A stretch of DNA of 64,000 bases from an uncultured Litoreibacter sp. (GCA_947501685.1 CANMWQ010000001.1:1-64000), one strand, 5' to 3'. Positions 1-64,000 are shown, counted from the first letter of the stretch. Notes: a model not told the origin generated them from the sequence alone. Numbers and translations: made by a program.

Positions 1-122
1 CACCTGCCGACGTCTACTTTGGCCGTGATAAAGCCATTCTAAAACAAAGGGAAAGGATCAAACGAAAGACGCTCGAAACGCGACGCTTGCATCACCGCCA
101 GCAAGCCGCACAATCAAACTAA
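1..122 (+). mobile_element. C-terminal end of an IS3-family transposase (orfB), partial at window edge; IS end probably ~170-190
   Basis: Frame 3 from nt 3 reads PADVYFGRDKAILKQRERIKRKTLETRRLHHRQQAAQSN* (TAA 120-122), resembling IS3-type integrase C-termini; followed by noncoding 'ggccgccattggttccaaaaaccctgacgac', resembling an IS3-type end. Too short for the ORF track. Confidence 0.75.
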
Positions 123-207
123 CCAGATGAGCCAAACTCTCTCTTAGTTCAGGCCGCCATTGGTTCCAAAAACCCTGACGACTAACAACGAAACCTTCAG
201 ATAAGAG

Positions 208-1446
208 CTACGTCAAGACTGGCAGATCAGGGGCTGCGCGTCTGGTGAGAAGCCGCGCCGCGCCCTTTCCGACTAAGATATTTTCTTCATGCACCATCAT
301 CAAACCGTCGCCATAGCTCAGGGACGGCTCGATGGTCAGGACCATGTTTTCTTTCAGCTCTGTTTCGTCGAAGGCGGCAAGAGATGGCTGCTCGGTCAGC
401 TGCATGCCCAACCCGTGCCCAAGCCGCCCTATATCCCCTCCCGAGCTGTCCAACTCACCAATCACATTTGACATGGCCAAGAACAGATCGCGGCACGTTT
501 TGCCCTGTCTGGCGGCCTCAATGCCTGCCTGGGTTGCGTGCCAAAGGACATCGTAGGCGCGCCGCGCGTCATCGCTGGCCGGACCAATCGCCCAATTGCG
601 ATCAAAGTCACAAAAATACCCGTCCCACGTGCAGCCGCTGTCCAGCATCAGCACGTCGCCTCTTTGCAGAGGGCGACAGGAGGGAAGTGAGATCACATCA
701 GCATAGCCCCCCTGATGCGCGGCCCCCACGAGGTAGGGCGCGTCATCCGCACCAAGGCCAATCGCGGTCAGCCGAAATTGACGAAACACCTCTTCAAACG
801 GCATGCCTTCATGGATCACATCGGGGAGTTTGGCGAAGGCGGCGGATCCAATTTCACAGATATAGCTGAGCTTTTCGATCTCCGCCGGAGATTTGATCAT
901 ACGCAGACCTTGGACCAGCCCGGTCACATCTGCGATCCGCAGCCCCGGCAAAGCTGCAATCAAACGCTCCCAATCTCTAAGCGGCATGCGAAGGTGGGTC
1001 TCATGCCCCTTCATGACGCCGATCTTTGCGCCCTGATGGGCCAAGGGGCTCAACAGTTCGGTCAAAAGGCTGATGCCGTCATCCTGCGGCGCAGGCGCGC
1101 TCCAAGTGCGGATGTCGTCCAGCCAACCACGCCCCATCAAGTCGGCGCCGACCTCAGGAATGATTGCGACAGGTTTGCCTTCTGCAGGCACGAAAGCGAA
1201 CCATGGCCGCGTTGGGCTTTGCCAGAATAGCGTGTGAAATCCGGTGAAATAGCGCAGGTCTTGCTCACTCATCAGCAGCATACCCGCCAGACCGTCCTGC
1301 GCCATAAGCGCCTGCGCCCGCTTTGTACGCGCGCTGAACTCTGCGTCCTGAAAGCCCCGCTCAGGTGGCTTGGTGTTGTTGATCATGCTGTGCGCCTTTT
1401 GAAGCCTATTCGCATCTAAGCGGCGCATATTTGCAAGTGCCAGCAT
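208..1446 (-). CDS. M24 family metallopeptidase (Xaa-Pro aminopeptidase-like)
   Basis: 412 aa; creatinase/aminopeptidase fold with MLDSGCTWDGYFCDFDRNW, GHGLGMQLTEQPS and MVLTIEPSL metal-site motifs. Confidence 0.85.
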   Translation of the reverse strand: MLALANMRRLDANRLQKAHSMINNTKPPERGFQDAEFSARTKRAQALMAQDGLAGMLLMSEQDLRYFTGFHTLFWQSPTRPWFAFVPAEGKPVAIIPEVGADLMGRGWLDDIRTWSAPAPQDDGISLLTELLSPLAHQGAKIGVMKGHETHLRMPLRDWERLIAALPGLRIADVTGLVQGLRMIKSPAEIEKLSYICEIGSAAFAKLPDVIHEGMPFEEVFRQFRLTAIGLGADDAPYLVGAAHQGGYADVISLPSCRPLQRGDVLMLDSGCTWDGYFCDFDRNWAIGPASDDARRAYDVLWHATQAGIEAARQGKTCRDLFLAMSNVIGELDSSGGDIGRLGHGLGMQLTEQPSLAAFDETELKENMVLTIEPSLSYGDGLMMVHEENILVGKGAARLLTRRAAPDLPVLT

Positions 1447-1479
1447 GCTTTTCCAGGCCCTGCGAGGCTTGGCTGAGAG

Positions 1480-1881
1480 CTACTCGCAGATGGTTTCCTT
1501 AATGAAACAGTTCGAGCCGAGGCATCCGTCCCAGCCTTCATCCTTGGCAGCCTGCGACTTGTCGCCAAACTGACCTTCTACCAGTTCCACGCCTTTGATC
1601 TTGTCGAACCGGAAAATTCGATTCGCTTCAAAGTCGCGCCCTTTGGTGCAACCGCGGCTTTGCCAGCCATGCATATAGAGCTTACCATTGTTGCCAATCG
1701 CGACCTGATGCACATCAACAATACGAGGCTCGCAGCCCTTGCTGACATCTTTGTCATAGACCAGCTCCACCACGCGACCGGTCTTCGCAGCTTCACAAAG
1801 GGGCCCTTCAAATTTCGCCTGAGCGAGTGTCATTTGAGGTCCTACCAGCAATGCGATCGCAACCGCCGAGGTCAATTTCAT
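1480..1881 (-). CDS. Secreted hypothetical protein with WYL-like domain
   Basis: Signal peptide MKLTSAVAIALLVGPQMTLAQA; body GRVVELVYD...EPRIVDVHQVAIGNNGKLYMHGWQ...RIFRFDKIKGVEL resembles the WYL pattern. Confidence 0.6.
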   Translation of the reverse strand: MKLTSAVAIALLVGPQMTLAQAKFEGPLCEAAKTGRVVELVYDKDVSKGCEPRIVDVHQVAIGNNGKLYMHGWQSRGCTKGRDFEANRIFRFDKIKGVELVEGQFGDKSQAAKDEGWDGCLGSNCFIKETICE

Positions 1882-1911
1882 GAGGTATGCTCCTTTAGAT
1901 ATCTTAGTAGT

Positions 1912-3519
1912 CTAGGCGTTCTTGAAGGTGCCTGCGAACATCTTTCGCAACTCGTTTTTCTGAACCTTTCCCATCGTGTTTCGGGGCAGCGAGTCCAGAA
2001 AGGACACTGACTTCGGGCATTTGAAGCCTGCGAGCACTTCTTTTGAAGCAGCTATGACGGTGGGTTCGTCTATGGATTGAGGGCTGTTCCTGACGACGAC
2101 GGCGACAACGGCCTCGCCGAAATCTGGATGCGGCACGCCGATGACGGCGGATTCCAACACGCCGTCCAGCAGGTCGATCTCCGTCTCAACTTCCTTCGGG
2201 TAGACGTTGTATCCGCCGGAAATAATCAGGTCTTTCGCACGCCCCACGATGGAGATGTACCCATCCGCGTCAATCAAGGCGATGTCTCCGGTGACAAAGA
2301 ACCCATCGCCGCGGAATTCTTCCGCAGTCTTCTCGGGCATACGCCAATACCCGCGGAACACATTTGGTCCGCGTACTTCCAGAAAACCGGGGGTGCCGTC
2401 TGCGACAGCCTCCCCTGTTTCGGCATCAGTTATACGTGCCTCTACCCCGGGAAGCGGGAAGCCGACGGTCCCGGCCCGTCTTTCGCCCTCATACGGGTTA
2501 GACGTGTTCATCGTGGTTTCGGTCATGCCGTAGCGCTCAAGGATGCGGTGGCCGGTCCGGGCCTCAAATGCGTGGTGGGTCTCAGCCAGCAAAGGCGCGC
2601 TTCCGGAGATGAACAGCCTCATATGCGCGCTCGATTCTCGCGTAAAGCGAGGGTCGGTGAGCAGGCGCGTGTAGAATGTGGGCACCCCCATCATGGTCGT
2701 GGCCTTGGGCAGGTTCGCCAAGACCGTCTCCACGTCGAAATTGGGCAGGAAGATCATCCGCCCGCCCGCCTTGAGCATGACATTTGTCGCCACGAAAAGA
2801 CCGTGCGCGTGGAAGATGGGCAGCGCGTGCAACAGGGTATCGTTGCTGGTGAAGCGCCATGCCTCGACCAGAGAGTTTGCATTGGACAGCAGGTTGTTAT
2901 GAGACAGCATTGCCCCTTTGGAGCGCCCTGTCGTGCCGGATGTATAGAGGATTACAGCAAGATCATCAGGCCCGCGCACGACCGTGTCAAAATCATTGGG
3001 CGCGGTTCGGGCCTGTTCCATCAGCGTGCCGCTGCCGTCTCCTGCGAGGGTCAGCACGGTCACGGAAGGGGCCGCCTGCGCGACAAGGTCATCCTGCGCC
3101 TGCGGGCTGCACACCACAACTGTGGGTTCTGCGTCTCCCAAGAAATAAGCGAGTTCGGCGCTGGTGTAGGCCGTGTTCAGTGGCAGAAATAACGCGCCCG
3201 CACGCAGGCAAGCGAGGTAGAGCGCTAAGGCTTCGACGGACTTTTCGGTCTGCACCATCACCCTGTCTTCGGGGGTGACGCCGGCACGGACAAGCACATG
3301 TGCGATTTGGCCTGAGAGAGCGTAGAGACCGGCGCCGGACAGCTCACTGCCGTCAGGTCGGTACAGCACCGGGTCTTTGCGTGTGGCAAGCGGGGCGACG
3401 AGCGCATCAGCGAGAGGGTTCATCGAGCGACCTGTGACTTCGGAATAGCGTCTTTGAATAGAGACCTTCCGACCTTCGGTAAAGCCGCCCGAGGCGCTAG
3501 TTTCTGTTTCGCGTCGCAT
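1912..3519 (-). CDS. matB: AMP-dependent acyl-CoA synthetase, probable malonyl-CoA synthase
   Basis: 535 aa; LYTSGTTGRSKGAMLSH, YGMTETTMNTSNPYEGERRAGTVGFPLPGV, GYISIVGRAKDLIISGGYNVYPKEVE, PRNTMGKVQKNELR. Confidence 0.75.
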   Translation of the reverse strand: MRRETETSASGGFTEGRKVSIQRRYSEVTGRSMNPLADALVAPLATRKDPVLYRPDGSELSGAGLYALSGQIAHVLVRAGVTPEDRVMVQTEKSVEALALYLACLRAGALFLPLNTAYTSAELAYFLGDAEPTVVVCSPQAQDDLVAQAAPSVTVLTLAGDGSGTLMEQARTAPNDFDTVVRGPDDLAVILYTSGTTGRSKGAMLSHNNLLSNANSLVEAWRFTSNDTLLHALPIFHAHGLFVATNVMLKAGGRMIFLPNFDVETVLANLPKATTMMGVPTFYTRLLTDPRFTRESSAHMRLFISGSAPLLAETHHAFEARTGHRILERYGMTETTMNTSNPYEGERRAGTVGFPLPGVEARITDAETGEAVADGTPGFLEVRGPNVFRGYWRMPEKTAEEFRGDGFFVTGDIALIDADGYISIVGRAKDLIISGGYNVYPKEVETEIDLLDGVLESAVIGVPHPDFGEAVVAVVVRNSPQSIDEPTVIAASKEVLAGFKCPKSVSFLDSLPRNTMGKVQKNELRKMFAGTFKNA

Positions 3520-4741
3520 CTCTGTACCACGCGATGAGCGTGTTACGGTTTTCCCGGGTCATCGTGCTGATCGCATTGGGGGGCGGCATGGCGTGGCTGA
3601 CCCCGGCATGCAGAAAGATCTGTTTGGCGTGGCGCGCTACATCTGACTGCGTTTCGAGCACGACGCCTTTGGGCGGCCACAGCATGGTTTCGCTAAAATA
3701 GGGCTCGCGCGCATGGCACATTGAGCAGTTTCCCAGCACGACGTCATACGCCTCTTCAAACCCTGCGGCGGAAGCGAATTTTTGTTCGTAAGGCGTCATC
3801 TGACGCGCTTCCGCGTCCTCAAGCGGGTCCATCATTGGGGCGGTCGACAGCCAGGCAATCAGGATCATCAGGATGATGGTCACCCCCCATGTCCAGTTTG
3901 GCCCCTTGCCGGTGGCATGCATGGTGTTGAAGTAATGCCGGACCGTGACCCCCGTCAGGAATATCAGGCTGGCGATGATCCACGAATATTCGGTGGCGAA
4001 GGCCAGCGGGTAATGGTTGCTGAGCATCAGGAACACGACGGGCAAGGTGAGGTAGTTGTTATGGGTCGAGCGCACCTTGGCAATCTTGCCGTATTTTGAA
4101 TCCGGGGTGCGCCCGGCTTTGAGATCTTCGACCACGATCCGTTGGTTGGGCATGATCTGAAAGAAGACATTTGCGGTCATAATGGTCGCGGTAAAAGCTC
4201 CAAGGTGAAGCAGCGCCGCCCGGCCCGTGAATACCTGATTGTAGCCCCATGACATGGCCACGAGGATGGCAAACAAGAGCAACATCAACGCCGTTGGATG
4301 CTCGCTGAGCTTGGACTTGCACATGGCGTCATAGGCCAGCCAGCCAATGGTAAGAGACCCTCCGGAGATCACGATACCCTGCCACAGCGCAAGATCAGCC
4401 TTGTTCGGGTCGAGAAGGTAAATCTCGCCGCCAATCCAATAGATGATCATCATCAAAGCGGCACCGGACAGCCAGGTGCTGTAGCTTTGCCATTTGTGCC
4501 AGGTCAGGTGCTCGGGCATGCGGGCGGGGGCCACCAGATACTTGGTCGTGTGGTAAAACCCGCCGCCATGCACCTCCCACTCCTCGCCTTTGGCACCCTC
4601 AGGCATCCCTTCTGTGGGCTTGAGCATCAGGTCGAGCGCGATGAAGTAAAACGAGGCCCCGATCCACGCTATAGCGGTGATTACATGCAGCCAGCGCACC
4701 GAAAAAGCGACCCAATCCCACATGACCACATAGTCATACAT
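3497..4741 (-). CDS. puuD: Membrane urate hydroxylase PuuD with C-terminal cytochrome c domain
   Basis: 414 aa multi-TM protein with C-terminal CSMCH heme motif; architecture and sequence match the PuuD-type urate oxidase. Confidence 0.85.
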   Translation of the reverse strand: MYDYVVMWDWVAFSVRWLHVITAIAWIGASFYFIALDLMLKPTEGMPEGAKGEEWEVHGGGFYHTTKYLVAPARMPEHLTWHKWQSYSTWLSGAALMMIIYWIGGEIYLLDPNKADLALWQGIVISGGSLTIGWLAYDAMCKSKLSEHPTALMLLLFAILVAMSWGYNQVFTGRAALLHLGAFTATIMTANVFFQIMPNQRIVVEDLKAGRTPDSKYGKIAKVRSTHNNYLTLPVVFLMLSNHYPLAFATEYSWIIASLIFLTGVTVRHYFNTMHATGKGPNWTWGVTIILMILIAWLSTAPMMDPLEDAEARQMTPYEQKFASAAGFEEAYDVVLGNCSMCHAREPYFSETMLWPPKGVVLETQSDVARHAKQIFLHAGVSHAMPPPNAISTMTRENRNTLIAWYRDATRNRN

Positions 4742-4840
4742 AGCAGCCTCATATGCTTTGAAGTTACGTCTAGCCTAGGCGAGGAAAAATTCTTCTGGTA
4801 TTGGTGTTAATCGCCAAACTGTATCAATAAAAGCCGAATA

Positions 4841-5761
4841 ATGTCCTATTTCGACAACATCCGCACCTTCGCAAGGGTCTACGAGCTGGGCAGCATGTCG
4901 GCTGCCGGCCGAGATTTGCGGGTCTCCCCCGCGGTGACGTCCTCGAGGATTTCTCAGCTCGAGCAATATCTCGGCGTGCGACTGTTTCAACGGACAACGC
5001 GCAACCTGACGGCGACGGAGCAGGGCAAAGCCTTTTACACAGGCGCTTGCATGGTTTTGGAAGCAGTTGAGCAAGCCGAAGCTCAGGTGACCAACATCAC
5101 CGATCAGCCGCGCGGAGCGCTGTATGTCGCGGCGCCGCTGGGCATCGGGCGGCGTCTTATCGCTCCGCAGGTGCCAGCCTTTCTGGAAAAATACCCGGAT
5201 GTCAGTGTTCGGCTGAGGCTGACTGATCGCAAGGTGGACCTGACGACAGAAGGGTTGGATCTTGCGTTCTTCCTTGGGCAGCCGGAAGACAGTAACCTAC
5301 GGATCAAGAAAATTGCGGATGTCCGGCGCGTCCTATGCGCGGCCCCGTCCTATATCGAGAAGTTCGGGCACCCTCGGTCCGGCGACGATATCGTCCGCGA
5401 GAAACACGAATGTCTGAACCTCAGGTTCCCCGGAGCCAAAGAGTTCGAATGGCCTTTGATGACCGAAAACGGGACAAAGCGCTTCCGTGTGGTGGGGCGC
5501 TACGAGTCTGACGATGGCGATGTGCTGGTCGATTGGGCGCTGTCCGGCAACGGGATTGCGCTGAAGCCGGTGTTTGAGGTCTCGGACTATCTAAACTCTG
5601 GCGAGCTGGTCGTTGTCGCAGAGGAAACCCCACCAGAACCCGTTCAAATGGCTTGCCTCTTTACGCATCGCCGGTTTCAGGACCCTAAGACCCGGCTGTT
5701 CATGGAGTTCGTGATTGGCCGGATCAGTGCCAAAATCAAAGAGACTCCACAGGACGCTTAG
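4841..5761 (+). CDS. LysR family transcriptional regulator
   Basis: N-terminal wHTH (MSYFDNIRTFARVYELGSMSAAGRDLRVSPAVTSSRISQLEQYLGVRLFQRTTRNLTATEQG) and LysR substrate domain. Confidence 0.9.
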   Translation: MSYFDNIRTFARVYELGSMSAAGRDLRVSPAVTSSRISQLEQYLGVRLFQRTTRNLTATEQGKAFYTGACMVLEAVEQAEAQVTNITDQPRGALYVAAPLGIGRRLIAPQVPAFLEKYPDVSVRLRLTDRKVDLTTEGLDLAFFLGQPEDSNLRIKKIADVRRVLCAAPSYIEKFGHPRSGDDIVREKHECLNLRFPGAKEFEWPLMTENGTKRFRVVGRYESDDGDVLVDWALSGNGIALKPVFEVSDYLNSGELVVVAEETPPEPVQMACLFTHRRFQDPKTRLFMEFVIGRISAKIKETPQDA

Positions 5762-6111
5762 CTACCGCGATATGTGGAATAGCCGAATGGCGACAGCAGC
5801 AGCGGCACGTGGTAGTGCTCCGGCTCTGACATGCCAAAGCGGATCGGAACAACATCCAGGAACCGCGGATCTTCCGGTGCCGCCCCGGAGCGCTCCAGAT
5901 AGTCGTTGCAGTAGAACACCAACTCATAGGTGCCGGTTTTGAACTCATCTGCTGGCAATATCTGCGAATCCGTTCGGCCATCCGCGTTGGTGACGGTCTT
6001 GCGCAATGAGATGCGGCTGTCCCCCTCGATACGAAACAGCTCGATCTCGAGCCCCTCTGCAGGGCATCCGCGTGCCGTGTCCAAAACATGGGTCGTGAGA
6101 TATCCGGCCAT
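5758..6111 (-). CDS. uraH: 5-hydroxyisourate hydrolase
   Basis: 117 aa transthyretin-like: LTTHVLDTARGCPAEGLEIELFRI ... HYHVPLLLSPFGYSTYRGS C-terminal signature. Confidence 0.9.
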   Translation of the reverse strand: MAGYLTTHVLDTARGCPAEGLEIELFRIEGDSRISLRKTVTNADGRTDSQILPADEFKTGTYELVFYCNDYLERSGAAPEDPRFLDVVPIRFGMSEPEHYHVPLLLSPFGYSTYRGS

Positions 6112-6253
6112 TGCGTGCTCCCTCTTTTGCTAGGCGAGTGTCCCAACTCGGTTGCTAAGGTGCAAACCCCGACACGGCAAAGGCTGTTTCGCCTATAATT
6201 TGAAAAACCATTTAGGTCTCGCGCCTATCAGTCTGTCCCCCGGCAGCGGCCGG

Positions 6254-7219
6254 TCAGAAATCGACTTCGATCGCGACACCTTTTTCAATCGCCAGATCAA
6301 CCACGCTTGCGGCTACGGCCAAGTCTTGCAGGCCTACGCCCGTGCCGTCGAACAGGGTAATTTCGTCCTCCGATGTGCGCCCCGCATGTGTGCCATTGAT
6401 CACCGCGCCAAGCTGATGAACGTCACCAGCGGCGATGATCCCATCCGCAACCGCGTGCTGCGCTTCGCCAATGCTGACAGACTGTGCGACCTCATCCGTG
6501 AAGACCGTGGCACGGGCGAGCAGCGCGGCCTCAACCTCTTGCTTACCTTTTGTGTCCGTCCCCATACACGCAATATGCGTCCCGGCGGAGATGTGGTCCG
6601 CCATGACCGACGGCGCGAATGTGGAGGTGATGGAAATCACCACATCAGCCTCGACCATGCCCTCAAGTGGAACGGCTTCAAATGGCACGCCCGCCTCGTT
6701 GGCAACCATTTCAATATTGGGCAGCATCTCCGGGTGGTAGTTCCAGCCGATGACTTTCTCGAACTGCCGCTGCTCAAGCGCCGCGCGCAGTTGAAACGTC
6801 GCCTGATGCCCGGCGCCGACCATTCCCATGACCTTCGCGTCTCTCCGGGCAAGATGCTGGATCGACACGGAGGAAGCCGCCGCCGTTCGCAAGGCGGTGA
6901 GCAGATTGCCCCCGATCATCGCCTTGACCATGCCTGTGTCGGGATCAAAGAGAAAAACGGTGGATTGGTGGTTGATATGGCCATGTTTCTCAAGATTGTG
7001 GGGCCAGTAGCCGCCAGCCTTCAGTCCAAGTGCCATGCCCGCTTTGTCGAACCCGCCTTTGAAACCGTAGAGCGCATTCTCATGGCCAATCGCCTCCCGA
7101 ATGACCGGAAAATTATAGGCATCTTGTGCAGCCATCGCGGCAAAGACCTTTTCGACGGCGTCAAATGACGCGGCACGTGTCAGCAAATCTGCGACTTCGC
7201 GTTCTGGTACGATCAACAT
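6254..7219 (-). CDS. bhcD: Ornithine cyclodeaminase/mu-crystallin family; probable iminosuccinate reductase BhcD
   Basis: 321 aa; NFPVIREAIGHENALYGFKGGFDKAGMALGLKAGGYWPHN, INHQSTVFLFDPDTG, IGGNLLTALRTAAASSVSI, FDGTGVGLQDLAVA; recalled strong resemblance to Paracoccus BhcD; divergent from an IclR regulator as expected. Confidence 0.75.
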   Translation of the reverse strand: MLIVPEREVADLLTRAASFDAVEKVFAAMAAQDAYNFPVIREAIGHENALYGFKGGFDKAGMALGLKAGGYWPHNLEKHGHINHQSTVFLFDPDTGMVKAMIGGNLLTALRTAAASSVSIQHLARRDAKVMGMVGAGHQATFQLRAALEQRQFEKVIGWNYHPEMLPNIEMVANEAGVPFEAVPLEGMVEADVVISITSTFAPSVMADHISAGTHIACMGTDTKGKQEVEAALLARATVFTDEVAQSVSIGEAQHAVADGIIAAGDVHQLGAVINGTHAGRTSEDEITLFDGTGVGLQDLAVAASVVDLAIEKGVAIEVDF

Positions 7220-7351
7220 TTTTCTCTCCGGATGAATACTAAGCGAACTCTAACTCCGCAAAGAAGGGGTCGCTACATTTTCGAAACTTATTCAGAGATG
7301 GGTCTGGGCGGATAAAATACCTTTCTTTCAGAGGTTTATATTTTTCATATG

Positions 7352-7368
7352 GTGAATTATGATTTCAC
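7352..7368. promoter_or_regulatory. Inverted repeat GTGAA-N7-TTCAC in the bhcD/IclR divergent intergenic region; candidate operator
   Basis: Read directly: GTGAAttatgatTTCAC, 20 nt upstream of the IclR ATG. Confidence 0.5.
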
Positions 7369-7387
7369 ATAAAGCAAAGTCGAAGAG

Positions 7388-8221
7388 GTGAAACACCCAA
7401 TGAACGATCAGGACAGCCCCAAAAGAGCACGCGGTCGTCCGCGCGATTGGCATGACAAGACAGCCCAGAACACCATCAAATCGCTTGATAGAGCGATGGG
7501 TGTTTATGAATTTCTAAGCGAAGGGGCCGGCAAGACGCTGTCGACCTTGGCCAAGGAGCTTGGCGAGTCCCCTGCGACTCTCTACCGAATTCTTGTCACC
7601 CTTGAGGGCCGGGGCTTGGTGGAGTTCGACCAGGCCGAGCAGGTTTGGAACATCGGCCCTCGTGCCTTTATCATAGGGGCTAGGTTCTTGCGCCGCACGA
7701 GTCTCGTAGATCGTGCGCGTCCGCTGCTGCGTTCCCTTATGGAAGCTACGGGTGAAACGGCTAACCTTGGGATCGAGCAAAATGGCCACGTGCTGTTTGT
7801 CAGTCAGGTCGAAACACACGCGAGCATACGGGCGTTCTTCCCCCCTGGCACCTTGTCTCGCCTCCACGCTTCGGGGATTGGAAAGACCTTGCTCGCTCAA
7901 ATGGGCAAAGAGCGCCTTGAACGGTTTTTCGCACAAGCACCGCTTGAGCAGTTCACAAAGTTCACTCTGACTGATCCATCGGCCTTGGTTCGAGATCTGG
8001 AGCTGATCCGCGAGCGCGGCTATTCGATTGATGGTGAGGAGCGAAACCTGGGAATGCGCTGCATTGCGGCCCCGGTCTTTGACATCCACGGTGAAGCCAT
8101 TGCCGGCATCTCAGTGTCTGGCCCAACATCGCGTGTCGGTATCGGGCAGACTGATGAACTAAGCCGCGCTGTCCTGTCCGCCGCACGAGAACTTTCCTCT
8201 GCAATAGGAGGTGAGGTTTAA
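7388..8221 (+). CDS. bhcR: IclR family transcriptional regulator, BhcR-like
   Basis: 277 aa; RPRDWHDKTAQNTIKSLDRAM...FLSE HTH; GETANLGIEQNGHVLFVSQVETHASIRAFFPPGTLSRLHASGIGK effector domain; divergent from bhcD. Confidence 0.7.
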   Translation: MKHPMNDQDSPKRARGRPRDWHDKTAQNTIKSLDRAMGVYEFLSEGAGKTLSTLAKELGESPATLYRILVTLEGRGLVEFDQAEQVWNIGPRAFIIGARFLRRTSLVDRARPLLRSLMEATGETANLGIEQNGHVLFVSQVETHASIRAFFPPGTLSRLHASGIGKTLLAQMGKERLERFFAQAPLEQFTKFTLTDPSALVRDLELIRERGYSIDGEERNLGMRCIAAPVFDIHGEAIAGISVSGPTSRVGIGQTDELSRAVLSAARELSSAIGGEV

Positions 8222-8348
8222 GGGCGCTGATTTCTAGAGGGATAGCTAAGCGGATAGATGTGTGACGAAGGCTTATCAAAGCAACTTTTTCGATACAGCG
8301 TTCTAAAAGGAACAACCAAAAGGTTAGTAATCAACATACCCAGTAAGA

Positions 8349-8549
8349 TTAGCCCCGCGCCGGCTCCATGGCTGTGTGTGAGGCCGATTGGGAGGCTATC
8401 GACACGACTATGCATGCCATTGCAACGCAAATACCGCTTCCTGAATAGACGGCGAGCGCCAAAAGAAAACTGGTTTGATAGACGAACATAGCTACGAGAA
8501 AGCTAACAAAGCCAATAGCGCTTCCGATCAGTGTTGAAACGAGAGCCAT
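8349..8549 (-). CDS. Small hypothetical membrane protein
   Basis: 66 aa with two hydrophobic segments; no recognised domain. Confidence 0.4.
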   Translation of the reverse strand: MALVSTLIGSAIGFVSFLVAMFVYQTSFLLALAVYSGSGICVAMACIVVSIASQSASHTAMEPARG

Positions 8550-9452
8550 GTCGACCCCTCCACATTATTTCCCCTAGTATCGACCGTACAATCAGACGGT
8601 TTAACAAAGATTAATATCCATCTGGAGCGCGGGCGGATTTAAGCCGGAATTGAGACGATTCTTAGGCAAATTGCTAAGAGCTGGGGCATGTGATCCATAC
8701 CTTTTATGGGGCGCTCAAACGTCCTTCTACAGAATTTTGAAAATATTTATAATATTAATCAATGACTTAAAAAGTTTTTGAGCCGTCTTCGCGAAATGCG
8801 CCATGAGAAAGCGATGCAACCAGGGCATAAACGGCAGGCGTTAACGGGTTTATGCGCCAGCTGCTTGTTCAAAGCCAAATTTGACCGCTGAAAAGATGTC
8901 CTTTTTGCACTCCCCGAAATCGATTTCTTCGGACGTATATATTATGCAGCTTCTCGCCTATTGGACTTGGCCAAGCGGAAAGCTTTCGAGCGAACGCGGC
9001 GGTGGGATGCTGATAGGTCCCCAAATGGGATAGAATGAGGAGAGTATTGAAAAATGCGAGTCAGCCGATATCGGTTAAGAGAATCTTTACTTTCCTGATG
9101 TCACGAGTCGCAGAGTTTTAGGTCACAAACGCCTGGCCTCGCCGTGAATACCCTTACTAATCCGCTGCTAAAGCGGATCAAAACTGTGTCAAAGACCGCC
9201 ACAATTAGATTAGTTTAGTTATGCAACTTAAGCCAATCCGCCAAATTTACGTTCATTGGTGACGCATTCTCAGCAATACAGTGAGGATTGCGGCGAAAGG
9301 GCGTCAATTAGACGTCCAAATTCGAGCGATTTCCGCACGTATTTCGCGAGTAAGGAGAAACATACTTACTCAAATGAGCTCGTTTGCCTAATTTTTATTC
9401 ATCGCCGCGGGGTGGGACGGCGCCGACATTGAGGATTTGGAAGGAAAACAAA

Positions 9453-9620
9453 ATGACTGTCTCTCTCGCAGAACGTGCTCGCCATGGTCGTATGATTGCT
9501 CTTGAGGCAATCAAGGTTCAAAAGTCCGGAGCTGACATCGTATTGCTGTCGGACCGGCGTGAGAATCCGCGGCCTGTTTTCACATCCCGCCGCGCGGATC
9601 CGTCGTTGCTCGTGGCCTAA
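9453..9620 (+). CDS. Small hypothetical protein (55 aa)
   Basis: Internal ATG of ORF 9384..9620 preceded by purine-rich ggaaggaaaa; MTVSLAERARHGRMIALEAIKVQKSGADIVLLSDRRENPRPVFTSRRADPSLLVA; followed by a strong terminator. Confidence 0.5.
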   Translation: MTVSLAERARHGRMIALEAIKVQKSGADIVLLSDRRENPRPVFTSRRADPSLLVA

Positions 9621-9706
9621 AACCCCAAGTTTACAAGAGGGAGGAGCGCACCCTCGCTACACGAAACGCGTTCCAGGCCTGTTCCAGCCGGCCCCCTCAC
9701 ATGAAG

Positions 9707-9739
9707 AACCGCCCGGTACCCCTCCCGGGCGGTTTTTTT
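9707..9739 (+). terminator. Rho-independent terminator
   Basis: AACCGCCCGG-tacccctc-CCGGGCGGTT followed by a T-run; perfect 10-bp stem. Confidence 0.9.
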
Positions 9740-9767
9740 GTGCAAACAGCCTTTGAAGCTTAGCGTG

Positions 9768-11423
9768 CTAACGCGTGAATTTCTTATACTTGACCCGCTT
9801 GGGCTCAACCGCATCCGGGCCCAGACGTCTAATCTTGTCTTCTTCATAGGCCTCAAAGTTGCCTTCGAACCACTCCACATGGGCTTCGCCTTCAAAGGCA
9901 AGAATATGCGTACAGAGCCGGTCCAAGAAGAACCGATCGTGGCTGATCACAACGGCGCAGCCTGCGAAATCTTCGATTGCGTCTTCCAGCGCACGCAGAG
10001 TTTCGACGTCCAGATCGTTGGTCGGTTCGTCAAGCAGCAGCACGTTACCACCGGTTTTCAGAAGTTTGGCCATATGCACGCGGTTGCGTTCCCCGCCGGA
10101 CAGGGAGCCTACTTTTTTCTGCTGGTCGCCGCCCTTGAAGTTGAACGCCGAGCAATAGGCGCGGGAATTCATTTGCGCGTCTCCGAGCTGAATAATCTCG
10201 CTGCCACCGGAAATTTCTTCCCAGACATTCGAGTCGCCCGTCAGCGCATCACGCGATTGGTCTACATAGCTCAGCTGCACCGTGTCGCCGTAGGAAACTG
10301 TGCCGCTATCGGGCTGTTCCTGACCGGTGAGCATTCGGAAAAGTGTCGATTTACCCGCGCCGTTGGGACCGATCACGCCGACGATGCCACCGGCAGGCAG
10401 CGAGAAGCTAAGGTCCTCGACCAGCAGCTTGTCGCCATAGGCTTTGGTCAGGTTTTCAACCTCGATGACCTTGTTTCCAAGACGGGGGCCGTTGGGGATG
10501 ATGATCTGGGCGCGGCCGAGCTTTTCTTTCTCGGACTGGTTGGCCATCTCGTTATAGGCGTTGATCCGGGCTTTCCCCTTCGCTTGTCGGGCCTTCGCGC
10601 CGGAGCGCATCCATTCCAGCTCTCGCTCAAGTGTCTTTTGCTTGGATTTGTCTTCCTTGGCCTCACGCTCCAGCCGCTTGGCTTTCTGTTCCAGCCAAGA
10701 GGAGTAGTTGCCCTCGTATGGAATACCCCGGCCCCGGTCGAGCTCTAGGATCCAGCCGGTGATATCATCAAGGAAATAGCGGTCATGGGTGACGATCAGG
10801 ATCGTACCCTTATACTCAATCAGGTGTTTTTGCAGCCATGCGATGGTTTCGGCGTCGAGGTGGTTTGTCGGCTCGTCGAGGAGCAGCATGTCAGGGGCTT
10901 CGAGCAACAATTTACACAGCGCCACGCGGCGGCGTTCACCGCCCGACAGATGCTCAGGCATTGCGTCGTCTGGCGGGCAGCGCAGGGCCTCCATTGCGAC
11001 GTCGATCTGTGCGTCGAGGTCCCAAAGATTGGCCGCGTCAATCTCGTCTTGCAGCTTGGCCATTTCCTCCGCGGTTTCGTCGGAATAGTTCATTGCCAAC
11101 TCGTTATAGCGATCCAGAACATCCTTCTTCTCTTTGACCCCCAGCATCACGTTGTCGCGCACGGTCATGTCTTCCTCAAGCGTGGGTTCTTGTGGCAGAT
11201 AGCCAACTTTCGCGCCTTCCGCTGCCCAGGCCTCGCCGGTGAAATCCTTGTCCTGACCGGCCATGATCCGCATGAGCGACGACTTACCCGTACCGTTTAC
11301 CCCGACCACGCCGATCTTGACGCCGGGCAGGAAGTTCAGGCGGATGTTTTCGAACACCTTCTTGCCGCCCGGATACTGCTTGGAGACGCCGTCCATAAAG
11401 TAGACGAATTGATTGGCTGCCAT
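9768..11423 (-). CDS. ettA: Energy-dependent translational throttle protein EttA (ABC-F ATPase)
   Basis: 551 aa, two Walker A (GVNGTGKSS, GPNGAGKST), two LSGGE signatures; EttA-type N-terminus QFVYFMDGVSKQYPGGKKVFENI. Confidence 0.95.
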   Translation of the reverse strand: MAANQFVYFMDGVSKQYPGGKKVFENIRLNFLPGVKIGVVGVNGTGKSSLMRIMAGQDKDFTGEAWAAEGAKVGYLPQEPTLEEDMTVRDNVMLGVKEKKDVLDRYNELAMNYSDETAEEMAKLQDEIDAANLWDLDAQIDVAMEALRCPPDDAMPEHLSGGERRRVALCKLLLEAPDMLLLDEPTNHLDAETIAWLQKHLIEYKGTILIVTHDRYFLDDITGWILELDRGRGIPYEGNYSSWLEQKAKRLEREAKEDKSKQKTLERELEWMRSGAKARQAKGKARINAYNEMANQSEKEKLGRAQIIIPNGPRLGNKVIEVENLTKAYGDKLLVEDLSFSLPAGGIVGVIGPNGAGKSTLFRMLTGQEQPDSGTVSYGDTVQLSYVDQSRDALTGDSNVWEEISGGSEIIQLGDAQMNSRAYCSAFNFKGGDQQKKVGSLSGGERNRVHMAKLLKTGGNVLLLDEPTNDLDVETLRALEDAIEDFAGCAVVISHDRFFLDRLCTHILAFEGEAHVEWFEGNFEAYEEDKIRRLGPDAVEPKRVKYKKFTR

Positions 11424-11542
11424 GAGATTGCTCCGGATGAGGGTCTGTGTTGCCCCCGTGTTTAGACAGGGTTGCGGGCAAGGGCAATCAGGCGCAGATT
11501 ACACGCGGCCCATTGCAGACCTGACCAAAGAAAGAGCCCGAC

Positions 11543-12574
11543 ATGACCTATACGCCTGCCAAAAATCGCTATGACCAAATGGTGTACCGCAGGTGTGGCA
11601 AGTCAGGCGTGCAGCTGCCTGCTATTTCACTGGGGCTATGGCACAATTTTGGAGGTGACAGCCCGCATGAGAACAAGCGCGCCATGTGCCAAACGGCATT
11701 TGACCACGGCATCACCCATTTTGATTTGGCCAATAATTACGGCCCGCCCCCCGGCAGCGCGGAGGAAGCTTTCGGGCAAATTCTCGGCACTGATTTTGCC
11801 GGCTACCGCGACGAATTGATCATCTCAAGCAAAGCCGGATACCTGATGTGGCCGGGGCCGTATGGCCAAATGGGCAGCCGTAAATATCTCGTGGCCTCCT
11901 GCGACCAGTCTCTTAAACGGATGGGGCTCGATTATGTCGACATATTCTATTCGCACCGGTTTGATCCCGACACACCTCTGGAGGAAACCATGGGCGCGTT
12001 GGACTATATCGTGCGCTCTGGCCGCGCACTTTATGCGGGGATCTCTTCCTATAACTCTGAGAAGACCCGGCAGGCCGTGGCGATTTTGAAAGACCTTGGC
12101 ACCCCGATGCTGATCCACCAGCCATCCTATAATCTGCTCAACCGTTGGACCGAGCATGACGGGCTGTGGGGCACATTGGATGAGCTTGGCGTGGGCTCCA
12201 TCGCGTTCACCCCATTGGCGCAGGGCATTTTGACCAAGAAGTATCTCGGCGGCATCCCCGAGGGCAGCCGCGCCACGCAAGGAAAATCGCTGCAGGACGG
12301 TATGATCAATGAGCGTTCGCTGGCCTCGGTGAAGGCGCTGAATGAAATGGCGGAGGCCCGTGGCCAGACGCTTGCACAGATGGCGCTGGCTTGGGTGCTT
12401 CGCGAAGGGCGCGCCACCACCGCATTGATCGGTGCCTCCAAACCGGAACAGATCGTAGACTGCGCCGGCGCGGTGAAAAACCTAAGGTTCACAGCCGCCG
12501 AATTGGCAAAGATCGACGAGATCTCCTCTGAGGAGGACATTAATCTCTGGGCCAAATCGTCAGAGACGGACTAG
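11543..12574 (+). CDS. Aldo/keto reductase (YghZ/L-glyceraldehyde-3-phosphate reductase-like)
   Basis: 343 aa; GLWHNFGG..., [48 protein letters not shown]. Confidence 0.85.
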
Positions 12575-12578
12575 GGCA

Positions 12579-13175
12579 ATGCAAGGCTGGCCATTGGCGC
12601 GGGCAGGGCAAAGCGTCGGCCTTCTTGGCGGGTCATTTGACCCTGCACATGAGGGCCATGCCCACATCACCCGCGAGGCATTGAAACGCTTTGGTCTCGA
12701 TCACGTTTGGTGGCTGGTTTCCCCCGGCAACCCTTTGAAAATGCGCGGCCCTGCGGCGTTGAGCACGCGGATTCAACATGCCCGCTCGGTCATACAGCAC
12801 CCGAAGGTTCAGGTCACCGGTCTGGAGGCCCGATTGGGCACGAGATACACAGCGCAGACGTTGCGGCGCCTGTTGCCGCGCTACCCCGGTGTGCGGTTCG
12901 TCTGGCTCATGGGCGCGGATAATCTGGCAGGGTTCCACCACTGGCAGGATTGGGGAGACATTATGCAGATGCTGCCCGTTGGCGTTTTGGCCCGCCCCGG
13001 TGACCGTATCTCTGCACGCCGGTCGGTGGCCGCCCAGCACTATGACATGGCCCGGCTGCCCGGCATCGCATCGCAGCTTTTGCCACTGCGAGAGGCACCG
13101 TGTTGGTGCTACATCAATGTCCCGCTGAGCGCCGCCTCGTCGACCGCAATCAGGGCACGCGGCGGCTGGTCCTGA
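12579..13175 (+). CDS. nadD: Nicotinate-nucleotide adenylyltransferase
   Basis: 198 aa; [37 protein letters not shown]. Confidence 0.9.
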
Positions 13176-13998
13176 GAAATAGGTTGCCAAATCCTGACAC
13201 AAAGATCACGGCAATGCCCAAGGCGGCCAGCGGATCTGGCCAATCTCCGAAAAACAGGACGCCGTAAGCGACCGCGCCGATCAATTGCAGGTAGACAAAG
13301 GGCGCCAACCACGACGCACCTGCGCGCGCATAGGCGAAGATGAGAAACAGATTGCCCAACATTGAGGCGGTCCCGGACCAGAACATCAGGCCCCAAGGAA
13401 CCTCCGATGGAATATGTGCCACGCCAATTGGCAGCAACAGCAAGGAGCCGATGGTCAACTGGGCGAGCAACAGATGCAAGGGTTTGCCCAACGGCTGAAC
13501 CCAGCGCGACGCGGTCAGGAACATCCCATAAAAACACCCCGACACAAGCGCCCAGCCGAGCCCTGGCGTCATCCCAAATCCGGGTCGCACCACCAAGAGC
13601 ACTCCCCCGAGACCAATAAGCAGCAGAAAAACTCTTGCGTAACTGCCTTGTTCCTTCAGCAGCCAAACCGACAGTACGTAGCTGACAAAGGGGCCGAGAA
13701 AGAAAGCACCGAACACATTGGCAATCGGCTCGGTCTGCAAGGCGGTCAGGATAGTCGAAATCGTCACTGCTTGAAAAGCACTGCGCAACCAAATGCGGCG
13801 ATCCCTGAGCAAGCCAAAGATGGCGCGGTCCCAAAACACGGGAGCAAGAAGCACCAGGCCGATGCTGTAGCGCGTCCATGCCACGAAAAGCGGCGCCACC
13901 CCGGCGGAGGTCATGAGTTTGCCTGCCGTGTCACCAAACGGGATCAGCAACATTCCGACCGACATAATCAGTGCGGCTTGGAGGTATCTGGCATCCAT
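13150..13998 (-). CDS. DMT-superfamily (EamA) transporter
   Basis: 282 aa, ~10 TM helices; EamA-like repeats. Confidence 0.85.
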
Positions 13999-14063
13999 TT
14001 TCTGTGCCTATCAGGTGGTCTGATGGCTTGCCACCATCAACCGCTTCGGCGACAGTCCCGACC

Positions 14064-15569
14064 ATGAATTTGACCAGCAATGGCCGGTACGGCCGCCGCA
14101 CAATTTTGGCATTCTTGCTCTACGGAACGGCGGGAGCTGCACTGGCGAATGCCCCGCCCCAATCCTTACGCCCATTACGCAAACCGGGCGACGCCGTCAA
14201 ACGCGCCGTACCCGAAGGGGCGCAGATCATCGAGTCCGCCAAACTCGGCGGGCATACCAGCTACGTCGTGGCAGATGCGCGCACGGGTGAGGTGCTGGAA
14301 TCCGTCGCTCCATTGCGCCTTCATCCGCCCGCCAGCGTCGCCAAGGCGGTCACTGCGTTCTATGCGCTCGAACGGCTCGGTAAGGATTTTCGCTACCTCA
14401 CGCAGCTGGTTGGAACCGGGCCTATCGTGGACAACGTATTGCAAGGAGACCTGATTTTGATCGGTAGCGGCGACCCGTTGCTGACGAGCGATGAGCTGTA
14501 TGAATTGGCCTCTAGCTTGAAAACAGCAGGCCTTGTTGGCGTGAAGGGCAAGCTCAAAGTCTTCGAGGGCGCATTGCCGTCGGTTGAGGAAATTGACCCC
14601 GCCCAACCCTTGCAGGTCGGCTACAACCCGGGCATCGGCGGGGTGAACCTGAACTTCAACCGCGCCTATCTCGAATGGAAACAGGTTGGCTCAAGCTACA
14701 CGATCACGATGGAGGCCAGAACAGAGCGGTTCCGGCCGGCAATCAGTTCCGTAGGGGCAAAGATCGTAGATGGTCCGGGCCCGATCTTCACCTATTCCAA
14801 CGATCAAGACAAAGAGCGCTGGACCGTCGCGCGCAAAGCGCTTGGCAAGGAAGGTGGCCGCTGGCTGCCGGTGCGCAGGCCCGGCGTCTACGCGGGTGAC
14901 GTATTCCGCACGCTGGCGCGCAGCCATGGCATAGAGCTGCCGAAGGCCGAGCTGACTCGCTCCGTTCCTAATAAGGTAACAAAATTCTCAGAGCATCTAA
15001 GCCTGCCCTTGGACGAGATATGCCAAGGCATGCTAAAGTTCTCGACCAACCTGACGGCAGAAGTTGTAGGGCTCACCGCCAGCGGGGCAGGCACGCTTAG
15101 GGCGTCTGGGCGAACCATGTCAGAATGGGCGCAGGCGCGCGCTGGAACCCGCAATGCGGTTTTCGTGGATCATTCAGGGCTTGGCGATAAGACGACAACC
15201 TCCGCGCAAGACATGGTGCGTGCCCTCACCGCCAAAGGGGCCCGCGACACCTTGCTGCCAATCCTCAAAGAGCTGGCCGTACGCGACCCGTCCGGTGCTC
15301 CCATCGAGAACGGGCCGGTCAAGGTGATGGCCAAGACGGGGACGCTGAATTTCGTGAGCGGGTTGGCGGGTTACATTGATATGGAAGACGGCCAGCAGCT
15401 GGTCTTCGCAATTTTCGCCTCCGACGAGGCCCGTCGTGAGAAGCTCACGCGCGAGCAACGTGAACGGCCCCGCGGCTCACGGTCTTGGAACGGCCGCGCA
15501 AAGACGATGCAACAAAAGCTGATCCGGCGTTGGTCTGTGGTGCACGCGGCCGACGGTGACGGGGCCTAA
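14064..15569 (+). CDS. dacB: D-alanyl-D-alanine carboxypeptidase/endopeptidase (PBP4 family)
   Basis: Start refined within ORF 13971..15569; PPASVAKAVTAFYALERLG (SxxK), DHSGLGDKTT (SxN-like), MAKTGTLNFVSGLAGY (KTG). Confidence 0.85.
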   Translation: MNLTSNGRYGRRTILAFLLYGTAGAALANAPPQSLRPLRKPGDAVKRAVPEGAQIIESAKLGGHTSYVVADARTGEVLESVAPLRLHPPASVAKAVTAFYALERLGKDFRYLTQLVGTGPIVDNVLQGDLILIGSGDPLLTSDELYELASSLKTAGLVGVKGKLKVFEGALPSVEEIDPAQPLQVGYNPGIGGVNLNFNRAYLEWKQVGSSYTITMEARTERFRPAISSVGAKIVDGPGPIFTYSNDQDKERWTVARKALGKEGGRWLPVRRPGVYAGDVFRTLARSHGIELPKAELTRSVPNKVTKFSEHLSLPLDEICQGMLKFSTNLTAEVVGLTASGAGTLRASGRTMSEWAQARAGTRNAVFVDHSGLGDKTTTSAQDMVRALTAKGARDTLLPILKELAVRDPSGAPIENGPVKVMAKTGTLNFVSGLAGYIDMEDGQQLVFAIFASDEARREKLTREQRERPRGSRSWNGRAKTMQQKLIRRWSVVHAADGDGA

Positions 15570-15988
15570 AGCGTGATGTATCGCGCCCGCGCGCCGCGCT
15601 CGATCGCGGCGGCATGCAGGCGGTCAATGTCCAGCTCGTAGCGAATTTCTTCAAGCAGTCGTAGTTCCTGTTGGCCGATATGGGCGTCACTTGCGGCAAC
15701 GTCACATGCCAAGGCGTAGGCGGTCTCGCGCAGCTCAGCAGGCAGCGCGTCGCGGATCAGACCGAACAGCGCGTCCAACCCGTCTTCCTCCTCGAACAGG
15801 TCCAGCACGGTTTGCGCGACCTTATTGATCCGGTCCACGTCATACTCGGCGAAGATGGGCAGATGGTTGACCACTTGCTGGATGGTCACCAGCTCCGAGG
15901 TGCGCATCGTCGCATCTGACATGGACACTGAGATCATGATCGCGACTAGGCAGTCGAGGGACGACAGTGCGGGTGCATCCGCTGGCAT
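15566..15988 (-). CDS. TerB-like domain protein (tellurite-resistance TerB family)
   Basis: 140 aa helical: DCLVAIMISVSMSDATMRTSELVTIQQVVNHLP...ALACDVAASDAHIGQQELRLLEEI. Confidence 0.65.
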   Translation of the reverse strand: MPADAPALSSLDCLVAIMISVSMSDATMRTSELVTIQQVVNHLPIFAEYDVDRINKVAQTVLDLFEEEDGLDALFGLIRDALPAELRETAYALACDVAASDAHIGQQELRLLEEIRYELDIDRLHAAAIERGARARYITL

Positions 15989-16108
15989 GTTGCTGACTTT
16001 CGAAAGGAGTTACTGCGCTGCAGAATATTGACCTGTGGGGGGCGGCACAATAGGTAGCGGGATCGAAGTGCGCTTTGGCCGCACCACCCTTGATGGAAAG
16101 CCTGCCCT

Positions 16109-17686
16109 ATGTCCGACCTGCGTGACGCTGCAATGACCTCAAAAGCTTGGCCGTTCGAAGAGGCCAGAAAGCTGCTCAAACGCTTCGACAAGGGCGCACC
16201 AGAAAAGGGCTATGTGCTGTTCGAAACCGGCTATGGCCCGTCTGGCCTGCCCCATATCGGAACCTTCGGTGAGGTCGCACGCACAACCATGATCCGCCGC
16301 GCCTTCGAGGTGATCTCGGACATCCCGACGAAACTGATCTGCTTCTCGGACGATCTAGACGGGATGCGCAAAGTGCCGGGCAACGTGCCCAACCCAGAGC
16401 TTCTTGAGCCACACCTGCAACGCCCATTGACGGATGTGCCGGATCCTTTTGGGACGCATGACAGCTTTGGCGCGCATAACAATGCCAAGCTGAACAGCTT
16501 TCTTGATACGTTTGGGTTCGAATATGAATTCATCTCTTCGACCGAATTCTATCGCTCGGGCAAGTTCGACGAGGTGCTGCTGCGCGCCGCTGAAAAATAC
16601 GACGCGGTGATGGAGGTTATGCTGAAATCCTTGCGCGAAGAACGGCGTGAGACCTATTCGATTTTCCTGCCTATCCATCCTGAAACGGGTCGGGTGCTCT
16701 ACGTGCCTATGAAGCATGTCGATGCGGCAAAGGGAGAAATTACCTTCGACGATGAAGACGGGCGCGAATGGACGCTGCCGGTCACTGGCGGCAATGTGAA
16801 GCTACAATGGAAGCCCGATTTCGGTGCCCGCTGGGCGGCGCTTGATGTCGATTTCGAGATGTATGGCAAGGATCACTCCACCAATACGCCGATCTATGAT
16901 CGCATCTGCCAAATCTTGGGAGGCCGCAAGCCGGAGCATTTCACCTATGAGCTGTTCCTCGATGCCGATGGCCACAAGATCTCCAAAACGACGGGCAACG
17001 GCGTGTCGATCGACGAGTGGCTGACCTATGCGTCGTCAGAATCTCTGTCCTATTTCATGTATCAAAAGCCCAAGACCGCCAAGCGGATGCATTTCGACGT
17101 GATCCCAAAGGCGGTGGATGAGTATCACCAACAACTGCGCGCTTATGCCGATCAGGACGCCAAGCAGCGATTTGCGAACCCGGTCTTCCACATCCACGGG
17201 CACAATGTTCCGGCCTCAAATATGGTCGTGCCGTTCTCCATGCTGTTGAACCTCGCATCGGTGGCAAATGCCGAGGGCAAAGACCAACTTTGGGGGTTCA
17301 TCCAACGCTACGCGCCTGAGGCGTCAGCCAAAACGCATCCTGATCTCGATCAGGCGGCGGGGTTTGCGGTGGCCTATTACAACGACTTTGTAAAACCGGC
17401 CAAAACGTACCGCGCGGCAACGGAGCTGGAGCGAGAGGCGCTCTTGGACCTGCGCGCACAGCTGGTCGATTGGGATGGCGGATTGGACGCTGAGGGATTG
17501 CAATCGGTGGTATTTGCCTGTGGTCGTGAGCGGTTCGACCCGCTGCGTGACTGGTTCAAGGCGCTGTATGAAGTCCTGTTAGGCGCATCCCAAGGCCCTC
17601 GCTTTGGCGGCTTTATCGCCCTCTACGGTGTGGAGGAGACCATTGCCTTGATCGACCAAGCACTAAAAGGTGAACTTCTCGGCTGA
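16109..17686 (+). CDS. lysS: Lysyl-tRNA synthetase, class I
   Basis: 525 aa; [19 protein letters not shown] (HIGH-like), [12 protein letters not shown] (KMSKS-like). Confidence 0.95.
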
Positions 17687-17748
17687 CGGAGTTCACTGGA
17701 CGTTGAGTCTGTTCGCGTTAGGTTGTTTCTCTTGTATTAAGGAGAGCA

Positions 17749-18162
17749 TTGATGAAACACCTGTTTGCCGCTGTGCTGATGTTGGCCCTGTCTGTCATGC
17801 CAGGGCTGGCCCAAGATGCCAGATCGGGTGAGGTCACGCAAACCATCCAAAGCCAACTGGATGCGTTTCAGAAAGACGATTTCAGCAAGGCTTTCACCTA
17901 CGCGTCTCCCACGATCAAGCGGCTTTTTGGGTCACCTGACCGATTTGGAGCAATGGTGCGCAACGGGTTCCCGATGGTCTGGCGCCCTTCCGAGGTTCAG
18001 TTTCTCGAGTTCAAGGATGTCGGCGGTCGTATCTCGCAAACTGTGCTCTTTCGGGACGCCAACGGGGTCCCAACAGTGTTAGAGTACTTCATGATCAAGA
18101 CTCCGACGGGATGGCAAATCGACGGCGTCCAGCGGGTGGAACAGCCTGATGTCGCGGTCTAG
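17749..18162 (+). CDS. Exported DUF4864 domain-containing protein
   Basis: Signal peptide ...PGLAQDA; IQSQLDAFQKDDFSKAFTYASPTIKRLFGSPDRFGAMV. Confidence 0.75.
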   Translation: MMKHLFAAVLMLALSVMPGLAQDARSGEVTQTIQSQLDAFQKDDFSKAFTYASPTIKRLFGSPDRFGAMVRNGFPMVWRPSEVQFLEFKDVGGRISQTVLFRDANGVPTVLEYFMIKTPTGWQIDGVQRVEQPDVAV

Positions 18163-18362
18163 CTGAGGCTGCGGGCTCTGTTCAACCCTTCCTTAACCGG
18201 GCCTTAAGCCTGCCCTGATAACGCTCTCGGCGGTCAGGACGGCGTGTCCGGCATTTTCCATCAGAGATGTCATGAAAGCGGGTGAAAACCCGGCCCGGTG
18301 CTATGCGCGGGGCCGTTTTGTGACGCGCCGGCGCGCCTGTTTATTGGATGAAAGGGATTTTG

Positions 18363-20654
18363 ATGAACAAGGCGATTACCGAGGGGCTGATTTTGACGCC
18401 GCCTCCTTTTGAAAACGGGTTGGACTTTTGGTCACGTGGCGACGGCACACCGGGCAGCGGCACATATGACGGCTTCGCCTCGGCGGCCTTCGTTCCGGCG
18501 GACCAGGATTTTGGCGGTTGCGTGGAAATTCAGAAAACCGAAGCGACCCAAACGCTTCGCTTTATGGGGGAGACCCCATTGCTGCCTGGCTGTTACCTAC
18601 AGATCAAGGCGCGCGTCAAAGCGGTCTCCGGCAATTTGCCCGGGGTGCGCATCGCCGGGTTTGCGGGTGGCGCTGGCGGCGTTGAGGTGGCGGGGGTCAC
18701 AACGGTTGGCCCGACGACCACATTGACCAGCTACGGCGACGTCACCGAAATCACTGCAATTGTCGGCACCGGTGCGCGCCCCGGCGTGACACTGGCATGG
18801 GGTCCACAGGCGCTTTACGGCCATTTCGGCATTGATCTGACCGGCGCGAATGGCGGCGTTATCCGTGTGGATGACATTGAAATCACAGACATCACCTCCG
18901 CCTTTCTGCGCACCCTTATGGACTGGGTCGACGTCACCGATTACGGCGCGATTGGTGATGGTGTCACCGACAATGTCGCCGCGTTCGAGGCCGCAGATGC
19001 TGCGGCAAACGGCCGCGAGATCTTAGTGCCTGGCGGCACGTTCTACCTTGCTGACAGCGTCACATTTGAAAGCCGTACGCGGTTTCAAGGCAACGTAACG
19101 ATGCCGGATGACAAATACCTCGCGCTGTCGCAGAATTTTGACTTTGACACTTACGCAAGCGCCTTTGGTGACGAGGTGGAGGGCTTCAAGAAGGCGTTCC
19201 AAGCCCTTCTGAAACAATCGACCCATGACAGCTTGGATCTGTGCGGGCGCTCGATCGGACTGCGCGAGCCCATCGACATGCAGGCCTGCGTCCCCGACAT
19301 CGACACTTTTTCCCAGCGTCGCGTCATCCGGAACGGGCAGTTTGACGCGATTCCGGACACGGCATGGGACACCGACGACGTCACGAGCTCCGCCACCTAT
19401 CAACTGTCAAACAAGCGTCGCCTTTCAGGTGTGAGCAATGTTGCAAATATCGCCGTTGGCAGCTTGATCGAAGGCAATGGTGTTGGTCGCGAGGTCTACG
19501 TCACTGCGCGCAATGTTTCGGCCCAAACGCTGGATATCAGCGAAGAACTCTATGACGCCGTGGGCAGCCAGACCTACACGTTCAAAAGGTTCAAATACCT
19601 GCTGGATTTCAGCGGGTTTGAATATGTCTCACAGTTCAACATCTCCGATATCGACTTTCGCGGGGACGGGCTGGCCAGCTGCGTGCTGATCGCCAAGGCG
19701 GGACTTATCTGGCATTTCCGCGACTGCTATTTGAACCGCCCCAAGGATCGCGGGATTACGTCCATCGGTCTTGGGTGTCAGGGCATGATGATCGACCGGT
19801 GCCAGTTCATCTCGAACGAGCAGGGGCTCTTGGCGCAAGACCGCGAGGTTATCGGGTACAATATCAACGCCAATGACTGCAAAATTCGCGACAACCGGGC
19901 CACCAAATGGGGGCATTGGGCCGTGGTGCATGGCTCCGGCCATATGTTCCAAGGCAACCATTTCTTCCAAGGCGACGATGTGCCAAATGGCAGCCGTAAG
20001 GCCGGGCTGGTTCTGACGCGCGCCAATTCAAAGATCGTGATCAGCTCAAACTATATCGACAATTGCTTCATCGAGTGGAGCAACGAACATGACGCAGAAC
20101 CTGACCAATCCAACGAGCTCAGCTTTGGCTCCCTCTCGATCATCGGCAACATCTTTACCTCGGCGCGGTCTGGCCCTTGGTTCCGGTTCATTGTGGTGAA
20201 ACCCTATGGACCCAGACATTTCATCAATGGCCTGACGGTGACGGGCAACACATTCAAGGCGCTTGATGGTGCGATTGACCGGGTGGACGCGGTTGATGAC
20301 AGCATCGCGTCGCTTGACGTGAACAGGATGCGTAACGTCGAGTGGACCGGGAATACCTACCACGCTGTGGGGCAGTGGACGGCCAGCCCGATGATGCTGC
20401 AATTTACCGAAAACACACCATTGCAGACATGGACCTGCGACTTTGACGGATGGATGCCCTTTGGTGGGCTGCTGCGCAACGTGACCGGCATCGTGCCACT
20501 TGGCCCGTTGCGAAATACCGGCAATGTTCCCGAATATGTGACCAGCTACGCAGATGTGATGCAAGGTGCCAATGGCACGGAGGCTTGGCTGACATGGCCG
20601 GTTGCCGTCAGCGGGCGGGTCAATGTCGTCGGTCGGGTTGATAACCCGTTCTAA
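18363..20654 (+). CDS. Right-handed beta-helix (pectate-lyase-3-like) spike/fiber protein
   Basis: Start MNKAITEG with aaaggg upstream; DVTDYGAIGDGVTDNVAAFEAADAAANGREILVPGGTFYL motif of beta-helix tail/head-spike proteins; resembles the Rhodobacterales head-spike fiber type. Confidence 0.7.
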   Translation: MNKAITEGLILTPPPFENGLDFWSRGDGTPGSGTYDGFASAAFVPADQDFGGCVEIQKTEATQTLRFMGETPLLPGCYLQIKARVKAVSGNLPGVRIAGFAGGAGGVEVAGVTTVGPTTTLTSYGDVTEITAIVGTGARPGVTLAWGPQALYGHFGIDLTGANGGVIRVDDIEITDITSAFLRTLMDWVDVTDYGAIGDGVTDNVAAFEAADAAANGREILVPGGTFYLADSVTFESRTRFQGNVTMPDDKYLALSQNFDFDTYASAFGDEVEGFKKAFQALLKQSTHDSLDLCGRSIGLREPIDMQACVPDIDTFSQRRVIRNGQFDAIPDTAWDTDDVTSSATYQLSNKRRLSGVSNVANIAVGSLIEGNGVGREVYVTARNVSAQTLDISEELYDAVGSQTYTFKRFKYLLDFSGFEYVSQFNISDIDFRGDGLASCVLIAKAGLIWHFRDCYLNRPKDRGITSIGLGCQGMMIDRCQFISNEQGLLAQDREVIGYNINANDCKIRDNRATKWGHWAVVHGSGHMFQGNHFFQGDDVPNGSRKAGLVLTRANSKIVISSNYIDNCFIEWSNEHDAEPDQSNELSFGSLSIIGNIFTSARSGPWFRFIVVKPYGPRHFINGLTVTGNTFKALDGAIDRVDAVDDSIASLDVNRMRNVEWTGNTYHAVGQWTASPMMLQFTENTPLQTWTCDFDGWMPFGGLLRNVTGIVPLGPLRNTGNVPEYVTSYADVMQGANGTEAWLTWPVAVSGRVNVVGRVDNPF

Positions 20655-20977
20655 CTTACCATCGCGGTCGCCAGCTTCCGGTTGGCGACCACCTGCTCAA
20701 AGAAGACCTCCGCCCTGTTCAGGGTGTCCTCAAGCGGCATGAACCAGCCATCAATCGCGGGTGTCGAAAACTCCTGCCGCTGCATCTCAAGGCGGTGGGC
20801 TTTCCTGATGAGAGTTTTTAAATGCCGCATGCGCCGAAGTTGAATTGCAGCAGTCCCTTGACTCAACGGGCGCGCGGCCAGTTTTCGGGCCTCCCCAATT
20901 TGGGCCCACATATTTGACACAAGCGCCCCGTGGCGCAGGGCTAGCGGATCGGTCTCTGACATAGTCTGGGTCTCCAT
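20651..20977 (-). CDS. Hypothetical protein
   Basis: 108 aa ORF convergent with, and overlapping by 4 nt, the spike gene; alternative start at M6. Confidence 0.5.
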   Translation of the reverse strand: METQTMSETDPLALRHGALVSNMWAQIGEARKLAARPLSQGTAAIQLRRMRHLKTLIRKAHRLEMQRQEFSTPAIDGWFMPLEDTLNRAEVFFEQVVANRKLATAMVS

Positions 20978-21127
20978 CAGTGTCTCAACCCATTTTTCGC
21001 GATTCGGGTTTCGAGCCCGTTAAACGCCACCTCACTTTTGCTCAATGCTAAGCACGCGCCCGATGCGCCACTTGCGGTGGCCATCTTGCGAGCCTTGAGG
21101 CGAATGTCACTTCGGTGCACGTGATCT

Positions 21128-21406
21128 CTAGTCAGGCGTCAATCCCAGCACGAAGGTCACCACTTTCTGCGTGGGCATCTCGCAGGGTTTGAGCCGCGGC
21201 CCCGACGCAAGGCGGTACAGGTTCAAGGAGATGTAATCCGAGCCCCCAAGTTCCTCGGCCACCAGCTTCTGCGCTTTGCCCTTGGACAAGACTGATTTGC
21301 TGACAATATAGGGTCGGCCCTCGAACTGAGCTTTAAAGCTCCCGGAAGGTAGCGCGTCGAAGGCGGCAAGAAACTCGGAGGTCACGCGCCTGTTGCGACG
21401 TCGCAC
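21128..21406 (-). CDS. Hypothetical protein
   Basis: 92 aa, basic; overlaps the end of the upstream secreted gene by 25 nt. Confidence 0.6.
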   Translation of the reverse strand: MRRRNRRVTSEFLAAFDALPSGSFKAQFEGRPYIVSKSVLSKGKAQKLVAEELGGSDYISLNLYRLASGPRLKPCEMPTQKVVTFVLGLTPD

Positions 21407-21810
21407 GCTCTGAAGGCTGCAACTGGCTCTGCGGCGCCCTTCAGGGGGAAGGTGAGGGTCGTGCTGCCCAAGATTGCCTCCGCCGTGTCATTGAATTGCA
21501 GCCCGTCCAGCACGTTTCCGAAGCCCTTGTCTTGCGCGGTTACGGCTGTCTGGTCGGCGTTGAAGCTGTGGTTGTTGGTCGAGATCACGCGACCGGCGGG
21601 GCCGTTGAAGCGCATCACGAAAGGCTCGACCCTTGGCAGCGGGTCGGCGCGGCTGATGGTGAGGGAATAGAGGGGGCCGGAGGGGTCGTAGGTCAGCGCG
21701 ATGGCGGCGTCTTGGGTCTCGTGGGACAGGCGGCAGATCAGGCCGGGGGCGAAGGTCCAGGCTTGGGCTTGGCCAGTCAATAGGAGGGCAAAGAGAAGAA
21801 TGAAGCGCAT
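21382..21810 (-). CDS. Secreted hypothetical protein
   Basis: Start refined to MRFILLFALLLTGQAQAWTF signal peptide. Confidence 0.65.
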   Translation of the reverse strand: MRFILLFALLLTGQAQAWTFAPGLICRLSHETQDAAIALTYDPSGPLYSLTISRADPLPRVEPFVMRFNGPAGRVISTNNHSFNADQTAVTAQDKGFGNVLDGLQFNDTAEAILGSTTLTFPLKGAAEPVAAFRACDVATGA

Positions 21811-22032
21811 AGCAAGAAGTTTAGGGCATTCGGTTTCTTTGTCATCCTCACATCCGCGACGCATGCGTCGGAATGAGATAAGTCATTGTTGTTAAGTGTC
21901 TTTATGAAATTTGGTAATGTATTGTTAAGCATTGAAAATATGGACTTGAGACGCATTGGCCAAGGAGGTTCTGCAAGGTAAAGAAATTTGCCCGTCTTCT
22001 TAACCGGATCTTTCTGGCTCTCATTATAACTC

Positions 22033-22566
22033 ATGATCATGTCTCGATACCGTCGCAACTACGTCCCGGGTGCCAGCTACTTTTTCACCGTCAACTTGGC
22101 ATGGCGCAATGATCGTCTTTTGATAGACCAAATCGATTTGCTCAGAGGGGCCTTCGCGCGTGTGACGCAAGACTGGCCTGTCACATGCGATGCGATGGTC
22201 GTTCTGCCGGATCATTTGCATGCCGTCTGGACGTTGCCTGTGGGTGACAGCAATTATTCGGAGAGATGGCGGTTGCTCAAATACTACTTTACGCGTGACT
22301 TGGGGCAAAGGCGGCCTCGGTCAGACAGCAAAATTGCAAAGCGAGAATGCGGGATATGGCAGCGCAGGTTTTGGGAACACACTTTGCGCGATGAAGCGGA
22401 TTACGCAGCACATGTCCGGTATTGTTGGAGCAACCCGGTCAAGCACGGTTTGGTGAAGCGGGCGGTGGATTGGCCGTATTCGTCCATTCACCGAGATATC
22501 CGCGCGGGTCATGTTGATCCGGAGTGGGCCGGGGTTTTAGAAGACGGCACATTCGGCGAACGGTAG
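22033..22566 (+). CDS. REP-associated tyrosine transposase (RAYT, Y1_Tnp/IS200-like)
   Basis: 177 aa; YRRNYVPGASYFFTVNLAWR, CDAMVVLPDHLHAVWTLP (HxH-type), WQRRFWEHTLRDEADYAAHVRYCWSNPVKHGLV. Confidence 0.92.
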   Translation: MIMSRYRRNYVPGASYFFTVNLAWRNDRLLIDQIDLLRGAFARVTQDWPVTCDAMVVLPDHLHAVWTLPVGDSNYSERWRLLKYYFTRDLGQRRPRSDSKIAKRECGIWQRRFWEHTLRDEADYAAHVRYCWSNPVKHGLVKRAVDWPYSSIHRDIRAGHVDPEWAGVLEDGTFGER

Positions 22567-22590
22567 GGTGGGCAAATTTGCCCACCCTAC
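22563..22590. repeat. Perfect 28-bp palindrome (REP-like) at the RAYT 3' end
   Basis: GTAGGGTGGGCAAATTTGCCCACCCTAC; contains the RAYT TAG stop (22564-22566). Confidence 0.95.
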
Positions 22591-22598
22591 GGCTGGCT

Positions 22599-23513
22599 TC
22601 ATTCGGAGTCTTTATGATTTGTTAGGCCAGCTAAAATTAAAGCAAAGCCGTTAATGGCGGAGCCAAACTTTATTGCCTTCGCATGATTAAAGGAAAACGG
22701 GTCAAGTTCTTTATGTGCATCGTACGGTTCTGTTTCTGCTAGCGATGAGCCAATATTCGAAAGTAAGAAAGACAATGTAGTAGAAACTGCCAAGGCTAGG
22801 TAAAAAAGTGTGAAGTCAGTTGGCTTCTCTTCGTACTGGTCGCTGGTTTCCTGCCATGCTTTTTGGAATGAAATTGCAAAGTTCATCCCATTCGGGTGAA
22901 CTGATGCTCCCAACATTTTGTTTGCGCCGCTAAACCAGTTGTCACTTATTAAAGGGCAAGTGGTGCTTTCTCGCTGACAAAAGTCTAATAATACGGTTTC
23001 GGTCTTCCTTTTGCTAAAATTTCGATGCCAAAATTTGTTAGCACTTTCAGTGTTCGAGATACTTAGATATTCTTTGGCAAATTCACTGTCGAAGCTCATA
23101 CGGCAAACCGAAAGGCAAATCTCATAAAGACAGCGTAAATTTTGTCTGCAGACGCTGTCCATGCCGCACGAAAGCAAAATTAGTGCGCCGGTTGTAGTCC
23201 GCCGCAATGCAAAAATAGAACGCGTTAATCCGTTGAATTTGTCCCGATTGCTAAGTTCCTCTCTCTTCTCTGCAAGTACTGCTTGGAGCAAAAACAGCTT
23301 TTCTAAGTGCTCTGCAATACTTTCTGTCTCTATTAGGATTTCAAGCACAGCTTGCTGTTTGTCGGTCGCAATAGATCTGACTTTTTTATGATAATCGCTC
23401 TCTACTCTTGCTATCCTTTGAGGCCCCAATCCTTCTTTGAGATAGAAATAGCAAATTAGTTCTTTGACCCACAGGATGAAAGGTCGCTCTCCTCGAGCTC
23501 CCGGAAAATTCAC
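22599..23513 (-). CDS. Hypothetical protein, low-GC accessory gene (possibly DUF5677/HEPN-like)
   Basis: 304 aa; visibly lower GC than neighbours; GTG start abuts the uvrB stop; helical Cys-containing segment GMDSVCRQNLRCLYEICLSVCRM. Confidence 0.7.
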   Translation of the reverse strand: MNFPGARGERPFILWVKELICYFYLKEGLGPQRIARVESDYHKKVRSIATDKQQAVLEILIETESIAEHLEKLFLLQAVLAEKREELSNRDKFNGLTRSIFALRRTTTGALILLSCGMDSVCRQNLRCLYEICLSVCRMSFDSEFAKEYLSISNTESANKFWHRNFSKRKTETVLLDFCQRESTTCPLISDNWFSGANKMLGASVHPNGMNFAISFQKAWQETSDQYEEKPTDFTLFYLALAVSTTLSFLLSNIGSSLAETEPYDAHKELDPFSFNHAKAIKFGSAINGFALILAGLTNHKDSE

Positions 23514-25724
23514 TTACTTGCCCCTCCCCCTCCGCTTCACACCACCCCTTTGCCCCGGCCTGCCAGCCGTACTCCGACCCGCCATTTTCTGCTGATCGCT
23601 CACCGCTTTCTCCACCGCATATTGGCGCGCCAAGGGGTCATCCGACACGACCAAATCCACGGTCTCCAACCGCTTCACCTCGTCGCGCAGGCGGGCGGCT
23701 TCTTCGAACTCCAAGTTCTCCGCCGCCTTGCGCATGTCGGTGCGGAGGCCTTCGAGCACCGCTTGCAAATTGGCTCCGGCTAGAGGTGCATCAATCGTGG
23801 CGGTGACGCGGTTCATGTCGACGTCGCCTTTGTAGAGGCCGGCCAGCACGTCTTCGACGTTTTTCTGGACGGTCGCGGGGGTGATGTTGTGTTCCTCGTT
23901 ATAGGCGATCTGTTTGGCGCGGCGGCGGTCGGTCTCGCCCATCGCGCGTTCCATGCTGCCGGTGATCTTGTCGGCATACATGATGACGCGGCCATCCACG
24001 TTGCGCGCGGCGCGGCCGATGGTTTGGATCAGTGACGTCTCCGAACGCAGAAAGCCTTCCTTGTCGGCGTCCAGAATGGCGACAAGGCCGCATTCCGGGA
24101 TATCGAGCCCCTCGCGCAGCAGGTTGATGCCGATGAGCACATCGAAAGCCCCGAGGCGCAGGTCGCGCAGGATTTCGATCCGTTCAATCGTGTCGATATC
24201 GGAATGCATGTAGCGGACTTTGATGCCGTTCTCATGCAGAAATTCCGTCAGGTCCTCGGCCATGCGTTTGGTCAATGTAGTGACCAGCGTCCGCATGCCT
24301 TTGGCGGTGACCTGCCGAATTTCGTCCATGACATCGTCGACCTGGGTCTCGACGGGACGGATCTCGATCACAGGGTCCAGAAGACCGGTGGGGCGGATCA
24401 CCTGTTCGACGAAAACACCGCCGGTTTGCTCGATTTCCCAGGCGGCGGGTGTGGCGGAGACAAAGACCGATTGCGGGCGCATGGCGTCCCATTCCTCAAA
24501 TTTCAGAGGGCGGTTGTCCATGCAGGACGGCAGGCGGAAGCCGTGTTCGGCCAGCGTAAACTTGCGCCGATAGTCGCCCTTATACATGCCGCCGATCTGC
24601 GGCACGGAGACATGGGACTCGTCGGCAAACACGATGGCATTGTCGGGGATAAACTCGAACAATGTGGGGGGCGGCTCGCCGGGAGCGCGGCCCGTGAGGT
24701 AGCGCGAATAGTTTTCGATGCCGTTACAGACCCCGGTGGCCTCTAGCATTTCAAGGTCGAAATTCGTGCGCTGTTCTAGGCGCTGCGCCTCAAGCAATTT
24801 GCCGTCATCGACCAGCTGCGGCAGGCGGATGGCGAGCTCGTTTTTGATGCCTTTGATGGCCTGTTGCATGGTCGGGCGCGGCGTGACGTAATGCGAGTTG
24901 GCGTAGATGCGCACGCGGTCGAACGTGTCGGTTTTGGTGCCGGTGAGCGGGTCAAACTCGACGATTTTCTCCAGCTCTTCGCCAAAGAAGGACAGCCGCC
25001 ACGCGCGGTCATCAAGGTGGGCGGGCCAAATCTCCAGACTGTCGCCGCGCACCCGGAACGTGCCGCGCTGAAACGCCTGATCATTGCGCTTATAGGCTTG
25101 TGCAATGAGGTCGGCCATGACCTTGCGCTGGTCGTACTCTTTGCCCGCATGCAGGTCCTGCGTCATGGCGCCGTAGGTTTCCACCGAGCCGATGCCGTAG
25201 ATGCACGAGACCGAGGCCACGATGATCACGTCATCGCGCTCCAAAAGCGCCCGCGTGGCGGAGTGGCGCATGCGGTCGATTTGCTCGTTAATCTGGCTCT
25301 CTTTTTCGATATAGGTGTCGGAGCGCGCGACATAGGCCTCGGGCTGGTAATAATCGTAATAGGAGACGAAATATTCGACGGCGTTTTCGGGGAAGAAGCC
25401 TTTGAACTCGCCGTAAAGCTGCGCCGCGAGAGTTTTGTTCGGGGCGAGGATGATGGCGGGGCGCTGGGTTTCCTCGATCAGCTTGGCCATGGTGAAGGTC
25501 TTGCCGGTGCCGGTCGCGCCCAAGAGCACCTGATCGCGGTCGCCGTCGAGGATGCCTTGCGCCAGCTCCTTGATGGCAGTTGGCTGATCGCCTGCGGGCT
25601 CAAACTCGGTGTGCAGTTTGAAGGCGATGCCGCCTTCCATCTTGTCACGGTTCTTCACGTCCGGGGCCGGGTGGCTCAGGATCGGCAGCTGCTCGGGCAT
25701 GGCTTCGGGTGAATTATTATGCAT
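23514..25724 (-). CDS. uvrB: Excinuclease ABC subunit UvrB
   Basis: 736 aa; [54 protein letters not shown]-terminal UVR motif. Confidence 0.98.
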
Positions 25725-25848
25725 TCTTAGTCGGTTCCATCAGATTGCGCGCCGTTCACATGCAGACACGCAGAGGTGACATATCGTTCATCGCGTGGGC
25801 GCTGCGTCTGTCGTAAATGTAGTGGGAATTAAGCGAGGAGCAACTGAC

Positions 25849-25938
25849 ATGAAGATTCACATCATCCATCTTATTCTTGCCTCGGGTTTCGTCACGGGCA
25901 TGATGGCTGCCACGGGCGTGGCGGTGCTGCTGGCGTGA
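25849..25938 (+). CDS. 29-aa putative single-TM small protein
   Basis: gaggag SD, ATG, MKIHIIHLILASGFVTGMMAATGVAVLLA*; below ORF-track cutoff. Confidence 0.5.
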   Translation: MKIHIIHLILASGFVTGMMAATGVAVLLA

Positions 25939-26030
25939 GCCGGGTCACTGGAGTGACGCAAACGTGAGTTTCCCAAGAGACCGGGGTGCGGCATCCTGTC
26001 CGCATCAGGGGTCTCAAGGGGGAACACTAC

Positions 26031-26675
26031 ATGACTTTCAAATCAATTCTTATCATTGCCGCTATGGCCACATCCGCCGGGACCGTATCGGCCTCTGCGG
26101 CGGACCCGGCGATGGGGTTCTTCGTGACCAGCAAGGGTATGGGCAAGGGCGCTGATCTGGGCGGGCTTGAGGGCGCGGACGCGCATTGCACCGCGCTGGC
26201 AGAGGCGGTGGGCACCACCGGGCGCACTTGGAAGGCCTATCTGAGCACTCAGGAAGAAGGCAAACGGGGCGTTTCGGCCCGCAAGCGGATTGGGGCAGGG
26301 CCTTGGTACAACGCTTTGGGCGAGCTAATCGCGGCCAATGAAGACGAGCTGCATCTCAACCCCAACATCACCGGGCGCACGGCGATCACGGAATATGGGA
26401 CCCGTGTGAATGGTGTGGGCGACAGCCCGAACAAGCATGACATTCTGACTGGCTCGATGGCCGACGGGATGGCCTATTTCCCTTGGGAAGAAGGTGACAA
26501 GACCTGCTCGAACTGGACCAGCTCGGGCGAGGGCAGCGCGCAGGTGGGGCACCATGACCGCCATGGCGGTGGCAACCTGTCTTGGAACTCGGCACATGGC
26601 TCGCGCGGTTGCAGCATCGAGGCGTTGCAAGGCAGCGGTGGGGCCGGGTTGTTCTACTGCTTCGCTGCAGATTGA
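26031..26675 (+). CDS. Secreted lectin-like hypothetical protein
   Basis: Signal peptide MTFKSILIIAAMATSAGTVSASA; conserved W/C/H pattern (CSNWTSSGEGSAQVGHHDRHGGG...GCSIEALQGSGGAGLFYCFA). Confidence 0.65.
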   Translation: MTFKSILIIAAMATSAGTVSASAADPAMGFFVTSKGMGKGADLGGLEGADAHCTALAEAVGTTGRTWKAYLSTQEEGKRGVSARKRIGAGPWYNALGELIAANEDELHLNPNITGRTAITEYGTRVNGVGDSPNKHDILTGSMADGMAYFPWEEGDKTCSNWTSSGEGSAQVGHHDRHGGGNLSWNSAHGSRGCSIEALQGSGGAGLFYCFAAD

Positions 26676-26817
26676 TCGCGCCCACTGATCGCGCCCGCTG
26701 ATGGCGAATGGGGCCTGTTTTTGGCAGGCCCCATTGCCTAAAATACACGGCTTTGCGGGCTTGTCGGGTTGGGGTCAAATCAGCTAATGACAGGCCAGAC
26801 CGGTCAGGAGCCACTCC

Positions 26818-27129
26818 ATGCGCGCACGTATTTATCAACCCGCACGAACTGCAATGTCCTCCGGGCAGGCGAAAACCAAGAGCTGGGTGCTTGAGTTCGT
26901 GAATGACACGGGCCGGGATGTGGACCCGCTGATGGGTTGGACGTCCTCCTCCGACACTCAATCACAGGTGAAGCTGAGCTTTGACAGCAAAGAGGCCGCG
27001 ATTGAATATGCGCAAGACAAAGGGATCGCGGCGGTGGTGACCGAACCCAAGACGCGCAAACCTGTCATCCGCAAAGGCGGCTATGGCGACAATTTCGCAA
27101 CCAACCGGCGCAGCGTCTGGACGCATTGA
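26818..27129 (+). CDS. ETC complex I subunit (NDUFS4-like)
   Basis: ARIYQPARTAMSSGQAKTKSWVLEFVND...LMGWTSSSDTQSQVKLSFDSKEAAIEYA. Confidence 0.85.
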   Translation: MRARIYQPARTAMSSGQAKTKSWVLEFVNDTGRDVDPLMGWTSSSDTQSQVKLSFDSKEAAIEYAQDKGIAAVVTEPKTRKPVIRKGGYGDNFATNRRSVWTH

Positions 27130-27193
27130 GCGGATCTGATTGTGCGTCCCTGCGGGCCGCGCGTGACACCCCTCCCTCACGGTCGGGAGAGTT

Positions 27194-27260
27194 AGGGCTT
27201 CGCCCTCTGGACTGGCCTGCGGCCCGCCCATTCACCCAGCATATTTCTGGCAAAAAGAAG
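27194..27260 (+). repeat. Dispersed intergenic element, copy A (hairpin + ATATTTCTGGCAAAAAGAAG tail)
   Basis: AGGGC-ttc-GCCCT then cCAGCATATTTCTGGCAAAAAGAAG; compare 37399, 41631 and 46345. Confidence 0.6.
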
Positions 27261-27262
27261 CT

Positions 27263-28222
27263 TTATGCGCCGTAGAAGTAGCGCGTGAGGTGGAAGAAAA
27301 CCGGGGCGGCGAAGACCACGCTGTCCATCTGATCCACAAAGCCGCCCTGACCGGGGATGAGATGGCCCCAGCTTTTCACGCCGCGATCATGTTTGATGGC
27401 GGACAGAACCAATGAGCCGCCGACGCCGATCAGGTAGATGATGAGCGCAATCAGGGCGGCGGCCCAAGGCGTGAAGGGCGTGATCCAAAAGAGCAACAGA
27501 CCCAGTCCGGTGGCGGCAAGCGTGCCGTAGAACACACCTTCGCGGGTCTTGGGAGAGAGGTCAGAGGCGAGGCGCTTTTTGCCAAACCGCCGCCCGGTGT
27601 AATATTCGGCCAGATCGCCCAGCTGCACCACCAGTACCAGAAAGGCGATCAGCAGCACCGAGCGTCCCGTTGAGCCTTCAATGTCCAGCGTCACCAAGGC
27701 CGGGATATGCGACGCGCAGAAGACGCAGATCATCAGACCCCATTGGGTCTCGGACACGCGGGACAGAAAATCGCGCCCGTCACCACGGATAACCGACAGG
27801 ATCGGCAGGATCAGGAACGCATAGACCGGCACGAAGATCGAGAACAGCCCGTCAGCCCCCATCCAGACCAGCAGATATTGCACCGGGAACACTACGTAGA
27901 AGGCAGCGATCAGCGCCCAGTGATCCGCCTTTGTCTTGCGCGTCAGTGTCAGGAATTCGCGCAGCGCGGCAAAGGAGGCAAAGGCAAAGAGCAAGATCAC
28001 ACCGGAGCGTCCGACCAGCAGCGCAATGGCCAGCAGAAACACCAAACCCCACCAGGAATGCAGCCTTGTGACATAGGTCTCGACGGTGGGGTGGGAGCCG
28101 TGGCGCGCCAGACGGTAGCGCAGAATTTCGCCTGCGATGGTTGCGACAATCAGCAGCGCGCAGGCCGCACCAAACAGCACGACGATAGAGGTGCTGGTTT
28201 CGGTTGGCATGTCGGGGATCAC
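27263..28222 (-). CDS. Phosphatidate cytidylyltransferase family protein (CdsA-like)
   Basis: 319 aa multi-TM; SDLSPKTREGVFYGTLAATGLG ... IKHDRGVKSWGHLIPGQGGFVDQMDSVVFAAPVFF. Confidence 0.85.
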   Translation of the reverse strand: MIPDMPTETSTSIVVLFGAACALLIVATIAGEILRYRLARHGSHPTVETYVTRLHSWWGLVFLLAIALLVGRSGVILLFAFASFAALREFLTLTRKTKADHWALIAAFYVVFPVQYLLVWMGADGLFSIFVPVYAFLILPILSVIRGDGRDFLSRVSETQWGLMICVFCASHIPALVTLDIEGSTGRSVLLIAFLVLVVQLGDLAEYYTGRRFGKKRLASDLSPKTREGVFYGTLAATGLGLLLFWITPFTPWAAALIALIIYLIGVGGSLVLSAIKHDRGVKSWGHLIPGQGGFVDQMDSVVFAAPVFFHLTRYFYGA

Positions 28223-28872
28223 GAGGCGGCCTCCTGACCTGGGTCGCGCATCGGCATCAGCGCGGTCAGGGCGGCGGCGCTGCGGGTCAGGAAGGCGTCT
28301 TTGCTTTCGCCTTCCGTGACATGTAGCGGGCTGCCGAACACCACGGTGCAGCCGAGCGGAACCGGGATCACCTCTCCCGAGGGCATCACTGAGGCGATAT
28401 TGTCGATCCAGGTGGGGACCAGGTCAATCTCGGGCCGGGCCTTGGCGATATTGTAGAGTCCCGCCTTGAACGGCAGCAGCGGATCGTCGCTGCGGTTGCG
28501 CCCGCCCTCGGGGAAGATAATGATCGACGCCCCTTCATCAAGGGCGGCGACGATCTTGGCGATCGGGTCTTCGGTTTGATGTTCTGAGCGGCGATCAATC
28601 AAAATGGCGCGGAACACCTCGGGGCCGATAAAGGCGCGGGCCTTGGTTTTCAGCCAGTAATCCGCGGCGGCTACGGGACGTGTGACGCGGCGCAGGGCAG
28701 GGGGCAGCACGGTCCACACGATTGGCAGGTCGGCGTTTGAGGTGTGATTGGCAAAGTAGATGCGCTGTCGCGCGGTGGGCTCGATGCCGCGCCAATCGGC
28801 GCGAGGCGCGGTGATGAATTGGGCAAACAGGGCCAGAAGCTGTCCGGCGATATTGGCAAGGATGCGGCGCAT
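28219..28872 (-). CDS. Lysophospholipid acyltransferase (PlsC-like)
   Basis: Start refined to MRRILANIAG; IYFANHTSNADLP (HX4D-like), IIIFPEGGRNRSDD. Confidence 0.85.
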   Translation of the reverse strand: MRRILANIAGQLLALFAQFITAPRADWRGIEPTARQRIYFANHTSNADLPIVWTVLPPALRRVTRPVAAADYWLKTKARAFIGPEVFRAILIDRRSEHQTEDPIAKIVAALDEGASIIIFPEGGRNRSDDPLLPFKAGLYNIAKARPEIDLVPTWIDNIASVMPSGEVIPVPLGCTVVFGSPLHVTEGESKDAFLTRSAAALTALMPMRDPGQEAAS

Positions 28873-28986
28873 AAGGTCCTTTGGCGTATAGGTCCAGCCA
28901 CCGTGAAGCGAAGGCTGCGACAGTTCAAGAAAAACCGCGCCCCGGCAATGATGGGCCGGGACACGGGGGAGCAGCATTTCTATGCG

Positions 28987-29274
28987 CTAGCTGTCCTTGT
29001 CTGCGGAGACGTAATCCTCCAGCAGCTTTTCATTGCGCGCCGTCTCGATGCGCTGGATGCGGTCCGCGGCGATGCGTTCGTCAAAGCGGTATTTCACGAA
29101 GTTGATCAGGCTCACGCAGAGCATCAGGACGGCGATGGCCCAATAGCCTTTGGTTGAAAGCGGCACGTCGGGCGACATGTAGAGGCTCAACGCCAGCATA
29201 CCGAGAGAGATGAAGGCGCCCGCCAGATTAACCAGCATGATCAAGGCGTTGTCGTTGTTGGAATGTCCAAACAT
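28987..29274 (-). CDS. YiaA/YiaB-type two-helix inner membrane protein
   Basis: 95 aa; two TM helices, LSTKGYWAIAVLMLCVSLINFVKYRFDERIAADR. Confidence 0.7.
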   Translation of the reverse strand: MFGHSNNDNALIMLVNLAGAFISLGMLALSLYMSPDVPLSTKGYWAIAVLMLCVSLINFVKYRFDERIAADRIQRIETARNEKLLEDYVSADKDS

Positions 29275-29304
29275 GATGTGTCTCCAGTTGTGTAAATTGA
29301 GGGG

Positions 29305-29982
29305 TTAAGATTTGGCTTTGAGGCGTTTCAGGACATCCGCCCCGGTGCTGCGGGTCGCGTCGCCGTAACCTTGGTCAGCCATCCGGTTGCCCAACGTGTC
29401 ATGGCTAAGGTCGCGGTTGATCTCGGACAGGATTTCGGACTGCTCGAACGGGTCCTCGTGGCCCAGCACCTGGGCGATCAGCTCTTCGGCCTCCTCGACG
29501 CTGGATTGCGAGCGGATGGTGGTGTTCAATCGGCTCTGGATGTGCTGCTCGTGGCGCACGGCTTTCGCGGAGACGAGGCCTTGTTTCAGGTCAACGATCC
29601 GACGGTGGCCGGTTTCCACCGAATGACGCAGCTGGGTGATACGGGCGTCCAACCGGTCCACGGTCTGGCGGCGTCCGTCATGCTCATTTTCCAGCGCGGC
29701 GATGGCGTCGGCGGCTTGCGCGGCCATGTCGCCATTGCCGTCTTTCAGGGCCAGCTTGGCGCGCGCGGTCAAGTCACTGATACGCGATTTGACGGAGGCG
29801 GCTTGCTTTACCTCGGCGCGGTGGCGTTGGATCAGCGAGGCCAGCGTGCCTTTGGCGGCCTGCAGCGAGGCCTTGGCTTCGCGGATTTTTTGTTCGATCA
29901 GCTCAATCGCATACGTGTCTCTGACACGCTCCTCGGCACGGGCATTCGCGCCGATCATGATCGTTTTCAAAGTCCCAAACAT
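29305..29982 (-). CDS. pspA: PspA/IM30 family protein
   Basis: 225 aa coiled-coil protein; MFGTLKTIMIGANARAEERVRDTYAIELIEQKIREAKASLQAAKGTLASL; SD GGAGATGACCTATG. Confidence 0.85.
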   Translation of the reverse strand: MFGTLKTIMIGANARAEERVRDTYAIELIEQKIREAKASLQAAKGTLASLIQRHRAEVKQAASVKSRISDLTARAKLALKDGNGDMAAQAADAIAALENEHDGRRQTVDRLDARITQLRHSVETGHRRIVDLKQGLVSAKAVRHEQHIQSRLNTTIRSQSSVEEAEELIAQVLGHEDPFEQSEILSEINRDLSHDTLGNRMADQGYGDATRSTGADVLKRLKAKS

Positions 29983-30010
29983 AGGTCATCTCCTAAACAT
30001 CGCGTAAAAT

Positions 30011-30081
30011 TGAACGCTGTTCACAAAATGAAGATGAGTGATTCCTGAACGCAGTTCAAGAATAAATTTGAACGATGTTCA
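30011..30081. promoter_or_regulatory. Three palindromic operator-like sites in the pspA leader
   Basis: TGAACGCTGTTCA 30011-30023, TGAACGCAGTTCA 30046-30058, TGAACGATGTTCA 30069-30081. Confidence 0.85.
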
Positions 30082-30087
30082 AAAAAA

Positions 30088-30687
30088 TCAGGATTTCTGG
30101 CCTAAGTTACTGAGTATAAGAGAAATCATTCTTTCCAAATGCTCGGTCGGCACCGCCGAAATACGCTTTTCCAGCCCCAAAAGCACAATGCCATGGATCG
30201 AAGAGAACAGCCCGCGGGTCATCAGCATCGCATCCGCAGGGGCCATATCCGGGAAGTTGCGCATCAGCGGTTTGGCGATCAGACCCAACAGCTGCTCCAG
30301 CTCGGTCATATACCAGTCGGGCACGTCTTGGTCGGTAGACATTTCCAGATCAAACAGCGTCCGCCACGCATGGGTGTTGGTCATCGCGAAATCCAAATAC
30401 GCGTGGCCCATGGTTATCAACGTGTCCACAGGCGTCGCATCGGGGGAGGCGTTGACGGCCTCAACCACGTGACTGCCCAGCCGCTTGAACGTGCGCCCGT
30501 TCACGGCCATCACCAGCTCGTTCAGGTCGCCGAACACGTTGTAAATTGCTCCGACGGCGCAGCCGGCCTCCTTGGCCAGATCGCGGGCGCGGATTTGTTC
30601 AATGCCGCCTGTGGTGATCCGCGCCTCGCCCAGATCAATGAGCTTCCGCCGCAACTCTGCACGCTTCTTTTCAACCTTGCCTGCCAT
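30088..30687 (-). CDS. TetR family transcriptional regulator
   Basis: HTH GGIEQIRARDLAKEAGCAVGAIYNVFGDLNELVMAVNGRTF; start at MAGKVEKK preferred because a palindrome (30704-30716) lies just upstream; upstream alternatives 30717 and 30774. Confidence 0.85.
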   Translation of the reverse strand: MAGKVEKKRAELRRKLIDLGEARITTGGIEQIRARDLAKEAGCAVGAIYNVFGDLNELVMAVNGRTFKRLGSHVVEAVNASPDATPVDTLITMGHAYLDFAMTNTHAWRTLFDLEMSTDQDVPDWYMTELEQLLGLIAKPLMRNFPDMAPADAMLMTRGLFSSIHGIVLLGLEKRISAVPTEHLERMISLILSNLGQKS

Positions 30688-30703
30688 CACGTCCTCAATA
30701 TCT

Positions 30704-30716
30704 TGAACTGCGTTCA
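30704..30716. promoter_or_regulatory. Fourth palindromic site, at the tetR 5' end
   Basis: TGAACTGCGTTCA, same TGAAC-N3-GTTCA architecture as the pspA-leader sites. Confidence 0.75.
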
Positions 30717-30787
30717 TATTGGCATGGCTGAGACGTGTAAGGAAAGGGTTGCGTTTGGACCGACGCCGCCGCAAAAACGTCCCGCAC

Positions 30788-30864
30788 GGTCCCTTAGCTC
30801 AACTGGATAGAGCAACTGCCTTCTAAGCAGTAGGTTGCAGGTTCGAGTCCTGCAGGGATCGCCA
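30788..30864 (+). tRNA. tRNA-Arg (anticodon TCT)
   Basis: GGTCCCT...AGGGATC acceptor stem, anticodon loop CTTCTAA, GGTTCGAGTCC T-arm, encoded CCA. Confidence 0.95.
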
Positions 30865-30914
30865 TCAATTCCGCAGGCCCCGGCCCGCGATCTGTTTCCT
30901 GGGAGGATACGACA

Positions 30915-31937
30915 ATGACCGCCACCATGACCGCCGCGCATTTTCGCGGCAACAAAACCTTCAGCGTGGATCAGATCGACATTCCGGCCCCTGCGGCGGG
31001 CGAGGTGCCCGTGCGCATCTCCTATTGCGGGATTTGCGGCACCGACATGCATATCTATCACGGCAATATGGATGCGCGCGTTGGCACGTCTCGGGTGATC
31101 GGGCATGAAATGTCCGGTGTCGTGGATGCGGATGCGGAAGGCTTCACCAAGGGCCAGAAAGTGGTCATTCGCCCGCTTGATCATTGCGGCGACTGCCCGG
31201 CTTGCAACGCGGGCCATCAGCATATCTGCCACAAGCTGAAATTCCTTGGCATCGACACAGATGGCGCGATGCGCGAGATCTGGAACGCGCCCGCTCACAC
31301 GTTGCATATCCTGCCCGATGATATCCGCATGGACCACGCCGCACTGATCGAGCCGGTGGCTGTGGCCTGTCACGATGTGCGCCTGTCGAACCTGAAAGCA
31401 GGCGAAGACGTTCTGGTCATCGGGGGCGGGCCCATCGGCGTTCTGGTCGCCATGGTCGCGCGTGACGCGGGCGGCAAAGTTATGATCTCCGAGGTGAACA
31501 AGCACCGCCTTGCCATCATGGAGAAGCTGGGCTTCGACACCATCAACCCCGCGGAACAGGACCTGCCCGCCGAGATTGCCAAACGCACCGGCGACAAGGG
31601 CGCAGACGTGGTCTTTGAGGTCTCCGGCACGCAACCCGGCGTCGACGCCATGACCGCCTGTGCGGCCACCAAGGCCCGCATCGTGATGGTTGCGATCCAC
31701 GCGGCCAAGCCGCAGGTCGACATGTTCCAGTTTTTCTGGCGCGAGCTGCAATTGATCGGTGTCCGGGTCTATGAACCGGAGGATTATGACAAGGCGATTG
31801 AACTTGTGGCCTCCGGTGCCATCGACGCTGAGACCGTGATCACTGACAAGGCCCCGCTGGCCGATATCCAAAAAGCGTTCGAGGCGCTCGACGCCAGCCC
31901 AACGGCGCTAAAAAGCCTGATCAAGGTGGAGGCGTAA
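30915..31937 (+). CDS. Zinc-dependent alcohol dehydrogenase (L-idonate/threonine DH-like)
   Basis: 340 aa MDR; GICGTDMHIYHG, GHEMSGVV, C-rich Zn loop DHCGDCPACNAGHQHIC. Confidence 0.85.
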   Translation: MTATMTAAHFRGNKTFSVDQIDIPAPAAGEVPVRISYCGICGTDMHIYHGNMDARVGTSRVIGHEMSGVVDADAEGFTKGQKVVIRPLDHCGDCPACNAGHQHICHKLKFLGIDTDGAMREIWNAPAHTLHILPDDIRMDHAALIEPVAVACHDVRLSNLKAGEDVLVIGGGPIGVLVAMVARDAGGKVMISEVNKHRLAIMEKLGFDTINPAEQDLPAEIAKRTGDKGADVVFEVSGTQPGVDAMTACAATKARIVMVAIHAAKPQVDMFQFFWRELQLIGVRVYEPEDYDKAIELVASGAIDAETVITDKAPLADIQKAFEALDASPTALKSLIKVEA

Positions 31938-31940
31938 CCC

Positions 31941-32702
31941 ATGAGCATGTTTGATCTCTCCGGAAAAACCGCACTGGTCACCGGCTGCAAACGCGGCATC
32001 GGGCGCGGCATGGCCGAAGCCTTGGCCGCCGCCGGGGCCGATATTGTAGGCGTCAGTGCGACACTTGAAGCCTCCGGCAGCGAGGTCGAGAAGGCCGTCA
32101 CCGCTATGGGCCGCGACTTCAAAGCCTATCAATGCGATTTTGGCGACCGCGACGCATTGCGCGCCTTCGCGGCCCAAATCGATGCGGACGGCGCAGCCCC
32201 CGACATTCTGATCAACAACGCAGGCACCATCCTGCGCAAACCCGCCGCCCACCACGAGGACGAGCTGTGGGACAGGGTGATCGAGGTGAACCTCAACGCA
32301 CAATTTGTGCTCAGCCGGGAGATCGGCCGGGGCATGGTTGCGCGCGGCTCGGGCAAGATCGTCTTCACCGCGTCGCTGCTGACCTATCAGGGCGGGATCA
32401 CTGTGCCGGGCTATGCGGCGTCCAAAGGCGGGATCGGTCAGCTGACCAAGGCGCTGGCCAATGAATGGGCCCAGCACGGCGTCAATGTGAACGCCATCGC
32501 GCCGGGCTACATCGCGACCGACAACACCCAAGCGCTGCAAGACGACGCAGCGCGGTCCAAATCCATTCTGGAGCGCATTCCGGCCGGGCGTTGGGGCAGG
32601 CCGGAAGATTTTGCGGGGGCGGCGGTGTTTCTCAGCTCAGCGGCGTCAGATTACGTGCATGGCACGATCCTGACCGTCGATGGCGGCTGGATGGGGCGCT
32701 AG
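31941..32702 (+). CDS. SDR family oxidoreductase (KduD/gluconate 5-dehydrogenase-like)
   Basis: 253 aa; TGCKRGIGRGMAEAL, INNAGTILR, YAASKGGIGQLTKALANEW. Confidence 0.85.
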   Translation: MSMFDLSGKTALVTGCKRGIGRGMAEALAAAGADIVGVSATLEASGSEVEKAVTAMGRDFKAYQCDFGDRDALRAFAAQIDADGAAPDILINNAGTILRKPAAHHEDELWDRVIEVNLNAQFVLSREIGRGMVARGSGKIVFTASLLTYQGGITVPGYAASKGGIGQLTKALANEWAQHGVNVNAIAPGYIATDNTQALQDDAARSKSILERIPAGRWGRPEDFAGAAVFLSSAASDYVHGTILTVDGGWMGR

Positions 32703-33115
32703 GTTTTCCGCAAGCGGATCACCACATCCACCTTGGAGATTTCGGTGCCATCCGGCGCGTCCGGCAGGCCCGCGATCTTCAGCTCTTCTTTCGGGGCATC
32801 GGTTAACTCGCGGCTGTCCTCCCAGAAGAAATGCGGGTGGTCGTCAACGCGGGTATCAAAATAGGATTTCGTCCCATCCACCATAACTTCGCGGATCAAC
32901 CCGGCATCGCAAAAGGCGCGCAGCGTGTTGTAGACGGTGGCCAGCGACACGGTCTCCCCGGTGGTGGAGGTCGCGGCATGCAGGCTTTCGGCGGTGACAT
33001 GGCGGTTCTCACCATCGCCCACCAACAGCTCGGCCAACGTTAGCCGCTGCCGGGTCGGGCGCAGATTGCCGGTGGCTAGCCATGCACTGCTGCGCGTCAT
33101 TGATTTCGTCGTCAT
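32699..33115 (-). CDS. irr: Fur-family iron response regulator Irr
   Basis: 138 aa; LRPTRQRLTLAELLVGDGENRHVTAESLHAAT...VSLATVYNTLRAFCDAGLIREVMVDGTKSYFDTRVDDHPHFF; divergent from fabA. Confidence 0.88.
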   Translation of the reverse strand: MTTKSMTRSSAWLATGNLRPTRQRLTLAELLVGDGENRHVTAESLHAATSTTGETVSLATVYNTLRAFCDAGLIREVMVDGTKSYFDTRVDDHPHFFWEDSRELTDAPKEELKIAGLPDAPDGTEISKVDVVIRLRKT

Positions 33116-33277
33116 TTCGGTGCGTCCCTTACGTTCCTGCCGTAATATATGGCCTTTACCCCTTTAAATTCAAATGAATTCCCCAAGACGCTTCGTCGCG
33201 CCGACCTTGCAAGCGCCGCGCGCGCGATGCTACAGCCGAAGCGAATTGAAACAACACCTTCGGGGCAGGGGCGCGCT

Positions 33278-33787
33278 ATGTCTGATTTTCCAACCAGCTT
33301 TGACAGGGACGCCCTGCTGAAATGCGCACGCGGAGAGCTGTTTGGCCCCGGAAACGCACAATTGCCTGAGCCTCCGATGCTGATGATGGACCGGATCACT
33401 GACATCTCCGGCGATGGCGGGGCGCATGGCAAAGGCCACGTGCTGGCGGAGTTCGACATTACCCCTGAGCTGTGGTTCTTCGATTGCCATTTTCCCGGCA
33501 ACCCGATCATGCCCGGCTGTCTTGGCCTGGATGGGCTATGGCAGCTCACTGGCTTCAACCTCGGCTGGCGCGGCTGGCAGGGGCGCGGCTACGCGCTGGG
33601 CGTGGGCGAGGTGAAGCTGAAAGGTATGGTGCGGCCCGACCGCAAGATGTTGACCTACAAGATCGACTTCACCAAGGCGATCCAAACCCGCCGTCTGACC
33701 ATGGGCGTGGCCGACGGCATCGTGGAGGCCGATGGCGAGGTGATCTACGAGGTCAAAGACATGAAGGTCGCCTTGTCGGAAAGCTAG
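33278..33787 (+). CDS. fabA: 3-hydroxyacyl-ACP dehydratase/isomerase FabA
   Basis: Start refined to [65 protein letters not shown]. Confidence 0.95.
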
Positions 33788-34362
33788 GCTTCTGTACCTT
33801 CTGCGCCAGCCCCCTTACCGCGGGACGCCGCACGAACATCTTAAGTGATCGCGCCCAGCGCGCCGCTTGAGCAGGTCAAGATTCGCAGCACATGTAAGGC
33901 CTCTGGAGGAAGTGCATGAGTTTCTGGACGATGTGCATGTCACAATTCTCACGGCAAAGGGAGCGCTATGCCGCGATGGATCGCGCACCTTCTTATTTGT
34001 GCGAAAATTCCCGCCCCAGCTCAAAGTCTTTTGCATGCCGCGAGACACGGCCAGAAGTGGCGCAGCACAGAAAGCTGCCGCGCGCGTGACCCCATTTGCC
34101 GGTGGTAACTGAACCTTTAAGCTCAATTATACAGAGAGTTACGCGCCCACATCCCCCAAAAAGATGTCCCGGTGACGTTGCTCTGCCCGAGCCAACTTCG
34201 CCGGGGCGGGCCGTGAAGTTATCCCTGAAATCGTTGTTTTGGACGGGTGGCTACGCTCATCACGGGGACGTGGTTTGTAGTGATCAGGATCTAGGCCTAG
34301 TGTTAGTTGCAGACGTAACTAATAGCGTCCTTCAAACCTTAGACAGAAACTGGATCTGACTC

Positions 34363-34773
34363 ATGCAAACCTTCCTCGCAACAGCACTTACATCAGCTGT
34401 CATCGCCGTCATCGCGCTGGTTCCCACCACGGCCTCCGCAGGCGAGATGTCAATGACAGGCACCTTCACTGGCGACAATGACCACATCACCACCGGCGGC
34501 GTCTCCGTCGTCAAAACCGCCAATGGCGGCGCGGTCGTCATTCTCGACACGAATTTCAGCCTCGACGGCGCACCGGACCCGAAAGTCGGATTTGGCAAAG
34601 ACGGCGCCTATGCCGAGATCACCGATCTGGGCGAGCTGACCCAAAATACTGGCCTGCAGGTCTTCGTCGTACCCGCATCCGTCAACGTGGATGATTACAA
34701 CGAGGTCTACATCTGGTGCGAGCAGTTCAGCGTGTCGCTGGGCAAGGCCGATCTGGCTCCCTATTCCAACTAA
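34363..34773 (+). CDS. Exported DM13 domain-containing protein
   Basis: Signal peptide; GTFTGDNDHITTGGVSVVKT ... NDYNEVYIWCEQFSVSLGKADL-type DM13 ending. Confidence 0.8.
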   Translation: MQTFLATALTSAVIAVIALVPTTASAGEMSMTGTFTGDNDHITTGGVSVVKTANGGAVVILDTNFSLDGAPDPKVGFGKDGAYAEITDLGELTQNTGLQVFVVPASVNVDDYNEVYIWCEQFSVSLGKADLAPYSN

Positions 34774-34824
34774 CCCAAACCCCCAACCCACCAATCACAC
34801 CCCCTATTGAAAGGAGGCTCCCCC

Positions 34825-35193
34825 ATGGCGAGCATCATGAACAAAAACGTACACGCCTATCTTGACTACCCGGTTGCCCTGGGCCTGATGGCCATGCCGG
34901 CATTGCTTGGCCTTGGCACCACCAACCCTCTGGCATTCTGGCTGTCAACGATCACCGGCATCGCAGCGCTGGTGCTGACCATCTTCACCGACCACCAACT
35001 GGGCCTGATCAAAATCCTGCCCTACAAACTTCACCTGGCCGTTGATTTCCTTGTTGGCCTGGCCTTCGTCGCCGCTCCCTTCGCGCTGGGCTTTGCCGGG
35101 CTGGACGCGGCCTATTACTGGGTGCTGGGCGCCACGGTGCTTGTGGTCGTTACCCTTGATCGCACCGAAGCGATGGATGCAAGCACGGCCTGA
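34825..35193 (+). CDS. SPW repeat membrane protein
   Basis: Four TM; DYPVALGLMAMPALLGLGTTNPLAFWLSTITGIAALVLTIFTDHQLGLIKILPYKLHLAVDFLVGLAFVAAPFALGF. Confidence 0.75.
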   Translation: MASIMNKNVHAYLDYPVALGLMAMPALLGLGTTNPLAFWLSTITGIAALVLTIFTDHQLGLIKILPYKLHLAVDFLVGLAFVAAPFALGFAGLDAAYYWVLGATVLVVVTLDRTEAMDASTA

Positions 35194-35219
35194 TCCCACC
35201 AGAGGCTTGTGTCATTGAG

Positions 35220-35256
35220 GCCCGCGCAGTTCCCACGCGTGGGCTTCTCTTTTTTG
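35220..35256 (+). terminator. Rho-independent terminator after the DM13/SPW pair
   Basis: GCCCGCGC-agttcccac-GCGTGGGC (one G-T wobble) then ttctctttttt. Confidence 0.7.
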
Positions 35257-35358
35257 GTGCGCTGACAAGGCGCACCAACCTGCCGTTTTCCCCTTTCGCC
35301 TTGCACAGATCCGACGCCCTGTCCTACATGAGGCAAGGCTTGAAAGAGGAGTGCGCCC

Positions 35359-36588
35359 ATGCGCCGCGTCGTCGTCACAGGTTTGGGGATCGTCTCCCCC
35401 ATCGGCAACTCAGCCGATGAGGTCACTGCCGCGTTGAAGGCTGGCACATCCGGCATCGAGGCCTCCGAGGCTATGGCAGAGCACGGCTTCCGCAGTCAAA
35501 TCGCGGGCACTTTGAAGATCGACATCAAGGAGCATGTCGACAAACGCCGCCTGCGCTTCATGGGGCCGGGGGCCGCCTACGCCCATATCGCGATGGAGCA
35601 GGCGATTGCCGATGCAGGGCTTGAGCAAACCGACGTGGTCAACCCGCGCACCGGCTTGATCGCAGGCTCCGGCGGGCCTTCCACCTCCGCCATGTTTGCG
35701 GCCCACCAATCCGTGCTGCAAACCGGCGCCACCAAGCGCATCGGACCCTTTGCGGTGCCCAAATGCATGGGCTCGACGATCTCCGCCAATCTGGCGACGG
35801 CCTACCAGATCAAAGGCATCAACTACTCCATCACCTCCGCTTGCTCGACCTCGCTGCATTGCATCGGCGCTGCCAGCGAGCAGATCATGCTGGGCAAGCA
35901 AGACGTTATGTTTGCCGGCGGCGGGGAGGAGCTTGACTGGACCCTCTCCTGCCTCTTTGACGCGATGGGCGCGATGAGCAGCAAGTATAACGACACGCCC
36001 ACCAAGGCCTCCCGCGCCTTCGATGCGGATCGCGACGGCTTCGTCATCGCAGGCGGTGGCGGCATGGTGGTGCTCGAAGAGCTGGAACACGCCCGCGCGC
36101 GCGGCGCAAAAATCTACGCGGAGGTTACAGGCTTCGGCGCAACCTCCGACGGCGCCGACATGGTGGCTCCCTCAGGCGAGGGTGGAGAGCGGGCAATGCG
36201 TCTGGCGCTGGACACCATCCCCGAAGGCCGTGCGGTCAGCTACATCAACGCGCATGGCACCTCGACCCCTGTTGGCGACGTGGGCGAGGTTGAGGCCGTG
36301 CGCCGCGTCTTTGGCCAAGGCTCGACGCCGCCCATCAGCTCAACCAAGTCGATGACCGGCCACAGCCAGGGGGCCACGGGCGCACAAGAGGCCGTTTACT
36401 GCCTGCTGATGCTCAACGGCGATTTCATTGCCCCGTCGATCAATGTCGACACGCTCGACCCCGCTCTTGACCCCGCCGAGATCGCCACATCCCTCGTCGA
36501 GAACGCAGGGCTGGACACGGTGATGACCAACTCTTTTGGGTTTGGTGGCACCAACGGCTCGATGCTGCTTTCAAAGTTCAAGGACTAA
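35359..36588 (+). CDS. fabB: 3-oxoacyl-ACP synthase I
   Basis: 409 aa; [50 protein letters not shown]. Confidence 0.95.
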
Positions 36589-36591
36589 ACC

Positions 36592-37392
36592 ATGGCCAAT
36601 TTCACAAGCGGATCAATGGCGGGCAAACGCGGCCTTATTATGGGCGTCGCCAATGAACGCTCCATCGCCTGGGGCATCGCCAAGGCTATGTCCGAGGCAG
36701 GTGCGGAGCTCGCCTTTTCTTACCAAGGCGAAGCCTTCGGCAAACGTGTGCAACCGCTGGCCGAAAGCGTGGGTTCAGACATCTTGGTCAATGTGGACGT
36801 CACGGATGATGCCTCGTTGGATGCGTGTTTCAAGACCCTCGAGGACAAATGGGGCAGCCTTGATTTCGTGGTCCACGCCATCGCCTTTTCAGACAAGAAC
36901 GAGCTCACGGGCCGGTTCATCAACACCTCCCGCGAGAACTTCAAGAACTCGATGGTGATCAGCTGTTACTCGCTGATCGACGTCGCCAAACGCGCCGCCC
37001 CCTTGATGTCCGAGGGCGGGACCTTGCTGACACTGACCTACCAAGGCTCCAACCGGGTGACGCCGTTCTATAACGTCATGGGTGTGGCCAAAGCCGCACT
37101 TGAATCCACCGTGCGCTATCTGGCCAATGACCTTGGGCCCGGCGGCATCCGCGTCAACGCCATCTCGCCGGGTCCAATGAAAACCCTCGCAGGTGCTGCC
37201 ATCGGTGGCGCGCGCAAAACCTTCCGCCAAACGGAGGCAAATGCCCCCCTGCGCTCCAATGCCACGCTTGATGCGGTTGGCGGCACGGCGGTCTATCTGG
37301 CCTCAGACGCAGGTGCCTGCACAACAGGAGAAATCATCCGCGTCGATGGCGGCTACCACGTGCTCGGCATGCCTCAGCCCGAACACCTCTAA
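36592..37392 (+). CDS. fabI: Enoyl-ACP reductase
   Basis: 266 aa; GLIMGVANERSIAWGIAKA, Y-x6-K type site FYNVMGVAKAALE. Confidence 0.95.
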   Translation: MANFTSGSMAGKRGLIMGVANERSIAWGIAKAMSEAGAELAFSYQGEAFGKRVQPLAESVGSDILVNVDVTDDASLDACFKTLEDKWGSLDFVVHAIAFSDKNELTGRFINTSRENFKNSMVISCYSLIDVAKRAAPLMSEGGTLLTLTYQGSNRVTPFYNVMGVAKAALESTVRYLANDLGPGGIRVNAISPGPMKTLAGAAIGGARKTFRQTEANAPLRSNATLDAVGGTAVYLASDAGACTTGEIIRVDGGYHVLGMPQPEHL

Positions 37393-37398
37393 CCCCCA

Positions 37399-37450
37399 TC
37401 ATTGCTTCAAAAATACTCCGGGGGAGCCGAAGGCGGGGGAAGAGCCCCCT
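37399..37450 (-). repeat. Dispersed intergenic element, copy B
   Basis: Minus strand: GGGGG-ctctt-CCCCC ... CCCCCGGAGTATTTTTGAAGCAATG. Confidence 0.6.
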
Positions 37451-37496
37451 CCACCGCGTCGCGCGCAGCGCGGCGCAAAACCTCAAGCCAGACGCG

Positions 37497-37874
37497 TCAA
37501 GACGGGGTCATCAACCCAATCGCCGCCCCGCTCGGGTCCGCAATCATCGCAATCCGCCCCACACCCGGCACATCCCACGGCGCGCGATGCACCACACCGC
37601 CCAGCGCCTGCGTCTCCTTGACGGCGGCATCCACGTCATCCACCGCCAGATAGGTCATCCAATGCGGCGGCACGTTTTCCATGCCTTCCATATCCGCCAA
37701 AGACATCATCCCCCCGACCATGTCCTCACCCTTTTTAGCAAGGTAATACAGGCCTTCCTCCATCGGCATTGTGTCCCACTCCCAGCCGCAAACAGCCGTG
37801 TAGTAGGTCTTGGCTTTCTCGATATCCCCGGTCATCAGCTCGGTCCAATGGATCGTTCCATGTAACTCGCTCAT
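37497..37874 (-). CDS. VOC family protein (glyoxalase-like)
   Basis: 125 aa; WTELMTGDIEKAKTYYTAVCGWEW ... IAMIADPSGAAIGLM. Confidence 0.85.
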   Translation of the reverse strand: MSELHGTIHWTELMTGDIEKAKTYYTAVCGWEWDTMPMEEGLYYLAKKGEDMVGGMMSLADMEGMENVPPHWMTYLAVDDVDAAVKETQALGGVVHRAPWDVPGVGRIAMIADPSGAAIGLMTPS

Positions 37875-37970
37875 GTTTTCCTCCTTATCCGTTGCCCGCT
37901 CAGCATAACACGATTCTCATGTTTTCCTCTGCCCCCGCCTGTGCAAGGTTCCAGACAGGAGGACCGTCCC

Positions 37971-38657
37971 ATGCCAATCACCACCTGCGTCTTCGACGCA
38001 TACGGCACGCTTTTCGATGTCGCCGCCGCCGCGCGCACCGCCGCAAGCGAACCGGGGCGAGACGCGCTTGCAGCCTGTTGGCAAAAGCTGGCGAATGATT
38101 GGCGTCTGAAACAGTTACAATATACCTGGCTGCGCGCCGTCGCTGACGCGCATGGGGATTTCTGGAACGTCACTCAAGACGGGCTCGATTGGGCCATGGA
38201 AAATAACGGACTTGATGATCCCGAGCTGCGCGAACGCCTGCTGCAGCTTTACTGGGAGCTGCAAGCCTACCCGGAGGTACCCGAGATGCTTGGGACCTTG
38301 AAACAGGCGGGCCTGAACACCGCGATCCTGTCAAACGGCTCACCCGCGATGCTGGACGGCGCGGTGCAATCAGCGGGCTTGGGCGAGATGCTGGACGACG
38401 TGCTCAGCGTTGAAAGCGTCGGCATCTTCAAGCCGCATAAATCGGTCTATGACCTCGTCGGCAAGCGTTTCCAATGCGCAAATGAAGAGGTCCTCTTCGT
38501 CTCCTCCAACGGCTGGGACGCGGCGGCCTCCGCGGGCTATGGGTTTCAAACCGTCTGGGTCAACCGCGCAGGCGAGCCGATGGACCGCCTGCCATGGACA
38601 CCTTCAAATGTCCTAACGGACCTGACCACCATTCCAGAATTGGCATCATCCCTATGA
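37971..38657 (+). CDS. Haloacid dehalogenase type II
   Basis: Start MPITTCVFDAYGTLFDV; AILSNGSPAML; FVSSNGWDAAASAGYGFQTVWVNR. Confidence 0.9.
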   Translation: MPITTCVFDAYGTLFDVAAAARTAASEPGRDALAACWQKLANDWRLKQLQYTWLRAVADAHGDFWNVTQDGLDWAMENNGLDDPELRERLLQLYWELQAYPEVPEMLGTLKQAGLNTAILSNGSPAMLDGAVQSAGLGEMLDDVLSVESVGIFKPHKSVYDLVGKRFQCANEEVLFVSSNGWDAAASAGYGFQTVWVNRAGEPMDRLPWTPSNVLTDLTTIPELASSL

Positions 38658-39475
38658 GCAGCTTCACCGCGTCCGACGGCGCCCGGCTTCACTACACAGA
38701 CCAAGGCGCAGGCCTTCCCGTGCTCTGCCTTGCGGGCCTCACCCGCAACAGCTCCGACTTCGACTATGTCGCCCCGCATCTGACAGACGTGCGCCTGATC
38801 CGGCTTGACTATCGCGGGCGCGGGAAATCCGACTGGTCCGGCCCGGAGACCTACAATTTGCAACGCGAAGGCCTCGACGCGGTCGAGCTGCTGGATCATC
38901 TCGGCCTGCGCAGCGCCGCCATCCTTGGCACCTCGCGCGGCGGCATCATCGCTATGGGTTTGGCCGCCACCGTCAAGGACCGCATCAAGGGCGTTTGCCT
39001 GAACGATATCGGGCCCGAAATCGCGGCACCTGGTCTGGACGCGATCAGAGATTACTTGGGCCGGCGTCCCGCCTTCAAAACCCGTGCGGAGGCTGTCAAA
39101 GCCCTCTCCACCCGCTTGCCCGGCTTCGACAATGTGCCCGAAAGCCGCTGGATCGAGGAGGCCGAACGCCACTATATCGAAGACTCCCAAGGCCTCACTT
39201 TCAACTACGACCCCAAGCTGCGCGAGGCGGTGCTTGGGGCGTCGCAAAACCTCAACCCCGACCTCTGGCCGTTCTTCGATGCGCTTGACGGCCTGCCGCT
39301 GGCCTTGATCCGGGGGGCAAACTCGAACCTGCTCACCTCGGACACCGCCAACAAAATGCAAGCCAAACGCCCCGACATGCTGTTTGCCGACATCCCGGAC
39401 CGGGGCCACGTGCCCTTCCTTGACGAGCCCGGCTCCCTGCTCACGATCAATGCGTGGCTGGAGGAATGCAGATGA
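38654..39475 (+). CDS. Alpha/beta hydrolase
   Basis: ATGA overlap with upstream gene; RLDYRGRGKSDW, GTSRGG nucleophile elbow, DRGHVPFLDE. Confidence 0.85.
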   Translation: MSSFTASDGARLHYTDQGAGLPVLCLAGLTRNSSDFDYVAPHLTDVRLIRLDYRGRGKSDWSGPETYNLQREGLDAVELLDHLGLRSAAILGTSRGGIIAMGLAATVKDRIKGVCLNDIGPEIAAPGLDAIRDYLGRRPAFKTRAEAVKALSTRLPGFDNVPESRWIEEAERHYIEDSQGLTFNYDPKLREAVLGASQNLNPDLWPFFDALDGLPLALIRGANSNLLTSDTANKMQAKRPDMLFADIPDRGHVPFLDEPGSLLTINAWLEECR

Positions 39476-40452
39476 ATATCGACATGATTGAGGCCGCCGC
39501 AGGCAGGCTGAAAGGCCATGCGCGCGTCACGCCGCTGCTGAACTCCTCTTTCCTTGACGAGATCGCCGGACGCCGCGTCTTTCTCAAAACCGAGGCCCTG
39601 CAACATACCGGCTCTTTCAAGTTTCGCGGCGGCTGGTCGGCGGTCTCGGCGCTGACCGACAACGCGCTCAAAGCCGGCGTCATCGCGTTTTCCAGCGGCA
39701 ACCATGCCCAAGGCGTCGCACTGGCGGCCCGCGAACACGGCACCAGCGCGGTGATCGTGATGCCCGCCGATGCCCCGCAAATGAAGATCGACAACACCCG
39801 CGCGCTGGGCGCAGACGTGGTGCTCTATGATCGCGAAACCGAAGACCGGCAAGCCATCGGGGCTGAGCTCTCTGAAGCACGCGGCCTGACCCTGATCAAA
39901 CCCTTTGACGAGCCTCAGGTCGTTGCAGGCCAGGGCACCTGCGGACTGGAGATTGCCGCGCAGGCCACTGAGCTTGGCGTGAACGCAAGCGAGGTTCTGG
40001 TCTGCTGCGGTGGCGGCGGGCTGACGGCTGGCATCGCACTCGCGCTTGAAGCCAAAGCACCGCACCTGACAACCCGCCCCGTGGAACCCGCAGGCTTCGA
40101 CGACGTCACCCGCTCGTTGGTCGCGGGCGAGATCAAGGCCAATCCCAGCCAATCCGGCTCCATCTGCGACGCCATTGTCACGCAGCAACCGGGTGATCTG
40201 ACCTTCCCCATCATGCAGCGCCTTTGCGGCGCGGGGCTCGTGGTCCCCGATGAAGACTGCCTGCGCGCCATGGCGCTGGCCTTCTCCCGCCTCAAAATCG
40301 TGCTGGAACCCGGCGGCGCCATCGCATTGGCCGCAGCGCTCTTTCATGGCGATCAGATCACAGGCGAGGACGTCATCGCCGTGGCCTCCGGCGGCAATGT
40401 AGACGCGGCGCAATTTCAGGACGCCCTGACCAAATACGGAGACACCGCATGA
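39472..40452 (+). CDS. PLP-dependent threonine/serine dehydratase family protein
   Basis: Start MNIDMIEAAAGRLKGHARVTPLL; TGSFKFRGG PLP-Lys motif; CCGGGGLTAGIA; VASGGNVD. Confidence 0.85.
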   Translation: MNIDMIEAAAGRLKGHARVTPLLNSSFLDEIAGRRVFLKTEALQHTGSFKFRGGWSAVSALTDNALKAGVIAFSSGNHAQGVALAAREHGTSAVIVMPADAPQMKIDNTRALGADVVLYDRETEDRQAIGAELSEARGLTLIKPFDEPQVVAGQGTCGLEIAAQATELGVNASEVLVCCGGGGLTAGIALALEAKAPHLTTRPVEPAGFDDVTRSLVAGEIKANPSQSGSICDAIVTQQPGDLTFPIMQRLCGAGLVVPDEDCLRAMALAFSRLKIVLEPGGAIALAAALFHGDQITGEDVIAVASGGNVDAAQFQDALTKYGDTA

Positions 40453-41630
40453 CCGATTTCACCATCGCCAGTTTCAACGTCAAAAACCTGATCGCGGCGG
40501 AGGAGGAATATTACCGTTTCCAGACCTACACCACCGAGGAACATGCCTGGAAAGAAGACTGGCTGGCCGATCAACTGGTGCGGATGAACCCCGACATTAT
40601 AGGCTTTCAGGAAATCTTCGAGCTGCCCGCGCTGCAAGCGGTGGTCGATGAAGCGGATCGCATCGGAGGGGCCTCCAACGAAGATGTGGTGCCCGGCTCT
40701 GACAAAAAATACCGCAAGAAAGCGATCTTCCGCAAACTGGCCTATCGCGGCTATAGCGAGGCCAAAATCGCCTTCGCTCCCAACGCCAATGACGGGGAAC
40801 CCGGCGAGCGCCGTCCGGGTCTTGCGATCCTGTCGCGCTATGGCTTTGAGGGCACGCCTGAGGTCATCCAGGACCTCTCCCCCAAGCTCGCCGTGCAATT
40901 TGAAGGCGGCGAGGCAGGCCATTTCAAGCTGGATCGCCTGTCGCGCCCCTTGATGAAAGCCCGCATCCCGGTGGGCAATCAGATCATCACCGTGTTCAAC
41001 TGCCACCTGAAATCCAAGCTCGGCGAATTTCACCGCCCCGAGGGCGCAGATTACGCACCCGAAGCAGACCTGACCGCCTACGACCCCGTCGGCCGCGCCT
41101 TGGGCGCGCTACGTGCTGCCACCCGCCGCATGGCGGAGGCTTGGGTCCTGCGCCGCCTGATTGTCGAGGAACTGCAAGCCGGTCACCCGGTCATGGTCTT
41201 GGGCGATTTCAACGACAGCGAAAATGCCGTCAGTTCTGAGATCATCGCCGGAGAACGCCCGTTCAAAAACTACTCATGGATGCTGCGCCACGACGCGTCC
41301 CACCCCAACAACCGCTATTCAAAAGAAGAAAACGAGCAGATTCAGGAGGCTGTCGATAAGGTTCGTCTGGAAAGCTGCGAAAAGCTCTTTGTCAAGAAAT
41401 CCCTGCGCGACATGGTTTACACCTCGGCCTTTGGCGGGGTCTTTGAGAGCATCGACCAAATCCTTGTCTCGCGGCACTTCCGCGAGGGCAAAGCCCAGAT
41501 CGCAGAAATGGAATATTTCTCCGTCTTCAACGACCACCTCACCGACGGCTCACATCCCGAAGCGCCCTATAACAAACTGGCCTCCGACCACGGGCAAATC
41601 ATGGGCCATTTCAAACTCTGGGACAGCTAA
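40449..41630 (+). CDS. Endonuclease/exonuclease/phosphatase family protein
   Basis: 393 aa; FTIASFNVKNL, IIGFQEIFEL, VMVLGDFNDSENA, LASDHGQI. Confidence 0.85.
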   Translation: MTDFTIASFNVKNLIAAEEEYYRFQTYTTEEHAWKEDWLADQLVRMNPDIIGFQEIFELPALQAVVDEADRIGGASNEDVVPGSDKKYRKKAIFRKLAYRGYSEAKIAFAPNANDGEPGERRPGLAILSRYGFEGTPEVIQDLSPKLAVQFEGGEAGHFKLDRLSRPLMKARIPVGNQIITVFNCHLKSKLGEFHRPEGADYAPEADLTAYDPVGRALGALRAATRRMAEAWVLRRLIVEELQAGHPVMVLGDFNDSENAVSSEIIAGERPFKNYSWMLRHDASHPNNRYSKEENEQIQEAVDKVRLESCEKLFVKKSLRDMVYTSAFGGVFESIDQILVSRHFREGKAQIAEMEYFSVFNDHLTDGSHPEAPYNKLASDHGQIMGHFKLWDS

Positions 41631-41692
41631 CTCTTTCCATGTTCAGAAATATCCTCAAGGGGATGCCGCTGCGGCGGGGAGGGAACCTCCCC
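41631..41692 (-). repeat. Dispersed intergenic element, copy C
   Basis: Minus strand: GGGGAGG-ttc-CCTCCCC ... CCCCTTGAGGATATTTCTGAACATGGAAAGAG. Confidence 0.75.
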
Positions 41693-41726
41693 AAGAGCAG
41701 AATAAAACAAACGCAGCGCAGCTGCC

Positions 41727-42944
41727 CTATTCCGAAGCTGCCCCGGTCGGGTGCCGCAGGCTGGCCGAATAGACCATCCAGCTCACCAGCATCAAAACCA
41801 TCGCCAACAAAAACGGCGCGCCGGGCAAATACACCCAAGCGCCATGCCCTGTGAAGAACCAGAAAATCTGCGTCATCACCACCGGCGCGAGGATCATTCC
41901 AATGGAGTTGATCGACGACAACACGCCCTGCAACTCGCCTTGTTGATTGTCATCTGCCCGCCCCGACATCACAGCCGACAAGGCCGGGGCCACGACGGCC
42001 CCAAGGGCAGCAAACGGAGTCAAAACCAGCAACAGCCAGCCGCTCGAGATGAACCCCATCAGGATCAGTGTGCCTGCGTTATACAGCAGGCCAAAATAGA
42101 CGGTCCTACGCTCGCCAAATCGCGCGATGATCCGGCGGATCAGCAGGCCCTGTGTCACCGCAATCGAGATACCATAAAGCGCCAAGGAGGCACCAATCAT
42201 ACCGGGCGACCAGCCGAAATTCGCGCTGGTATAATAGGCCCAGACCGCCGGGTAGACCATGTTGGAGATCTGGTAGAAAAAATAAACCACCATCAACGCC
42301 GTCAGCCCCGGCAGCTTGCTGATATAGGAAAACGCCCCAACCGGGTTCGCCCTTGACCACTCGAGTCTGCGGCGGTTCTCGGGTGTCACGGTTTCGGGCA
42401 GAACAAAATAGCCAAAGACCAGATTGGCCGCCGTCAGCGCCGCGGCTGCCCAGAACGGCGCGCGAGGTCCCAACTCCGCCAGTAGCCCGCCAATCACTGG
42501 CCCCAACACGAACCCCGCCCCGAAGGCCGCGGAGATCAGCCCAAAGTTCTGCGCCTTCTTCTCGCGTGGGGAGATGTCGGCCATAAACGCGCTGGCGGTC
42601 GAATGCGTGGCCGCCGTGATCCCGCCGATCACGCGCCCGATCAGCAGCAACCAGATCGTGCCCGCCACCGCCATCAGCACGTAATCCAGTGCCATCACCC
42701 CCAGCGAGACCAGCAAGACCGGACGGCGGCCAAACCGATCCGACAGGCTGCCCAATGTCGGGCTAAAGAGAAATTGCATCACCGCAAAAAGCGCCGACAG
42801 GATGCCGCCCCAAAGTGCTGCATTGGCGATATCGCCGCCCTGCACCTCCATGATCAGGTCAGGCATGACCGGAAGGATCAATCCGATCCCCATCGCGTCC
42901 AGCGTCAGGGTGATCAGGATGAAGGTGACGGCCTTGTTTTGCAT
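41727..42944 (-). CDS. MFS transporter, TCR/Tet-type
   Basis: Start refined to MQNKAVTFILITLTLDAMGIGLILPVMPDL; LSDRFGRRPVLLVSL MFS motif. Confidence 0.85.
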   Translation of the reverse strand: MQNKAVTFILITLTLDAMGIGLILPVMPDLIMEVQGGDIANAALWGGILSALFAVMQFLFSPTLGSLSDRFGRRPVLLVSLGVMALDYVLMAVAGTIWLLLIGRVIGGITAATHSTASAFMADISPREKKAQNFGLISAAFGAGFVLGPVIGGLLAELGPRAPFWAAAALTAANLVFGYFVLPETVTPENRRRLEWSRANPVGAFSYISKLPGLTALMVVYFFYQISNMVYPAVWAYYTSANFGWSPGMIGASLALYGISIAVTQGLLIRRIIARFGERRTVYFGLLYNAGTLILMGFISSGWLLLVLTPFAALGAVVAPALSAVMSGRADDNQQGELQGVLSSINSIGMILAPVVMTQIFWFFTGHGAWVYLPGAPFLLAMVLMLVSWMVYSASLRHPTGAASE

Positions 42945-42945
42945 G

Positions 42946-44271
42946 TCAGGCGCGGGCTTTCGCGGCAAAGCCGCGTGCGTCAGACGGCGCCAGCCCCAGC
43001 TGCGCCTCAGGCGCAAACACAGCCGTCAGCTCCGGCGCGTTCCATTTGGCCAGCGCCGCGTCTTTCAGGCTGCCGCCTTGCGCAATGATCTCCGCACACA
43101 GCTCTTTCACCGCCGCCTGCGCCTCAGGGCGCGTCATCCGGTCTGCCAAAGCAAATTGCAAAGCTTCAGCATAGATCAACCCGCGCCCGTCATCGATATT
43201 GCGCCGCATCGCGTGTGGATCCGGCGTGATGCCTGCCAGCATCTCTTCCGCCACGGCCAATCCGCGCCCGACCCCAATACAGACCTGCCCAAGCGCCATC
43301 CATTCGCTCATCCACGCCGCCGCGTCGCGTTGCTGGCGGTGGATCGCGGCACCTTGCAGCACGGTATTGGCCCCGATCACACCCCGCGCCAAAGCGCTCA
43401 GCAAGGAGGGCAAAACCGGGTTTTGCTTTTGCGGCATGGTGGAGGAACTCCCGCCGCCGCCAAGCCGTAACTCGCCAATGCCGCTTTGCGTCATCAGCAG
43501 CACATCCTCGCCCATCTTCGCCAGTGATGCGCTGATCTGCGTGGCCCAAGCCGACAGCCCGGCAAGACCGTGCCGCGCGCTGTGCCAACTGGTGTCGCGG
43601 TTGCCTAGCCGCAGCTCATCGGCCAGTTTTAGGCGCAGCTCTGCGGCCTGCGGGCCGTAAGCCGCTCCGGTTCCAGCCGCACCAGACAGCGAGACCGTGA
43701 TGACCCCAGCCTTTACCGCCTCACGACCATTGTGCAGGTCCAGCAAGGGCAGCCCCCAACCCGCAACCACCGCGCCAAAGCTGGTGGGGGTGGCGACCTG
43801 CATCCATGTGCGCCCGGCCATCGGAAGTGTGGCATGGGTCTCGGCCATGTCGCCAAGCAGGTGCAGCACCGCTTTCATGCGCGTCTCGATCAGCGCCAAA
43901 ACCTGCCGCAACCGCAGGGCGAGGGCCGTGTCCATGATGTCTTGCGTCGTGGCCCCCCAATGCAGGAACTGCGCATGTTCCGGGGCTTCCATCGCCTTGC
44001 GCATGGCGTTGACCAAGGCGGGCACCGGGATGCCATTCGCGGCGGTCTCTGCCGCCAATCCGGTCGGGTCGACCTGAATTTCGCGGGTGCTCCGGGTGAT
44101 AAACGCGGCGGAAAGCTCGGGGATGATCCCCAATTCACCCTGCGCCTTGGCCAAGGCCCCCTCAACCAGCATCATGGCGCGGACTTCGGCACTGTCGGAA
44201 AATAGTGAGCCGATCTCGGCGTCATGAAACAGGTCGCGGTAAAGCCCGCTGTCAAAAGGCGTCGTGGCCAT
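42946..44271 (-). CDS. pcaB: 3-carboxy-cis,cis-muconate cycloisomerase
   Basis: 441 aa fumarase/ASL superfamily; GGGGSSSTMPQKQNPVLPSLL; FLHWGATTQDIMDTA; beside pcaD. Confidence 0.88.
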   Translation of the reverse strand: MATTPFDSGLYRDLFHDAEIGSLFSDSAEVRAMMLVEGALAKAQGELGIIPELSAAFITRSTREIQVDPTGLAAETAANGIPVPALVNAMRKAMEAPEHAQFLHWGATTQDIMDTALALRLRQVLALIETRMKAVLHLLGDMAETHATLPMAGRTWMQVATPTSFGAVVAGWGLPLLDLHNGREAVKAGVITVSLSGAAGTGAAYGPQAAELRLKLADELRLGNRDTSWHSARHGLAGLSAWATQISASLAKMGEDVLLMTQSGIGELRLGGGGSSSTMPQKQNPVLPSLLSALARGVIGANTVLQGAAIHRQQRDAAAWMSEWMALGQVCIGVGRGLAVAEEMLAGITPDPHAMRRNIDDGRGLIYAEALQFALADRMTRPEAQAAVKELCAEIIAQGGSLKDAALAKWNAPELTAVFAPEAQLGLAPSDARGFAAKARA

Positions 44272-44274
44272 AAG

Positions 44275-45075
44275 CTAGATTTGCCCCCCGATATGCCCGG
44301 TGTCGCGCATGAAGCGGGTCAGCACCTCTGCATATTCCGCCGGCTGCTCCACGCAAGGCAGATGCCCGCCGCGCCGGATCAAATGGAACTGGCTGCCCTT
44401 GACCAGCTCTTGCGTCTCGCGCATCAGATCAGGCGGCGTGGCCCCGTCCTCCGCCCCGGCAATGGCGAGGGTCGGCAGGGTCAGGGCGGCGGTTGTGGTG
44501 TAGAAATCCGTCCCCGCAATCGCATGGCCGGTGCCGATATAGCCGTCAGGCTCTGTGGCCACCAGCATCTCGCGCCATGGCGCGATCTGGTCCGAGCCGT
44601 GCCACGCTTTCGAGAACCACCGCTCCATCGTGGCATCGGCCACGGCCTCCATGCCGCCCGCGCGGATCATGTCGAAACGGCCTTGCCAAATCTCATGCGT
44701 GCCGATCTTGGCGGCGGTATTCGACAAGACCATCGCGCGGACCAAATCCATCCGCTTGGTGGCCAGCCCTTGGGCCACCAAGCCGCCCACGGACAGCCCG
44801 ACAAAGAGCGCGTCCTTCACTGCGAGTTGATCCATCAGCTGCTCTACATCGCGCACCATCGCGCCCATCGAATAGGGAGGCTCCGTCACATCCGTTTGTC
44901 CATGCCCGCGCATGTCATAGCGGATGATCCGCAGCCCCTCGGGCAGCAGCGGCATGATCGGGTCCCACAGATGTAAATTGGTACCCAGAGAATTGGCAAA
45001 GACCACCGGCGCGCCACCCGGCTCCCCGTCCTCGTGGTAATGCAGCTTGATGTCGTCGAGGGTGAGGAATGGCAT
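44275..45075 (-). CDS. pcaD: 3-oxoadipate enol-lactonase
   Basis: True start at ATG 45075 (MPFLTLDDIKLHYHEDGEPG); VGLSVGGLVAQGLA nucleophile elbow; GGHLPCVEQP. Confidence 0.88.
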   Translation of the reverse strand: MPFLTLDDIKLHYHEDGEPGGAPVVFANSLGTNLHLWDPIMPLLPEGLRIIRYDMRGHGQTDVTEPPYSMGAMVRDVEQLMDQLAVKDALFVGLSVGGLVAQGLATKRMDLVRAMVLSNTAAKIGTHEIWQGRFDMIRAGGMEAVADATMERWFSKAWHGSDQIAPWREMLVATEPDGYIGTGHAIAGTDFYTTTAALTLPTLAIAGAEDGATPPDLMRETQELVKGSQFHLIRRGGHLPCVEQPAEYAEVLTRFMRDTGHIGGQI

Positions 45076-45222
45076 GTGCTGATCTCCCGGTTCTGCGTCG
45101 CCAAAACCTATCCGCGCAGGTGACGCGGCGCAATCCATGGCGTGGCAGGTGCAAAGCCACTTGCGCCGCCCTGTCCTTCGGTCAAAAGTCAGTGGCAACA
45201 CGAGATAGAAAGGACCTGGCCC

Positions 45223-46311
45223 ATGCCCCTTGTGAAAGCCGCCGTCTGCCATGAGTTTGGCGCGCCCCTGGTGATCGAAGAGGTGGAGCTTGCCGCCCCC
45301 ATCGCAGGCGAGGTCGAGGTCAAGCTTGAGGCCTGCGCGATTTGCTTCTCGGACCTGTCTTTCATGGATGGCGGCTGGGGCGGCACATTGCCTGCCGTCT
45401 ACGGCCACGAGGCCGCGGGGCGCATCACCGCTTTGGGCGCGGGCGTGACCGACTACAAGGTAGGCGACGCGGTGCTGGTCACGCTCATCCGCTCTTGCGG
45501 GACCTGCATGCCCTGCGCCACCGGGCAGCCCGTGCAATGCGGCACCGGCTATGACCGCGACGCGGGCCCTTTGAAAACCGCAAGCGGCGGCACCTTGCAA
45601 CACGGGCTCGCCTGCGGCGCCTTTGCCGAAAGCGCGGTGGTCGACCAGTCGCAAATTGCGCGCATTCCGGATGATATGCCAATGGACGCGGCCTCGCTTT
45701 TGTCCTGCGGTGTGATCACCGGCATGGGCGCGGTCGTGAACACCGCGCAGGTGCGCCCGGGCCAGAACGTGGTGGTGATCGGCGCAGGCGGGGTCGGCCT
45801 GAACGCCATCCAAGGGGCCGCCATTGCCGGGGCCGCGCGGATCATCGCCATGGACGTGCTTGAAGACAAGCTGGAAGTGGCCCGCGAGTTTGGTGCCACC
45901 GATTGCGTCTTGGCCAGCTCCGAGAAGCCATGGAAGGAGATCGCCAAGATCACCGGGGGCCGCATGGCGGATGCCGTTTTTGTCACCGTCGGCGCGATCC
46001 CGGCCTTTGAGCAAGGCCTGCGTTATCTGGCGGCGGGCGGCGACATGTATATCGTGGGCATGCCGCATTCGGGCGCCAAGGCAGAATATGAGCCGGTTAT
46101 TCTGGGCGCTGTGGGGCAGGGCATGAAGGGCACAAAGATGGGCGACACCGTGCTCAAGCGCGACATCCCTTGGATGGTGGACCTGTACCAACAGGGCCGG
46201 TTGAAGCTGGACGAGCTGATTTCTGGCCGCTGGTCGCTTGATGAGATCAACGAGGCCATCGCCGACACCCGCTCAGGTGCCGCGCGGCGCAACGTGATTG
46301 TGTTTAAATGA
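45223..46311 (+). CDS. Zinc-dependent alcohol dehydrogenase
   Basis: Start MPLVKAAVCHEFGAPLVIEEVEL; YGHEAAGRITALG; RSCGTCMPCATGQPVQC; GAGGVGLNAIQGA. Confidence 0.85.
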   Translation: MPLVKAAVCHEFGAPLVIEEVELAAPIAGEVEVKLEACAICFSDLSFMDGGWGGTLPAVYGHEAAGRITALGAGVTDYKVGDAVLVTLIRSCGTCMPCATGQPVQCGTGYDRDAGPLKTASGGTLQHGLACGAFAESAVVDQSQIARIPDDMPMDAASLLSCGVITGMGAVVNTAQVRPGQNVVVIGAGGVGLNAIQGAAIAGAARIIAMDVLEDKLEVAREFGATDCVLASSEKPWKEIAKITGGRMADAVFVTVGAIPAFEQGLRYLAAGGDMYIVGMPHSGAKAEYEPVILGAVGQGMKGTKMGDTVLKRDIPWMVDLYQQGRLKLDELISGRWSLDEINEAIADTRSGAARRNVIVFK

Positions 46312-46344
46312 GCGCCTTTGGCGCGCAGTTTGTTTTGTGCTCTT

Positions 46345-46407
46345 TGAGGGGCTTTGCCCCTCAGCCGCACGGGCAAGACCCCAGGATATTTCTGAACATG
46401 GAAAGAG
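46345..46407 (+). repeat. Dispersed intergenic element, copy D
   Basis: TGAGGGGC-ttt-GCCCCTCA ... GACCCCAGGATATTTCTGAACATGGAAAGAG; 25 nt identical to copy C, opposite orientation. Confidence 0.8.
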
Positions 46408-46410
46408 CCT

Positions 46411-47643
46411 ATGAAGTTAGCTGAGCTTGAGACCTTTGTGGTGGCGCCGCCCGCGCCGGGCTGGGGCGGGCGCTACTGGATATTTACCAAGCTGACCACC
46501 GATGACGGGATCATCGGCTACGGCGAGGTCTATGCCTCGGCGGTGGCACCCGATGTGCAGGTCGCTGTGGTGCGTGACGTGTTTGAGCGGCATATGAAGG
46601 GTGAAAGCCCTGAAAACATCGAGAAGATGTTTCGGCGCGCCTATTCCTCCGGGTTCACGCAGCGGCCTGACCCGACCGTGATGGGCGCGTTTTCCGGGCT
46701 TGAGATTGCGTGCTGGGATATTCTGGGCAAAGCACGCGGGCGGCCCGTTTGGGCGCTGTTGGGCGGCAAGATGAACGAGCGCGTGCGGGCCTATACCTAT
46801 CTCTACCCGCTGCCGCATCACGATTTGACGGAGTTCTGGACCTCGCCGGAACAGGCGGCAGAGGCCGCGTTGGACTGTGTGGGTCGGGGCTATACGGCGG
46901 TGAAATTTGACCCAGCGGGACCCTACACACTGCGCGGCGGGCATCAGCCTGCGATGAGCGACATTTCCATGTCGGTGGCGTTTTGCAAGGCGATCCGCGA
47001 GGCGGTTGGCGACCGGGCGGATCTGCTTTTTGGCACCCATGGGCAGTTCAACACGCCGGGTGCGATCCGGCTGGGCCAAGCGTTGGAGCCTTATAACCCG
47101 CTCTGGTATGAAGAGCCGATCCCGCCCGATAATCTGTTGGAATTTGCCGAAGTTGCCCGCGCGGTGCGCATTCCGATTGCCACCGGCGAACGGATGACGA
47201 CCAAGGCGGAATTTGCCACCGTTTTGCGCAGTGGCGGGGCCAAGATTTTGCAGCCCGCTTTGGGGCGCGCGGGCGGCATTTGGGAGATGAAGAAGCTGGC
47301 CGCGATTGCAGAAGTGTTCAACGCCGAGATTGCGCCGCATCTTTATGCGGGGCCCGTTGAGTGGGCGGCGAATATCCATCTGGGCAGCTCGATCCCCAAC
47401 CTATTGATGTGCGAAAGCATCGAGACGCCGTTCCATGACGCGCTGATCGGCGGCACCATCAAGGTCGAGAACGGCTATATCACCCCGCCTGAGACCCCCG
47501 GTCTGGGCATCGCCTTTGACGAGGATTTGGCCCGCGCGCATCCCTATACCGGGACGGAGCTGCATTTGCAGATGCAAGAAGACCCGTGCAATTACCAAGA
47601 CGGCAACAGATTTTCCGGGGGCGCACCGCCTTTAGAGGATTAG
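46411..47643 (+). CDS. Mandelate racemase/muconate lactonizing enzyme family dehydratase (galactonate dehydratase-like)
   Basis: 410 aa enolase superfamily; GLEIACWDILGKARGRPVWALLGG, TAVKFDPAGPY, WYEEPIPPDN, IATGERMTTK. Confidence 0.85.
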   Translation: MKLAELETFVVAPPAPGWGGRYWIFTKLTTDDGIIGYGEVYASAVAPDVQVAVVRDVFERHMKGESPENIEKMFRRAYSSGFTQRPDPTVMGAFSGLEIACWDILGKARGRPVWALLGGKMNERVRAYTYLYPLPHHDLTEFWTSPEQAAEAALDCVGRGYTAVKFDPAGPYTLRGGHQPAMSDISMSVAFCKAIREAVGDRADLLFGTHGQFNTPGAIRLGQALEPYNPLWYEEPIPPDNLLEFAEVARAVRIPIATGERMTTKAEFATVLRSGGAKILQPALGRAGGIWEMKKLAAIAEVFNAEIAPHLYAGPVEWAANIHLGSSIPNLLMCESIETPFHDALIGGTIKVENGYITPPETPGLGIAFDEDLARAHPYTGTELHLQMQEDPCNYQDGNRFSGGAPPLED

Positions 47644-48407
47644 CGCAGGGCTTCCTGTTCAAGACGCTGTCGGGCAATGGCCTCATGGCGGTCGGCGCGG
47701 GATTGGGCGGACAGGCTGTTCTCGACATAAGTCAGGTGATCTGCCACGGCAGCCCGCGCGGCGGCGGGGTCGCGCTGTTGCAAAGCATCATTGATGGCTC
47801 GGTGCTGGTCCAAAAGCGTGTCGCGGGTGATGCGTTGTTTGAACATGATCTGGCGGTTGTAGAACACGCCCTCGCGCAGCAGGGTGAACATCGCGCGCAT
47901 CATATGCAGCATGACGACGTTGTGGCTGGCCTCGATGATGGCGAGGTGGAACTCGGCGTCGAGCTGGCTTTCCTCCGCCGGATTGCGCTTGGAATGGGCG
48001 GCTTCCATCTTGCGAAACACGGTATTGATCACTTGCAGGTCCGTATCGGAGCCCAAGGTTGCGGCGCGCTCGGCGGCCATGCCTTCCATATCGCGGCGAA
48101 AGGAGATGTAGTCGAACATCGCTTCCTCATGGTCGGAGAACAATCGCACCAAAGTCTCGGAAAACTCCGCCCCCATGACATCGGCCACGAAGATGCCCGC
48201 GCCCGCTTTCGGTTCCAGCAGGTTGCGCTCTTGCAGGGCGGCGATGGCCTCCCGCAGGGAGGGCCGTGAGACGCCCAGCTTTTCGGCCAGCTCACGTTCG
48301 GCAGGCAGGCGGTCTCCGGGGCGCAGGATACCGCGCAGGATCAGCAGTTCGATCTGCTTGACCACGGTTCCTGCGAGTTTCTCTGGCTGGATCTTTTGAA
48401 ACGGCAT
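47640..48407 (-). CDS. GntR/FadR family transcriptional regulator
   Basis: 255 aa; ILRPGDRLPAERELAEKLGVSRPSLREAIAAL; FCD domain. Confidence 0.9.
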   Translation of the reverse strand: MPFQKIQPEKLAGTVVKQIELLILRGILRPGDRLPAERELAEKLGVSRPSLREAIAALQERNLLEPKAGAGIFVADVMGAEFSETLVRLFSDHEEAMFDYISFRRDMEGMAAERAATLGSDTDLQVINTVFRKMEAAHSKRNPAEESQLDAEFHLAIIEASHNVVMLHMMRAMFTLLREGVFYNRQIMFKQRITRDTLLDQHRAINDALQQRDPAAARAAVADHLTYVENSLSAQSRADRHEAIARQRLEQEALR

Positions 48408-48509
48408 GGGGTCCCTCCGAATTGGTCAAATTATATGACCACGCATGGCAACCCGCAAACAAAAACGGCCCCCGACTGTCGAGGGCCGCTTGGTTTGATG
48501 TAAGCAGTG

Positions 48510-49160
48510 CTAGGCCGCGTTGGGGCGGATGATGATCTCGACCCGGCGGTTTTGGGCCTTGCCCTCTTCGGTGGTGTTGGCCGCGACGGGTTGGCTTTCG
48601 CCCATGCCGAACGTGTCCAACCGCGAGGACGCGACGCCTGCGCCCTCAAGCACCCAGGACACCGCATAGGCGCGGCGCTCCGACAGGTCGGCATTATGCG
48701 CGTCCGAGCCGCTGTCATCGGTATGCCCGACAATGCGCACGGTGCTGTCAGGGTAGCTGTTCAGATTGCCCGCAAGCGCCTGCAGATCGCTTTCCAGCGC
48801 CGGGCTGAGTGTCGCGCTGTCAGAGGCAAAGAGCAGGGCTTGCGGCAATGTCACGCGCAGCTCCTCGCCCGTATTCTCAATGGAGATGTTCTCGTTGGGG
48901 ATGTCGCGGCGCAGGTCTTGCGCTTGCTTGTCCAGCTGGTGGCCGATGACGCCGCCTGCTGCGGCCCCGATGCCTGCGCCAACGATGCCTTTTCCAAGGC
49001 TGTTATTGTCGCTCGATGCGCCAAGCAGCCCGCCCAAGACGCCGCCCACCAGCGCGCCGGTCTGGGCTTTATTGACGTTTGTGGTGTCGAAATTTGTGGT
49101 GTCGCATGCCGACAAAGACAATGCGGCCGCACCGATGATGCTCAGTGTTTTAAGGGTCAT
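48510..49160 (-). CDS. OmpA family lipoprotein-like protein with glycine-zipper region (paralog 1)
   Basis: GALVGGVLGGLLGASS...GIGAAAGGVIGHQLDKQ; OmpA C-domain ...VGHTDDSGSDAHNADLSERRA...NRRVEIIIRPNAA. Confidence 0.88.
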   Translation of the reverse strand: MTLKTLSIIGAAALSLSACDTTNFDTTNVNKAQTGALVGGVLGGLLGASSDNNSLGKGIVGAGIGAAAGGVIGHQLDKQAQDLRRDIPNENISIENTGEELRVTLPQALLFASDSATLSPALESDLQALAGNLNSYPDSTVRIVGHTDDSGSDAHNADLSERRAYAVSWVLEGAGVASSRLDTFGMGESQPVAANTTEEGKAQNRRVEIIIRPNAA

Positions 49161-49291
49161 GTGTTACCTGCCTCGGTTATGTGTCCCGCCATTTTTGGCG
49201 TGGTTATAAGCAGATAATATCGCGCAAATCGCCCTGTGTTAAGGGGGAATCGGCGGCCTGCGGGCTCAGGATGCAGGCCGCCGATAAGAAG

Positions 49292-49927
49292 CTAGGCCGC
49301 GTTGGGGCGGATGATGATCTCGACCCGGCGGTTCTGGGCCCGGCCCGCCGCCGTGTTGTTGGAAGCCACTGGCTGAGCCTCGCCCGCACCTTGGGTGCGC
49401 AGCCGCGCGGAGGAGACGCCCTCGCTCCGCAACACCGAAGCCACCGCCGCCGCACGGCGCTCCGACAGGTTCTGGTTGTAGCCCGGATCGCCCGTGCTGT
49501 CGGTATGCCCGACCACAAAGACGGTGGAGTTGGGATAGTCGCCCAGATTTGCGGCCAACACCCGGATGTCGGAGACCAGATCGCCGCGCAGCGACGCACT
49601 GTCGGTGGCAAAGAGCAGATCCTGCGGCATGGTCACGCGCAGCTCTGAGCCGGTGTTGACGACGGCAATATCGCTATCAAGGTCGCGGCGCAGCTCGCCT
49701 GCCTGCTTGTCCAGCTCATTGCCGATGGCTCCGCCGACAGCACCACCGATGGCCGCGCCTATGATGCCGCGCTCCAGCTTGTTGTCGTCGGTGGAGTTCG
49801 CGCCCAGCAGCCCGCCGACGGCCGCGCCGACGATTGCGCCGTTCTTGGTGCGTTGGTTCGGGTCACCGGGTTGCGCGCAAGCGCCCAGAACAAGAATGGC
49901 GGGCAGGGCGATCAGGATCGGTTTCAT
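49292..49927 (-). CDS. OmpA family lipoprotein-like protein with glycine-zipper region (paralog 2)
   Basis: Lipobox-like LVLGACAQ; same architecture as 48510..49160. Confidence 0.88.
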   Translation of the reverse strand: MKPILIALPAILVLGACAQPGDPNQRTKNGAIVGAAVGGLLGANSTDDNKLERGIIGAAIGGAVGGAIGNELDKQAGELRRDLDSDIAVVNTGSELRVTMPQDLLFATDSASLRGDLVSDIRVLAANLGDYPNSTVFVVGHTDSTGDPGYNQNLSERRAAAVASVLRSEGVSSARLRTQGAGEAQPVASNNTAAGRAQNRRVEIIIRPNAA

Positions 49928-50077
49928 GGCAGATATCCTTTCATTGGCCGCATAAATGCGGCTGACGCGGTTAGATGTGTGTGGCGGCGTCGAAACTACA
50001 ACTCACAACTTCGCGCGCATACGCAGGTTCCCGCCAATGAGGTCACTTTGTTGAAACACAGCGAAATCAGGCGGCGT

Positions 50078-50947
50078 TTAGCCGTTTGCGGTGGCAGCTT
50101 CCTGCCGAGTGTCGTCGCGGACCGCCTCATAGGCCAGAAGCGCGCGTTTCACGGGCAGGCCCCAATGATACCCGCCCAAACCACCCGATTTGCGTAAGGC
50201 ACGATGGCACGGAACCAGCCAACTGATCGGGTTACGCCCCACGGCAGTGCCCACGGCGCGCACAGCTTTGGGATGGCCGATATGGCCTGCAATTTCGGAA
50301 TAGGTGGTGATCTGGCCCGACGGGATGGCCAGCAACGCCTCCCACACTTTGATCTGAAACGGCGCGCCGATCAGGTAAAGCGGCGCGGGCTGCGCGCCAA
50401 AGGCCGCCTGCACCCAAGGGCGCAGCATGTCGGCATCTTCGGCAAAATCAGCGTTCGGCCAGCGCGAGGTGAGGTCACGCATCGCTTCCTCTTCCCCCAT
50501 TTCGGCGGAGAACCCAATGCCGCAAATGCCGCGCTCCGTGCCCATCACCAAGGCGGGGCCGAAGGGGCTGTCAAACCAGCCCCAGCGGATGGTCAGGCCT
50601 GCGCCTTTCAGGGCGAAATCGCCGGGGCTCATCGCCTCCCAACGCAGGAACAAATCATGCAAGCGGCTGGAGCCCGACAGCCCCACCGCATCTGCCGTGC
50701 CCAGCGTGGTAAACTTCGCATCCAGCAGCGCCTTGGCATGGCCCAGCACCAGATATTGCTGGTAGCGCTTCGGAGACACCCCGGCCCATTTGCTGAACAC
50801 CCGCTGAAAATGCGCAGGGCTCATCGACATCTTGGCGGCCAGCGCCTCAAGGCTCAGGTCGGGGCCGTGCGCGTCGATAACCTCGATGGCGCGTCGCACC
50901 ACCTCGTAATGGTAGCTGGTATCGTCACTCTGGGGCAGGGCGCTCAT
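50078..50947 (-). CDS. AraC-HTH / methylated-DNA-[protein]-cysteine S-methyltransferase fusion (Ada-like, short form)
   Basis: Start MSALPQSDDTSYHYE; AraC HTH; WLVPCHRALRKSGGLGGYHWG active site. Confidence 0.88.
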   Translation of the reverse strand: MSALPQSDDTSYHYEVVRRAIEVIDAHGPDLSLEALAAKMSMSPAHFQRVFSKWAGVSPKRYQQYLVLGHAKALLDAKFTTLGTADAVGLSGSSRLHDLFLRWEAMSPGDFALKGAGLTIRWGWFDSPFGPALVMGTERGICGIGFSAEMGEEEAMRDLTSRWPNADFAEDADMLRPWVQAAFGAQPAPLYLIGAPFQIKVWEALLAIPSGQITTYSEIAGHIGHPKAVRAVGTAVGRNPISWLVPCHRALRKSGGLGGYHWGLPVKRALLAYEAVRDDTRQEAATANG

Positions 50948-51059
50948 GGGTCTGATCCTTTCGGTTGCACCAAAGCTAGCGCGCCATGGCAGGGTGATCG
51001 ACCCGTTTCTTGAGCATTGCACCTTGCCGCGGCCCGTCCGCTTTGGCATACCGCGCGCC

Positions 51060-51704
51060 ATGGCCAAGCAGCTTGATTATTCCACGATCCACGAGATTTT
51101 CTCCCGGTTTCAGGCAGCAGAAGCCGAGCCGAAAGGCGAGCTGAACCACACCAATGCCTTTACGCTGGTCGTCGCTGTCGCGTTATCGGCGCAATCGACA
51201 GATATAGGCGTCAACAAAGCCACTGAGGCGCTATTCAAAGTTGCCGACACGCCGCAAAAGATGCTCGATCTGGGGCTGGACGCGCTGATTGAGCATATCA
51301 AGACCATTGGCCTCTACCGCAACAAGGCCAAGAACGTCATCAAGCTGAGCCAAATTCTGGTCGACGAGTACGGCGGAGAGGTCCCCTCCTCCCGCGCCGC
51401 GCTCGTGTCGCTGCCCGGCGTCGGGCGCAAGACCGCCAATGTGGTGCTAAACATGTGGTGGGGGCATCCATCCCAAGCCGTCGACACCCATATTTTTCGC
51501 ATCGGCAACCGCACGGGCATTTGCCCCGGCAAAGACGTGGACGCCGTTGAGCGCGCCATTGAGGACCACATTCCGGTTGCCTTCCAACATCACGCGCATC
51601 ACTGGCTGATCCTGCATGGCCGATACGTATGCAAAGCCAGAAAACCCATGTGCAGCAATTGCCTGATCCGCGATCTGTGCCCCTTTGAGGATAAAAACCT
51701 ATGA
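51060..51704 (+). CDS. nth: Endonuclease III
   Basis: Start MAKQLDYSTIHEIF; LPGVGRKTANVVLN HhH; C-x6-C-x2-C-x5-C type Fe-S cluster. Confidence 0.95.
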   Translation: MAKQLDYSTIHEIFSRFQAAEAEPKGELNHTNAFTLVVAVALSAQSTDIGVNKATEALFKVADTPQKMLDLGLDALIEHIKTIGLYRNKAKNVIKLSQILVDEYGGEVPSSRAALVSLPGVGRKTANVVLNMWWGHPSQAVDTHIFRIGNRTGICPGKDVDAVERAIEDHIPVAFQHHAHHWLILHGRYVCKARKPMCSNCLIRDLCPFEDKNL

Positions 51705-52696
51705 GCAAATCTTTCCAAGTCGTGGGCATCGGCAACGCGATGGTCGATGTGCTGGCCCCCTGCGAAGACGCGTTTCTGGCCGCCAATGGCATCGAGAAAG
51801 GCATCATGACCCTGACCGACCGCGCCCGCGGGGTTGAGCTTTACGGCCTCATCGGCCCGGCCAAGGAAATCTCTGGCGGCTCGGCGGCCAACACCATCGC
51901 GGGCGTGGCCCATCTGGGCGGGGCCACGGCCTATGTCGGCAAAGTGAAAGACGACCAGCTTGGCGAGATCTTTGCCCATGACCTGCGCGCCCAAGGCGCG
52001 GTCTATGAGACACCGCTGGCCCCCAAAACCCACGAGGCCGAAACCGGGCGCTGCATCGTGCTGGTCTCCCCCGATGGCGAGCGGTCGATGAACACCTATC
52101 TCGGCGTCACCGAATTTCTGGGCCCGGATGACGTCGATGCCGGGCAATGCGCCGATGCCGACTGGATCTACCTCGAAGGCTACCGCTTTGACGGCCCGAC
52201 CTCTGTGGCCGCCTTTGACAAAGCCATCACCGCCTGCAAAGACGCAGGGGGCCGCGTCTCCGTCACGCTCTCTGACCCGTTCTGCGTTGACCGCCACCGC
52301 GACGCGTTTCGCGGGTTGATCCAAGACCATGTCGACCTGCTCTTTTGCAACCGGGCCGAGATGCTCTCCATGTACCAGACCGAAGACCTTGACGCCGCAC
52401 TTGCCAAAGCCGCGTCCGAGGTCGAGATCGTGGCCTGCACCGACGGGGCTGACGGCGCGCATATCCTGTCCGGCGGCAGGCGTTGGTCCGTGCCCGCCAC
52501 GCCCGTCGAGATCGTCGACGCCACGGGGGCAGGGGACCTGTTCGCCTCCGGCTTCCTCTGGGGGCTGACCAACGGCTACGATCACGAGACCTGCGGCAAA
52601 ATGGGCTGCGCGGCGGCGGGCGAGGTGATCTCCCATATCGGCGCACGGCCAGAGGCGGATCTGAAAGCGATGTTCAAAGATCAGGGGCTGCTCTGA
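51701..52696 (+). CDS. Adenosine/PfkB family sugar kinase
   Basis: 331 aa; GNAMVDVLAPCEDAFLA, GGSAANTIAGVAHLGG, DATGAGDLFASGFLWG. Confidence 0.88.
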   Translation: MSKSFQVVGIGNAMVDVLAPCEDAFLAANGIEKGIMTLTDRARGVELYGLIGPAKEISGGSAANTIAGVAHLGGATAYVGKVKDDQLGEIFAHDLRAQGAVYETPLAPKTHEAETGRCIVLVSPDGERSMNTYLGVTEFLGPDDVDAGQCADADWIYLEGYRFDGPTSVAAFDKAITACKDAGGRVSVTLSDPFCVDRHRDAFRGLIQDHVDLLFCNRAEMLSMYQTEDLDAALAKAASEVEIVACTDGADGAHILSGGRRWSVPATPVEIVDATGAGDLFASGFLWGLTNGYDHETCGKMGCAAAGEVISHIGARPEADLKAMFKDQGLL

Positions 52697-52839
52697 GGCA
52701 CGCGCAGCAAAGGTCTCTCGTGTCTTGGCTGGGCTACCCTGTTTTGCGCATCTTCAAGCGCTGATAATTTACGCCAACTCTGCTTGAGTAGCAGCTTTTG
52801 CACGCAAGTCGTGATCTAGTGCTTGACTCCTGAACGCAA

Positions 52840-52882
52840 ACCAATGTCAGAATGGTTCGGGACCAATGTGAAAATGTTTCGA
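52840..52882. promoter_or_regulatory. Two ~20-nt direct repeats (22-nt period) upstream of the GntR gene; candidate operator
   Basis: ACCAATGTCAGAATGGTTCGG / ACCAATGTGAAAATGTTTCGA; first contains AACCA-N9-TGGTT inverted repeat. Confidence 0.6.
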
Positions 52883-52890
52883 CTTGATGG

Positions 52891-53607
52891 GTGGCGCAGC
52901 ACTTGAATTACGCACCGGAAAACGTGGAAAGCACGGATGCCGCACTCGCGGCGGTCCGGCAGATGATCGAAGCAGGCAAGTTGCCCGCCGACGGACGCCT
53001 ACCCACAGAACGCGAGCTTGCGGCAGAGTTTGGCTGCGGTCGGCGCACCATTCGTCGTGTCCTCGACGCCTTGGAGGCGGAAGGGCTGATCTGGCGCAAG
53101 CAGGGCAAAGGGACCTTTGCCGGTCAACCGCCGGACCCGACAGGCGCGCTGGCCGCAGAAATTGCGCCGGATGCAGATCCGCTGGTGGTCATGGAGGCGC
53201 GGCTGTGTATCGAACCCGCATTGGCCGAACTCTGCGCCTTGCGCGCCACCGGAGAGGACGTGCTGCGCCTGCGGCAACTTGCGCAACGCGCGTCTCAGCC
53301 CATTGATGCCGACACCGCGGAGCTGTGGGACGGCGCCTTGCACCGCGCCATCGCGCGGATTGCGGGAAACCGGGTGATGCTGACCGCCTTCGCGCTTCTT
53401 GATGAGGTGCGCATGGGCGCAGACTGGCAAAAACAACGCCACCGGGCGCGCTCCGCTGAGACGAAGGCGCTTTATGATCAGCAACACAACCAGATCATTG
53501 ACGCCATTCAGGCGCGCGATGGTGCGGGCGCGTTTCAGGCGATGCGGGCGCACCTGCAGGCCCTGTCTGACAACTTGCGTGTGTCGATGGGTGAAGCAGA
53601 CAGATGA
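52891..53607 (+). CDS. GntR/FadR family transcriptional regulator
   Basis: 238 aa; [38 protein letters not shown] domain. Confidence 0.88.
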
Positions 53608-54611
53608 GCGACGCGGGGGACCCAGTCTTGGAGGTCGAGAACCTCGAAATTCAGATCGCGGGCGGTACGGAGCCGATCGTTGACAACGTCTCATTCTCTC
53701 TTAGCCCCGGCGAAACCCTGTGCATCGTCGGCGAGTCCGGGTGTGGCAAAAGCCTGACGGCGCTGGCGCTGATGGGTCTGCTCGCGACACCGCCGCTCAA
53801 ACGTACCGGCGGCACGGCGATGTTTCAGGGCGAGGACCTCTTCGCGATGTCCCGCACGCGCTTGCGTCAGGTGCGCGGCGGCCGGATGGCGATGATTTTC
53901 CAAGAGCCGATGTCGTCACTGAACCCGGCGGTCAAGGTTGGCGAGCAAATCGCCGAGGCCGTGCGCGCGCATCAACGCATAGGCGCGGATGCCGCCCGGA
54001 CCCGCGCCGTTGAGATGCTGGAACGCGTCCGTATCCCTGCCGCCAAGAAGCGACTGAACGAATACCCTCACCAGCTTTCGGGCGGTATGCGCCAGCGGGT
54101 GATGATCGCCATGGCCCTTGCAAATGACCCGTCGCTGCTGATCGCTGATGAGCCGACAACCGCCCTCGATGTGACCATTCAGGCGCAAATTCTTGACCTG
54201 ATGTCGACCCTGTCAAAGGAAAGCGACGCGGCGCTAATCATGATCACCCATGATCTGGGGGTGGTCGCGGAGATGGCCGATAAAGTGGCCGTCATGTACG
54301 CAGGCCGGATCGTCGAGGCAGGCAGCGCGGCCCAGATTTTCAACGATCCTCAGCACCCCTACACGCTTGGCCTGATCAGCTCGATGCCCGCATTGGGCGG
54401 CGCGCGCGCGCGGCTGGTGACGATCCCGGGCAGCGTGCCCAGCCCGCTGGATATGCCTGCGGGATGCCGGTTTGCGGCGCGTTGCCCCTTTGCAGGGCCC
54501 GATTGTGCAGCCGCCCCTCCGATGAGCGCGGTGTCACCCGGTCACCACGTAGCGTGCTGGCGCGCGCCCCTTGAAGGCACGGCTTTCGCAACGGAGGCGC
54601 GCATCGCATGA
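53604..54611 (+). CDS. Peptide ABC transporter ATP-binding protein (DppD-like)
   Basis: [33 protein letters not shown]; Opp/Dpp C-terminal Cys region. Confidence 0.92.
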
Positions 54612-55702
54612 CCACTCCGCTGATCCTCGAAGCCCGCGATTTGAAGAAAGGGTTCGTCACCAAGAAGCCGCTTTTTGGCGAGCCCACCGTTGTGCGTGCC
54701 GTGGACGGCGTGGACCTTGCGATCCGCGAAGGCGAAACCTTTGCAATCGTGGGCGAGTCCGGCTGCGGGAAATCAACGCTGGCGCGTCTTCTGGTGCGCC
54801 TGATTGAGCCCAGCAAAGGGCAGGTGACATATGAGGGCCGCGATATTGGCGGTCTGTCCGACAAAGCGCTGCGCGCCTTGCGCGCCGAAATCCAATTCAT
54901 CTTTCAGGACCCGTTCTCCTCGCTCAACCCGCGTATGACCGTGGGCGCCTTGATAGAAGAACCGCTGCGCACGCATGGGATCGGCACGGGCGCGGAGCGC
55001 CGCGCTGCGGTGGCCCGGATATTGACACGTGTCGGACTGCGCGCGGAGCATGCAGACAGATACCCGCATGAATTCTCCGGCGGTCAAAGGCAGCGCATCG
55101 GCATCGCCCGCGCGCTTGTGACCGGCCCCAAACTGGTGATCGGGGATGAGCCTGTCAGCGCCCTTGATGTGTCCGTGCAGGCGCAGGTGATCAATATCCT
55201 TGAGGACCTGAAGGATGAGTTCGGGCTGACCTTGATCATCATCGCTCACGACCTTGCCGTGATCCGGCACATGTCGGACCGCGTTGGCGTGATGTATTTG
55301 GGCAAGCTGGTCGAAATTGGCCCGGCTGACGCGCTGTTTGCCGCCCCCGCGCACCCCTATACGGAGACCCTTCTGGCGGCGATCCCGATCTCGGCGGTGG
55401 GCGCGCGCAAGGCGCATGTGGCCGTCGAAGGCGATCCGCCCAATCCAATTGCACCACCGCCCGGCTGCCGTTTTCACACGCGCTGTCCTTATGCGAAAGC
55501 CAAGTGCCACTCCGAGGAGCCGGAGCTGCAAGATCTCGGCGATGGGCGCAGTGTGGCTTGCCACTTCGCGCAAGATCTTGCCCTGAAGGGCATTCAGCCC
55601 GACATCGGCCAACGGTCCGAGGCTACGGCGAAGCGCTTTGAAATCTACAGCGCGGCACGCGCGCGCACCGACCCACCAACAAACACCAAATCAACCACCT
55701 AG
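54608..55702 (+). CDS. Peptide ABC transporter ATP-binding protein (DppF-like)
   Basis: [47 protein letters not shown]. Confidence 0.92.
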
Positions 55703-55714
55703 GAGGAAGATACT

Positions 55715-57223
55715 ATGCAAATCGGAAAAATGCTTACGGCCGCAGCGCTGTTGGCTCTGAGCACAAGCTTGGCGCAGGCTCAGGACCTAAAGATCGGGCT
55801 TCAGGATGATCCAGATATTCTGGACCCCGATCAGTCACGCACATTCGTGGGCCGCATCGTCTACGCGTCGCTATGCGACAAGCTTGTCGACATCACGCCC
55901 GACCTTGAGATCGTGCCCGCCTTGGCCACAGGCTGGGAATGGAACGAAGCCGGCACCGAGCTGACCATGACTTTGCGCGACGATGTGGTGTTCCACGATG
56001 GCACGCCGTTCAACGCAGATGCCGTGGCCGCCAATCTTGATCGCTCCAAGAACCTTGAGACCTCGCGGCGCAAATCCGAAGTGCGCTCCATCGAAAGCTG
56101 GGAGGTCGTGGACGACACCACGATCAAGATGACCCTGTCGGCCCCGGATGCGACGTTGATCGCGCAGTTCGCGGACCGCTCCGGCATGATGTTGTCGCCC
56201 ACCGCCTTTGAAGCCGCAGGCGAGGATTTCGGTTCGGCCCCGGTCTGTGCCGGGCCGTTCAAGTTCAAGGAGCGTATCCAACAGGACCGCATCGTTCTTG
56301 AGAAATTCGCCGACTATTACCGCGCGGATGAGATCAATTTTGACAGCGTGACCTTCCTGCCCATTGCAGACACCACCGTGCGTCTGGCCAACCTGCGCGC
56401 GGGCGATCTCGATATGCTGGAGCGGCTGGCCGCGACGGACGTGGCATCGGTTGAAGCAGATGATGGGCTCCAGCTCGAGCGCGCCACCTCGCTTGGCTAT
56501 CAAGGCATCACGCCCAATGTGGGCAATGGTGAAGCTGCCAATAACCCGCTGGGCCAGTCGAACCTTGTGCGCAAGGCGCTGTCGCTCTCCATCGACCGCA
56601 ACGCCTTGAACGAGGTGGTGTTTGAGGGGGCTTTTGCCACGGGCAACCAGCCCTTTGCGCCGACCTCGCCTTGGTACAACGCGGACTTCCCGGTGCCCGA
56701 GCGTGACATCGAGGCCGCCAAAGCCCTGCTGGCCGAGGCCGGTGTTGCCGACGGCGTGACCATCGAGGTTCAGGTCGCCAATAACCCGGTGCAGACCCAG
56801 GTGATGCAGGTTGTCCAAGCGATGGCCGCAGAGGCCGGGATCACCATTGAGCTGGCCGCCAAGGAGTTCGCAACATTGCTGGCCGATCAATCTGCGGGCA
56901 ACTACACGGCAAGCCAGATTGGCTGGTCCGGTCGGGTCGACCCTGATGGCAACATCCACCAGTTCATGACCAGCGGCGGGGGTCTGAACGACTCCAAATA
57001 CGTGAACCCTGCGATTGATACGGCTCTCAACGAGGCGCGTTTGTCCACCGACCCTGCGGTGCGCAAGGAGAGCTACAATGCTGCCGTTGCCATCCAGCAA
57101 GAGGACATGCCGATCATCTATCTCTACCACCCGGTCTGGATCTGGGCGTTGGATGACAGCCTGTCGGGCTTTCAGGCCTATCCTGATGGCATGATCCGCC
57201 TTCACGGTGTCAGCCAAAACTGA
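55715..57223 (+). CDS. Peptide ABC transporter substrate-binding protein (SBP family 5)
   Basis: 502 aa with signal peptide; DDVVFHDGTPFNADAVAANLDR. Confidence 0.92.
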   Translation: MQIGKMLTAAALLALSTSLAQAQDLKIGLQDDPDILDPDQSRTFVGRIVYASLCDKLVDITPDLEIVPALATGWEWNEAGTELTMTLRDDVVFHDGTPFNADAVAANLDRSKNLETSRRKSEVRSIESWEVVDDTTIKMTLSAPDATLIAQFADRSGMMLSPTAFEAAGEDFGSAPVCAGPFKFKERIQQDRIVLEKFADYYRADEINFDSVTFLPIADTTVRLANLRAGDLDMLERLAATDVASVEADDGLQLERATSLGYQGITPNVGNGEAANNPLGQSNLVRKALSLSIDRNALNEVVFEGAFATGNQPFAPTSPWYNADFPVPERDIEAAKALLAEAGVADGVTIEVQVANNPVQTQVMQVVQAMAAEAGITIELAAKEFATLLADQSAGNYTASQIGWSGRVDPDGNIHQFMTSGGGLNDSKYVNPAIDTALNEARLSTDPAVRKESYNAAVAIQQEDMPIIYLYHPVWIWALDDSLSGFQAYPDGMIRLHGVSQN

Positions 57224-57232
57224 TTGACACGT

Positions 57233-57258
57233 TGGCCCGGCCGCTTTTGGCCGGGCCA
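57233..57258 (+). promoter_or_regulatory. Strong intercistronic hairpin without U-tract
   Basis: TGGCCCGGCC-gctttt-GGCCGGGCCA, perfect 10-bp stem between SBP and permease genes. Confidence 0.8.
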
Positions 57259-57275
57259 CATTTGGAGACCTGCGC

Positions 57276-58220
57276 ATGCTTGGCTTTTTGTCCCGTCGCC
57301 TTTTGATCGCAATCCCGACGATCATCCTGATCTCGATCTTCGTGTTCTCTTTGCAAAAGCTGCTGCCAGGAGACCCCGTGCTCGTGATGGCCGGGGAAGA
57401 ACGTGATCCCGACCTGATCGCGGCCCTGCGCGAGAAATATCGCCTGAACGACCCGATTTTCGTTCAGTATTTCGCATGGGCGGGCAACGCGCTACGCGGC
57501 GATCTGGGCATATCCCTGCGCACCAACCAGCCGGTCACAGAATTGATCGGTGAAAAGCTGCCCGTCACGATCCAACTGGCCGTTATGGCGCTGATCATTG
57601 CGATGGTCATTGGCATCCCCGCCGGGGTGATATCGGCCTATAAAAAAGGCACATGGGTCGACTGGCTTGCCAACCTGATTGCCCTGTCGGGGCTGTCGGT
57701 CCCCAACTTTTGGCTAGGCATCATGCTGATCTTGCTGGTGTCGGTGAAGCTGGGATGGCTTCCCGCGTCGGGCTATCAACCCTTTTCCGAAGACCCGCTG
57801 CAATCCATCCGCACCATGCTCATGCCCGCCCTCGTGTTGGGCACCGCGACGGCAGCAACCCTGATGCGCCACACCCGGTCGGCCATGTTAAGCGTGCTGC
57901 AATCCGATTACGTGCGCACCGCGCGCGCCAAAGGGCTGCGCGAGCACACCGTCTTGATCAAACACGCCTTGCGCAACGCGCTGGTGCCGGTCGTCACCGT
58001 CACCGCCCTCTTGTTCGGAGAGCTGCTGGCGGGAGCCGTCCTGACCGAACAAATTTTCACAATTCCGGGCTTTGGCAAACTGGTGGTCGACGCCGTGTTC
58101 AACCGCGACTACGCCGTCGTGCAAGGCATCGTCCTGTGCACCGGGATTGCGTTCATCTTCATGAATATTCTGGCGGATGCGGCCTACCGTCTTCTGAACC
58201 CGCGTATGAGGGACACATGA
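57276..58220 (+). CDS. Peptide ABC transporter permease (DppB-like)
   Basis: 314 aa, 6 TM; YVRTARAKGLREHTVLIKHALRNALVPVVT. Confidence 0.92.
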   Translation: MLGFLSRRLLIAIPTIILISIFVFSLQKLLPGDPVLVMAGEERDPDLIAALREKYRLNDPIFVQYFAWAGNALRGDLGISLRTNQPVTELIGEKLPVTIQLAVMALIIAMVIGIPAGVISAYKKGTWVDWLANLIALSGLSVPNFWLGIMLILLVSVKLGWLPASGYQPFSEDPLQSIRTMLMPALVLGTATAATLMRHTRSAMLSVLQSDYVRTARAKGLREHTVLIKHALRNALVPVVTVTALLFGELLAGAVLTEQIFTIPGFGKLVVDAVFNRDYAVVQGIVLCTGIAFIFMNILADAAYRLLNPRMRDT

Positions 58221-59101
58221 CAGCCATACCTGACACCCAAAGCTTTGCGCCGGACCCGGTTCTTCCCAAGCGCAAAAGCCGCGTCTGGGCAAAGTTCAAG
58301 CGAAGCCCGTCGGCTCTTTTGGGCGGTGTGATCGTGCTGTTTTTCGTCATCGTAGCACTGCTTGCGCCGTTCCTGCCCATTCCGGGGCCTCTGGAAACCG
58401 ACTGGGGCGCTGTGCGCAAAGCGCCAAGTGCCGCGCATCTGTTTGGCACGGATGAGATCGGACGTGATGTGCTCTCACGAATGATATGGGGCGCGCAGGC
58501 GTCTTTGCTGGCCGGGGTGGTCTCCGTGCTGATTGCGGTGGCGATGGGAGTGCCGCTGGGCGTGATTGCGGGATACCGCCGGGGCTGGACCGATGCCGCG
58601 ATCAGCCGCGTGACCGAAGCCTTGCTGGCCGCGCCCTTTTTGATCCTTGCGATTGCGCTGGCGGCCTTTCTGGGGCCGTCTCTGACCAACGCGATGATCG
58701 CGATTGGCGTGTCGGCCACGCCTGTTTTCATCCGCCTTGCCCGCGCGCAGACGCTTTCGGTGATGACGGAGGATTATGTCGAAAGCGCCCGCGCGATTGG
58801 CGTCGGTCATGTGGCGCTCATCTGGCGCTATATCCTGCCCAACATCTTTCCGCCGATCCTCGTGCAGGGCACTTTGACCATCGCGACGGCGATTATTGCC
58901 GAAGCCGCGCTCAGCTTTCTGGGGCTCGGTCAACAACCGCCCGCGCCCTCTTGGGGTGCGATGCTGAACGTGGCGAAGAATTTTCTCGAACAGGCACCAT
59001 GGATGGCGCTTTACCCCGGCATGGCGATTTTTCTTGTCGTGCTTGGGTTCAATCTTCTTGGGGACGGGCTGCGCGACGCGCTTGATCCTCGCGACAACTG
59101 A
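58217..59101 (+). CDS. Peptide ABC transporter permease (DppC-like)
   Basis: Start MTAIPDTQSFAPDP (ATGA overlap); GTDEIGRDVLSRMIWGAQASLLAG; YVESARAIGVGHVALIWRYILPN. Confidence 0.92.
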   Translation: MTAIPDTQSFAPDPVLPKRKSRVWAKFKRSPSALLGGVIVLFFVIVALLAPFLPIPGPLETDWGAVRKAPSAAHLFGTDEIGRDVLSRMIWGAQASLLAGVVSVLIAVAMGVPLGVIAGYRRGWTDAAISRVTEALLAAPFLILAIALAAFLGPSLTNAMIAIGVSATPVFIRLARAQTLSVMTEDYVESARAIGVGHVALIWRYILPNIFPPILVQGTLTIATAIIAEAALSFLGLGQQPPAPSWGAMLNVAKNFLEQAPWMALYPGMAIFLVVLGFNLLGDGLRDALDPRDN

Positions 59102-59115
59102 TAAGGGGACGCCAC

Positions 59116-60906
59116 ATGTCTTTCACCACCAGACCGGAACTCAAAGGCACGTTCGGGATGTGCGCCTCGACCCATTGGATCGCGTCCACCGTTGGGATGA
59201 AGCTGTTGGAGCAAGGCGGTTCGGCCTTTGATGCAGCGGCAGCTATGGGGTTTGTGCTGCATGTGGTTGAGCCGCATTTGAACGGCCCGCTCGGCGATAT
59301 GCCCGCACTCATCCGGCTCGCAGGCGAAGACACGCCGCGCGTCATCTGCGGGCAAGGCACGGCACCCGCCGGGGCCACCATTGCGCATTACCGCTCAGAA
59401 GGGCTGGACCTGATCCCGGGCTCGGGCCTGCTGGCCACGGTTATTCCCGGCGCGTTTGATGCGTGGATGCTGATGCTGGCCGACCATGGCCGCCTGCCGC
59501 TGCGCGACGTTCTTGAACCGGCCATTCACTATGCGCGCGACGGTCATCCCGTCCTGCCGCGCGTGTCGGCCACCATCGCGGATCTGGGTGACTTCTTCCA
59601 CAAGGAATGGCCGACATCCTACGACACATGGCTTCCGGGCGGCGCGGCTCCTGAGCCCGACAGCCTGTTTTGCAACCCCGCACTTGCCGACACATGGGAG
59701 CGACTGCTGACCGAGGCCGAGACCGTCCAGGGCCGCGCCAAACAAATTGAAAAAGCGCGCCGCGTGTTCCGCGAAGGGTTCGTCGCGGAGGCGATTGACA
59801 CATGGATGGCCGAGGCCTGCGTGATGGACGCGGCAGGTGCGCGCCGCAAGGGCGTGCTGACGGGCCACGATATGGCCGGGTGGGAGGCGTCCTACGAGGC
59901 CCCGCTAAGCGTCGACTATCACGGCTGGAACGTCTGGAAGGGCGGGCTGTGGACCCAAGGGCCGACCCTGTTGCAATCCCTGCGCACGCTCGAGGAAAGC
60001 GGGATCGCGTCGATGGACCTCAACGGGGCGGATTTCATCCACCACGTCACTGAAACCATGAAATTGGCCTTTGCGGATCGTGAAGCCTATTACGGCGACC
60101 CGACCCAGACCGAGCTGCCGCTTGAAACGCTGCTGTCCCGCGATTACGGCCAAAGCCGCTATGCGCAGATCGGCGCATCAGCCTCGCTGGAGCAGCGCCC
60201 CGGCAGCATCGCGGGGTGCGAGGCATGGGCAGACGCCGCGATTGCGCGCGCCGGGTTGGACCATTCCGCCGGGCCGGGCGTCGGCGCGGGCGAGCCCACA
60301 ATGGCGCATCTGACAGAGCGCAAAGGCGACACCGTCCATATTGACGTGATCGACCAATGGGGCAATTCGGTCTCGGCCACACCTTCAGGGGGCTGGCTGC
60401 AATCGTCGCCGGTCGTCCCCGGTCTTGGCATGCCGCTCAATTCACGTGCGCAGATGTTCTGGCTTGATGAAGGCCTGCCCACCTCGCTCGCGCCGGGGCG
60501 TCGTCCCCGCACAACGCTCTCGCCCTCCATGGCGCAAGGCCCTGATGGCACGCAATATGCCTTTGGCACACCGGGCGGAGACCAGCAGGACCAATGGCAG
60601 CTGATCCTGCTGCTGCGATTGGTGCATGGCGGGCTGAACCTGCAGGAAGGCATCGACTCGCCGCTGTTTCATACCGGTCACTTCCAGTCGTCATTCTACC
60701 CGCGCGGCACCCGCCCCGGACATCTGATGCTGGAGCCCGCCCTTGGTGAGGACGTGATCAACGACCTGCGCAGCCGTGGCCATGATGTTGAAGTGGCCGA
60801 ACCATGGACCGTTGGTCGCCTGACTGCGGCATCCCGGTCGCCGGACGGGTTGTTAAAAGCAGGCGCCACGCCGCGCCTGATGCAGGCCTATGCGGTGGGG
60901 CGTTGA
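59116..60906 (+). CDS. Gamma-glutamyltransferase family protein
   Basis: 596 aa; STHWIASTVGMKLLEQGGSAFDAAAAMGFVLHVVEPHLNGPLGD; TVHIDVIDQWGNSVSATPSGGWL. Confidence 0.9.
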   Translation: MSFTTRPELKGTFGMCASTHWIASTVGMKLLEQGGSAFDAAAAMGFVLHVVEPHLNGPLGDMPALIRLAGEDTPRVICGQGTAPAGATIAHYRSEGLDLIPGSGLLATVIPGAFDAWMLMLADHGRLPLRDVLEPAIHYARDGHPVLPRVSATIADLGDFFHKEWPTSYDTWLPGGAAPEPDSLFCNPALADTWERLLTEAETVQGRAKQIEKARRVFREGFVAEAIDTWMAEACVMDAAGARRKGVLTGHDMAGWEASYEAPLSVDYHGWNVWKGGLWTQGPTLLQSLRTLEESGIASMDLNGADFIHHVTETMKLAFADREAYYGDPTQTELPLETLLSRDYGQSRYAQIGASASLEQRPGSIAGCEAWADAAIARAGLDHSAGPGVGAGEPTMAHLTERKGDTVHIDVIDQWGNSVSATPSGGWLQSSPVVPGLGMPLNSRAQMFWLDEGLPTSLAPGRRPRTTLSPSMAQGPDGTQYAFGTPGGDQQDQWQLILLLRLVHGGLNLQEGIDSPLFHTGHFQSSFYPRGTRPGHLMLEPALGEDVINDLRSRGHDVEVAEPWTVGRLTAASRSPDGLLKAGATPRLMQAYAVGR

Positions 60907-60909
60907 TTG

Positions 60910-61659
60910 ATGACCTATTCAATTGTTGCCCGTGATCCTGCCACCGGTCAGCTCGGCATCGCCGCCGCGTCGCGGTTCTTTGCCGTGGGATCGCTTGTGC
61001 CGCATATCCGTGGCGGACGCTGCGCGGTTGCCACCCAAGCCTTCGTCAATCCGCTCTGGGGTCTCGAAGGGGCCGACCGGATGACACAAGGCGAAGCCGC
61101 CCCCGATATCCTTGCGGATCTGGTGGCACGCGATGAAGGCCAAGCCCAGCGGCAGGCGCATATGATCGACAAGGAGGGGCGGCAGGCAGCCCATACAGGC
61201 GTGGAGTGCATCGACTGGTGCGGACATGTGATCGGGGATGGCGTGTCGGTGGCGGGCAACATGTTGGCCGGCGAACAGGTGATCACGGACACGCTCGCGG
61301 CCTATCAGGCGCATCCTGAATTGGCCTTTGCCGACCGGCTTTTGACCGCGATGGAGGCCGGAGAAGCCGCTGGCGGCGACAAGCGCGGCAAGCAATCAGC
61401 GGCGCTGCGCATTCACAGATCGGAGGATTTCCCCTGGCTCGATCTGCGCGCTGACGACCACCCGGATCCTTTGGCAGAGCTCAGACGTCTGTTTGACGTG
61501 GCACAGGAACGATATCTTCATATCGCCGAAGTGATGCCCACCAGCGACAAGTTTTCCGGCCTGACCGACCGCGCGCCTCTGGACGCTGCGATTGCAGCCG
61601 AGGAAGAGCGGCGCAAGCGTGAAGGTCGCGCGAGCAAATCTTTTGCGACACTGCTTTAG
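60910..61659 (+). CDS. DUF1028 domain-containing protein
   Basis: MTYSIVARDPATGQLGIAAASRFFAVGSLVPHIRGGRCAVATQAFVNPLWG; DFPWLDLRADDHPDPLAELRRL. Confidence 0.9.
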   Translation: MTYSIVARDPATGQLGIAAASRFFAVGSLVPHIRGGRCAVATQAFVNPLWGLEGADRMTQGEAAPDILADLVARDEGQAQRQAHMIDKEGRQAAHTGVECIDWCGHVIGDGVSVAGNMLAGEQVITDTLAAYQAHPELAFADRLLTAMEAGEAAGGDKRGKQSAALRIHRSEDFPWLDLRADDHPDPLAELRRLFDVAQERYLHIAEVMPTSDKFSGLTDRAPLDAAIAAEEERRKREGRASKSFATLL

Positions 61660-61783
61660 CTGGGCGCATAAGACGCCCGAAAACGCAGAGGCCGGTCTGC
61701 ACATAGAACGTGTCCCCGTTTACCAATTCTCAATGGAATTTTCCGCGCCTCCGGAGACCCCGTTCTTAACCTTTGCCCCAAAT

Positions 61784-61814
61784 AGAAAGGCCCGCAGCAG
61801 CTGCGGGCCTTTCT
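61784..61814 (-). terminator. Rho-independent-type hairpin between DUF1028 and BMP genes
   Basis: AGAAAGGCCCGCAG-cag-CTGCGGGCCTTTCT, perfect 14-bp stem, T-rich on both sides. Confidence 0.85.
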
Positions 61815-61839
61815 CATTTTAACCATTTCGCACGCGAAA

Positions 61840-62925
61840 TCAGTTGGGGATCTCAGCCGTAAGACCTTCAACATAGAAGCTCATGCCAGCCAGATCACCG
61901 TCACTTGCCGTCTCACCCTCAGCCAGCCAAGGCGTGCCGTCCTGCTTGTTCAAAGGCCCTGTAAACGCGTGATAGGAGCCGTCCGCCAGCGCGTCTTTCA
62001 TCGCAAGGGCTTCGGCTTTCACGTCAGCAGGCACTGCGTCGGAGATCTCGCCGATGGCAACCATGCCTGGCCCGATGCCGTCCCATGTGTCGGTGCTTTC
62101 CCAAGTGCCGTCCATCACCGCGCCTACGCGGGCAATGTAGTAAGGCGCCCAGTCATCAATGATCGAGGATACACGTGGCAGCGGTGCATACTCGCCCATA
62201 TCAGAGGCCTGACCAAAGGTGATCACGCCCTCGGCTTTCTGTGCAGCGGCCTGCGGAGCCGTCGAGTCGGTGTGCTGCAAGATCACGTCAGCGCCCTGCT
62301 CGATCAGCGCGGTGGCGGCATCCGCCTCTTTCGCGGGGTCGAACCATGTATAGGCCCAGATGATGTTGAACTCGACATCCGGGTTCACCTTCTTGGCGTG
62401 AATATAGGCGGAGTTGATGCCGCGGATAACCTCAGGGATCGGGAAAGAGGCGATGTAGCCGATCTTGTTGGTCTTGGTCATCTTGCCCGCGATATGGCCC
62501 TGGATGGCGCGACCCTCGTAGAAACGTGCGGAATATGTCGACACGTTCGGCGTCTCGCGCTTGTAGCCGGTGGCGTGTTCGAACTTCACGTCCGGGAACT
62601 TGGCGGCAACCGCGTTGGTCGGGTCCATATAGCCAAAGGAGGTCGTGAAGATGATATCCGCACCCTGCAAAGCCATCTGGGTGATCGCGCGCTCGGCGTC
62701 GGCACCCTCTGGCACGTTTTCTTGATAGACCGTTTCGACCTTATCGCCGAACTCGGCTTCCACGGCGAGACGGCCTTTGTCATGCTCATAGGTCCAGCCG
62801 CCATCCCCGATGGGGCCCACATAGATGAAGCCCACTTTCGTTTTGGCATGGCCGTCCGCGAACGCGCCGCCCGTGGCAAGGGCCAGCGCGGCAACGCCGG
62901 CGGCAAGAATTGTTCTGCGTTTCAT
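61840..62925 (-). CDS. BMP family ABC transporter substrate-binding protein (nucleoside/purine)
   Basis: Start refined to MKRRTILAAGVAALALATGGAFA; VGFIYVGPIGDGGWTYEHDKGR. Confidence 0.9.
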   Translation of the reverse strand: MKRRTILAAGVAALALATGGAFADGHAKTKVGFIYVGPIGDGGWTYEHDKGRLAVEAEFGDKVETVYQENVPEGADAERAITQMALQGADIIFTTSFGYMDPTNAVAAKFPDVKFEHATGYKRETPNVSTYSARFYEGRAIQGHIAGKMTKTNKIGYIASFPIPEVIRGINSAYIHAKKVNPDVEFNIIWAYTWFDPAKEADAATALIEQGADVILQHTDSTAPQAAAQKAEGVITFGQASDMGEYAPLPRVSSIIDDWAPYYIARVGAVMDGTWESTDTWDGIGPGMVAIGEISDAVPADVKAEALAMKDALADGSYHAFTGPLNKQDGTPWLAEGETASDGDLAGMSFYVEGLTAEIPN

Positions 62926-62969
62926 TTGGTATCTCCCCAAGTTTGTCGAGTTTAGCAGCAGTGAAGCCC

Positions 62970-63902
62970 CTAGGATGAGGCGTGGAATATTTTGCCCAGA
63001 CAGGCAGGCGCCGACAGAGCGGCTTTGGCCTTGCCCGAGGACATGATGACCAGCACCGCGATAGTTATCAGATAGGGCGACATGGACAAGTACTCCACCG
63101 GGATTGCGACCCCTGCGGCCTGCAAATTCAGCTGCAAAACCGTAACCCCGCCAAATAAATAAGCGCCTAACAAAACCCGAAACGGCCGCCACGCGCCAAA
63201 GACCACGATGGCCAGCGCAATCCAGCCTGCGCCCGCGGTCATCCCTTCGGTCCATTGCGGCACGCGTACAAGGCTCAGGTAAGCCCCGCCCAGCCCCGCG
63301 CAGGCCCCGCCAAAGGTGATCGCCATCAGCCGGACGCGCACCACCTTGTAGCCCAGCGCATGGGCCGCGTCGTGGTTCTCCCCCACCGCGCGCAGGATCA
63401 GCCCCGCGCGGGTGAATTTCAGCACCGCCCAGGTGGCCACAACCAGCCCCAAAGCCACGTAAACCATCAGGTCATGGTTAAAGAGCACCGGCCCCAGCAC
63501 CGGAATGTCCGACAAAACCGGTATCTCCAGCCTCGGCGTCGCGGGCGGCCGGATGCCGATATAGCCCTGACCCATCAGCGAACTGAGCCCCAGCCCGAAC
63601 AGCGTCAGCCCCAGCCCTGTGGCCACTTGGTTGGACAGGAAATACTGCGTAAGAATACCAAAGAGCAGCGACAACACCGCGCCGCCAAACGCCGCCGCCA
63701 CGAACCCCACAAACGGAGACCCCGTCTGCACCGCAATCGCAAACCCGCAAATCGCGCCCACGATCATCATGCCCTCCACCCCAAGGTTCAGCACGCCAGA
63801 TTTTTCAACGATTAGCTCGCCGATCGCCGCCAATATGATCGGCGTCGCCGCGACCATGAGGGAGGCGACAAGCAAGATCGGGTTGATGGATGACAGGTCC
63901 AT
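62970..63902 (-). CDS. ABC transporter permease (nucleoside/purine, YufQ-like)
   Basis: ATG at 63902; EKSGVLNLGVEGMMIVGAICGF; GENHDAAHALGYKVVRVRLMA. Confidence 0.9.
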   Translation of the reverse strand: MDLSSINPILLVASLMVAATPIILAAIGELIVEKSGVLNLGVEGMMIVGAICGFAIAVQTGSPFVGFVAAAFGGAVLSLLFGILTQYFLSNQVATGLGLTLFGLGLSSLMGQGYIGIRPPATPRLEIPVLSDIPVLGPVLFNHDLMVYVALGLVVATWAVLKFTRAGLILRAVGENHDAAHALGYKVVRVRLMAITFGGACAGLGGAYLSLVRVPQWTEGMTAGAGWIALAIVVFGAWRPFRVLLGAYLFGGVTVLQLNLQAAGVAIPVEYLSMSPYLITIAVLVIMSSGKAKAALSAPACLGKIFHASS

Positions 63903-64000
63903 CACACCACCTCCCGCTTACCAAACCGGAACCGGAAATTCGTCAGCACGTCCACCGCCAGCAGGAAAAACAACAGCATGCCTTGGAAGGCCTGAATGGC
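63902..64000 (-). CDS. ABC transporter permease (YufP-like), 3' end only
   Basis: Minus strand reads ...AIQAFQGMLLFFLLAVDVLTNFRFRFGKREVV*, overlapping the next ATG. Confidence 0.75.
   Translation of the reverse strand, partial: AIQAFQGMLLFFLLAVDVLTNFRFRFGKREVV

Follow-up and report, generated by a model that had tools for sequence, protein, structure and literature searches.

We analysed a window of 64,000 nucleotides, the whole stretch of DNA examined here, from an uncultured Litoreibacter sp. (GCA_947501685.1, CANMWQ010000001.1:1-64000). Between positions 27,263 and 30,716 it carries the following genes and sites:

27263-28222, minus strand: cdsA-family gene, YnbB-type CDP-diglyceride synthase (PF01148, CTP_transf_1, 3e-47)
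28219-28872, minus strand: plsC-like gene, lysophospholipid/1-acylglycerol-3-phosphate acyltransferase (PF01553, 2.7e-16; HX4D and FPEGGR motifs)
28935-28966, minus strand: intrinsic terminator after yiaAB, 12-bp stem with 10 GC pairs and a TTTTTCTT tail
28987-29274, minus strand: yiaAB-like gene, small membrane protein, invariant partner of pspA (80/80 named loci)
29305-29982, minus strand: pspA, PspA/IM30 protein of the ESCRT-III superfamily, 225 aa (PF04012, 6e-17, 62 bits against a cut-off of 34)
30011-30023, no strand: op1, operator over the transcription start of pspA inferred by comparative alignment
30031-30036, minus strand: putative -10 hexamer CATCTT of the pspA promoter, 17 bp from the -35, in a conserved TAT/CAT block
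30046-30058, no strand: op2, operator containing the -35 element of the pspA promoter
30054-30059, minus strand: putative -35 hexamer TTGAAC of the pspA promoter, inside op2, from comparative alignment
30069-30081, no strand: op3, upstream operator, 10 bp upstream of op2
30091-30687, minus strand: tetR, TetR-family repressor (TetR_C_33, 5e-10, above the Pfam cut-off), preferred start ATG 30687
30704-30716, no strand: op4, operator just upstream of the tetR start, putative autoregulation site

Pfam bears out the gene calls of a preliminary description of this DNA, with scores above the cut-off for CTP_transf_1, Acyltransferase, PspA_IM30 and TetR_C_33, and plsC and cdsA do overlap, by 4 bp. Its YiaAB label stands for the family (16 of 18 YiaAB-like relatives match the two-helix domain PF05360, some above the cut-off, the best at 1e-17), but the window protein itself falls below the cut-off (21.2 bits against 26.6). 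The likelier plsC start is ATG 28872 (MRRIL), and the product is 50% identical to the PlsC of an operator-bearing ynb/arc1-like operon. The CdsA (37% over 300 aa to E. coli YnbB, 56% to the CdsA of locus L266) is a second copy in its genome, the canonical CdsA lying at C3:44307 (34% over 114 aa). Searching the PDB with the PspA profile gave no match.

The tetR start agrees with the MAGKVE consensus of the orthologues, and TetR_N matches at 20.1 bits, just below the Pfam cut-off of 24. The protein is a clear orthologue of the solved structure 3cjd (2.5e-60; Foldseek 53% identity, TM 0.85), a TetR of Jannaschia sp. CCS1 from structural genomics that was deposited as a putative regulator. Its AlphaFold model (pLDDT 92) matches 3cjd best, followed by KstR, FasR and EthR2. 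These further matches include lipid or acyl-CoA binders, and for FasR a complex with C20-CoA exists. Because the nearest solved lipid-binding TetRs after 3cjd share only 16-22% identity with the window TetR, fold similarity tells little about the ligand.

The window holds exactly four copies of the palindrome TGAACN3GTTCA, all of them perfect: three precede pspA and the fourth lies at the tetR start, as the preliminary description had it, and its centre spacings of 35 bp (op1-op2) and 23 bp (op2-op3) are borne out by the coordinates. No fifth site is present in the window even with one mismatch, where shuffled sequences give a mean of 1.45. The genome as a whole (3.32 Mb) holds six copies, four here and two elsewhere, and about one to two are expected by chance from base composition. 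The other two copies (L005, L006) lack the purine-N-pyrimidine (RNY) centre typical of the pspA operators; they were put down to chance, as was the single imperfect match in the window to the even-spaced form TGAACN4GTTCA.

The closest named relatives place the genome with Litoreibacter (Rhodobacteraceae). Most genomes of this genus carry a PspA orthologue, and further ones come from several other genera of the family; in the orthologous loci the three pspA operators keep centre spacings of 35/34 and 23/22 bp while their three central bases vary. A search blind to genes, for two operators separated by a spacer of 9-11 bp, matched 56 of 397 family genomes, against none with the reversed motif as control; among 30 matches inspected, a pspA-family gene follows in 29 and tetR adjoins in 28. 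In all 80 named relatives retrieved (Rhodobacteraceae) the order is tetR, pspA, yiaAB, and pspA is preceded by two operators or more. The enrichment of the motif upstream of orthologous pspA genes, which the preliminary description had proposed as its own test, is thus very strong, and PspA appears, on this comparative evidence, to be under a TetR-type repressor acting through a conserved array of three sites in many marine Rhodobacteraceae. The longer synteny proposed with it, tetR-pspA-yiaA-plsC-cdsA, holds for the first three genes in 80/80 loci but not for the lipid pair, which is missing beside yiaAB in about a third. One inspected tandem match (L054) stands before an unrecognised 149-aa frame beside tetR, and two operator arrays (L052, L053) lack tetR within 1.5 kb.

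The fourth operator, too, is retained by most of the 80 named loci, where it lies between -694 and -748 relative to pspA. Its half-sites are kept and its centre is random, with RNY in 17/69 copies as by chance, whereas the centres of the pspA operators are RNY in 275/287. Since the centre of op4 is unconstrained, TetR would bind it more weakly, and op4 is probably a lower-affinity site. The ATG that op4 holds in the tetR frame (MNxVQ) seemed of interest; among 72 operator copies, however, just 5 have it in frame and open, and it is attributed to chance.

Alignment of the arrays also reveals the promoter. The base before op2 is T in all 73 three-operator arrays (17/73 before op3, 7/73 before op1), so op2 always contains TTGAAC. 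A -10-like block follows, in most cases at a distance of 17 bp where the array has the 35-bp spacing and of 16 bp where it has the 34-bp one; the op2-op1 spacing therefore follows the -35/-10 spacing. Op2 has decayed in some arrays, those of the Octadecabacter/Yoonia/Loktanella group among them, yet all 34 of these still have TTG, and their op3 and op1 lie 55-59 bp apart, mostly 57-58. Op1 begins about 7 bp after the -10 and covers the inferred start, and no sigma54 (-24/-12) site with up to two mismatches is found before pspA (29982 to 30100). Read in this way, the pspA promoter is a sigma70-type promoter, predicted to be TetR-repressible, with the geometry of steric repression, because op2 overlaps the -35 and op1 the start in practically every array.

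Relatives of the repressor occur well beyond the family. A TetR profile search found them in 35 of 385 genomes of the Alphaproteobacteria, and 21 of 29 class-wide loci examined have an operator within 250 bp of tetR. These loci together hold 44 operator sites in 102,627 bp, against one for the reversed motif and none for six permuted palindromes. Phospholipid genes recur among the neighbours. lplT-aas lies beside TetR or its operators in ten loci (L170, L171, L220, L222, L227, L228, L229, L236, L238, L273), among them LplT-Aas loci on Rhizobium plasmids (L170, L171), the first of which has its own three-operator array; an operator stands before lplT-aas in L170 and L222. A CDP-alcohol transferase/plsC/cdsA cluster is found in L228, L260 and L266, with operators in front in the latter two. 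The L260 cluster shares its genome with a tetR-operators-pspA-yiaAB locus (L234), and L266 carries the full arc1/ynb-type set, with YnbA-, YnbC- and YnbB-like genes (47, 55 and 40%) under putative TetR operators. FA_hydroxylase genes occur near related TetRs in L234 and L270, DUF2157-GDYXXLXY neighbours in L229 and L263, and DUF2339 (the Arc3A family) once, in L231, which, like L236 and L273, has no operator. Six distant relatives (L223-L226, L233, L239) have no recognisable lipid gene nearby. Class-level tandem matches with neither TetR nor lipid genes (L240/L268, L245/L267, L262, L265) look like chance repeats.

A unifying model, which we consider the likely explanation as a whole, is that tetR-pspA-yiaAB forms a local membrane-damage switch. 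A TetR dimer would bind TGAAC-RNY-GTTCA and at rest occupy op1 at the inferred start, op2 at the -35 and op3 just upstream, keeping the sigma70-type pspA promoter shut, while binding at op4, probably of lower affinity, would provide negative autoregulation of tetR. TetR would be released by a ligand, most likely a lipid arising from damaged phospholipids (a lysophospholipid, free fatty acid or acyl-CoA); PspA, with its ESCRT-III-type membrane remodelling, and YiaAB would then be made, transcription running up to the terminator after yiaAB. The lipid-repair pair plsC and ynbB-type cdsA, directly behind in many genera, would probably form a unit of its own, and in other Alphaproteobacteria related TetRs with the same putative operator would flank genes for lysophospholipid recycling or phospholipid remodelling.

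We infer release by a lipid-damage product from these recurrent lipid-gene neighbours, and for this part of the model, that the ligand is a lipid-damage signal, we see about even chances. Drug sensing is common among TetR-family regulators, and PspA of other bacteria responds to membrane agents; the window TetR could thus sense a xenobiotic (a solvent, an antibiotic or a bile-like detergent) as classical efflux repressors do, with PspA as a general membrane-protection output. We regard this as rather unlikely, since no efflux pump is among the neighbour clusters that recur across the 80 named loci and the recurrent neighbours in distant genomes are phospholipid enzymes.

The preliminary description had plsC-cdsA co-expressed with pspA as one TetR-controlled locus, and a single operon pspA-yiaAB-plsC-cdsA, co-producing PspA with new phosphatidate and CDP-diacylglycerol, would fit the common strand, the short gaps, the position of plsC-cdsA directly behind yiaAB in 52 of 81 loci including the window, and possible read-through past the terminator. 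However, a hairpin follows yiaAB whether plsC is there (51/52) or not (28/29), and it is T-tailed in 33/52 and 13/29 of these loci against 6/405 random windows; the pspA-yiaAB gap of the same loci has no T-tailed hairpin. The stem sequences of the terminator vary between genera while the structure is kept, plsC-cdsA is absent from about a third of the loci, and the window has no perfect operator before plsC. A single operon is therefore improbable. We propose that the TetR-controlled unit is pspA-yiaAB and that plsC-cdsA is probably a separate transcription unit, because the conserved intrinsic terminator follows yiaAB; lying behind it without an operator, the lipid genes of the window may escape this TetR. 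In Yoonia-type loci a conserved block, CTTCGCCAAAGT, stands just before the plsC ATG and is possibly plsC's own promoter. The suggested coupling of PspA to local phospholipid synthesis by TetR thus probably does not run through a shared operon here; it survives as a lipid link in other genomes, where operators stand before CDP-alcohol transferase-plsC-cdsA clusters and before lplT-aas.

That TetR represses pspA-yiaAB through these sites is, from their arrangement, very probable. A few TetR-family proteins activate (e.g., FasR), but activation at pspA is very unlikely given operators placed over the -35 and the start in practically every array. It is likewise very unlikely that a regulator encoded elsewhere binds the palindromes and that tetR adjoins them incidentally: two arrays do lack a nearby tetR, but in Rhodobacteraceae the tetR gene has the operator too, distant tetR relatives whose other neighbours are quite different also have it beside them, and operator-bearing TetRs have in common a recognition-helix pattern, GxhYN, that clearly unrelated TetRs (L278-L280) lack together with the operator.

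The system resembles the Psp response in its PspA/IM30 core effector, small membrane partner and dedicated adjoining regulator. It differs in having a putative TetR-type repressor on a sigma70-type promoter and a YiaAB-type partner, with no PspF, PspB/C or Lia two-component system. The claim that a TetR-type regulator, whose conserved operators lie at both pspA and tetR, takes the place of PspF/sigma54 or Lia is supported by the genome (99% complete), in which PspC (PF04024) has no match and nothing exceeds the PspF cut-off (TIGR02974; best 187 bits against 444), as well as by the lack of a sigma54-type site. Known forms of the Psp response include E. coli pspF-pspABCDE, Bacillus lia and Mycobacterium clgR-pspA; neither TetR nor YiaA is mentioned in the main text of two large surveys (PMC9239133; PMC11237479). 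In the literature searched on the motif, 3CJD, TetR with LplT/Aas, DUF2339 with TetR, and Psp in roseobacters, we found no account of this system, nor any paper that names the 3cjd entry.

P. aeruginosa is protected from T6SS attack, phospholipase effectors included, by arc1 (PA2541-36, phospholipid-type genes), Aas and Arc3A (DUF2339), the last of which prevents lysophospholipid accumulation (PMC8926400; PMC12663445). Genes of the kinds that act against phospholipase toxins in Pseudomonas also adjoin the related TetRs: LplT-Aas, CDP-alcohol transferase-YnbC-PlsC-CdsA and DUF2339. Control is post-transcriptional through Gac/Rsm in Pseudomonas, whereas in Alphaproteobacteria it would run through TetR and TGAACN3GTTCA, and PspA-YiaAB is not reported in arc clusters (PMC8926400; PMC12663445). 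The window locus has only the plsC-cdsA part, and not the full arc1/ynb cluster of CDP-alcohol phosphatidyltransferase, YnbC-type hydrolase/methyltransferase, PlsC and CdsA. Its genome has no DUF2339 and no LplT-Aas fusion, only AMP-binding enzymes and a weak MFS match. Compared with E. coli ynbABCD, the window locus shares the YnbB-type CdsA, lacks ynbA and ynbC homologues and adds plsC.

PspA, an ESCRT-III-type protein, is widespread in bacteria, but little has been described of how it is controlled apart from the sigma54, Lia and ClgR systems. A one-component repressor and a promoter mapped by comparison would control it in many marine bacteria, and the system is directly testable, since the operator is known and the structure of an orthologue (3cjd) is solved. 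Ting et al. point out that arc genes occur widely but Gac/Rsm only in gammaproteobacteria, and call for other antagonism-responsive signalling systems to be identified (PMC8926400); the TetR subfamily adjoins arc-type gene kinds in Alphaproteobacteria. We tentatively suggest, at somewhat less than even confidence, that one TetR subfamily with the TGAACN3GTTCA operator is an alphaproteobacterial sensor of phospholipid damage, for instance by rivals' phospholipase toxins, controlling PspA-YiaAB, LplT-Aas, arc1/ynb-type and Arc3-type repair genes in various combinations. If true, it would be a counterpart of gammaproteobacterial Gac/Rsm danger sensing and would place PspA in antagonism defence. 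The TetR-pspA system would represent a TetR-dependent form of the Psp response, one whose link to phospholipid-damage defence can be tested, and the TetR relatives beside phospholipid-damage-repair genes suggest a way in which these bacteria may detect damage to membrane lipids and respond to it.

In a second subfamily of tetR-pspA loci (L171, L172-L177 and L180), where tetR and the PspA gene are divergently oriented, the three-operator array is unchanged even though PspA identity is just 25-31%. Two operators also stand at pspA in L086 (genome G007) and L053 (G201), with no tetR found within the 14 kb and 3 kb examined, respectively.

Operators precede membrane-protein genes as well. In two Rhodobacteraceae genomes (L178:1755-3022 and L183:6109-7393) the product encoded downstream of an operator array is a multi-pass membrane protein without a Pfam match, and in L229:5124-10418 and L263:5809-8482 operators precede DUF2157 and GDYXXLXY membrane proteins, followed in L229 by the lysophospholipid-recycling fusion LplT-Aas. 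Within L091, a tetR-pspA-yiaAB locus, an insertion of about 2 kb (7000-8970) separates plsC from the terminator that follows yiaAB, and the first part of the insertion translates to a protein with repeat-in-toxin-like GGxGxD repeats.

In the window, a tRNA gene lies about 100 bp upstream of tetR:
30788-30864, divergent from tetR, tRNA-Arg(TCT)

The operator just upstream of the tetR start (op4; 30704-30716 in the window, and in L090-L169) has perfect half-sites and random centres; the three central bases read purine-N-pyrimidine in 17 of 69 operators at tetR versus 275 of 287 at pspA. Judged from sequence, these differing centres possibly mark a difference in affinity between tetR and pspA operators.
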